NCBI RefSeq assembly: GCF_004138135.1
Contig: NZ_RYFD01000045.1
Location: forward strand, 1-38,264
Direction: 5' to 3'
Source: Candidatus Oscillochloris fontis
Lineage (GTDB): Bacteria > Chloroflexota > Chloroflexia > Chloroflexales > Chloroflexaceae
Length of the DNA stretch: 38,264 nt
Translations under genes and position numbers: made by a program
The notes under the pieces: generated by a model
Told to the model about the DNA's origin: nothing
What the model saw: the letters and a program-made list of their open reading frames with translations, nothing else
Databases searched by the model: none
Part shown: piece after piece, positions 1 to 38,264 of the stretch
Position numbering within the stretch: the first letter of the stretch is position 1
Layout: each line of letters starts with the position of its first letter

Positions 1-1521
1 TTCACCGGCAGCCTGCTCACCTACAGCGTGAGTGGGCGCATCACCACCAGCAGCGGCACGGCCATCAGCGGCGTTACGGTCTCGGACGGGACGCGCACGG
101 CGACGACGGATAGCAGCGGGAACTACTCATTGACCGGCGTCCCGGCGGGGAGCTACACGCTGACGCCGACGAAGAGTGGCTACAGCTTCAGCCCCAGTAG
201 CCTCAGCATCAGTGTTAGTGGCAATCTGATCGGCCAGGACTTTACTGCTACGTCATTCAATACTGGCGGCACATGGACTTTTATCTTGTATCTCGACGGC
301 GACACAAAGGGCATAGATGGTGGATTCGTCGCTCTATTCCTCAGTGATGCAATTCAACGGCTTGAGAAAACCCCGAATGCTCAAGTGCGTGTGGTTGCCT
401 TGATTGACGGGCCGGGTAATAACGATACATTCCGCGTTACCTATACCCCGCAGGCCCAGCAGCAAGCCGTCGGCGAAAAGCCCATGGACGACCCGGCGAC
501 CCTGATTGAGTTTGTCCAACAGGCCCAGAAGGATTTCCCCGCCGATCATTACTACCTTGCTATCGCCGATCACGCCAACGGCGTCCAAGGGATTGCCTGG
601 GACACGACCACCGCAACTGATCGTAGTGCGCTTCTCACCCCTGCGAAGCTGCGCCAAGCATTGAACACCATCACGAATAACGGCGCACATCCCATAGATG
701 TCATCCACTTTGATGGGTGTTCCTTCGGGCTCCTCGAAGATGCCGCCATGACCCGAGGGTTCGCACGGTATGTCGTCGCCTCAGAAAATATCGTGTGGGG
801 CATGTTTCCCTATGAGCGCTACCGTGCAGCGGTCGGATCAATCACGACACCCGCCGATCTTGCTAAATCAATCGTGGAACAATATGCACAGACAGTTAGC
901 TTATATCCCTACACCATCAGTGCAATGGATATGAGCCGTTTCGACACGGTGTTGACAAAGCTCAACAGCTTTGCCGATAGTCTGGCCACCTACGCGAGTA
1001 GCAGTACGGCGAACCGCGACTCCCTTACCACACTTCGCACAGCGAGCCAGAAGTTTGACTCGGGCGGGCTTCCTTATCTGACCATCAATAATGACGATTC
1101 CTATGTCGATCTGGTTGACTTTGCACAGCGGGCCAAGCAAGCAATCACCAGCAACGGTGTGCCAACAGCGGCGGATGATCTGATCACTGCAATCACAGGG
1201 AATCAGCCTTTTGTTTTCGCCGAAAAGCACCAGAGTGGATCCTTCGAGAATGAAGACCTTCAATATAGCTGGAGCTTAGATGGGGCACATGGGGTCAGTA
1301 TCTACTATCCACCACGGAATGCGGGGACAACCCTTGGTGACTACGTCAGTGGGGCAATCTTCCCTGAGTTCACCCCCCTCAGCCGTTGGACGAACTATCT
1401 CGCGGCGGCGGTGCCACCGCTCGCGCCTGGCGACCCGCCGCCGAACGACGTAATGCAGCCACTCGCGCCGCTGTTGCCTCCGATCCGATATTCGGTCTAC
1501 CTGCCCATAATTCGCAAGTAG
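1..1521 (+). CDS. Clostripain-like (C11, caspase-fold) secreted peptidase with carboxypeptidase-regulatory-like domain, 5' partial
   Basis: The frame is open from base 1 (the first codons read FTGSLLTYSV), so the GTG at 28 is not a real start and the N-terminus lies outside the window. The first ~80 residues form a beta-sandwich of the carboxypeptidase-regulatory type (VSGRIT...GVTVSDG...GNYSLTGVPAGSYTLTPTKSGY). A clostripain/C11 domain follows, opening with WTFILYLDGD. The probable catalytic His is in ADHANG (codon 571-573) and the Cys in DGCSFG (codon 718-720), the spacing expected for clan CD peptidases. The C-terminus is proline-rich and ends in YSVYLPIIRK, a tail shared with two other secreted proteins here. 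It is probably exported and acts on proteins outside the cell; the substrate is unknown. It lies 107 bp upstream of an M23 peptidase on the same strand. Confidence 0.85.
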   Translation, partial: FTGSLLTYSVSGRITTSSGTAISGVTVSDGTRTATTDSSGNYSLTGVPAGSYTLTPTKSGYSFSPSSLSISVSGNLIGQDFTATSFNTGGTWTFILYLDGDTKGIDGGFVALFLSDAIQRLEKTPNAQVRVVALIDGPGNNDTFRVTYTPQAQQQAVGEKPMDDPATLIEFVQQAQKDFPADHYYLAIADHANGVQGIAWDTTTATDRSALLTPAKLRQALNTITNNGAHPIDVIHFDGCSFGLLEDAAMTRGFARYVVASENIVWGMFPYERYRAAVGSITTPADLAKSIVEQYAQTVSLYPYTISAMDMSRFDTVLTKLNSFADSLATYASSSTANRDSLTTLRTASQKFDSGGLPYLTINNDDSYVDLVDFAQRAKQAITSNGVPTAADDLITAITGNQPFVFAEKHQSGSFENEDLQYSWSLDGAHGVSIYYPPRNAGTTLGDYVSGAIFPEFTPLSRWTNYLAAAVPPLAPGDPPPNDVMQPLAPLLPPIRYSVYLPIIRK

Positions 1522-1613
1522 CCATACCTACCCAGGATCGGCCAGTTCTAGCTGATCTGATCGGATTGCGGGCTTCCTTCCTAAAGATTCTTATCGTGTT
1601 GAACCATGAGACC

Positions 1614-1620
1614 AAAGGAG
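1614..1620 (+). promoter_or_regulatory. Ribosome binding site fixing the M23 peptidase start
   Basis: AAAGGAG sits 8 bases before the ATG at 1629. It decides between this start and upstream starts in the same open frame, which would overlap the preceding gene. Confidence 0.7.
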
Positions 1621-1628
1621 TCCAAACC

Positions 1629-3848
1629 ATGAATCGCACCACCGCCTACCGCGCCCTGCCTCGCGTCTTGGTACTCATGCTGATGACGCTACTGCTCGCG
1701 CCACTCAGCAGATGGGCTAATCTGTTGTCGACTACCTCCGTCGCGGCGCAGCCCACTTCAGCTTCACTCCAAGCCATTGCTGACGGATTCGATTTTCCCG
1801 TCGGCGACGCGAACGGTGGTGGCTGGGGATTCTGGCACGGCTTTGAGTATTATGGAGCCGTCGCCGCTGGCTCGTATCACGCCGGAGAAGACTGGTGGCG
1901 AAACTCGGGCAGCGCCTATCAGCCGGTGTATGCTATCGGCAATGGCGTCGTTCGGTACGCATCCGGGAGCTACCCCGGCAATGTGGTCATTATTGAACAC
2001 AGTTTATCGAATGGCGAAACGTGGTATTCGATGTATGGCCATGTGTATGCCGACGTCTCAGTTGGCCAGAGCGTGAGCCGTCGCCAGAAGATCGCGACGA
2101 TCCATGACCAGGGCGGCAACTCACATCTGCATTTCGAGATCCGCAACTTCTATATCCGAGACGAAGTGAATGGATCACAGTCGGCATGTGGCAACCACCG
2201 CAACTACCCGCCCGGCCCCGGCTACTGGCCTCTGCCACGGTGTAATGGGAACTGGTCAGGGCGGCCTGCGGACAAGGGCTGGGTCAACCCGTCGCAGTTC
2301 ATCAACGCGCGCCGCACACTGAACACCATCGCCGTCGGTCAGGGCAGCAGTCGTCAAGAAACCTTCCAGCGTGCCTATGACGCCACCAGGCAGGGCACCA
2401 CATCCAACCTTACTTACGGCACGGCAACCAACAATGCATACATCTATAACGGGCTCGTGCGCCAGGACTTCAGCAGCGGCGTCTCGTTGATCCATGATGA
2501 GGGCGCAGACAATCCGATCTATAGCATCCCAGCGTACCCAATCTACGGGGCGATCAAGAGTTACTGGGAGGCGAATCTCTGGCTTGGTGCGCCAACCACC
2601 AACCAGTTTCGCAATAGCGTCGGGCAGCAGGAGCAGCACTTCCGCGCTGGCTTAGTGCTGAGCGGTGGCGCACTATCCAACACGTGGTCGAATAAATGGC
2701 AGACCGCCCAGGATTGCGCCAGCCGCGGCCTGTGGCGACTCGAAGTGATCAACCTGTTGGATCTGGGCAACTCGCCCTGGCCCCCGAACCAAAACTCGTC
2801 CGCTGGCCCCTCGACTGTGGTCTGCCTAAGTACAAGCAAGAGCGGCTATGCCTTCTTCTATGACGTCGGCGCTGGCCCAGCCGCCGTGGCCCAGGGGATC
2901 GAGGCCGACCACTGGATGGCACGCCTGTCCGGCGAGATCAGCGGAATCCCCTCAAACCTCATCTTCCCCGCACGGGCGGCCTGTGATGATGGCTGCACTA
3001 TTCAGATCACAAGCGCAAACGCCTCGTGGCTAACCCAGCGTATCGTTAGCTGGCGCGACCAAGCGGCTTCCTCTCTTAATCCCCTCGTCGGGGTGCGAAA
3101 TGGCGACCGGGTCAATGTCACATGGTACGAGCACGCCGGCCTTGCCCGTGCTTGGCTCAAGATTGGCCCGACTGCCATGATGGTGCCGCCGATGGCGGCT
3201 ACATGTGATGCCTCTATCGCCATCGCCGACAATGCGCCCATGATCCGCACGCCAGCGACGACGCTGACGATCAATGCCCCCGGTGCGGCGGAGATGAAGG
3301 TTGGGCATCTTGCAGATCTGAGCGACGCCATCTGGCAGCCCTATGCCGCCACCATACCGCTTCAGCTTGCGTCGAGTAGTAGCGTGATCACCCAGACCGT
3401 CTATGCTCAGTTCCGTGATAGCACGGCGGAGCCGTTGTGCCAGGGTGGCATGCTGTCTACTGATGTTGTCCTCGACCCACTGCCGCCGACCGGTACCGTA
3501 GCCATCGCGGATAACAATGCCATCTTGGTCACACTGCAACTGGCCGCAAGCGACCAGCCCGATGGCAGCGGGATTGAGTCGGTAGCGATCATGCCCATCG
3601 AACCGGGTCAGCCAGCTATCGATCCGACAACTCTACCAGATGTGGCATGGCAGGCGTATAGCTCAAGCGTCAGCATTCCTAAGCCGATGAGCTACGATGT
3701 CACTCAGGGGGCAACGACTAACCTGACCTATCAGGTTTGGTTCCGCGATGCCGTCGGCAACATCGCTGCGCCACTCACCGTCACCGTGCCCTACGTTGCG
3801 CCCCTCGCACCCACGTACAATGTCTACTTACCGCTGATCCGTCGTTAA
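1629..3848 (+). CDS. Secreted M23-family metallopeptidase with LGFP-like region
   Basis: The ATG at 1629 is chosen because AAAGGAG (1614-1620) lies 8 bases upstream and a signal peptide follows directly (basic start, hydrophobic LVLMLMTLLLAPL, then AAQP near residue 40). The frame is open further upstream but overlaps the preceding gene. The protein has 739 residues. Residues ~75-175 carry the LytM/M23 zinc site: H84xxxD88 in YHAGED, then YGH (H137) and SHLHFE with H168. M23 enzymes usually cleave peptide cross-links in peptidoglycan, though the family also includes proteins acting on other substrates. Residues ~320-420 resemble LGFP-type repeats (IYSIPAYPIYGAI..., LGAPTTNQ, QHFRAGLVL). The rest is Ig-like or beta-rich and ends in YNVYLPLIRR. 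An extracellular or envelope location is likely. Confidence 0.88.
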   Translation: MNRTTAYRALPRVLVLMLMTLLLAPLSRWANLLSTTSVAAQPTSASLQAIADGFDFPVGDANGGGWGFWHGFEYYGAVAAGSYHAGEDWWRNSGSAYQPVYAIGNGVVRYASGSYPGNVVIIEHSLSNGETWYSMYGHVYADVSVGQSVSRRQKIATIHDQGGNSHLHFEIRNFYIRDEVNGSQSACGNHRNYPPGPGYWPLPRCNGNWSGRPADKGWVNPSQFINARRTLNTIAVGQGSSRQETFQRAYDATRQGTTSNLTYGTATNNAYIYNGLVRQDFSSGVSLIHDEGADNPIYSIPAYPIYGAIKSYWEANLWLGAPTTNQFRNSVGQQEQHFRAGLVLSGGALSNTWSNKWQTAQDCASRGLWRLEVINLLDLGNSPWPPNQNSSAGPSTVVCLSTSKSGYAFFYDVGAGPAAVAQGIEADHWMARLSGEISGIPSNLIFPARAACDDGCTIQITSANASWLTQRIVSWRDQAASSLNPLVGVRNGDRVNVTWYEHAGLARAWLKIGPTAMMVPPMAATCDASIAIADNAPMIRTPATTLTINAPGAAEMKVGHLADLSDAIWQPYAATIPLQLASSSSVITQTVYAQFRDSTAEPLCQGGMLSTDVVLDPLPPTGTVAIADNNAILVTLQLAASDQPDGSGIESVAIMPIEPGQPAIDPTTLPDVAWQAYSSSVSIPKPMSYDVTQGATTNLTYQVWFRDAVGNIAAPLTVTVPYVAPLAPTYNVYLPLIRR

Positions 3849-3999
3849 CGAGTCGTTTGGATAGGCAGCATGCATGATGATGGTGAGATAGCCACACCCG
3901 TGGGAACCATCTATGCACTGAGCGGAATGATTGAGCCACTGAGGCACTGATCCTGGTGGCTCGCTTCCCGCAGTCTCTAAAGCTGGTGGGTTTCCGTGG

Positions 4000-4036
4000 C
4001 TACAGGCAAGCACTCTATGAAAAGGCTTGCCTGTAG
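4000..4036. repeat. Inverted repeat upstream of the PIN toxin gene
   Basis: CTACAGGCAAGC (4000-4011) and GCTTGCCTGTAG (4025-4036) are perfect 12-bp arms around a 13-base spacer. The right arm covers the predicted -35 box of the toxin promoter (4027-4032), so it may bind a regulator. It lacks a following T-run and is not a convincing terminator. Apart from this and the promoter/operator, I see nothing in the 3849-4098 gap. Confidence 0.55.
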
Positions 4037-4055
4037 GCGCGTCACCTGCTATACT
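4027..4055 (+). promoter_or_regulatory. Predicted sigma-70-type promoter of the vapC-like/antitoxin operon
   Basis: TTGCCT (4027-4032) and TATACT (4050-4055) are separated by exactly 17 bases. The predicted start of transcription is near 4062, inside the 16-bp palindrome, leaving a leader of about 37 bases before the ATG at 4099. Confidence 0.6.
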
Positions 4056-4057
4056 GA

Positions 4058-4073
4058 TTGTACAATTGTACAA
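4058..4073. promoter_or_regulatory. Perfect 16-bp palindrome, probable TA autoregulatory operator
   Basis: The sequence is TTGTACAA repeated twice in tandem (TTGTACAATTGTACAA). The whole is a perfect palindrome and so is each half. It begins two bases after the -10 box and covers the predicted transcription start, the usual place for autorepression by a toxin-antitoxin complex. That the antitoxin binds here is inference. Confidence 0.6.
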
Positions 4074-4098
4074 ATATCAAAAAGACGATCACGTTATT

Positions 4099-4494
4099 AT
4101 GGATATTATTGTGGATACGTCAGTGCTTTTAGCGGTGATTACGTATGAGCCAACGCGGACTCGGTTAATCGAATTGACGACCGATGCCCACTTGCTCACA
4201 CCGGCTTCGGTTCCATGGGAAATGGGAAATGCGTTTTCGGCAATGCCGAAACGTAAACGGGCGACTCTCGATCAGGTACGCCAAGCATGGCATGCCTATC
4301 AACAGATCCCGCTTCGTTTCCTTGAGGTGGATATGGAACACGCACTTCGTCTTGCGGATCAGCAGAGTATCTATGCCTATGATGCATACGTTATCGTCTG
4401 TGCGATCCAACACAAAAGCGCATTGATCACATTAGACGGGGGCTTGCGGCAGGCAGCGATCCAAGCAGGTGTGACAATCATCGAGGTCGTATGA
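4099..4494 (+). CDS. PIN-domain (VapC-like) toxin ribonuclease
   Basis: 131 residues, typical VapC size. The acidic PIN quartet is visible: D6 (MDIIVDTS), E41 (PWEMGNAF), D95 (YAYDAY) and D113 (TLDGG). Such residues bind Mg2+/Mn2+ in an RNase active site that usually cuts tRNA or rRNA. The ATG at 4099 is preferred over an in-frame ATG at 4027, because the latter lies within the predicted promoter; no strong Shine-Dalgarno is seen. The stop (TGA, 4492-4494) overlaps the antitoxin start in ATGATGA, so the two are translationally coupled. Toxin-first order is less common than antitoxin-first in VapBC modules. Confidence 0.85.
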   Translation: MDIIVDTSVLLAVITYEPTRTRLIELTTDAHLLTPASVPWEMGNAFSAMPKRKRATLDQVRQAWHAYQQIPLRFLEVDMEHALRLADQQSIYAYDAYVIVCAIQHKSALITLDGGLRQAAIQAGVTIIEVV

Positions 4495-4715
4495 TGAAAG
4501 AGTACACGTATTCTGAAGCCCGTCAACGACTTGCCGAACTGCTCGACCTTGCCCAACGAGAAGGTGCTGTGCGGATTCGTCGTCGTGATGGAAGCGTATT
4601 TATGATCTCCCAGATTGCGGATATGCACGCGCCGTTAGATGTACCAGGGGTTGATTTACGCATGACCCGGAATGAAATCCTTGATGTGATCCGTGACGGG
4701 CGAAAATTCACCTAG
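4491..4715 (+). CDS. Phd/YefM-type antitoxin
   Basis: 74 residues. The N-terminal part (EYTYSEARQRLAELLDLA, then AVRIRRRDGSVFMI) fits the Phd/YefM fold, which binds DNA as a dimer. The C-terminal tail (from about residue 47) would neutralise the PIN toxin. Two overlapping start codons, 4491 and 4494, are possible; both overlap the toxin stop. It is probably the specificity factor for the palindrome at 4058-4073. The pairing with a PIN toxin is common. Confidence 0.8.
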   Translation: MMKEYTYSEARQRLAELLDLAQREGAVRIRRRDGSVFMISQIADMHAPLDVPGVDLRMTRNEILDVIRDGRKFT

Positions 4716-4854
4716 TAGTCTGTCAAGCCTAGGTTAAATAAAAGCCAGCGTTCTGGTATCCTACCAGCGGTGTCAATCCTTTTGCTTGTGGGAGGAAGCC
4801 GCAGATGCCGAAGAAACTATTGTTAGCGCGAAAAAGCCTTGGGATGCGGCGCGG

Positions 4855-4903
4855 GGCTACGACACGCTCAGCCAGCGGCGCGGTGGCTGAGCGTGTCGTA
4901 GCC
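4855..4903. repeat. 20-bp-arm palindrome (GCTCAGCCA family), possible terminator
   Basis: Perfect 20-bp arms (4855-4874 and 4884-4903) enclose the 9-base loop GCGGCGCGG. The right arm ends one base before the stop codon of the minus-strand STAND gene (4904-4906). It could therefore end transcription from both converging genes (antitoxin and STAND), although no clear T-run follows. A diverged copy with a reverse-complement loop is at 37242-37284, so it belongs to a dispersed family. The rest of 4716-4854 shows nothing recognisable. Confidence 0.7.
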
Positions 4904-7489
4904 TCAGGGAGTACGGGTAAGAATATCACAACCGGCAAAGGACTTTAGAGGTGCTGCACTCGGCACCGCAAGCGCATACCCAATCGCCGCCTTCAGATCC
5001 ATCTGGATGCCCTCGGCCCAGGCCAGTGCGAACGTGTTCTGTTCGAGGTAGGTACCCAAATTGATAATCCGTTGGGCAATGCTAGGGATAGCCATGGGTG
5101 GTGGATGCATACCCTTCGTGGTTCGTAGCGCCGAGGCCGCCGCACACAACCGCAGCGCCCGTTCATACTGCACGTTTGCCAGAGCCACATCGGCCAAACT
5201 CTCAAACGCATACGCCATCCGCAAGCTATTCCCAAGTTGTTGGAACAAGGACAAACTCTGACTCAGATAGGTCTGCGCTTGGGCATAATCACCTTGTAGA
5301 AGCGCGAGGCTTCCCATACTACTCAGGGTATCCGCAATACCATGCTGATTATTGAGTTCTTGGTTAATCGCCAAACTCTCACGAAAGCGGTTCAATGCCT
5401 GGTCATAATTGACGGGATCAGCGGCATATTCTACATCGCCTAGATTATTGAGGGCGATCACAATCGCCGGTTTCTTCCCAATGTGGCGGCGTAATGCGAG
5501 GCTTTCACGGTGCCAGTGGGCGGCACGCGAAAAATCGCCCATTGCCTCAGCGACCAGACCGAGCGAATTGAGCGCTTCAACAATTCCTTGGGCATCATCA
5601 AGGCTCCGCCAGATCGCCAAACTCTCTTGTGCCAAGGCTTCTGCATCACGTAAAAAGCCGCGTGCCCATTGAAGACCCGCCAGTTCATCCAAGGCTTTGG
5701 CCAACGTGCGGGCTGCAAGCTCTTCACGCTGTGCCAAGATCCGGCGCAACCAATTTCCGCCCTCCTCTAGATGTCCGCCCCAATACCAAAAAAGCTCAAG
5801 GTTGGCACACAGATGCAGGCTCTGCTCTAGTTGCCCATGCTGCAACATCCATTCGAGGGCGACGCGCACATTCGCGAGTTCTTGTTCGATGCGTTGATGC
5901 CAGAATGATTGTTGATCACCATGCAAGTATCTATTCGCATTTGCAACGAGATCGACATAAACCGTCGCATGAATCTGAGCGATCAGATCGTGCTCATTCA
6001 AGGTGATCAACTGTTGCCATGCATACTCGCGTACCGTCGCCCGCATGCGATAGCGGGTGGGTATCTGCTCCTCAGAGCGAGCGGTAAGAAGATGGTGATT
6101 CAGCAAGGTCTCAAGGTGATGGCGTAAATGCGCACCATGCGCCGCATCCTGATCAACGTTGAGCATCAATTGGTGCAACTCATCAAAGGTACAGCCGCCA
6201 CTAAAGACCGCCATCCGCGCCAAGAGACGTTGAACCGGCGCTTCAAGCAGCCGATAACTCCAGGTAAGCGTTGCGGTCAGAGTCTGCTGACGCGGATGGG
6301 CATCACGCGCACCATGGCTCAAGAGATCAAGTGCGACCTGCTCATGCAGAGTCGAATTCCCGATCAATTGGAGGCGTAATTCCTGGGGACTCAGATGCCG
6401 GATGCGTGCAGCGGCTAGTTCAATAGCCAGCGGCATACCGATCAAAATAGCGCAAATATGGGCAACATCGCGGCAATTCGCAGGCGTCAACACAAAGTCG
6501 GGCCGGACGGCATGCGCCCGCTCACAAAAGAGTTGGATTGCGGGGTAGTCCGGTAGCATTTCACATGCTGGTAATGGGTTCAGGGGGGGAGTTACGAGGG
6601 GATGCACATGAAAGACATGTTCGCCAGAGAGCCCTAACGCCACACGACTCGTCACCAAGAGATGCAGATGTGGGCAACTATCGAGTACCCCAAGCAATTG
6701 CGGGGCGACAGGTAAAAGGTGCTCAAAATTATCCACAACCAACAACACCTTATGCGCAGCCAAATGGTTTGTGAGGCATGCCATCCACGACTGCTCGCCA
6801 CCAACCTTGAGGCCCAGCGTAGTGCCAATCGTATCGAAGAGCAGATCGGGGGTATGCAGATCCGCGAGGGCAATAAAAGCCACCCCTGCGGGAAAGAACG
6901 CGCTGCTCTGCGCAGCGATCTGAAGCGCCAGCCGCGTCTTTCCACAACCCGCTGGCCCGGTGATGGTCAGCAGTTGGTGGCGCTGAACATGATCGAGGAG
7001 CAGTGCCACCTCACTCGTGCGTCCGAGCAAGGCAGTACGAGGATGGGGTAAGGGCGGGCATTGAAGCGGAGTGAGCGTACTCGCATGCAGCAGAGGCGTT
7101 ATGGGCAGATTGATGAAAAGCTGTGGAAAGCGTTGATAAGCGACTAATAATTCATCAAAGGGAAAAAGTGAAGAGACGTTACTAAAGAGATCTGGCCAAC
7201 GAAAGAGCCAGATCAGTTCGGCGGCTTCAACCGCCTGACAGCGCTCATTCGCCCGTAAACCTTCAGTAAGCGCCAGAATCAGGGCATGAATCACATTCGC
7301 CTTCGCTTTAAGTGGACGATCAAGGCGAGTCGTAAAGTGATTCTCGAACATATTCTCAGAGAACTCTCCTCCTTGTAAATACCTTTCCATACGGGCGGTC
7401 ACACCATTAACCGAGAGATCGCTGCGGTCAAGCAGTTGGCGTACCAGGACTGAGACCCGAAGCTTATCGGGATGTGCTGGCTTCGGCAT
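4904..7489 (-). CDS. STAND (NB-ARC-type) ATPase with TPR sensor domain, AfsR/MalT-like regulator
   Basis: 861 residues. Residues ~1-145 form an N-terminal region I do not recognise; it may be a DNA- or partner-binding effector. The nucleotide-binding domain starts near 155 (LLGRTSEV), with P-loop GPAGCGKT at 178-185 and Walker B in VLLVVDNFEHL near 250, followed by the helical NB-ARC region (GMPLAIELAAARI, LSPQEL). From ~555 to ~800 there are TPRs (LEEGGNWLRRIL, ALNSLGLVAEAMGDF, YAQAQTYLSQSL). Proteins of this plan switch on ATP binding after ligand sensing by the TPRs. The start at 7489 has a weak AGGTAG upstream. There is no recognisable C-terminal LuxR HTH. The gene is divergent from the delta-60 protein across 249 bp. 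Confidence 0.82.
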   Translation of the reverse strand: MPKPAHPDKLRVSVLVRQLLDRSDLSVNGVTARMERYLQGGEFSENMFENHFTTRLDRPLKAKANVIHALILALTEGLRANERCQAVEAAELIWLFRWPDLFSNVSSLFPFDELLVAYQRFPQLFINLPITPLLHASTLTPLQCPPLPHPRTALLGRTSEVALLLDHVQRHQLLTITGPAGCGKTRLALQIAAQSSAFFPAGVAFIALADLHTPDLLFDTIGTTLGLKVGGEQSWMACLTNHLAAHKVLLVVDNFEHLLPVAPQLLGVLDSCPHLHLLVTSRVALGLSGEHVFHVHPLVTPPLNPLPACEMLPDYPAIQLFCERAHAVRPDFVLTPANCRDVAHICAILIGMPLAIELAAARIRHLSPQELRLQLIGNSTLHEQVALDLLSHGARDAHPRQQTLTATLTWSYRLLEAPVQRLLARMAVFSGGCTFDELHQLMLNVDQDAAHGAHLRHHLETLLNHHLLTARSEEQIPTRYRMRATVREYAWQQLITLNEHDLIAQIHATVYVDLVANANRYLHGDQQSFWHQRIEQELANVRVALEWMLQHGQLEQSLHLCANLELFWYWGGHLEEGGNWLRRILAQREELAARTLAKALDELAGLQWARGFLRDAEALAQESLAIWRSLDDAQGIVEALNSLGLVAEAMGDFSRAAHWHRESLALRRHIGKKPAIVIALNNLGDVEYAADPVNYDQALNRFRESLAINQELNNQHGIADTLSSMGSLALLQGDYAQAQTYLSQSLSLFQQLGNSLRMAYAFESLADVALANVQYERALRLCAAASALRTTKGMHPPPMAIPSIAQRIINLGTYLEQNTFALAWAEGIQMDLKAAIGYALAVPSAAPLKSFAGCDILTRTP

Positions 7490-7738
7490 GACTTCTACCT
7501 AGTGATCGAAGATATGGTTAGCAGTAGATCGTCAAAACTCCGTCAATTCTGACGCAACACGGCGACGCGCTTAGTGTACCATCAAGGTGATGCGTGTTTC
7601 AAGTAGCAAGAGTCTAGCATATGGCAAAGGTGATTTTCTTTGCTGCTCTCTTCATCATCAGTGAAGCAGAGACTCTTTGGAATGATCATAATTTTGATTG
7701 TCTATGTATACATTTGATACAAGGAGTTATCTCAACCT

Positions 7739-9313
7739 ATGTCTCAATCTACACTCCGCTTCTCTCTGAATCGATCCGTTCGCTTGACCTTTGTATTCCT
7801 CGTTTTCCTATTCCTTCTCGCGATAGCATTGCCAACACGTTCAGTATTTGCTATAACAGATGGAGGTTTAGATACTACTTTTCTTCCTGAAGTGAAAGGA
7901 TTATCGAATGGAATAATAAATACATCTGCTATTCAGCCTGACGGAAAAATCATCATAGGTGGTAGTTTTTATACTGTCAATGGTGTTGATCGTAGATATT
8001 ATATTGCACGTCTAAATGTAAATGGTAGTCTTGATACCTCTTTTTCACCTTTATTTAATGGTGTAATTAATGCTGTATTCATTCAAAAGGACGAAAAAAT
8101 ACTTGTAAGTGGTTCGTTTAATCAAGTAAATGGCTTTTCTCGATCCTATTTAGTGCGAATAAATAGTGATGGAAGTTTGGATGATACTTTTAATGTGACA
8201 CTAAGCTACTCTTCTTCAGGCGTATCTATAGTAGAACAACCGGATGGGAAAATATTGATAGCCGGTGAATTTGTAACTGTAAATGGTGCTTCTGCGCGGT
8301 ATATTGCACGCTTAAATGAAAATGGAAGTTTGGATGCAAGTTTCAATACAGGTTCCGGGCCAAGTAGTCTACTAAAAGGAGCTATTTTTGATAGTATTAA
8401 TGAAAAAATAGTTATTTATGGTAACTTTACACAATATAACAATACGCCACGCACGTATGTAGCGCGGCTTAATCTTGATGGGAGCCTTGATCCCTCCTTT
8501 GCCCCCGGATTAGACGCCTATGTTGAGACGTTACTTGTACAACCAGATGGTAAACTGATTATTGGTGGCCAGTTTTCAACCGTTAATATTACGAGCAGAC
8601 CAAATATTGCGCGTTTCAATGCGGATGGAAATTTAGATAGTACATTTGATCCCGGCACCGGGATGCGACTGACATATGGCCCTGGCATAGTATCTAGCCT
8701 AGCGCTGCAACCCGATGGAAAAATACTCGTTGGTGGACTTTTTAGTAAGATCAATGGCGTCAATACTCCTTGTATGGCACGACTCAATGCGAATGGTAGT
8801 CTCGACAATAGTTTCTCTATAGGAACTGGTCTGAATGATTGTTATTATGAACAGCGTTATTTATTTTTTAATACGGGTAAGATACTATTGACAGGTCCTT
8901 TTACAACTATCAATGGTATCTCACGACCCTACATTGCTCGGTTAAACAATACGCTGCCTGGTTATAGCTCTAATCCTGATCTGAATAGCACGATCAATGT
9001 TGGCACGGCTCCTATAGGTGGCTCAGTGAGTAGTACGATGCAGATAAGTGAGATTGGTAGCGCGATGCTCAATGTGACTGGATATAGCCTCAGTGGAGCG
9101 CATGCGGGTGATTTTTCACTGCAACCAGCTAGTTTGAGCATTGCTGATGGTGGTTCCGTCCAGAATGTGGGGGTGATTTGTACTCCGCATGCGATGGGAA
9201 GCCGTACTGCGACCCTCACTATCAACCATAATGGGGTTGGTGGCCCTGCATCCTATACGCTTATCTGTACCGGAACTGAGGCACGGGTCTATTTGCCAGT
9301 GGTGATCAGGTAG
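7739..9313 (+). CDS. Secreted delta-60-repeat (beta-propeller-like) protein
   Basis: 524 residues, starting with a signal peptide (basic RFSLNRSVR, then LTFVFLVFLFLLAIALP). At least seven ~50-60-residue units follow the pattern PDGKIIIGG.F..VNG...YIARLN.NGSLD.SF, the delta-60 repeat (TIGR02608), thought to form a propeller-like fold. Residues ~405-515 form an Ig-like ASH/choice-of-anchor domain (NVGTAPIGGSV). The protein ends in ARVYLPVVIR, matching the C-terminal tail of the two peptidases at the left end. Start: ATG 7739 with AAGGAG 12 bases upstream. Its coding sequence is clearly more AT-rich than the neighbours (many AAT, AAA, ATA, TTT codons), which suggests recent acquisition. The function is unknown, probably cell-surface adhesion or structure. 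Confidence 0.83.
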   Translation: MSQSTLRFSLNRSVRLTFVFLVFLFLLAIALPTRSVFAITDGGLDTTFLPEVKGLSNGIINTSAIQPDGKIIIGGSFYTVNGVDRRYYIARLNVNGSLDTSFSPLFNGVINAVFIQKDEKILVSGSFNQVNGFSRSYLVRINSDGSLDDTFNVTLSYSSSGVSIVEQPDGKILIAGEFVTVNGASARYIARLNENGSLDASFNTGSGPSSLLKGAIFDSINEKIVIYGNFTQYNNTPRTYVARLNLDGSLDPSFAPGLDAYVETLLVQPDGKLIIGGQFSTVNITSRPNIARFNADGNLDSTFDPGTGMRLTYGPGIVSSLALQPDGKILVGGLFSKINGVNTPCMARLNANGSLDNSFSIGTGLNDCYYEQRYLFFNTGKILLTGPFTTINGISRPYIARLNNTLPGYSSNPDLNSTINVGTAPIGGSVSSTMQISEIGSAMLNVTGYSLSGAHAGDFSLQPASLSIADGGSVQNVGVICTPHAMGSRTATLTINHNGVGGPASYTLICTGTEARVYLPVVIR

Positions 9314-9319
9314 CAATTA

Positions 9320-9350
9320 AGCCCCCAAGCTTCCCGGAAGCTTGGGGGCT
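9320..9350. terminator. Convergent terminator hairpin between the delta-60 gene and mccB
   Basis: AGCCCCCAAGCTTCC (9320-9334) and GGAAGCTTGGGGGCT (9336-9350) are perfect 15-bp arms. The hairpin sits between the stop at 9313 and the converging stop at 9363. Read on the minus strand it is followed by TTAATTG; on the plus strand no T-run follows. Confidence 0.65.
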
Positions 9351-9362
9351 GCGATCCCTCCC

Positions 9363-10970
<1,608 letters not shown>

Positions 10971-10987
10971 AGTCCTTCTTTGGTCTA

Positions 10988-12865
10988 CTAGATTGACGCT
11001 TTAAGCTGCTCGGCAGCCCGTTTGGTCATCCCAGGGACGGCGGCGATCTCTTCAATACTGGCTTGGCGAATACCATCGAGTGAGCCAAAGGCTTTGAGCA
11101 GCGCCTTCTTGCGCTTTGGTCCGATGCCCGGAATCTCTTCCAGGGGCGAGGCGAAGGCGGCTTTGCTGCGCAGTTTGCGGTGGTAGGTGATGGCGAAGCG
11201 GTGGGCCTCTTCATCTATGCGCTGCACCAACCCCAAGGCTTTGCTGTCACGCGGCAGGACGATCAGATCCTCGCGTTCGGCACAGACGAGATCGAAGCGG
11301 TTGCGGTCTACCCCTTTGGCCACGCCCACCACCGGGATCTGTTCGAGGTTGAGCCGCCCCAGCGCCTCGCGGGCGGCGTTGAGTTGGCCACGCCCACCGT
11401 CAATCAACACGAGGTCGGGTAGATCGGCCCAGGTGCTGCCATCTTCCGTCGTGGCACGCTTGAAGCGGCGGCTGATCACCTCGTGGATCGAGGCGACATC
11501 GTTGGCCCCTTCAACCGTCTTGATCTTGAAGCGCCGGTAGGCGCTGGTTTTGGGTTCACCACGTTCAAAGACGACCATGCTGGCGACATTCTGTTGGCCT
11601 TGGGTGTTGGAAATATCATAACATTCAATTCGTTGCGGCATTTCAGCCAGATCGAGCAGTTCGCGCAACTCGGTCAGCCCGGCAACGGCGCGTTGTTCGC
11701 TGTTGAGCCACTGGGTACGGAGTTCTTGCAACTTCTGGCGTGCATTCTGTTCGGCCAGTTCGACCAGTTGGCGCTTCTCGCCACGCCGTGGGACGCCGAT
11801 CTCAACCCGGTGGCCACTCTTCTGCGCCATCCATGCGGCGATGATCATCGGTTCTTCCACATGTTCGGCCAGCAGCAGGTTGGGCGGAATGTTGGGCGCA
11901 CGTTCATAGAACTGGGTCAGGAACGAGGCCAGCAGATCGGCATCGCTCTCGTCCTCGGTGCCCTGGAGGGTGAAGGGTTCGGCGTTGATCAGCTTGCCGC
12001 CACGCACAAAGAGTACCTGCACCACCGCGCTGCCATCTTCACGCGCAAAGGCGATCACATCCTGATCGGTATCCACAGTGCGCAACACCTGCTGGCGCTC
12101 CATAATCTTCTCAATATCCTGAATGCGGTCGCGCAGATAGGCGGCACGTTCAAAATTGAGATCTTCCGCCGCCTGGTGCATCTGCTGGCGCAGATCGCGC
12201 ACCACCTGATCGCTCTTGCCATCCAAAAAGCGGCAGACCGCATCTATCGCTTGGCGGTAGGTGGCTGGTGCAACCAGATCGGGTACGCACGGCCCCAGAC
12301 AGCGCCGGATCTGGTAGTAGGTGCAGGGCCGCCCCTTGCGGCGATGTTCGTTGAACCAGCTATCCGAGCAGTTGTAGGAAGGGCGAAAGCCGAAGAGGCG
12401 GTTGAGCAGATCGAGCGTCTTATAGACCGAGCCAGCACTGGCGTAGGGGCCAAAGTAGCGCGCTCCGTCATCGAGGACGCTGCGGGTGGAGAAGATGCGC
12501 GGCCATTCGTCCTGCACCGTCACCTTAATGAAGGGGTAGCTCTTATCGTCCTTGAGCAGAATATTGTAGGGCGGGCGATGCTGCTTGATCAGGTTCATCT
12601 CCAGCAGCAAGGCTTCCAGTTCGCTCTGGGTGACAATGATCTCAAAATCGGCGATCAGGCGCACGAGGCGGCGGTTCTTACCGCTCATCCCCTTGGGCGA
12701 GCCGAAATAGGAACGCATACGGTCGCGCAGGCGTTTACTCTTGCCCACATAGAGCAAGCGTCCATCCTCACCGCGCCACAAATAAACCCCCGGTGCTTCG
12801 GGGACGGCGCGTAGGCGCTCGGTAAAGGCGGCGGGGTCAGTGATGGCAGTAGTGGAGAGATCCAT
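10988..12865 (-). CDS. uvrC: Excinuclease ABC subunit C (UvrC)
   Basis: 625 residues. It makes both incisions beside DNA lesions when loaded with UvrB in nucleotide excision repair. The N-terminal GIY-YIG nuclease domain ([24 protein letters not shown], 24-47; cited here only by its core GVYLW and LLYVGKSK) makes the 3' cut. The cysteine-containing YNCSDSWF...[15 protein letters not shown] region follows. The UvrB-binding UVR motif lies near residue 205-240 ([13 protein letters not shown]). The RNase H-like nuclease half ([21 protein letters not shown]) makes the 5' cut, and a double helix-hairpin-helix ([25 protein letters not shown]) ends the protein. The ATG at 12865 aligns with the usual UvrC start, though no strong Shine-Dalgarno is present. 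It lies between a HicB-like gene (21 bp upstream) and mccB (17 bp downstream). Confidence 0.96.
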
Positions 12866-12886
12866 AGGATAGAACTACAAAACAAC

Positions 12887-13081
12887 TTAAGGAATCTGTT
12901 CACCACGTTCGACCAAGATCTCGATCATCAGCGCAATTGCCTCACGAATATTCGCAATGGCCTCGACCCGACTGCGGCCCTGGCTGATACAACCGGGTAA
13001 TGATGGAACTTCTGCTACAAACCACCCATCTTCACCGGGATAGATTACGACTTGCCGAGGAGCATAGTTGCTATCCATCAT
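12887..13081 (-). CDS. HicB-like antitoxin-family protein, orphan
   Basis: 64 residues: VVIYPGEDGWFVAEVPSLPGCISQG..RVEAIANIREAI is the compact HicB/UPF0150 fold (partial RNase H-like). ATG 13081 is chosen because GAAAGGA (13089-13095) lies 7 bases upstream; an in-frame extension to 13249 runs into a palindromic repeat and is not convincing. HicB normally neutralises the mRNA-cleaving HicA toxin. No HicA gene is visible on either side, and there is no C-terminal DNA-binding domain, so this may be a solitary HicB or a remnant of a pair. It is probably transcribed with uvrC. Confidence 0.8.
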   Translation of the reverse strand: MMDSNYAPRQVVIYPGEDGWFVAEVPSLPGCISQGRSRVEAIANIREAIALMIEILVERGEQIP

Positions 13082-13223
13082 CAAAGATTCCTTTCGTCTA
13101 ACCAAATGGTTGCCCCCCAGGGAGTGGTGCAGGGCAATAATAGTGTACCGCATACGCGGGGAAAACGCATCTCTCATCCACTTCTCACAAGAGCTTAAAA
13201 CATTTTTTATGCGCTGGGTGCAT

Positions 13224-13298
13224 AGTAGGGGCGAAGCATCGCCCGCCATGGATCAGGGGAACCCGAACGAGGTTGGCGGGCGATGCTTCGCCCCTACT
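13224..13298. repeat. MITE-like palindrome (GTAGGGGCGAAGCATCGCCC type)
   Basis: Perfect 24-bp arms (13224-13247 and 13275-13298) enclose a 27-base centre in the 255-bp gap between the divergent hicB-like and htrA genes. Elements with a GTAGGGGCGA edge are abundant in many Chloroflexota and cyanobacterial genomes. The element lies upstream of the chosen htrA start. The rest of 13082-13336 shows no clear promoter. Confidence 0.75.
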
Positions 13299-13336
13299 TG
13301 GGTATCTGCAAGCAAACCATGAACAGGAACCAGCCT

Positions 13337-14482
13337 ATGGAACGCACCCACAATACTGGCTACTACATCGCCATCGTAGCCGTGATTCTGGCCATCATCA
13401 TCAGCATTGTTGGCGGAGCGATTGCCGGGGGAGCCGCAGCCTATTACGTGGTACAACGCAACCTGAGTAGCCAAACCGTCAGTTCACCAACAATCACGGT
13501 GGCTCCGGTGGCGATGCAGAACAGCAGCCAGACAGCCCCGGTTGTGAGTAGCAGTTCGGAGGCGATGGTCAATGCCGTGCAGCAGGTCGCCCCAGCAGTA
13601 GTGACGGTACTCAGCATGAGCCGCCAGGGGAACGGCAGCGGTAGCGGGGTGATCATCAGCGAGCAGGGCTACATCCTCACCAACAACCATGTGGTGGAAA
13701 ATGCCCGCAGCCTCGCGGTGGTGCTGAATGACGGCACCCGGCGCGATGCCACCTTGATCGGTACCGACGCCATGAACGACATTGCGATCATCCAGATCGA
13801 GGGTGATCTACCCGCCGTGGCCCAGATCGGTGACGCGGCGGCACTCCAACCGGGCGAGCAGGTCTTGGCGATTGGCAGCCCGTTGGGCGACTTCCGCAAC
13901 ACCGTGACGGCGGGGGTGGTAAGTGCGCTGAACCGCTCGGTAGGTTCGATGGAGGGGCTGATCCAGACCGATACGGCGATCAATAGTGGTAACAGTGGTG
14001 GGCCGCTGATCAACCTGCGCGGCGAGGTGGTGGGCATCAACACCCTGGTGGTGCGTAACGATCAGTTCGCCTTCGGGGCGGCCCCGGTGGAGGGCTTGGG
14101 CTTTGCGGTACCGAGCAACATCTTCCGGGGGGTGGCCGATCAGTTGATCGCCACTGGCAACGTGAGCTACCCCTTCCTGGGAGTGAGCTACATCACGATT
14201 GACGGGAGCGTAGCGGTAGAGTTGGATCTCCCGGTGCAGAGCGGGGCACTCATCTACAGTAGCCAGGGTGGGCCAGCGGTGCAACCGGGAACCGCAGCGG
14301 CGCGCGCCGGGCTACGTGAGGGCGACATCATCACCGCGATAGATGGCGTGGCGATTGACGGCAACACCTCGCTGCGCCAATTGCTGCTCCAATACCAGCC
14401 GGGCGACACCGTCACCCTGACGATTCTGCGCGATGGTGACCAACGTGAGGTGCAGGTGACATTGGGCGAGCGAGAAATATAA
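13337..14482 (+). CDS. htrA: Membrane-anchored HtrA/DegP-like serine protease (S1C) with PDZ domain
   Basis: 381 residues. A single N-terminal membrane helix (YYIAIVAVILAIIISIVGGA) anchors the protein, with the protease outside. The trypsin-like domain shows the catalytic triad: His in LTNNHVVENA, Asp in MNDIAIIQ and Ser in NSGNSGGPL. One PDZ domain follows (AARAGLREGDIITAIDGVAI) and binds C-termini of misfolded substrates. ATG 13337 is preferred because AGGA (13325-13328) lies 8 bases upstream. An ATG at 13319 and the open frame from 13283 lack a ribosome site, and the latter overlaps the palindrome. Likely role: envelope protein quality control. Confidence 0.92.
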   Translation: MERTHNTGYYIAIVAVILAIIISIVGGAIAGGAAAYYVVQRNLSSQTVSSPTITVAPVAMQNSSQTAPVVSSSSEAMVNAVQQVAPAVVTVLSMSRQGNGSGSGVIISEQGYILTNNHVVENARSLAVVLNDGTRRDATLIGTDAMNDIAIIQIEGDLPAVAQIGDAAALQPGEQVLAIGSPLGDFRNTVTAGVVSALNRSVGSMEGLIQTDTAINSGNSGGPLINLRGEVVGINTLVVRNDQFAFGAAPVEGLGFAVPSNIFRGVADQLIATGNVSYPFLGVSYITIDGSVAVELDLPVQSGALIYSSQGGPAVQPGTAAARAGLREGDIITAIDGVAIDGNTSLRQLLLQYQPGDTVTLTILRDGDQREVQVTLGEREI

Positions 14483-14533
14483 CGGTGTTGGTTGCAGAAG
14501 CCAGCGTAGCTGGGGCTTCTGCAACCAACACCG
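14483..14533 (+). terminator. Strong hairpin after htrA, probable terminator
   Basis: Perfect 20-bp arms (14483-14502 and 14514-14533) start one base after the htrA stop codon. They are followed by GGACAATTTT, a short T-run. The position immediately after the stop and the T-run support termination of the htrA transcript. Confidence 0.65.
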
Positions 14534-14593
14534 GGACAATTTTGAGCGCCCGCAGGCGGCTGTCAGCCGCTTGTCACGCATTTTTCAGAGTCA

Positions 14594-14602
14594 TGGTATA
14601 AT
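14594..14602 (+). promoter_or_regulatory. Extended -10 promoter for the golvesin-like gene
   Basis: TATAAT (14597-14602) is preceded by TG one base away (TGGTATAAT), an extended -10. A TTGTCA at 14571-14576 is 20 bases upstream, too far for an ideal -35, but the extended -10 can compensate. The leader to the start codon is about 55 bases and holds a small GGCCAC/GTGGCC hairpin. Confidence 0.55.
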
Positions 14603-14661
14603 CCCTCCCGGCCACCCCGGCGTGGCCGCTCTACCAAGCTCGTAGAATACGGAGGGACGTA

Positions 14662-15807
14662 TTGAGGTCTATGCGTACCTACTTGCGCTGGTCACGGCTG
14701 TTGCTGGGGTTATTGCTCAGCACCATGCTCCTCAGCACCACGGCGACCTACGCAGCCGGTTCGGCCAACTCAGAACAACGCCCCTTCGCTGCCAGCTTGC
14801 TTGAGCACAATGGCGTGCCGGGCATGGCGGACAGGATCGCCCCAACTTCTAGCTCTACTGCGGCGGCTAACACTGCTGCACCCGCAACTGACCCCTACGC
14901 GATTGCTCCCACCTTCCGCATCCGCGCCACCCGCCAAGGTATGGTGGGCGGGCGTACTGCCAACGGGTACATTATCCCCCCCAAGGCGCGTTTCGTTTCG
15001 CTCCCATGCCGCTGCGTGCTCTCTAGCAAGGGCGGCAACGAGTACCAAGTACGCATCACCTACCGAGGGCGGAGCACCGTTGTGCCGGTGTATGATGTTG
15101 GCCCCTACAGTGCGCGTGATGACTACTGGAACCCGCAACGCACCGGCTACCCCGATCTTGAGTGGGGTTGGCCGATGGATCATGCCGCCTACTACGAGGG
15201 CTATAACGGTGGCCAGGCCGACAAGGGCTATGTGCGCTTCCCGACCGCGATGGATGTGGGGGATGGGGCGTGGATTGATGATCTAGGCATTGTGGGCGAT
15301 CAGGCCGAAGTTGAGGTGACGATGCTCTGGATGGGCCAAGATCCACTGGCCGGGCCACCCCAGCGCGACCCGAACCAGCCAGAGATCCTCGTAGACGAAC
15401 TGGGCGGCGATTTCTGGCACAACAGCCCCGATCTGGGCAGCAGTCCGGTAGGCTGTGGGTATGGGCGCCACGCCTACCAGACGCGCAGCGTCAACAACCC
15501 CAGCCAGAGTAGCCAGGTGGTGCGCTGGCAACCCAATCTGCCCAGCGAGGGTGAGTACGATCTCTACGTCCATGTGCCGATCTGCCCCAGCAAACGTGCG
15601 CCAACCACCTCAGCGCGCTACCTCATCCAGCACCGCGATGCCGCGCTGGAGGTCCTGGTTGATCAGAGCACCCAGACCAGTTGGGTCTACCTGGGGCGCT
15701 ACCCGTTTAGTGCCGGTAGCAACGGGTTTATCCAGTTGGGTGATGTGACGAGTGAGAGTGGTAAGGCGATCTGGCTTGATCAGGCGCGTTGGGTGCGCGT
15801 GAATTAA
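14662..15807 (+). CDS. Secreted protein with golvesin C-terminal-like domain
   Basis: 381 residues from the TTG at 14662. GGAGG (14651-14655) is 6 bases before this TTG but 15 bases before the ATG at 14671, so the TTG is preferred. A signal peptide follows (LLLGLLLSTMLLSTTATYAAG). Residues ~85-215 form a domain around VPVYDVGPYSARDDYW that recalls double-psi beta-barrel secreted proteins, but I cannot name it firmly. Residues ~245-380 match the golvesin C-terminal-like fold (VRWQPNLPSEGEYDLYVHVP, YLIQHRDAALEVLVDQ, WVYLGRYPFSAGSNGFIQL, IWLDQARWVRV), a beta-sandwich probably binding carbohydrate or mediating attachment. It is likely extracellular. It does not end in the VYLP tail seen in other secreted proteins here. 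Confidence 0.78.
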   Translation: MRSMRTYLRWSRLLLGLLLSTMLLSTTATYAAGSANSEQRPFAASLLEHNGVPGMADRIAPTSSSTAAANTAAPATDPYAIAPTFRIRATRQGMVGGRTANGYIIPPKARFVSLPCRCVLSSKGGNEYQVRITYRGRSTVVPVYDVGPYSARDDYWNPQRTGYPDLEWGWPMDHAAYYEGYNGGQADKGYVRFPTAMDVGDGAWIDDLGIVGDQAEVEVTMLWMGQDPLAGPPQRDPNQPEILVDELGGDFWHNSPDLGSSPVGCGYGRHAYQTRSVNNPSQSSQVVRWQPNLPSEGEYDLYVHVPICPSKRAPTTSARYLIQHRDAALEVLVDQSTQTSWVYLGRYPFSAGSNGFIQLGDVTSESGKAIWLDQARWVRVN

Positions 15808-15884
15808 TAAATTTCTCCTCTGTTGGCGGCGAAGCCGCCAACAGAGGAGAAATTTATTCTTCGGGGGTGGCGAAGCCGCCCCCG
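15806..15884. repeat. Perfect 25-bp-arm palindrome plus second hairpin (GTTGGCGGC family)
   Basis: Arms 15806-15830 and 15834-15858 are perfect around the loop GAA, and they overlap the stop codon of the golvesin-like gene. A second hairpin (15862-15871/15875-15884, one G:T) follows. The element lies between converging genes and may end both transcripts, but there is no classical T-run outside the stem. The core GTTGGCGGC-GAA-GCCGCCAAC recurs at 23041-23061 with different flanking arms. Confidence 0.7.
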
Positions 15885-15892
15885 AACCCCAC

Positions 15893-16423
15893 CTAATCCT
15901 CACTCCGCTCCTGGATCACATAGAGCAACTCAAGCAGAATATTCTTGACACTCTCACGATCTGAAGCCACGCAGGGCAGCACCTTAACCTGGGGAGGTTG
16001 GCGCAGTGCCAAGCGCAACTCATCGGGAGACCAGGCATTCGGGCGATCCTGCTTATTTGCTGCGATCACATACGGTGTATCGCGATACGAGACGAAGAAA
16101 TCAATGATCCGGTTCGTCTCGCGGAATGTCTCCGGGCGCGTGCTATCGACCAGGATCACCAGACCGAGCATACCCTCGGAGAGGATCTCCCACATAAAGT
16201 CGAACCGCTTCTGGCCAGGAGTGCCAAACAGGTGCAACACCAGATCATCAGCGATAGCGATACGACCGAAGTCCATCGCCACCGTCGTCTCTTTCTTGAT
16301 CATCTTGGTGTCATCGGTCGCACGTCGTTCAGTCGAGACGACTTCGATCTCGCTGATAGCCTTGATGAACTCGGTCTTGCCGGCGTTCACCGCCCCACTG
16401 ATGACCATTTTTACCGTCTGCAC
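15893..16423 (-). CDS. Ras-like small GTPase (MglA/CvnD-type)
   Basis: 176 residues. G-motifs are clear: G1 GAVNAGKTEF (Walker A), G3 FGTPGQKRF with the Gln position filled, G4 NKQD, and a G5-like CVASD. Such bacterial GTPases act as cytoplasmic switches, often with Roadblock/LC7 or DUF4388 partners. The start is the GTG at 16423, with GGAGG (16430-16434) 6 bases upstream; an internal ATG at 16408 would clip the G1 strand. It lies 54 bp downstream of a DUF4388 gene on the same strand, so the two probably work together. Confidence 0.88.
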   Translation of the reverse strand: MQTVKMVISGAVNAGKTEFIKAISEIEVVSTERRATDDTKMIKKETTVAMDFGRIAIADDLVLHLFGTPGQKRFDFMWEILSEGMLGLVILVDSTRPETFRETNRIIDFFVSYRDTPYVIAANKQDRPNAWSPDELRLALRQPPQVKVLPCVASDRESVKNILLELLYVIQERSED

Positions 16424-16477
16424 ACCAGCCCTCCGCTACGTCCGCTACGGTGCTGTGCCCTGGCTGAGCAACATCGG

Positions 16478-17293
16478 CTACATGCCACGAATACGATTGA
16501 TGATGCGGTTCACCAGGCTCTTCTTTACCCTTGGCGCTTCCGCTACGGCGCCACGCGACCCTGCCACCGGGCGCGGCTTCTTCATCACATCCACCAGACC
16601 TGCCGTTAGGAACCCATAGACAATCCGGCAGACATCGAAATCACTCAACGACGTCTTCTGCGCAATCTCGGCAAGGCTATCCTTACCATTGATACGAGCG
16701 AAGACCCGCCACTCCTCAGGGGCCAACTTGACCCCCTTGGCCTTTTCGCCCGGCTGATCGATGAACTTCACAATCATATCGGTAGAGGCGATGCGATCCT
16801 TAATTCGCCCCCACTCATCGATCCGCCGCACGCCCTCCATAATCAAGTTCTCCACCGATATCGGAGTCGGTATCGTCGGAGCATTCGGGTCAGGGCGTTG
16901 GTTCTGCTCGAAGCGGAACTCCCCTTCAGGCCAACCGAAGAGACCATAGACCGACTCTTCGGTGTGGGTCAAGAGCGTACTCTGAAGTTGATCCTGGGCG
17001 ATCAATTGCTGATCAAGGATGACCTGGGTCAGCGTTGTCCCCTTCCCGCCATTGGCCAGGGCTTGGCGGGCAGTTCCCAGTTGGGCCTCATTGAGCAGGC
17101 CCAAGCGCACCAACAACTCCGGTTGTTCATCTTCGGGCTTCCGCGAAGCCAATACCAGCTTGCCCTTATCGAAGAAGAGCAGGGCCGTCTCCTGCTCATG
17201 CGTCAGGTGCAGGCCGCCGGTCTTATAGCCGCGATCGACCAGATAGAGAAAGTCGGAGAGGCCGAAGTCTCGGATATTGCCAACCAGGGCCAT
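16478..17293 (-). CDS. DUF4388 (PatA N-terminal-like) protein
   Basis: 271 residues. The N-terminal ~110 residues fit DUF4388 (GNIRDFGLSDFLYLVDRGYKTG, cited by its core FGLSDFLYLV; then ALLFFDKGKLVLAS), a domain common in Chloroflexota, cyanobacteria and myxobacteria near GTPases and two-component proteins. The middle (SVYGLFGWPEGEFRFE) is also family-typical. Residues ~185-235 look like a winged-helix region (LAPEEWRVFARINGKDSLAEIAQ). GGAGGA (17299-17304) lies 5 bases before the ATG. It is likely an adaptor for the GTPase downstream, possibly in surface motility or polarity, but that is inference from family context. Confidence 0.82.
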   Translation of the reverse strand: MALVGNIRDFGLSDFLYLVDRGYKTGGLHLTHEQETALLFFDKGKLVLASRKPEDEQPELLVRLGLLNEAQLGTARQALANGGKGTTLTQVILDQQLIAQDQLQSTLLTHTEESVYGLFGWPEGEFRFEQNQRPDPNAPTIPTPISVENLIMEGVRRIDEWGRIKDRIASTDMIVKFIDQPGEKAKGVKLAPEEWRVFARINGKDSLAEIAQKTSLSDFDVCRIVYGFLTAGLVDVMKKPRPVAGSRGAVAEAPRVKKSLVNRIINRIRGM

Positions 17294-17371
17294 TGCAATC
17301 CTCCGTAGGAGGCTCTTCTACGAATAGGTGGCGTCAAGGGTGCATAGGGCCACCCCATCGTCCGACAGAGA

Positions 17372-18292
17372 CTAGGTGGAGAGAGCGAACTCGGCTTCCG
17401 GTCGGGCCAGCAAGGGATCGCTCACACCGTCGGCGGCGAGAACCGGAACTAGTGCAGCAACCGCAGCGGCGATCATCGCATCATCCGGCTCACGGGTGGT
17501 CAGGTACTGAGTTGCCAGGGTGGGCGCAAGCAGGCGGCGCACCCAGGGCCGATGGTAGTGAGCAGCAGTGAACCGCAGGAACTCAAGTGCGACCGCCGCC
17601 ACTAAGGGAATAAGAACGATGCGGGCGATGATACGCTGCCAAAGTGGCAGGCCACTGACTGCGAGAAAGATGACAAAGCCGATCAGCGCTGTCACCACCA
17701 GAAAGCTCGTGCCACAGCGTGGATGGATGCGGCTGAAACTGCGAACCGACTCGACCGTCAACGGAGCACCGGCCTCATAGGCATTGATCGTTTTGTGTTC
17801 AGCCCCGTGGTAGCCAAAGACGCGCTGGATGTCCCGTAAGCGACTAATGGCGTAGATATAGCCGATCACTAAGCTCAGGTTGATCAAGCCTTCGATCACC
17901 TCACGGAGAAGCACGTTCGCCCCCATCTGGCTCGCTTGGTTCGCAATCAGCGAGGGAAGGATGACGAAGATTCCTACACCAATCAGCAACGTCACCCCAA
18001 AGATCGCCGCTTGGGCTAACGGAGAGAGATCGCCCTCTTCCTCCGTAACCGCCACTTGGGCCGAAAAGTCGAGTGCTTGCTTGCCAATCGAGAAGGCATC
18101 ACCAAGACCCACCAATCCACGAATGATTGGGAGGCGCATCCATGCTGGACGCTGGGCGACCGGGATGGGGATATGCTTGAAGGCCAGTTCCCCATCAGGA
18201 CGATGCACCGCGACCGTCGCCATGCGACGGCCTCGCATCATCACCCCTTCGAGGACGGCTTGGCCGCCATAGGCAAATCGCTCGTTGTCCAT
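17372..18292 (-). CDS. yqhQ: DUF1385 membrane protein (YqhQ-like)
   Basis: 306 residues with the DUF1385 signature: FAYGGQAVLEGVMMRG at the N-terminus, FGYHGAEHKTINAYEAG near residue 160 and HPRCGTSFLVV near 190. About four membrane helices are visible (AAIFGVTLLIGVGIFVILPS, LINLSLVIGYIYAI, SFLVVTALIGFVIFLAV, IIARIVLIPLVAAVAL). The role of the family is not established. The HGAEHK and HPRCGTSF motifs look like a metal or active site. The C-terminal ~45 residues are variable. It lies 78 bp upstream of the DUF4388 gene on the same strand, possibly in one transcript. Confidence 0.9.
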   Translation of the reverse strand: MDNERFAYGGQAVLEGVMMRGRRMATVAVHRPDGELAFKHIPIPVAQRPAWMRLPIIRGLVGLGDAFSIGKQALDFSAQVAVTEEEGDLSPLAQAAIFGVTLLIGVGIFVILPSLIANQASQMGANVLLREVIEGLINLSLVIGYIYAISRLRDIQRVFGYHGAEHKTINAYEAGAPLTVESVRSFSRIHPRCGTSFLVVTALIGFVIFLAVSGLPLWQRIIARIVLIPLVAAVALEFLRFTAAHYHRPWVRRLLAPTLATQYLTTREPDDAMIAAAVAALVPVLAADGVSDPLLARPEAEFALST

Positions 18293-18328
18293 GAAATCCC
18301 GTTGCTGAGATGAAAGCCTTCTGGCTCT

Positions 18329-18358
18329 ATCATACCATGTTCAATGGCATTACGACAA
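18329..18358 (-). promoter_or_regulatory. Predicted promoter of yqhQ
   Basis: Read on the minus strand: TTGTCG (18353-18358), 18 bases, then TGGTATGAT with the -10 hexamer at 18329-18334 (extended -10). The predicted leader is about 30 bases. Confidence 0.5.
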
Positions 18359-18393
18359 TAGTACCTGATCCAACGATCCAGAGCGTAACCCAT

Positions 18394-18852
18394 TTACTGG
18401 TCGTTCCCTCGTTGTTCGGGTGCATCACGGCGGGCCAAGGTGGTGGCCGCAGCGCGTACCCCTGTCACGAGGCTGGAGATACGGATGATCGGTGTCACCA
18501 CGCGCTCTGCCATAAAGGCCGTGGTCTGGGTGGCGGTGCTGGCGCTATCGCGCACATTGTTGGTCAGGCTGCGGGTACTATCGAGTACCTCATTCAGCTT
18601 GATCATGGCATCATCCACCTTGGGCAAGACATTGTTTTTGGCCAACTTGTTGAGCTGGTTGATGGCGAAGAGAACGGCGAAGAGGATCGCGACCATCAGG
18701 ATCGCGCTGATCAACTGAAAGACCGATACCACCACGATGACAATGTCGCGGGTGCCAGCGCGAAATTCTGCTGGGGCAAAAGCCGCCCCGACGACGAAGG
18801 CGAGCAGCAGCGCGGTGAGCGTCCCAACGCCAATTCCTACCCACTTTAACAC
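18394..18852 (-). CDS. Hypothetical membrane protein with two N-terminal helices and an amphipathic/coiled tail
   Basis: 152 residues from the GTG at 18852, chosen because AGGAG (18860-18864) lies 7 bases upstream; a longer frame to 18894 adds a charged N-terminus without a ribosome site. There are two hydrophobic segments (VGIGVGTLTALLLAFVVGAA and IVIVVVSVFQLISAILMVAI), then a long helical tail (VDDAMIKLNEVLDSTRSLTN..) resembling DUF948-type proteins. Function unknown. A promoter is visible upstream (18946-18974), so it is probably its own transcript. Confidence 0.65.
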   Translation of the reverse strand: MLKWVGIGVGTLTALLLAFVVGAAFAPAEFRAGTRDIVIVVVSVFQLISAILMVAILFAVLFAINQLNKLAKNNVLPKVDDAMIKLNEVLDSTRSLTNNVRDSASTATQTTAFMAERVVTPIIRISSLVTGVRAAATTLARRDAPEQRGNDQ

Positions 18853-18945
18853 AGGCTCGCTCCTCTGCGTGTGGCCACATACCGATGCAGCCAACAGCGT
18901 CTATCCAGTATTGGTGAGGGAATTTGAGGCCGTATAAACAGGGCG

Positions 18946-18974
18946 ATTATATCACACTCGTAGACGTGAGACAA
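18946..18974 (-). promoter_or_regulatory. Strong predicted promoter overlapping the end of the upstream small gene
   Basis: On the minus strand: TTGTCT (18969-18974), 17 bases, then TATAAT (18946-18951) preceded by TGA, an extended -10. That TGA is also the stop codon of the small membrane protein gene (18952-18954). The leader to the GTG at 18852 is about 87 bases. Confidence 0.65.
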
Positions 18975-19203
18975 AAATGAGAAGTAGCCACGCGAGCAGT
19001 ACCGATTCGAGGATGGGCACTCCGGCGGGCGTGGGTAGGGTGAGTGGGAAGCGCAGGCCGAGGCCGTAGACGATCAGGCAGCCCACAACTGCCGCTAACC
19101 AGAAGATGGGGATTTGACGCCATGCGCGGCCAAGCAGGACGTGCGCCAGGGCGGCGCAGGCGGTGGCGGTGAGCAGGATGAGGATAACGGCAGGTGGAAT
19201 CAT
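18952..19203 (-). CDS. Small three-helix membrane protein, translationally coupled to mnmA
   Basis: 83 residues, nearly all hydrophobic, with three helices (AVILILLTATACAALAHVLL, IFWLAAVVGCLIVYGLGL, ESVLLAWLLLIFVSRL). The ATG (19201-19203) overlaps the TGA of mnmA (19200-19202) as ATGA, and GGAGG stands 4 bases upstream. I do not recognise a family. The overlap shows that it is translated from the mnmA message. Confidence 0.65.
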   Translation of the reverse strand: MIPPAVILILLTATACAALAHVLLGRAWRQIPIFWLAAVVGCLIVYGLGLRFPLTLPTPAGVPILESVLLAWLLLIFVSRLRV

Positions 19204-20279
19204 GGAGCCTCCGGGCGGGCAATCGTGCCCCCGCCGATCACCCGCTCGCCTGCGTAGAGTACCGCCGCTTGGCCGGGGCTGATCGCCCGTATGGGGCTTT
19301 GGAGTTGGATGTGCAGCCGCCCGCCGGGATGGGGTGTGACTGTGGCGGGCGCGGGTGTGCCATGGGCGCGTACCTGAACCTCGCAGGTAAAGGGCGACTC
19401 TGGCCATGTAGCGGCGACGCTACTGGCGGCTTCGACCCAAAACTCGTGGCGCAGCAGCGCTTCGGCGGGGCCGACAACGAGGGTGTTGCGGGCGGTGTCG
19501 AGGCCAGTGACATAGAGTGGGGTTGCAGCGTAGATACCTAGCCCCCGGCGTTGGCCGATGGTGTAGAGTGGTAGCCCCTGGTGTTGCCCCACCTCACGCC
19601 CGTGCTGATCCACAATCGGGCCGGGGACGAGGCTGGCGGGGGCTGCGTCACGCAGGAGTTGGCGGTAGTCGCCCGCCGGGACAAAGCAGATGTCCTGGCT
19701 CTCTGGGCGATCCGCGCTCTCAAGGTCGCGTGCGGCGGCCATTGTGCGCACTTCGCTCTTCTGGTATTCACCCAAGGGAAAGAGGAGGTGCGCAAGTTCG
19801 GCTTGGCCAAGCATATAGAGGACGTAAGATTGATCTTTGTTGCGATCAGCCGCCCGCAGCAGTTCATACTGGTTCGCGTCGGTGACACGCCGCCGCACAT
19901 AGTGGCCAGTGGCAACATAGTCGTAGCCGAGTTGGCTGGCGCGGGCCAGCAGGGCACGGAATTTAAGCTCGCGGTTGCAGGCGATGCAGGGGTTGGGGGT
20001 GTAGCCATGGCTATAGGCATGCACGAAGGCATCAACCACGGCGCGCCGAAATTCGCGCTGGTAGTTGAAGACGTAGTAGGGGATGCCGAGTTGGTTACAG
20101 ACCTGCCGCGCACTGGCGGTCATTTCGAGTGAGCAGCAGAGGCTCTCGGCCAAGTGATCGTCGTCACCTTCCCACAGGTGCATGGTAACACCGACCACCG
20201 TGTGGCCCTGTTCGTGGAGGAGTGCGGCGGTGAGCGAGCTATCTACGCCCCCGCTCATTGCGACCATGATCGTTGCCAT
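19200..20279 (-). CDS. mnmA: tRNA-specific 2-thiouridylase MnmA
   Basis: 359 residues, the usual length. It adds sulfur to U34 of tRNA Lys, Glu and Gln in the cytosol, taking sulfur from a relay protein and ATP. The PP-loop is SGGVDSS (residues 9-15). The catalytic cysteines lie in NPCIACNRELKF and ESQDICFVPAGDY, and ATGHYVRR and KDQSYVLYML are family motifs. The ATG at 20279 matches the family N-terminus (MATIMVAMSGG). An extension to 20342 would run through the promoter. The -10 box is only 6 bases from the ATG and there is no Shine-Dalgarno, so the mRNA is probably leaderless. Confidence 0.95.
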   Translation of the reverse strand: MATIMVAMSGGVDSSLTAALLHEQGHTVVGVTMHLWEGDDDHLAESLCCSLEMTASARQVCNQLGIPYYVFNYQREFRRAVVDAFVHAYSHGYTPNPCIACNRELKFRALLARASQLGYDYVATGHYVRRRVTDANQYELLRAADRNKDQSYVLYMLGQAELAHLLFPLGEYQKSEVRTMAAARDLESADRPESQDICFVPAGDYRQLLRDAAPASLVPGPIVDQHGREVGQHQGLPLYTIGQRRGLGIYAATPLYVTGLDTARNTLVVGPAEALLRHEFWVEAASSVAATWPESPFTCEVQVRAHGTPAPATVTPHPGGRLHIQLQSPIRAISPGQAAVLYAGERVIGGGTIARPEAP

Positions 20280-20285
20280 GGGGGC

Positions 20286-20294
20286 ATTATAGCA
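20286..20294 (-). promoter_or_regulatory. Extended -10 promoter of mnmA, predicted leaderless
   Basis: TGCTATAAT read on the minus strand, with TATAAT at 20286-20291. Six bases separate it from the ATG, so transcription should begin at or beside the A of the start codon. No good -35 is visible; the TGn extension may replace it. Confidence 0.6.
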
Positions 20295-20312
20295 GGTTGG
20301 CCGGGATGAGGA

Positions 20313-20384
20313 TTGACCGCAGAGGACGCAGAGGGAAGACACTCGGCTTCATCCTCTGCGCTCCTTGGCGTCCTCTGCGGTTAA
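20313..20384. repeat. Palindromic repeat, CCGCAGAGGACGCAGAG family (copy 1)
   Basis: The outer arms TTGACCGCAGAGGA (20313-20326) and TCCTCTGCGGTTAA (20371-20384) pair with one mismatch; the inner CGCAGAGG/CCTCTGCG arms pair too. The right edge contains the TAA stop codon of mvk (20381-20383). Other copies are at 33363, 36583 and 37346. Confidence 0.75.
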
Positions 20385-21334
20385 ATCTCCCCCGCGCACG
20401 CGGGCACCAATGCTACGCGCACGCGGCTGGCTCCGGCGGCGTGGAGCGCATCGGCCACCTGTTGGCACTGGTTGCTGTGGGCCAGTGCGATCATCACGCC
20501 GCCCCAGCCGGCCCCGGAGAGCTTGGCCCCTAATGCCCCGGCTTGGCGGGCCGCCTGCACGAGGCGATCAAGTTCGGGGGAGGAGATGCCGAGTTCTTCG
20601 AGCAGGGTTTGGTTGGTGTTCATGATCTGGCCCAGAGCGGCCAGATCGCCAGCGGCAAGGGCCGCACGGGCCTGGGTGGCGACATCCGCCACTGCATCGA
20701 AACGCGCCTCGTAGGTGGGAGGATCGGCCTGCCAGCGTTTGCGTAGCGCACCCACGGGCCGGTGGGTGGCACTGCGCACCCCGGTATCGCCGATGACGAG
20801 GGTGAGTGGGGTGGCCACGTGGATCGGCGCGATCAGGGGCGGGGCGTCGGGGCGGCGCTGGAACCAGATCGCCTGCTCGTAGGCGATGACGGTGTTGTCA
20901 ATCCCGCTGGGGGTGCCGTGGTAGCGCCCCTCGCTGGCATAGACGAGTGCCGAGACCTCGGCGGGGGGCAGGTTATGCCCCAGCGCCTGCGCAACCGCCC
21001 GCACAAGGGCCGCGCCAATCGCCGCGCCGCTGCCCATACCCCCGGCGATGGGGATGTCGGAACGGAGGGTGATGCTCAGATCGGGAGCCACCGCACCCAA
21101 GTGCTCCAAGACCGTGGCCGCCAGTTCGCTCAGCGGGTGCTGGGGATGAGTGCTGAAGCTCCAGGTTTCGTCCAGGTCGGGGGCGACAAAGTGCAGCCCC
21201 GTTCCGGGTGCGGTCGGGGTGGCCACAGCATAGGCGCGGACATCGCCCAGGGGCAGTGCAATTGCTGGGCGGTTGTAGACGACGGCATGTTCACCACAAA
21301 GGATGATCTTGGCCGGGGCGGAGGTTGTGATCAT
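20381..21334 (-). CDS. mvk: Mevalonate kinase
   Basis: 317 residues. It phosphorylates mevalonate with ATP in the mevalonate route to isopentenyl diphosphate. GHMP-kinase motifs: APAKIILCGEHAVVY at the N-terminus, the ATP loop PIAGGMGSGAAIGAALVRA near residue 100, GTPSGIDNTV near 145 and KLSGAGWGGVMIAL near 275. ATG 21334 is chosen by alignment to the family N-terminus. GGGAG, 10 bases upstream inside the end of guaA, can serve as ribosome site. Only 7 bp separate it from guaA, so they form an operon. The stop codon lies inside the edge of a palindromic repeat, so the very C-terminus may have been altered. Mevalonate-pathway genes are known in Roseiflexus and relatives. Confidence 0.92.
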   Translation of the reverse strand: MITTSAPAKIILCGEHAVVYNRPAIALPLGDVRAYAVATPTAPGTGLHFVAPDLDETWSFSTHPQHPLSELAATVLEHLGAVAPDLSITLRSDIPIAGGMGSGAAIGAALVRAVAQALGHNLPPAEVSALVYASEGRYHGTPSGIDNTVIAYEQAIWFQRRPDAPPLIAPIHVATPLTLVIGDTGVRSATHRPVGALRKRWQADPPTYEARFDAVADVATQARAALAAGDLAALGQIMNTNQTLLEELGISSPELDRLVQAARQAGALGAKLSGAGWGGVMIALAHSNQCQQVADALHAAGASRVRVALVPACAGEI

Positions 21335-21341
21335 CGCCGCA

Positions 21342-22883
<1,542 letters not shown>

Positions 22884-22903
22884 AAGCTCCTCATAACATT
22901 CGT

Positions 22904-22936
22904 ATAGGGCAAGGAAGATGTGCTTCCTTGCCCTAT
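22904..22936. repeat. Hairpin in the guaA leader
   Basis: ATAGGGCAAGGAAG (22904-22917) and CTTCCTTGCCCTAT (22923-22936) are perfect 14-bp arms with a 5-base loop, ending 20 bases before the guaA start and close to its ribosome site. No T-run follows in the guaA direction. It could be an operator or a leader hairpin. I see no purine riboswitch core. Confidence 0.5.
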
Positions 22937-23005
22937 CAATAATACCTGATTCTTGGTGATCTGCCGATGGGGAGGCTTCGCCTCACAGGGCATGTGCAAC
23001 GTTCT

Positions 23006-23105
23006 TGGGGCTGCGCCCCAGACCCGCTTTTTTCTCATACGTTGGCGGCGAAGCCGCCAACGTATGAGAAAAAAAAGTTCTTTGGGGGAGGCTTCGCCTC
23101 CTCCA
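23006..23105. repeat. Cluster of palindromes after the CBM48 gene (GTTGGCGGC family)
   Basis: Three hairpins in a row: TGGGGC/GCCCCA at 23006-23020; a perfect 22-bp-arm palindrome at 23028-23049/23053-23074 with loop GAA; and a GGAGGC/GCCTCC hairpin within 23084-23105. The large one shares its core with 15821-15841 but has different outer arms. It lies downstream of the minus-strand gene ending at 23127 and may end its transcript. However, each side of the stem starts with T and ends with A, unlike a classical terminator. Confidence 0.6.
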
Positions 23106-23126
23106 ATCTCCACCCCTTGGGAATGA

Positions 23127-23519
23127 TCAATTTGAACGAGCTAAGCGCATCTTGGGTTGGCTGAAACTCAGCACATGATCAGCTTCGCGCTCAGCCATTT
23201 CAATCTGCTGGGCATCATGTTCAAAATCGGGCGTCATCACCACCGAGTTATCGCCCCCAAAAGCGTTTGATTCATAGCCATCGGCATTCCAATCATTGTG
23301 CCACTCACTCCCATTATGCAAGTAGCGATACTGGAACGAGCAACCGGCATCAAGTTCTAGTGTGACCATCCAGCCAGTCTCGGTTTGACGCATAGGGGTG
23401 GCATGGTTATCCCAATGGTTGAAATCGCCGACCAGATAGATCGTATCCGCCCAGATAGCAGACGGCAGTGCGAACGTCACCCGTACCTTTCCGGGTGGGC
23501 CGGGCATCTTGGTGATCAT
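23127..23519 (-). CDS. Glycogen-binding (CBM48/AMPK-beta-like) domain protein
   Basis: 130 residues. Residues ~8-95 are a CBM48/isoamylase N-terminal-like fold: VRVTFALPSAIWADTIYLVG, DFNHWDNHATPM, SFQYRYLHNGSEWHNDWNAD. The conserved Trp and DFN.W motif are typical of alpha-glucan-binding modules. No catalytic domain follows; the C-terminal tail is polar. It is probably cytosolic and may target glycogen or a partner enzyme. ATG 23519 is preferred because AAAGGAG (23530-23536) lies 10 bases upstream, and an extended -10 is found at 23581-23586. Confidence 0.8.
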   Translation of the reverse strand: MITKMPGPPGKVRVTFALPSAIWADTIYLVGDFNHWDNHATPMRQTETGWMVTLELDAGCSFQYRYLHNGSEWHNDWNADGYESNAFGGDNSVVMTPDFEHDAQQIEMAEREADHVLSFSQPKMRLARSN

Positions 23520-23580
23520 GACGGCAGCGCTCCTTTGAGGCCACATGGTGCCAACGCCCTTGTTGGCAGTATTTGGCGGA

Positions 23581-23589
23581 ATTATAGCA
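23581..23589 (-). promoter_or_regulatory. Extended -10 promoter of the CBM48-type gene
   Basis: TGCTATAAT on the minus strand, with TATAAT at 23581-23586. It lies just after the stop of the YYY gene (23617) and about 62 bases before the chosen ATG. The -35 is poor. Confidence 0.55.
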
Positions 23590-23616
23590 CACTGCCTTTA
23601 CGATATGAAGTACTTT

Positions 23617-26181
23617 TTAACGTTTGGGATTAAACACATAAATGATCACCTCACCATTGCCGAAGCTGATTGGAGTAGCGATTTGGGCAAACTTTGCGAG
23701 GCTCTCAGGCGTGTAGTTGGCCTGTTCAAGATCGCCAACATAGACATAGCGTACCGCATACTGATCAAGCAAGCGGCGCGTCTCAGCTAGGTCATTACTG
23801 GTATAGATGCGGTAGACATCACTACAGCGCGGGCCGAGCTGGGCCGCAGCGGCGGGATCGCCCCCGCGCCACTGGCTCTCGTGGCCGGCCCAGCCGAGGA
23901 TGGTGGGCAACCCGGTGGCCGCCGATACTCCGGCGTAGCCTTCGGGGTTGTAGGAGCCACCACAGCTTGGCGGGTGATCATAGAGCAGCACCTCGGTCAT
24001 GTTGATGACCTCGATGGCCTCAACAAGCACACTTCCAGGCGCGGCATTATACCGCAACCACGTGATAGCCTCGGCTTCGGCGGTGCTCTGTTCACGCGGG
24101 GTTGGCGCATTGAGGTCGCGGGGTTGGCCCAACTGCATGTCGCGCAGCACCAGCACGGGGTAGACACTAGCCCCAACCAGGAAGATCGCGCTGAGCGCCG
24201 CAGCGGCAATCCCCGCCACGCGGCGTAGGCCGGTGCTGCGCACGAGGATGTACCAGAGGGCGAAGGGGGTGAGCGTGCCCCAGAGCAACCAGACTTGGTA
24301 ATAGAACTTGAAGATGGTATTGAAGCGCGCCGACCAGCCTTCAAAGACATCGCGGATGTAGATGATCTCGGTGCCGAAGATGATCGCACAGCCCAGCGTC
24401 GTGAGGAGCAACGCAAAACGCTGCGCCGGATCGTGGGGATGATCGAGGGCAATGCTGAAGGCCAGCACTCCCAGACCAAAGACGGCCAGTAGCGGGAAGC
24501 CGAGCAGTAGGCCCGCGAGCAGCAGCACTGGTGGCAACCAGCGCACGATCCAGGGGGTAGCGGGTTGGGGCACGAGATAGACCAGGGTGAGGATGGGAAC
24601 CGCGAAGAGGCCGAAGATGATCAGGAAGGCGTGCAGACCGCTGCGGGTGGCGGGGTAGAGACCGATAATGCTGGAGATCTTGCTCAGAATCGGCAGGTTG
24701 ATCAGCGGATCGGCCCCACCGACAAGCGAGCGGAAGGTGAGGTAGAAGGGCAGGAAGAGCAGGAAACTCAGCAGCACCACCAGCCCCAGATGGCGGGCGT
24801 AGGTGCGCCAGGGGAAGGGTGACGTATTTTCAGACAGCGAAGCTTCTTCTTGACGCAAAGGCGCGAAGACGCCAAGGTTAGGTTTGGTTACGTTACTCAG
24901 TTCTGGAGAGCGAAGATCAGATATTGAAGGCTTTGCGGCTTTGCGGCTTTGCGTCAGAATCGGGGTTCTAGGGGCAGTACGGTACGCAAGCAGCATAGCC
25001 CCGGCGTAGAGCAACAGATAGGTGGGCAGATCCCAACTGTTGATCGCGTAGAGGCTGCCCAGGACGAGGCCACTGAGCAGCAACGTGAGCATACGCGAAG
25101 CACCAGTATCTTCTTCGCTGCGCCGCACACTCGCCGCCAGCGCCATAGCGAGCAACCCAAACGGGAGCGCCATCACATGCGGGTGCATGTCACCCAGGCG
25201 AAAGCTGAAGAAGGGGAACTCGGTGATCGCATAGCGCAACTCCTCGCGGGGTGGATCTTCATTCCGCAGGGTGTAGCGATCCCAGAGCGAGCGCGAAGGC
25301 CACCACCAGTTGAACGCGCCGGGCGCAGCCATGTCGCGGCGTTCCCAGCCACTCAGGTCGCCAAACTCGCCGGTGGGCGCGGGGGGGGAGAGTTCGATCT
25401 CCGCTGCACCGCCGAGCACTTGGCCCGCCGCCGCCACCAACTGCGGGCCATCGAGCACCACGGCGCGCTCGTCACCCAGGAGCACCTGGATCGCCCCCGA
25501 CTGATTGCCCGCGACCAGCACCAACACAGCACCGAGCACCCCGGCGAGCCAACTCGGCCAGCCATGCCCGCCGGCCATGCCGATCATACAGCGCACCAAC
25601 CCGACCACCCCCTGGGCGGTGAGGGCCACAATCAGGGCCAGGGCCAGGTTGTAGGCCATACTGGGAGCCAAGCCACTCAGTTGGGCCATCACCGCCATCA
25701 GCAGGTAGCCGAAGTAGTAGTAGTTGATGCTATAACCCGCCAGCCAGGGATCGAGGGGTGGGAACGTGGGGCTGCGCTGGATGGCATTGAAGAAGGCGAA
25801 ATCCATTGCCCGCTCGGTACCCCAAGGGGTCGGATCGTAGCTACGCATCCAGATGAAGGCGAGCAGCGCCAACAGGAAGATCGCCTCATAGCCAAGCAGG
25901 TTGGTGCGGGTGGGCAGGGGTTGGGTGGGAGTATGACGCCAAAGCCAGATACCGAAACCACCCAAGAGCAGGATGCAGATGATCAGTAAGGGCAACCCAA
26001 AGCGCCCCAACCCCAGCATTGCCAGCAACCAGGCCACGTAGCCCAGCAGCAACAAACCAAGTGGCTTGGCAAAGGGGTAACCGGCATCGGGGAGGTGGCC
26101 GAAGAGCAGGCGCGTGTATGGAAGCCCCAGCAAACCCACAACTTGGGCCACCAACCACCAGATCAGAATTGCAGTAGACAT
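23617..26181 (-). CDS. Chlor_Arch_YYY (DUF2298) multi-pass membrane protein, single-module class
   Basis: 854 residues with many membrane helices. The family motif GYSINYYYFGYLLMA is near residue 150. Other signatures: WMRSYDPTPWGTERAMDFAF, ITEFPFFSFRLGDMHPHVMALP, NSWDLPTYLLL, then FNTIFKFYYQVWLLWG and, near the end, a soluble segment (LPTILGWAGHESQWRG, YAVRYVYVGDLEQ) like that in oligosaccharyl- and mannosyltransferase-type proteins. TIGR03662 describes this family in Chloroflexi and Archaea, with glycosyltransferase activity suggested. ATG 26181 is preferred over a TTG at 26214, since the membrane segment starts directly after it. A palindromic element (24850-24957) is translated inside it as PILTQSRKAAKPS... 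. It lies 45 bp downstream of the endonuclease gene. Confidence 0.85.
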   Translation of the reverse strand: MSTAILIWWLVAQVVGLLGLPYTRLLFGHLPDAGYPFAKPLGLLLLGYVAWLLAMLGLGRFGLPLLIICILLLGGFGIWLWRHTPTQPLPTRTNLLGYEAIFLLALLAFIWMRSYDPTPWGTERAMDFAFFNAIQRSPTFPPLDPWLAGYSINYYYFGYLLMAVMAQLSGLAPSMAYNLALALIVALTAQGVVGLVRCMIGMAGGHGWPSWLAGVLGAVLVLVAGNQSGAIQVLLGDERAVVLDGPQLVAAAGQVLGGAAEIELSPPAPTGEFGDLSGWERRDMAAPGAFNWWWPSRSLWDRYTLRNEDPPREELRYAITEFPFFSFRLGDMHPHVMALPFGLLAMALAASVRRSEEDTGASRMLTLLLSGLVLGSLYAINSWDLPTYLLLYAGAMLLAYRTAPRTPILTQSRKAAKPSISDLRSPELSNVTKPNLGVFAPLRQEEASLSENTSPFPWRTYARHLGLVVLLSFLLFLPFYLTFRSLVGGADPLINLPILSKISSIIGLYPATRSGLHAFLIIFGLFAVPILTLVYLVPQPATPWIVRWLPPVLLLAGLLLGFPLLAVFGLGVLAFSIALDHPHDPAQRFALLLTTLGCAIIFGTEIIYIRDVFEGWSARFNTIFKFYYQVWLLWGTLTPFALWYILVRSTGLRRVAGIAAAALSAIFLVGASVYPVLVLRDMQLGQPRDLNAPTPREQSTAEAEAITWLRYNAAPGSVLVEAIEVINMTEVLLYDHPPSCGGSYNPEGYAGVSAATGLPTILGWAGHESQWRGGDPAAAAQLGPRCSDVYRIYTSNDLAETRRLLDQYAVRYVYVGDLEQANYTPESLAKFAQIATPISFGNGEVIIYVFNPKR
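24850..24957. repeat. In-frame palindromic element, GACGC-AAG family (copy 1), inside a YYY gene
   Basis: The left arm TTGACGCAAAGGCGCGAAG... (24850-24877) pairs imperfectly with the right arm ending ...GGCTTTGCGTCAG (24931-24957). The centre is longer than in other copies. The host frame stays open through it and encodes a basic, hydrophilic stretch (ILTQSRKAAKPS). Confidence 0.75.
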
Positions 26182-26226
26182 CTCCAGCCTTTTGTACCAG
26201 CAGTTGAGTGACAATACCTCACAGCA

Positions 26227-27069
26227 TTAAAGAGTAAGTCGTGTTCGTGAAGATATTTTAGCTTGTAGGGCAGTGATGATTTTCTCCATCTCTACATTGG
26301 GTGTTACTTGAAGCCCTAAACAGGTGGCTATTCCCTTCGCATTCGTGCTTGATCTAGAATTTAATCTCAAACGATATTGTTTTTCTTCTTTCACTAAAGA
26401 ATATGAATGGAATTGCATAGAGTCTCCCAGCTTGGCATGTTCAACATGTGAGAAAGAAAAATTTCTTCTCATATAATCTAACAATGGTTCTTGGAGTACT
26501 AAAACTACATGCTTGCCTAAATGCTCAAACGTTTCGGTCTTGTGATGCAACTGAACGAGGATTGTCTTTGCTGTCATCTTCCAGTTTATACCATACGGCT
26601 TGTTCACATCAGCACCATGAGCATCACCTACACCAACCTCTTGCAAAAATCGTTGGCGATGTGGCCAGAGCGTACCAGTGGTATCTAATGCCTGCAATTC
26701 TATGCCCACAAAATCAACTACTATGCCATTTCGTACAGAAGTTAATACATAATCAATACTTCCACCCGGAACGTCTACCTCAGCAATGTTGTGTAACTCG
26801 TTTCCTGGCTCATGAAGAGTTAATAAGTGAATACAGTCCATGAATATCTGCTTAAGCTCTAAAAATCGGTGTGGGCAGATGATCATACCTACACCTTCTT
26901 TAGCTCCATGATTGACAGTACAGGTTCCAATTGCAATCTCAGGTTGGCTTTTTCGAATTTTTATACATCTTTTTTCAAGGTATGGGCAGTATTGTTGCTC
27001 TACAAGGCTTTCCCAGTCTTCATTGGCTTTGAAGGTTGGCACACCAAATAATTCAAATACATTACTCAT
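26227..27069 (-). CDS. NotI-family type II restriction endonuclease
   Basis: 280 residues. Four cysteines (C28 and C35 in CPYLEKRC, C50 in GTC, C65 in ICPHR) match the iron-binding Cys4 site characteristic of NotI. The PD-(D/E)XK-type active site fits D106 (SIDYVL) with E124 and Q126 (IELQALD), as NotI uses E-x-Q rather than E-x-K. The ATG (27067-27069) overlaps the TGA of the methyltransferase gene as ATGA. Base composition is much lower in GC than the flanking genes, suggesting transfer. NotI itself cuts GCGGCCGC; the target here is unknown. Confidence 0.8.
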   Translation of the reverse strand: MSNVFELFGVPTFKANEDWESLVEQQYCPYLEKRCIKIRKSQPEIAIGTCTVNHGAKEGVGMIICPHRFLELKQIFMDCIHLLTLHEPGNELHNIAEVDVPGGSIDYVLTSVRNGIVVDFVGIELQALDTTGTLWPHRQRFLQEVGVGDAHGADVNKPYGINWKMTAKTILVQLHHKTETFEHLGKHVVLVLQEPLLDYMRRNFSFSHVEHAKLGDSMQFHSYSLVKEEKQYRLRLNSRSSTNAKGIATCLGLQVTPNVEMEKIITALQAKISSRTRLTL

Positions 27070-28115
27070 AATAGTGTATTGCTCCTTCTATACGCATAAT
27101 CGAGGTATTCCTGCGCTATATCAATTCCTATTGATTTACGGAAAAGCTGTTTAGCAACAACATTTGTTGTTCCTGTCCCGCAAAAAGGATCGAGTACCAC
27201 TCCTGCTAATGGGCAAGTAGCTAGGATTGGTATTTTACATAGATCTTCAGGATAAGCTGCATAATGAGCCTCACGACCTTGAGTGTCTTCGGGGATGATT
27301 TCCCAAACATCACCCGGCTTACTGCCATTAGGGTGGTATTTTAGGAAATAGAATCCTTTCTGCTGTAATTCTTTTGCACGACCTGACAGTTTTGTAGATT
27401 CAGAATGTGTTGTTCGTTGTTGGTTTCTGATAACCATACGGAAATCGGAAATCTCACCATTTGCAACTTGTTCCAAAACGTTATTCAATGCGAGAAAAGC
27501 CGTTTCTTTTTCTGTCTGTGATAGAGACGTAGAAAGCTGAATCTGACGCTTATAGCGTACACCTGTCACACCAGTTGCTGAAACTACGGCTCCATTTTTA
27601 ATCTGTGCCAGCCGAGGTTTTGAACGAATCGCGTGATCATCATAATAGTACCCCTTATTTTGCTTGACAAAGTGAAAGATATACTCATGAACATTGCGTA
27701 GCTTGTCTTGCGTATTGTCAGGGCCTTTGATCTTGTTCCAAATAACATCATTTCGCAGAATCCAACCCTGACGATCTATCATCGCAATGGCTATGCGCCA
27801 AGGTAGACCGATAAGTCCTTTTGAAAGATACGTGTCTCCGATATTTAACCAGAATGATCCTGTTTTTTTTAGAATTCGTTTTATCTCGATAAATACTAAC
27901 AATAATTTATCAATATACTCCTCGAAATTTTCTTCTAGTCCAATACCACCGTTCATATATTCACGCTTATGCCAATAAGGGGGACTTGTCATACACATAT
28001 CTATACTCTCACAGGGTAACTGCTTAAGAACATCCAAAGAGTCTCCTTGAATATAGAGAGGTTGATAGTCGCTTCCTTCCAAGTATTGATGTACCTGCTC
28101 TCTGATTGGGATCAC
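27066..28115 (-). CDS. DNA methyltransferase, beta-class, probably N4-cytosine (restriction-modification)
   Basis: 349 residues. The catalytic motif TSPPYW is near residue 45 and the AdoMet motif DPFCGTGTT near residue 320. That order is the beta class, and the SPPY form usually marks N4-cytosine methylation. Between them are SFWLNIGDTY, NDVIWNK and HEYIFHFVK, family-typical, and a target recognition region. It is the protective partner of the NotI-like endonuclease it overlaps. Start: GTG at 28115 with AAGGA (28126-28130) 10 bases upstream. AT-rich relative to the neighbours. The methylase precedes the endonuclease, which fits safe establishment. Confidence 0.88.
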   Translation of the reverse strand: MIPIREQVHQYLEGSDYQPLYIQGDSLDVLKQLPCESIDMCMTSPPYWHKREYMNGGIGLEENFEEYIDKLLLVFIEIKRILKKTGSFWLNIGDTYLSKGLIGLPWRIAIAMIDRQGWILRNDVIWNKIKGPDNTQDKLRNVHEYIFHFVKQNKGYYYDDHAIRSKPRLAQIKNGAVVSATGVTGVRYKRQIQLSTSLSQTEKETAFLALNNVLEQVANGEISDFRMVIRNQQRTTHSESTKLSGRAKELQQKGFYFLKYHPNGSKPGDVWEIIPEDTQGREAHYAAYPEDLCKIPILATCPLAGVVLDPFCGTGTTNVVAKQLFRKSIGIDIAQEYLDYAYRRSNTLL

Positions 28116-28145
28116 GGAAGTGTGTTCCTTACTTGCAAACGTATG

Positions 28146-28164
28146 TACTTATATAAGTATACCA
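28146..28164 (-). promoter_or_regulatory. Predicted promoter and overlapping palindrome of the restriction-modification operon
   Basis: On the minus strand TGGTATACT is an extended -10 (hexamer 28156-28161). A perfect 14-bp palindrome TACTTATATAAGTA (28146-28159) covers the -10 and the predicted start site. It is a possible operator for repression, although no controller (C) gene is found. The leader is about 34 bases. Confidence 0.5.
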
Positions 28165-28175
28165 TGCCCATCTCC

Positions 28176-31100
28176 CTACTCCTCAACCTCATAGTGCAGA
28201 TCGGTAATGATCTGCACTGCCTGATTCACCCATGGCCCAGATGGGTCTAACTCTAGGTAGACGAGTAGCTCAGAGAGCGCCAGATCGCGCTCCTGGCGCT
28301 GCACAAAGACGAGGCCCAAAAAGTAGTGCGGGTCGGCAAGATCGGGGTTGATACTGATCGCTTGCAAGAAGGCCATCTCGGCTTTACCAATCTCTCCCCA
28401 ATCCAGCAATGCGGTGCCCAGTTTGTTCCAGTTCTCGGCGGTTGGGTTGGTCTGCGCCGCTGCGGTGTAGACCGCTTCGGCTTCAGTATAGCGCGCCAGA
28501 TCGCTCAGGATGTCGCCGTAGAGGTGCTGAAGGCCGGTATCGTCGGGGTTGGCATGTGCCGCCGGAGCAAGGATGCGTACCGCATCTTCGAGCCGCCCCT
28601 GGTTGCGGTACGCATCGGCCAGCCCAAAGGCGGTCGGGCCATCGGTGGGGTTGTCGGCGAGGGCGCGTTCTAGCCCCTCAATATCGTGGCTGTTGGCGTC
28701 TGGCGCGGCAGGGGCTACCGGGCGACTCACCGGGGCTGGGTAGGCGTAGCTCTGCGGGATGCCCGCCACGTGGTAGATCTGAACCCCGTCAGTGTCGTAG
28801 ATGCGGTGCAGGTAGTTGCCTTCGAGTTGTTCAAACTTGGCCAATCCTTCGGGTGGGTAGAAGGCGCGCTCGACCCCGCCGATGTAGATGTAGTTGACCC
28901 GGTAGGTGGCCAAGAAGCGCAGGGCATCATCAATGCTGGTGGTGGTGTAGAAGTTGCTCAATGCCGCGTCGCGCATCCCGGTCAGGCTGGGGTCGCGCTG
29001 TTCATTCTCGTGTAGCGCACTGATCACGGTGGGGAGACCGGTGTTGGCGGCGATGCGTATCCCGTAGGCGCGGTAGAACCAGAGGTTGGATTGCACTACT
29101 ATCGGGGTACCACGTATCTCGCGGTTGATCCAGTCAATCGCCGCCGCGTCGCCACGCAGATCAACCGTGACCCGCTCCGCTCCGCCGACGCAACCCCCAA
29201 AAGCGCGGCAGTCATAGTCAAAGCTGGCCTCGCGCAAGAAGGCTAGGCCATCCAGGGTTGGCCCGCTCTGTACCGCAAAGCGGTTGGCGACCCGCGAGGG
29301 GATGGCGGCCACCGGGTAGGCCAGGGCCAGCAGCCCTAGCCCGGCCAACCCGATCAGGGCGGCGGTTTGGGCATATTTCCCCCCCATGCGGCGCAATGCC
29401 CGCATCCCGGTTGGCAGGCTGGCGGCAGCGGCGAGGGCGAAGAGTACCCAGGCTTGCATGCCGAACTTGAAGACGGTGTTCATGCGCTGCCAGTCGCCGC
29501 CATCCAGGTGGTCGCGGATGTAGATGAGTTCCACCCCTAGCGAGACGGCCCAGCCCAGCCATGCCAGGAGCAGTGCGTACCAGGTGCCGCTGCGGATCGG
29601 ACGCCGGAGCAGCACCGCGCTGCTGAAGATGATCAGCATGAGCAGCGCCACGCGCAGTGCTAGATCGGGGCGCAGGATGGCGATGAAGAGGCTGATCAGC
29701 CCCAGAGCGATCAGGATGCCACGTATGGTAGCACCGGCATCTTGCCGGTCGGTGGGTAACTCTTCAGACTTGGGGTAAAGAAAGCGTCTGATTGACGCCA
29801 AGGCGCGAAGACGCAAAGGTTTAGTTGCAGGCTTTGCGCCTTCGCGTCTTCGCGTCAAAATCGGGAGGCTAGGAGCAATGTGTATAGTTGCGAGGCTACG
29901 CCACACGGCCCCGATCAGCGCGGGGATCAGGATGGCCATGGGGATGCCAAAGACGATCAGGTAGTCGGGGAGGCTGGTTCCGGCTTCCCCCGCCACCCAA
30001 CCAATCCCGCGCACAAAGGCGAAGTAGCGCTCAAAGAAGGGCGCGTAGAGCAGCATCCCACCCACGGCGATCATGATCGCCGTGCCTCCGGCCACCACGA
30101 TGCCCCGCCATCCCGCCTTGCGCCGCCATGCCCCACCCACCAGCACTAGCCCCGTGAGCAATGCATAGGTCGGGAAGTCCCACGAGTTGGTGACGGCCAG
30201 TGCGCCTAGGGCGAGGCTGAGGAGGAGCATTTGTAACTGTTCACTCTTGGAGTAAAAGAAACCTCGTGTTGACGCAAAGGCGCAAAGACGCAAAGATTTT
30301 GTTGCAGGCTTTGCGTCTTTGCGTCTTTGCGTCAAACCCTGGAGGCTAGGAGAAGTATGAACAATTACTCTATCAGTACAAAAGAGTAGCTCATACCCCA
30401 ATGCGATCACCAACAGCGTGATCGGCAGCGCGATCAGGTGGGCGTGCAGATCGGCGAAGAGGAATGAAAAGAAGGGAAACTCGTTGATCGTGAAGGGGAT
30501 GACCCGACTCGGCCCGATGTACCAGTCGCCCAGGCGCTCGCCCAGCCCCGCCAGCCCCCCGGCGGCGAGGGCGCGGCTCACCGCCCCCCACCCCGCCGAC
30601 CATCCCGACTCGAAGATCGCGCTCAGGTTGCCCGCTACCGCCACCAAGCCTGCACCGACCAGCCCATAACGGGTACGCCCGGTTAGGCGGGTGACGATAC
30701 TAAAAGCGGCACTCAAGGTCAGCCCAAAGAGGGTGGCGAGTGCTAGATTAAAGCCGATGGCCGGGGCGATGCCGCTGATTTTGATCGGTAACGAGACAAG
30801 GTAGAGGCCGTAGTAGTAGTAGTTGATGTAGCCATCGCTGAAGAAGGGATCGTAGGGTGGCATGGTTGGGCTGCGTAGGATGGCGTTCAGGAAGCCAAAC
30901 TCCATCGGTTTCTCGCCACCCCAGATCGGGTGCCACAGATCGGGGTTGAGTGCGCGTATCCATACCATTACGCCAAACCCGGCCAGGAAGATCAGTTCGC
31001 TACGCCACACGCCCGCCCAATGGTTGCGCAAATTCCCATAGATGGGAATTAGGCCGCCCTGGCGAACGATCAGCCAAGTGTTGAGGATGACCACCAACAC

Positions 31101-34100
31101 CAACCCGAAGCTCACCCCCCAGACGTTGTAGCGCCACAGCCCCAGGCTGGTCGGCAGCCAGATCGCCCAGCCCAGTAGCAGCCAGCCGATCAGGCGCGCC
31201 CAGCCCCAACCCGCGTCGCGGCTGCGCGCAAAGATGATCTGGGCCAGTGGCAGGCCGAGCAGCGCCAGCGTATACCAGAGGCCCAGCCAGAGTAGCGTGG
31301 CCAGCCATGAATTGCCCGCCACCCATTGATTCCACGCATATTCATTGACTTCGGGCTGCTCATTGACTGGCGTTTGCAGCAGCAATGGCGGTGCAGTCCG
31401 CAGCGTGGGGATCGCCAACGGTACATCGCTGGTCAACATCTGCGGCTGGCCGGGGCGCACCACCTGATAGATGCGCGTCTGTCCGGCACTAAAGGCCAGC
31501 ACCAGATCGCCCTGCGCGACCAGGGTTTCAAACTTGGCTAAGCCCTCGGCGCTGTAGGTGCTGCGCTCCACCCCACCCACATAGAGGTAGGTGACGCCAT
31601 AGCGCTGGAGCCAGTCGAGTGCTTGCATCGGATCGGGCGTGTTGTAGATCTCGGCAATGATCGTCTGGCGGTTAGCAATCACCGGGTTGGCCTGCATCAC
31701 CATGCGCTGCTGGATCTGGTGCCACTCCCAGCCGAGCAGCGTGGGGAGGCCGGTGAAACTAGAAATCCGCCCCGCCCATTGGTACGAGGGCAGATGGGCC
31801 TCCAGTAGCACCGGCGTTCCCTGTACCGACTCTTGCAGCCAGCGGATCGCGGCAGCGTCCTCATCCAGCGAATAGGTGGGGCCAGCCGTTACCGCGTTCA
31901 CACTTGGTAAAAAGGCAGCCCCATCGAGACCGTGCGGCGCATCCCCGTTCCAGCGGTCGGCGAGGCGGGCGGGGGTGGCGGTGAGCGGGTAGACCAACGC
32001 GGCGGTCACGAGCAGGCCGATGCTGCTGCGCACCACCCAGCGCGCCCAGGGGCGGGGGCGTAGTGGTTTGCCCAGCGACTGAAGTCGCGGGCTAAGCCCG
32101 CGAAGCCCGCCTACGCGGGCTGGGGTTAGCCCGCGTAGGCGGGCTTTGTAGCGTCTAGCCGGGGGCTTCAGCCCCACGGCAATGGTACGTAAAACTCCCC
32201 CGGTAGGCACCGGCCAGTGCCACAGATGCGGCAGCGCCACTGCCGCGCTCAGCGCGAAGAGCGTCCAGGTGTGCAGGCCAAACTTGAAGACCGTATTCAT
32301 GCGCCCGACATCGCCCTTGATCACGACCAGATCCACGAGCACCAGCAGCCCCAGTGCGGCGGTGGCCCACAGGATGGGGATCTGGCTCAGAACGGGCAGG
32401 CGCAGCAAGTACCAGAGCAGCACCACACCCACGCTCAGCATGGGCAGGGTGAGCGCCAGCGCGGGCCAGTGAAAGAGGCTCCCGGCAATCGCGATCCCCC
32501 CCAGAGCGACTCCGAACCCTAGTGCAAAGCCCGTTCCCACCAGACGGCGCAGCAGCAGTAATCCGGCCAGCGCGATCAGCACGAGCCAAAGGCCATAGAG
32601 TTGCAGTAGTTCCCAGAGTGGCGTGCGCGCCACCTTCGTCAGCGCCTGGATCAGACTCGGCGCACTCTCGTCTAAGAGCGGCTGCAAGCCGGAAGATTCG
32701 GTGACAAAAGCGCTCGTGAAGGGTAGGAAGAGCAGATTGCCGAGCAGCGGGAAGGCCACGGCCACCGCCACCCCGCGCAGACTCGCGGCGAAGCGCGAGT
32801 GGCCTGCCGCCCGCCCGCTGCGCCACGTGGCCCACCCGACGGTCAGTGCGGTCAACCCGACAAAGGTCGGGTAATCCCAGGTGTTGGTGGCGCGGATCGC
32901 CCCGGCGAGCAGCGCCGCCAGCCCCAGAACTGCTATGGCACCAAGACGCAAAGGTTTTCTTGCAGGCTTTGCGTCTCTGCGTCTTGGCGTCAAAATCTGG
33001 AGGCTAGGCGCAGGGTAAATAGCTCCCCCCTGGGCCACGATCCACGCCACCCCCAGACCCAACAGCGTCAGACTGAGCGGCATCACCATGAGGTGCGGGT
33101 GCAGATCGGCAAACAGGAAGGTGAAGAAGGGGAACTCGTTCACCGTGCCCTCGACAATCCGCGTGGCATCCCAGAAGGCCCATTCGGGACGCCCCTTGGC
33201 CACCTGTTCGGCTGCGTAGCCATTCAGGTACCAGAGCGCCTGGGCCAAGTTGCCGAGGATGAGCAGTAGCGGCGGAGCAAGCAGCGCCGAGATCAGCGCG
33301 CGGCGCTGGGGGGTGTGACAGAGCATTGGCATGCGGTTACGCATCCTCTTGTGCCCCGGTTTTTGACCGCAGAGGAACGCAGAGGAAGAACCACAAGGAG
33401 CGCGAAACCCATCCCTCTGCGTTCCTCTGTATCCTCTGCGGTTGAGAGGTGTGCGACTAGCCACCAAGTTATACACCACCCCCCAAGCCCCCAGCGCCGT
33501 CAGCCCAAACAGGGTCGCAATCGCCAGATTGAAGCCCACGCTGGGCAGCACGCCACTCAGATGCACCAGCGCACCCACCAGCACAAAACCAAAGTAGTAG
33601 TAGTTGATATAGCCCCCGGCGTGCCAGGGATCATAGGGCGGGAAGGCCGCACTCTTCAGCACCGCCGTCAGGTAGGCCAGATCCATCGGCTTCTCGCCGC
33701 CGCGTGCCGGGTGGCCGAGATCGGGGTTGAACCAGCGCAGCACCAGACCCAGCAGCACAAAGGCCACGAAGATCCCCTGGGCGCTGAGTAGCATGGCCCG
33801 GTTGGCGCGGGCAAAATCGCGTAGGGCGGCGCGGCTACGCCACGCCACGAACGCCCCCAGCCCCAGCAGCGGTGCCGCACACAGCCAGAGCGTCGCGGGC
33901 GTAAAGGCCAGCGGCAGCAGGGGCAGGCGGTCGGTGGCGGTGCGCCCGGCCATACCGGGCAGGCCGGTGCCATTGTCGAGGCTCCCAAGCAGCCACGCCA
34001 GATAGGCCACGAGTAACAGGCCAAGGATCTTGGCCAGACTAAAGCCCCGGTCGGGGAGGCGCGGGAAGAGGTGGAAGAGCAGCGCGAAGGTGGCCAGGCC

Positions 34101-36476
34101 GAGCAATTCTAACACTACAAACCATGTGAGCGGAGCCAGATTGGCCAGCCAGCCCTGCGCAAAGAGCTGCGACCACGTCCCGGCGTTGGTGTAGCGTTCC
34201 CACTGGGTTGGTGTGAAGCGCAGCGCCGTCGGGTTACGATCCGCAATCTGGGTCGGCGACTTATAGACCTCGCTCCACAGCACCGAGGCGGTGATCAATC
34301 TTTCAGCACGTTCACGCGAATAGGCATAGGTCTTTTTGAAGATCAGCACACGGGGATGATCATAGACACTAAACGCCTCTTCGGCGATCTGATCGGGAAT
34401 CTTGAGACCCAGGATCGTCGGGTAGGACGTAATATCGGCCACCAACTCAAAGCCGAGATCGCCATTGAAGAGGCTCTGGTAATAGTTCATCAGCGCCGGG
34501 TAGCGCATACGCAAGCGGGCGGTACTCGCATAGACCCGGTTACTGGTGAGGGTGATATAGTCGGCCTGATCGAGATGATCGAGCAGCCCTTCCTGATAAA
34601 AGCCCTCGTTGTTATAGAAACCCGTATACTTCTGCGGCTCATCCTCAGCATACGGAGCCGACTCGATCCCAAAGAGCGAGATCCCCCAGCCGGTATTGGT
34701 GGTCTGAAGGGGCAACGGATCATCCCAGATCTCGGCCATCACCTGCGAACCGGGCGCGGCGTGGTCGGTCAGCCAGCGCGCCGCGATCACCCGGCTATGG
34801 GGCTGGGTATAGATCCGCGAGAAGGCATACGCCCACCCCAACGTTGCCAACAGCACCGCAATCACCAGCAGGCGCGGCCAGAAGCGTCTGAGGCTGAAGG
34901 CATCCCAGAGCCACAGCATCAACCCGGCGGCAAAGATCGTCAACGAACCATAGATCGGCAAGAAGTAGCGCATCGTACTGGCATACTGCCCGCCCAGCCA
35001 CGCGAAGTAAAAACCGATCCAGACAAAGAGTACCCAGGCGGCGGGTAACTGTTCACCCTTGGGAGAAAGAAAACTTCTGATTGACGCCAAGACGCCAAGA
35101 CGCCAAGGTTTTATTGCAGGCTTTGCGCCTTGGCGTCTTGGCGTCAAAATCGAGATGCTAGGAGAAGTGTGAACAGCGCCCCGTACCGCCCCCAGCCCAA
35201 ACCCCACCCACCCCAACCAGGCCACAATCCCCAGCGCCGGTCCCATGCCCCAGAGCACGATATTGCTCCAGGCGAAGAGATAGGCCGGACGCCCCACCCA
35301 CTGCTGGCCGGGCGGAAAATCAATCTCACCCGTCATCAGGTGTTGAACTTCGCGGATATTCTTGACGAAACGCGGATCGAGGCGCACGTCGAAGAAGCCC
35401 ATCCCGCGCAGCCGATCCAGTTCCACAATCCGCTCCCCGACCATCTCTGGTGAAGCGGGCAAGGAGCCACTAAAGGCATCGGGCGCAAAGGTGCGGAAAC
35501 TGAGCAACGTGAGCATACCCGCGAGGATGAGTAGCGGCAACTTCTGGGTGAAGAAGAACCAGACCTGATCGGCCCAGCCCGCACGCGGCTGGCTGGTGCG
35601 CAGCGCCACCAACGCCGCGATCATCGCCGTCAGACCCAGGCTGGCCAGGGTGATGCGGTTGGCCATCGCCACCCCAATTGTCAGGCCGAGCACGAGGTAG
35701 CAGACGAGGCCGCCACCCTGGGCGATCCGCACCGCCCAATAGAGCGCCAGCGTGGCGAAGAAGGTCGAGAAGATCGGATCAACAAAGAAGTGCGTCTGCT
35801 GAATCGGCATGACCGCCAGCGCCAGACATGCCGCCGCCAACAGCCCCAGACGATCATCCCGCAGACGCTGCCCGATCAGAAAGACGAGCAGGATCGTCCC
35901 CAGATCAAAGAGCAGCGCCACTGCACGCCCGACCTTATTGATCTGGCCATACGCCGTCAGATTGACGCCATCGGGGTTAAAGATTGCGATCAGCGGGGTC
36001 AGTTTGGGGATCGCCCGTTCAGGATTATCCACCAGTGGGCCAAGATCGGTCTGGATCTGGGAGGAATAGGCGACCGCATCCAGCACACGCGGCGGGCCAT
36101 TGAGCGCGGGGACTTGCAGGGGCAGAATCGGGCCAGCCGGGCCATCATTGGGGGTCAGCGCCACCGCAGCGAGGCGGGTGACATAGATCGGGAACGGGCC
36201 ATAGACATAGAACGAGAACTGCTCGTAGTTACGCGGATTGAGCGGCGAACGCGCCGAATCATACACCTCGCTGAGACTCGACGGCAAGCGCACCGTCGCA
36301 GCCACATTGGTAAAGAAGCGCTCATCGGGATGCTGGCCCGTATCAGAATCCCAATCCGGCAGGCTCAGGCTACGGAAGTAGGCCGCCACCAGCAGAATAA
36401 CGAGCAACAACGCCCAGACAAGTGTATGCGTGCGAACAGATGCAGCCGTTCGAGAAAGCGTTGGTGGTGCCTGCAC
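28176..36476 (-). CDS. Giant Chlor_Arch_YYY membrane protein: GT39-like N-terminus, two DUF2298 modules, C-terminal TPRs
   Basis: 2766 residues. Residues ~1-760 are a GT39/PMT-like region (membrane helix, then HPDERFF at 49-55; repeated helices; soluble part with VMAEIWDDPLPL). Module 1 has GGYINYYYFGFVLVG near 957 and NTWDYPTF near 1190; module 2 has DGYINYYYYGLYLV near 1886 and NSWDFPTY near 2085. Each ends in a soluble segment with FKFG and YLYVGGVERS/YIYIGGVERA. TPRs fill ~2630-2766. This is the two-copy class of TIGR03662, so the fusion is expected; a lipid-linked sugar transferase role is suggested for the family. The start is a GTG with AAGGAG 11 bases upstream. The remarkable feature is at least six palindromic elements inside the frame, in residues ~434-477, 1010-1038, 1160-1180, 1434-1465, 2036-2081 and 2195-2240. 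Confidence 0.85.
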   Translation of the reverse strand: MQAPPTLSRTAASVRTHTLVWALLLVILLVAAYFRSLSLPDWDSDTGQHPDERFFTNVAATVRLPSSLSEVYDSARSPLNPRNYEQFSFYVYGPFPIYVTRLAAVALTPNDGPAGPILPLQVPALNGPPRVLDAVAYSSQIQTDLGPLVDNPERAIPKLTPLIAIFNPDGVNLTAYGQINKVGRAVALLFDLGTILLVFLIGQRLRDDRLGLLAAACLALAVMPIQQTHFFVDPIFSTFFATLALYWAVRIAQGGGLVCYLVLGLTIGVAMANRITLASLGLTAMIAALVALRTSQPRAGWADQVWFFFTQKLPLLILAGMLTLLSFRTFAPDAFSGSLPASPEMVGERIVELDRLRGMGFFDVRLDPRFVKNIREVQHLMTGEIDFPPGQQWVGRPAYLFAWSNIVLWGMGPALGIVAWLGWVGFGLGAVRGAVHTSPSISILTPRRQGAKPAIKPWRLGVLASIRSFLSPKGEQLPAAWVLFVWIGFYFAWLGGQYASTMRYFLPIYGSLTIFAAGLMLWLWDAFSLRRFWPRLLVIAVLLATLGWAYAFSRIYTQPHSRVIAARWLTDHAAPGSQVMAEIWDDPLPLQTTNTGWGISLFGIESAPYAEDEPQKYTGFYNNEGFYQEGLLDHLDQADYITLTSNRVYASTARLRMRYPALMNYYQSLFNGDLGFELVADITSYPTILGLKIPDQIAEEAFSVYDHPRVLIFKKTYAYSRERAERLITASVLWSEVYKSPTQIADRNPTALRFTPTQWERYTNAGTWSQLFAQGWLANLAPLTWFVVLELLGLATFALLFHLFPRLPDRGFSLAKILGLLLVAYLAWLLGSLDNGTGLPGMAGRTATDRLPLLPLAFTPATLWLCAAPLLGLGAFVAWRSRAALRDFARANRAMLLSAQGIFVAFVLLGLVLRWFNPDLGHPARGGEKPMDLAYLTAVLKSAAFPPYDPWHAGGYINYYYFGFVLVGALVHLSGVLPSVGFNLAIATLFGLTALGAWGVVYNLVASRTPLNRRGYRGTQRDGFRAPCGSSSAFLCGQKPGHKRMRNRMPMLCHTPQRRALISALLAPPLLLILGNLAQALWYLNGYAAEQVAKGRPEWAFWDATRIVEGTVNEFPFFTFLFADLHPHLMVMPLSLTLLGLGVAWIVAQGGAIYPAPSLQILTPRRRDAKPARKPLRLGAIAVLGLAALLAGAIRATNTWDYPTFVGLTALTVGWATWRSGRAAGHSRFAASLRGVAVAVAFPLLGNLLFLPFTSAFVTESSGLQPLLDESAPSLIQALTKVARTPLWELLQLYGLWLVLIALAGLLLLRRLVGTGFALGFGVALGGIAIAGSLFHWPALALTLPMLSVGVVLLWYLLRLPVLSQIPILWATAALGLLVLVDLVVIKGDVGRMNTVFKFGLHTWTLFALSAAVALPHLWHWPVPTGGVLRTIAVGLKPPARRYKARLRGLTPARVGGLRGLSPRLQSLGKPLRPRPWARWVVRSSIGLLVTAALVYPLTATPARLADRWNGDAPHGLDGAAFLPSVNAVTAGPTYSLDEDAAAIRWLQESVQGTPVLLEAHLPSYQWAGRISSFTGLPTLLGWEWHQIQQRMVMQANPVIANRQTIIAEIYNTPDPMQALDWLQRYGVTYLYVGGVERSTYSAEGLAKFETLVAQGDLVLAFSAGQTRIYQVVRPGQPQMLTSDVPLAIPTLRTAPPLLLQTPVNEQPEVNEYAWNQWVAGNSWLATLLWLGLWYTLALLGLPLAQIIFARSRDAGWGWARLIGWLLLGWAIWLPTSLGLWRYNVWGVSFGLVLVVILNTWLIVRQGGLIPIYGNLRNHWAGVWRSELIFLAGFGVMVWIRALNPDLWHPIWGGEKPMEFGFLNAILRSPTMPPYDPFFSDGYINYYYYGLYLVSLPIKISGIAPAIGFNLALATLFGLTLSAAFSIVTRLTGRTRYGLVGAGLVAVAGNLSAIFESGWSAGWGAVSRALAAGGLAGLGERLGDWYIGPSRVIPFTINEFPFFSFLFADLHAHLIALPITLLVIALGYELLFCTDRVIVHTSPSLQGLTQRRKDAKPATKSLRLCAFASTRGFFYSKSEQLQMLLLSLALGALAVTNSWDFPTYALLTGLVLVGGAWRRKAGWRGIVVAGGTAIMIAVGGMLLYAPFFERYFAFVRGIGWVAGEAGTSLPDYLIVFGIPMAILIPALIGAVWRSLATIHIAPSLPILTRRREGAKPATKPLRLRALASIRRFLYPKSEELPTDRQDAGATIRGILIALGLISLFIAILRPDLALRVALLMLIIFSSAVLLRRPIRSGTWYALLLAWLGWAVSLGVELIYIRDHLDGGDWQRMNTVFKFGMQAWVLFALAAAASLPTGMRALRRMGGKYAQTAALIGLAGLGLLALAYPVAAIPSRVANRFAVQSGPTLDGLAFLREASFDYDCRAFGGCVGGAERVTVDLRGDAAAIDWINREIRGTPIVVQSNLWFYRAYGIRIAANTGLPTVISALHENEQRDPSLTGMRDAALSNFYTTTSIDDALRFLATYRVNYIYIGGVERAFYPPEGLAKFEQLEGNYLHRIYDTDGVQIYHVAGIPQSYAYPAPVSRPVAPAAPDANSHDIEGLERALADNPTDGPTAFGLADAYRNQGRLEDAVRILAPAAHANPDDTGLQHLYGDILSDLARYTEAEAVYTAAAQTNPTAENWNKLGTALLDWGEIGKAEMAFLQAISINPDLADPHYFLGLVFVQRQERDLALSELLVYLELDPSGPWVNQAVQIITDLHYEVEE
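29756..29890. repeat. In-frame palindromic element, GACGC-AAG family (copy 2)
   Basis: The arms ATTGACGCCAAGGCGCGAAG... (29791-29819) and ...CTTCGCGTCAAAAT (29832-29861) pair, with family flanks on both sides (GTAACTCTTCA on the left, GGAGGCTAGGAG on the right). It is translated as ILTRRREGAKPATKPLRLR and SIRRFLYPKSEELP. Directly to the left a short ACCGGCA-TCT-TGCCGGT hairpin (29733-29749) encodes DRQDAGAT, probably another small repeat. Confidence 0.8.
30233..30368. repeat. In-frame palindromic element, GACGC-AAG family (copy 3), with terminal inverted repeats
   Basis: The inner arms 30269-30295 and 30309-30335 match at 26 of 27 positions. The outer ends GTAACTGTTCA (30233-30243) and TGAACAATTAC (30358-30368) are inverted repeats with one mismatch, giving a ~136-bp MITE-like unit. 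It is translated as HTSPSLQGLTQRRKDAKPAT and continues to YSKSEQL. The insertion site is just before NSWDFPTY of module 2. Confidence 0.85.
32084..32175. repeat. In-frame palindromic element, AGCCCGCCTACGCGGGCT family
   Basis: The arms AGCCCGCCTACGCGGGCT (32104-32121) and its reverse complement (32128-32145) are perfect around GGGGTT, flanked by GACTGAAGTCGCGGG and GGGGCTTCAGCCCC edges. The frame of the giant YYY gene runs through it, giving the basic peptide GLKPPARRYKARLRGLTPAR. A third family inside the same gene. Confidence 0.8.
32936..32997. repeat. In-frame palindromic element, GACGC-AAG family (copy 4), left side shortened
   Basis: GGCACCAAGACGCAAAGG pairs with CTTTGCGTCTCTGCGTCTTGG within the span. 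The right flank (AAAATCTGGAGGCTAGG) is family-typical; the left flank is missing. It is translated as PSLQILTPRRRDAKPARKPL. The insertion site lies before NTWDYPTF of module 1, equivalent to that of copy 3 in module 2. Confidence 0.75.
33363..33445. repeat. In-frame palindromic repeat, CCGCAGAGGA family (copy 2)
   Basis: The outer arms TTGACCGCAGAGGA (33363-33376) and TCCTCTGCGGTTGA (33432-33445), and inner CGCAGAGG/CCTCTGCG arms, pair. Here it lies within the giant YYY gene and is translated as NRRGYRGTQRDGFRAPC and SSSAFLCGQ, clearly unlike the surrounding membrane protein. Confidence 0.8.
35049..35176. repeat. In-frame palindromic element, GACGC-AAG family (copy 5), with terminal inverted repeats
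   Basis: The inner arms (35080-35108 and 35121-35150) pair. The outer ends CTGTTCAC (35049-35056) and GTGAACAG (35169-35176) are perfect inverted repeats, giving a ~128-bp unit. It is translated as ILTPRRQGAKPAIKPWRLG, then SIRSFLSPKGEQLP, between membrane helices of the GT39-like region. Confidence 0.85.
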
Positions 36477-36537
36477 AGACGATCCCGCTCCTTGTGTCGT
36501 TCAGATACTCCAGCGCCGGGGTGGAGGTGACAAGGAG

Positions 36538-36546
36538 ATAATACCA
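36538..36546 (-). promoter_or_regulatory. Predicted extended -10 promoter of the giant YYY gene
   Basis: TGGTATTAT on the minus strand, with hexamer 36538-36543, gives a leader of about 55 bases to the GTG at 36476. No good -35 is visible. Confidence 0.4.
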
Positions 36547-36582
36547 CAGCAGAAGTGGGTATTTTCGTGATATACCCACCGA

Positions 36583-36669
36583 AATGATCCTATCACCATC
36601 CCTCTGCGCACCTCTGCGTCCTCTGCGGTACACCAAATCAACCGCAGAGGACACAGAGGTGCGCAGAGG
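36583..36669. repeat. Palindromic repeat, CCGCAGAGGA family (copy 3)
   Basis: Arms 36601-36629 and 36641-36669 are 29 bp with one mismatch around the loop ACACCAAATCA. The left flank AATGATCCTATCACCATC (36583-36600) is identical to that of copy 4 (37346-37363). The direct repeat TTTTCGTGAT flanks the element (36562-36571 and 36672-36681), possibly a trace of insertion. With the promoter above and the toxin remnant below, this explains most of the 377-bp gap 36477-36853. Confidence 0.8.
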
Positions 36670-36773
36670 TTTTTTCGTGATACCCAGTGGAAGAAATCGC
36701 CGAAGCTCGCCATGCTATACTTCGGCTAGGACGCAAAATGACCAAGCAGTCTGGGGCGAAGAGATGTCGGTGA

Positions 36774-36857
36774 AGAGACAGTGAGACTATTGTTATTACG
36801 GCCTACGAGCCAGATCCAGGCCAGTGGGACGCAGATTTTAAGAGGAGGCGTCTATGA
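36774..36857 (+). pseudogene. Remnant of a DUF4258-type toxin (C-terminal ~27 codons only)
   Basis: After a stop at 36771-36773, the frame reads ...TIVITAYEPDPGQWDADFKR and ends RRL at the TGA 36855-36857. IVITAYEPDP..W..DFKRRR is the typical C-terminus of DUF4258 proteins, the usual toxin partner of YgiT-type zinc-finger antitoxins. Its stop overlaps the ATG of the antitoxin (36854) as ATGA, the normal coupling for such a pair. The N-terminal two thirds are missing; upstream DNA (36675-36770) does not resemble the domain in any frame I read. Confidence 0.65.
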
Positions 36858-37081
36858 TGTGTGTAATCTGCCGCCAGAGCGAAACTGAACCCGGTACGAC
36901 AACGGTAACGCTGACTCGTAACAAGCTCACGTTTGTGGTGCGCGATGTACCGGCGCGTGTCTGTCCTAATTGTGGTGAGGCGTATATTGAAGAGGAAGCT
37001 GCAACCCGGTTGCTGGCCACCGCAGAGCAACTGGCGCAATCCGGCGCACAGGTAGATGTTCGTGAGTATCTGGCGGCCTAG
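36854..37081 (+). CDS. YgiT-type zinc-finger antitoxin (MqsA N-terminal-like)
   Basis: 75 residues. Two CxxC pairs (CVICRQ and CPNCGEAY) separated by VTLTRNKLTFVVRDVPARV form the zinc-binding YgiT/MqsA N-terminal domain. There is no C-terminal HTH, as in short homologues paired with DUF4258 toxins. AGAGGAGG (36841-36848) lies upstream of the overlapping starts 36854 and 36857. Its toxin is reduced to a C-terminal fragment, so the antitoxin appears to survive alone, perhaps still able to protect against related toxins. Confidence 0.82.
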   Translation: MMCVICRQSETEPGTTTVTLTRNKLTFVVRDVPARVCPNCGEAYIEEEAATRLLATAEQLAQSGAQVDVREYLAA

Positions 37082-37110
37082 CCCGGTTTGTGTCAAAATC
37101 GGGTAGACCA

Positions 37111-37206
37111 GCCTCCCGTTTTGACGCAAAGGCGCAGCGACGCAAAGGGTTTTGGTTTAGAGTTTTATCTTTGCGCCCTTGCGTCCTTGCGTCAAAACGA
37201 GAGGCT
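37111..37206. repeat. Intergenic palindromic element, GACGC-AAG family (copy 6)
   Basis: The arms GCCTCCCGTTTTGACGCAAA... (37111-37148) and ...GCGTCAAAACGAGAGGC (37169-37205) pair. Fragments of the same family lie on each side (GTCAAAATCGGG near 37092 and TTGACGCCAAGGCGCAGC at 37213). It is outside any gene, next to the antitoxin. Confidence 0.75.
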
Positions 37207-37241
37207 CCTTGTTTGACGCCAAGGCGCAGCGGCGCGCTGCA

Positions 37242-37284
37242 TTCGAAAAGCTCAGCCACCGCGCCGCTGGCTGAGCCTGTCGAA
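37242..37284. repeat. Palindrome of the GCTCAGCCA family (copy 2)
   Basis: TTCGAAAAGCTCAGCCA (37242-37258) and TGGCTGAGCCTGTCGAA (37268-37284) pair at 15 of 17 positions. The 9-base loop CCGCGCCGC is the reverse complement of the loop at 4875-4883, so this is an inverted copy of the element at 4855. Confidence 0.7.
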
Positions 37285-37345
37285 GCCATGCGGCGCGACC
37301 CTACCTTCGGGCATGTGGAGGAGCATGTCGGGTCGCGCCCTCCAG

Positions 37346-37432
37346 AATGATCCTATCACCATCCCTCTGCGTACCTCTGCGTCCTCTGCGGTTGATCTGG
37401 TGTACCGCAGAGGACGCAGAGGTGCGCAGAGG
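37346..37432. repeat. Palindromic repeat, CCGCAGAGGA family (copy 4)
   Basis: Arms 37364-37392 and 37404-37432 are 29 bp with one mismatch. The loop TGATCTGGTGT is nearly the reverse complement of the loop in copy 3, while the left flank AATGATCCTATCACCATC is in the same orientation as in copy 3. The gap 37082-37465 is filled by copy 6 of the GACGC family, the GCTCAGCCA palindrome and this element; I see no gene in it. Confidence 0.8.
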
Positions 37433-37465
37433 ACGAACATCGGGGCGCATCACGTTGCCTTCCCC

Positions 37466-38071
37466 CTACTCCTCATCCTCCGCCTCGCTCCGCCCCATCC
37501 GGTACTTGATGTCGTAGTTGATGATGAAGTCTAGCTCTTCGTCACTGAAGCCGTAGTGGCTGGCTAGGACGCGGTCTATTTCGTCTATGATGGGTTTGGA
37601 TTGTGCGCCGTAAAATTCGGCGTATTCGATGCGATCTCCATCCCGCGTCTGGATCGTCTTGCGTATGGCATTTGCTGTTAGGTCGGACAATAGTGATTGT
37701 CCTAACTTGGCAAGATGAGAGTCTGACAACATACTAGGCGCAATTGGGAACCCCGATACTAAGGTATCACTAAGATGGAAGCAATCACCGTAGGCAATAA
37801 AATAGGCATAGAATAGGTTACTGTTCAGAATTGCGCTGGCAGCCTGGGCTACCTCCTTTGTCTGAAAGTAAAGATAGCGCCCATGCGCTGGTGCGCCTAC
37901 AATTCCATTTTTTGCGTAGTATGGTAAACCCAATGTGGATTTAATCCAGTATTGGGTAGCTTCTTGGTAGAAAATATAATGATCTTTTTGTTGTTGAGCA
38001 AGCACGCTCTTTATGGTCTGTGTGCCTTTTGTTTTGAGCTTGCGGAAAAGTGATTCCTGAACATTATTCAT
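37466..38071 (-). CDS. C-terminal part of a type IIG (Eco57I-like) restriction-modification enzyme
   Basis: 201 residues from ATG 38071. The sequence (HYIFYQEATQYWIKSTLGLP, GAPAHGRYLYFQT, AILNSNLFYAYFIAYGDCFH, DEIDRVLASHYGF, DEELDFIINYDIKYRMG) fits the target-recognition and C-terminal end of large Eco57I-type N6-adenine methyltransferase/endonuclease proteins. The same frame is open 42 codons further upstream (YIFDVLEYAQIQG, LYPDLLPKYMNN), to a TAG at 38198-38200, so the true reading is longer than the ATG suggests. The catalytic methylase motifs are not in the window. It is either a fragment of a broken gene or a gene split at that stop; the rest would lie beyond the right edge. Confidence 0.7.
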   Translation of the reverse strand: MNNVQESLFRKLKTKGTQTIKSVLAQQQKDHYIFYQEATQYWIKSTLGLPYYAKNGIVGAPAHGRYLYFQTKEVAQAASAILNSNLFYAYFIAYGDCFHLSDTLVSGFPIAPSMLSDSHLAKLGQSLLSDLTANAIRKTIQTRDGDRIEYAEFYGAQSKPIIDEIDRVLASHYGFSDEELDFIINYDIKYRMGRSEAEDEE

Positions 38072-38197
38072 GTATTTCGGGAGAAGATCAGGGTAGAGTG
38101 TAGCACCCTGAATTTGAGCGTATTCAAGTACGTCGAAAATATATGGACGAAAATGACTTGACCAACGATGATATTTTGTAACGAATAGGGGGTTGTG

Positions 38198-38264
38198 CTA
38201 GTACATAAACTTTAAAAATCGCCTATCGTTGTATTTTTCTACGAATAGGTGATGCACGTATGCC
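38198..38264 (-). other. Window edge: short open frame ending in TAG before the type IIG fragment
   Basis: Read on the minus strand from the edge, the frame of the fragment continues as AYVHHLFVEKYNDRRFLKFM, then Y, then TAG (38198-38200). This may be the C-terminal end of an upstream gene or the interrupted body of the same type IIG gene. Too little is visible to decide. Confidence 0.35.

Follow-up and report, generated by a model that had tools for sequence, protein, structure and literature searches.

Why do copies of one palindromic element lie inside open reading frames, always in the same orientation and translation phase, and what kind of element are they? The question is raised by a 38,264-nt stretch (the window), which is contig C132 of a 4.46-Mb genome and carries two genes for DUF2298/YYY membrane proteins. 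The features discussed here are as follows.

23617..26214, minus strand: gene of a DUF2298 (YYY) membrane protein, 865 aa, with a predicted GT-C-like fold and one insert (PF10060, 2.2e-117)
24823..24978, minus strand: MITE-derived in-frame insert with an enlarged spacer, residues about 413-464 of the 865-aa protein
28176..36476, minus strand: gene of a multi-domain DUF2298 (YYY) membrane protein, 2766 aa, with C-terminal TPRs and four MITE inserts (PF10060, 1.5e-226)
29754..29891, minus strand: MITE copy in frame +0, near full length
30231..30368, minus strand: MITE copy in frame +0, full length, TIRs with 1 and 2 mismatches
32931..33026, minus strand: MITE copy in frame +0, right half lost
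33324..33446, minus strand: repeat of a second family (CCTCTGCG type), unrelated to the MITE and inserted in frame; peptide around NRRGYRGTQRDGFRA..KRMRNRMPM
35043..35180, minus strand: MITE copy in frame +0, near full length
37110..37206, strand not given: palindrome of the MITE arm family with a 21-nt spacer, outside both YYY genes

The five in-frame copies described in the initial annotation are present in the two YYY genes, in one orientation and phase, and encode related basic peptides. They do belong to one family, but only three of the five approach full length: the copy near 32936 lacks its right half, and in the copy near 24850 the spacer is 54 nt compared with the usual 13. The target duplications of the window copies are eroded. 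Two pairs of terminal repeats had also been reported; inverted repeats exist there, but both pairs are eroded forms of a 13-bp sequence, GTAACTGTTCACA. Alignment with relatives shows that the peptides are missing at all five points in 17 of 17 homologues of each protein. For the 865-aa protein, the flanks of the insert point join within a few residues in the homologues, and for the 2766-aa protein the corresponding loops of the homologues are shorter and variable in length. The breaks at the inserts are also visible in homologue searches with both proteins. In two congeners (G005 and G003; loci L135 and L136), tandem-repeat peptides GWGLGVG and RGQGTGD, unrelated to the MITE, fill some of the same YYY loops. 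These unrelated repeats, together with the second repeat family, which sits at a different loop of the 2766-aa protein, suggest that the loops of YYY proteins take in foreign sequence in general.

The ends of the element were defined by 34 aligned rows (33 distinct copies) with their flanks. They are sharp: the element is 136 bp long (GTAACTGTTCACA...TGTGAACAGTTAC), with terminal inverted repeats (TIRs) of 13 bp and the TTGACGC hairpin inside. No transposase is coded, the longest frame of the element being 45 codons. The palindrome arm has 541 matches in the 4.46-Mb genome (at most 2 mismatches) against 0 for the reversed pattern, and the left end has 157 in the whole genome (at most 3 mismatches) against 0 for the control, so the DNA element is abundant outside the window. 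Individual copies were examined in fetched sequence, a contiguous sample plus stretches chosen for a near-intact copy end or an open frame. The 146 copies with at least 90 aligned bases and the 189 palindrome cores come from about 1 of the 4.46 Mb, and rates among them are not genome-wide. The target duplication is 8 bp; it is perfect (8/8) in 54 and matches at 7/8 in 16 of the 146 copies. Among the 54 copies with a perfect duplication, the length is 136 in 35, and the length plus 8 is divisible by 3 in 35. The element built around the palindrome is a true MITE: it is short, has TIRs and no transposase, makes a target duplication of constant length (8 bp) and shares its ends with an IS66 element (L401, described below). 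The proposal of a mobile family that entered loops of putative glycosyltransferases in frame is borne out and becomes more specific; the peptides are absent from the 17 homologues compared with each protein, and copies are plentiful elsewhere in the genome. The MITE end pattern has 0 exact matches in the named genome collection, which possibly does not include the genome of the window. A 44-bp remnant at C34:162373-162416 consists of barely more than two TIR-like ends.

The consensus translation has one open frame (+0) of six, and an insertion adds 136 + 8 = 144 bp, or 48 codons. With a single open frame and an added length divisible by 3, the constant phase is explained without any special mechanism: selection against broken genes would leave just this fixed orientation and phase in genes. 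Automatic coding scores place 6 of the 146 copies in frame, all six in frame +0. Of the rest, 67 lack coding flanks, 58 have one and a single copy is at a contig edge; the remaining 14 were scored as shifted or stopped, an automatic call that may include truly broken genes. In the contiguous sample without the window (42 copies), 1 copy is in frame, 7 are shifted and 34 have no or one coding flank. A six-frame scan of the 189 cores finds 10 clean in-frame copies and C9:42286, where the insert is enlarged and exceeds the test span, giving 11 in-frame internal copies in 8 genes. Two of these have perfect target duplications, C68:4064 (TCCTCATA) and C92:61464 (CGTTACTC). A genome profile search with the in-gene peptides reveals no further clean internal case among the 150 of 1352 candidates scored, with hits containing stops in C46, C63, C74 and C123 left outside the clean-case count. 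Long peptide-bearing frames in C11, C92:57554, C98, C100:31160, C117 and C130 were rejected, as in our reading they lie at the edge of, upstream of or antisense to a gene.

The pattern is broader than the two genes of the window, as eight membrane-protein genes are involved, these two and six elsewhere in the genome (within the roughly 1 of 4.46 Mb fetched). All eight host proteins have at least 6 hydrophobic segments, a feature of 42 of the 303 large ORFs of the sample (14.5% of bases). The naive probability of eight polytopic hosts out of eight is about 2e-7, or 9e-6 if there are six independent places. Pfam assigns DUF2298 to 2 of the host proteins and PMT_2 to 3 (one under the curated cut-off), and finds no glycosyltransferase match in 3 of the 8; those three look GT-C-like by motif and length only. 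All eight are polytopic membrane proteins as judged from their sequences, and several are recognisably GT-C-like glycosyltransferases. The fold was tested for one host. An AlphaFold model of the 865-aa protein, built from a 40-sequence alignment, has a mean pLDDT of 92, and only the insert (residues 421-460) contains 10-residue blocks with a mean pLDDT below 60. Helices 395-413 and 469-485 flank this disordered segment. The 11 best PDB matches of the model are DPY19, OST/STT3, AftA and PglB, with E values of 2.6e-6 to 0.04 and low TM-scores. The cytoplasmic location suggested earlier for the inserts holds for 8 of the 11, with 3 of 11 placed outside, according to a crude, home-made topology predictor that merges helices and was run with the inserts left out.

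We are largely confident that this 136-bp element is a non-autonomous MITE of IS66 origin, and that its copies in genes survive if an open frame is presented and the peptide is tolerated in a polytopic membrane protein. Rare hits in genes would persist only when orientation and phase give the single open frame. The host product would gain about 48 residues of basic, unstructured peptide, and the insert would be kept only where the protein tolerates it, as appears to be the case in polytopic membrane proteins, largely of GT-C type with interhelix loops.

It is improbable that the palindrome is instead protein-coding and selected for its peptide, with the basic segment anchoring or modulating glycosyltransferases and selection keeping the frame. 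The frame is indeed kept in 4 of 4 full-length copies in genes (3 of 3 at 85–90% identity), and outside genes it is kept in 36 of 92 (11 of 33 at 85–90% identity) and lost in 56 of 92. The synonymous fraction gives no sign of selection on the peptide, however; it is 31/118 = 0.26 in 6 in-gene copies, compared with 0.24 expected by chance and 0.24 in 59 other copies. All 11 in-frame copies are in membrane proteins and the inserts are basic, with a net charge of +3 to +7, but the insert of the 865-aa model is disordered, the 17 homologues of each protein do without the peptide, and some of the same loops hold unrelated repeats in two congeners. By these comparisons the insert peptide appears to be tolerated and not used, and no function is detectable. 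Of the initial suggestion that the family tolerates or exploits one coding frame, toleration stands and exploitation finds no support.

The parentage of the MITE is indicated by its ends. Members of the IS66 family have GTAA termini and make an 8-bp target duplication, so with the same two features in the MITE, IS66 was suspected as the parent family. The IS66 transposase (PF03050) has no match in the window's own genome at E 0.001, and has matches in 14 of the 61 genomes searched. L401 is an IS66-family element of 1439 bp from another genus of the same family, with an open frame of 461 codons. Both of its ends are common to the MITE: the right end is identical at 24/24 and 29/30 positions and the left end at 22/24 and 25/30. 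The MITE differs in being non-autonomous and in its TTGACGC hairpin, which is not seen in the L401 ends. L401 has a relative, L427, from a different family of the order, which has similar ends and a length of 1435 bp; the L427 transposase is 85% identical over residues 110-453 and its frame carries a stop. No matching 8-bp duplication is found at L401 or L427, and GTAA-ended pairs with perfect 8-bp duplications are found at 3 of the 25 IS66 loci of relatives (L403, L405 and L410). IS66 proteins in plasmids are less than 60% identical. These comparisons make an L401-type IS66 element the likely parent. Unlike the genomes of IS66 elements, the host genome of the MITE has no IS66 transposase match, and we infer for this reason that an IS66 transposase, now gone from the genome or missing from the assembly, would have moved the MITE in trans. 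A TIR at C1:162545 was considered as the end of an autonomous copy and rejected; by eye it sits between moaA and glycosyltransferase ORFs, and no transposase is among the 11 ORFs listed around it.

The core is a long hairpin, and relatives have it without these TIRs: in four relatives with a DNA match to the MITE, ten loci show the hairpin core or arm repeats and no TIR within 1 mismatch. The MITE therefore looks like a widespread hairpin equipped with IS66 ends. The same hairpin would suit REP/REPtron-type palindromes moved by a Y1 (HUH) transposase, or simple hairpin repeats, in place of the MITE of a DDE transposon. We give this reading very little weight, because the TIR ends are sharp, both ends are found on a DDE IS66 element, and 54 of 146 copies have perfect 8-bp duplications, which HUH enzymes are not known to make. 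That the inserts are ancestral loops lost by the homologues, and that coding sequence gave rise to the DNA copies elsewhere, is scarcely credible: loop lengths of the 2766-aa protein do vary among homologues, but related peptides occur at five different loops and in eight genes, the insert points are empty in all 17 homologues of each protein, 125 of the 146 examined copies lack a coding flank on one or both sides, and two in-frame copies have intact 8-bp duplications. Descent as an IS66-derived MITE is most likely.

Most of the examined copies lie outside genes, where positions immediately upstream of -35-like boxes are strongly preferred. Sigma70 -35-like boxes are found at a fixed distance from about half of the intact copies of this MITE outside genes, and the orientation is nearly always the same. 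When the flanks of the 54 perfect copies are joined, the distance from the start of the duplication to TTGAC is exactly 14 bp in 25 copies and 15 bp in 3, and TTGAC lies elsewhere in 1; at the mirrored position it occurs in 2 of 54. The 54 comprise 15 copies nested in their own family, 2 in-frame copies and 37 others. Among these 37, 18 match at least 4/6 of TTGACA at +14 (other offsets, mean 1.06, highest 4), and in 15 of them a -10-like hexamer follows at a spacing of 16–18 (elsewhere, mean 0.13, highest 2). A good -35 at +14 is missing in 19 of these non-nested copies. The opposite strand gives a match in 10 of 37, at an offset overlapping the motif itself. The two in-frame copies with perfect duplications do not have the motif at +14 (0/2). 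Nested copies have it in 11 of 15, with a -10 box too in just 1, and 9 of them match at -12 as well; the -12 matches probably come from the older copy's own end. At least seven pairs of left ends exactly 27 bp apart are found among the 100 left ends listed, of 157 in all.

Contig C15: left ends at 19613 and 19640
Contig C52: left ends at 15683 and 15710
Contig C65: left ends at 61047 and 61074
Contig C92: left ends at 57277 and 57304
Contig C46: left ends at 33038 and 33065
Contig C56: left ends at 51967 and 51994
Contig C100: left ends at 13352 and 13379

These pairs fit repeated nested self-insertion at one place of the element. In the IS66 elements, L401 has TTGGCG at +14 and TATAAT 18 bp later, and L427 has TTGCCA at +14 and GACAAT 17 bp on. 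The offset is not seen in IS66 elements with different ends (L403, L405 and L410), nor, by eye, in L428, L430 and L432. Since the nested sites are mostly without a -10 box, target choice seems to read the -35-like motif itself, and from the elements compared it seems to belong to the L401/L427-type subgroup of IS66. A survival bias toward non-coding sites exists, but it would not set the exact offset and orientation. On balance, we favor insertion at a programmed place by this IS66 subgroup and its MITEs, such that the start of the 8-bp duplication falls 14 bp upstream of the sigma70 -35 hexamer and one end nearly always faces the promoter. The TTGAC of the MITE arm, at the matching position, would make the element its own target and give nested arrays. 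Promoter-upstream sites and membrane-protein loops would then be two safe havens. A limited literature search found no report of promoter targeting by IS66 or MITEs, nor of Chloroflexi MITEs.

In-frame coding palindromes are best known from Rickettsia. The MITE adds an example from a relative of free-living phototrophs. Its likely transposon parent and the copies with intact target duplications make the way in which such elements enter genes directly accessible to study. The fixed phase gets a simple arithmetic reason, and the loops of polytopic membrane proteins are suggested as a refuge for in-frame insertions. Confirmation of the -35 offset would provide a clear case of a bacterial transposon whose target choice is linked to promoters. 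According to the available portion of a MITE review (PMC10969869), the Rickettsia palindromic elements (Ogata et al. 2000, 2002) are palindromes of about 150 bp, present in many copies and in frame in unrelated genes with a conserved peptide. On that description they appear to be closest to the MITE in behavior, and their one-phase insertion in coding genes is found for the MITE as well. Unlike them, as far as this portion goes, the MITE has a likely parent transposon family and many copies with intact ends and 8-bp duplications, is concentrated near -35-like boxes, and has its known in-gene copies all in polytopic membrane proteins. The same portion names other intragenic bacterial MITEs and repeats (QMITE1 of Coxiella, ERIC, BOX and Anabaena MITEs), small elements likewise able to fuse in frame with host ORFs; it does not mention for them a restriction to membrane genes or a fixed -35 offset, both seen for the MITE.

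The second repeat family of the window is also found elsewhere. The CCTCTGCG-type repeat occurs in three long frames of contig C9 (C9:42991, C9:44538 and C9:47432), two of which are among the eight MITE host genes, and two 95-bp copies with near-perfect hairpins lie upstream of the large YYY gene, at 36575-36669 and 37338-37432. A further insert (GLKPPARRYKARLRGLTPARVGG...) lies at about 32072-32225, in the 2766-aa protein at residues of about 1418-1468, and is mostly absent from homologues.
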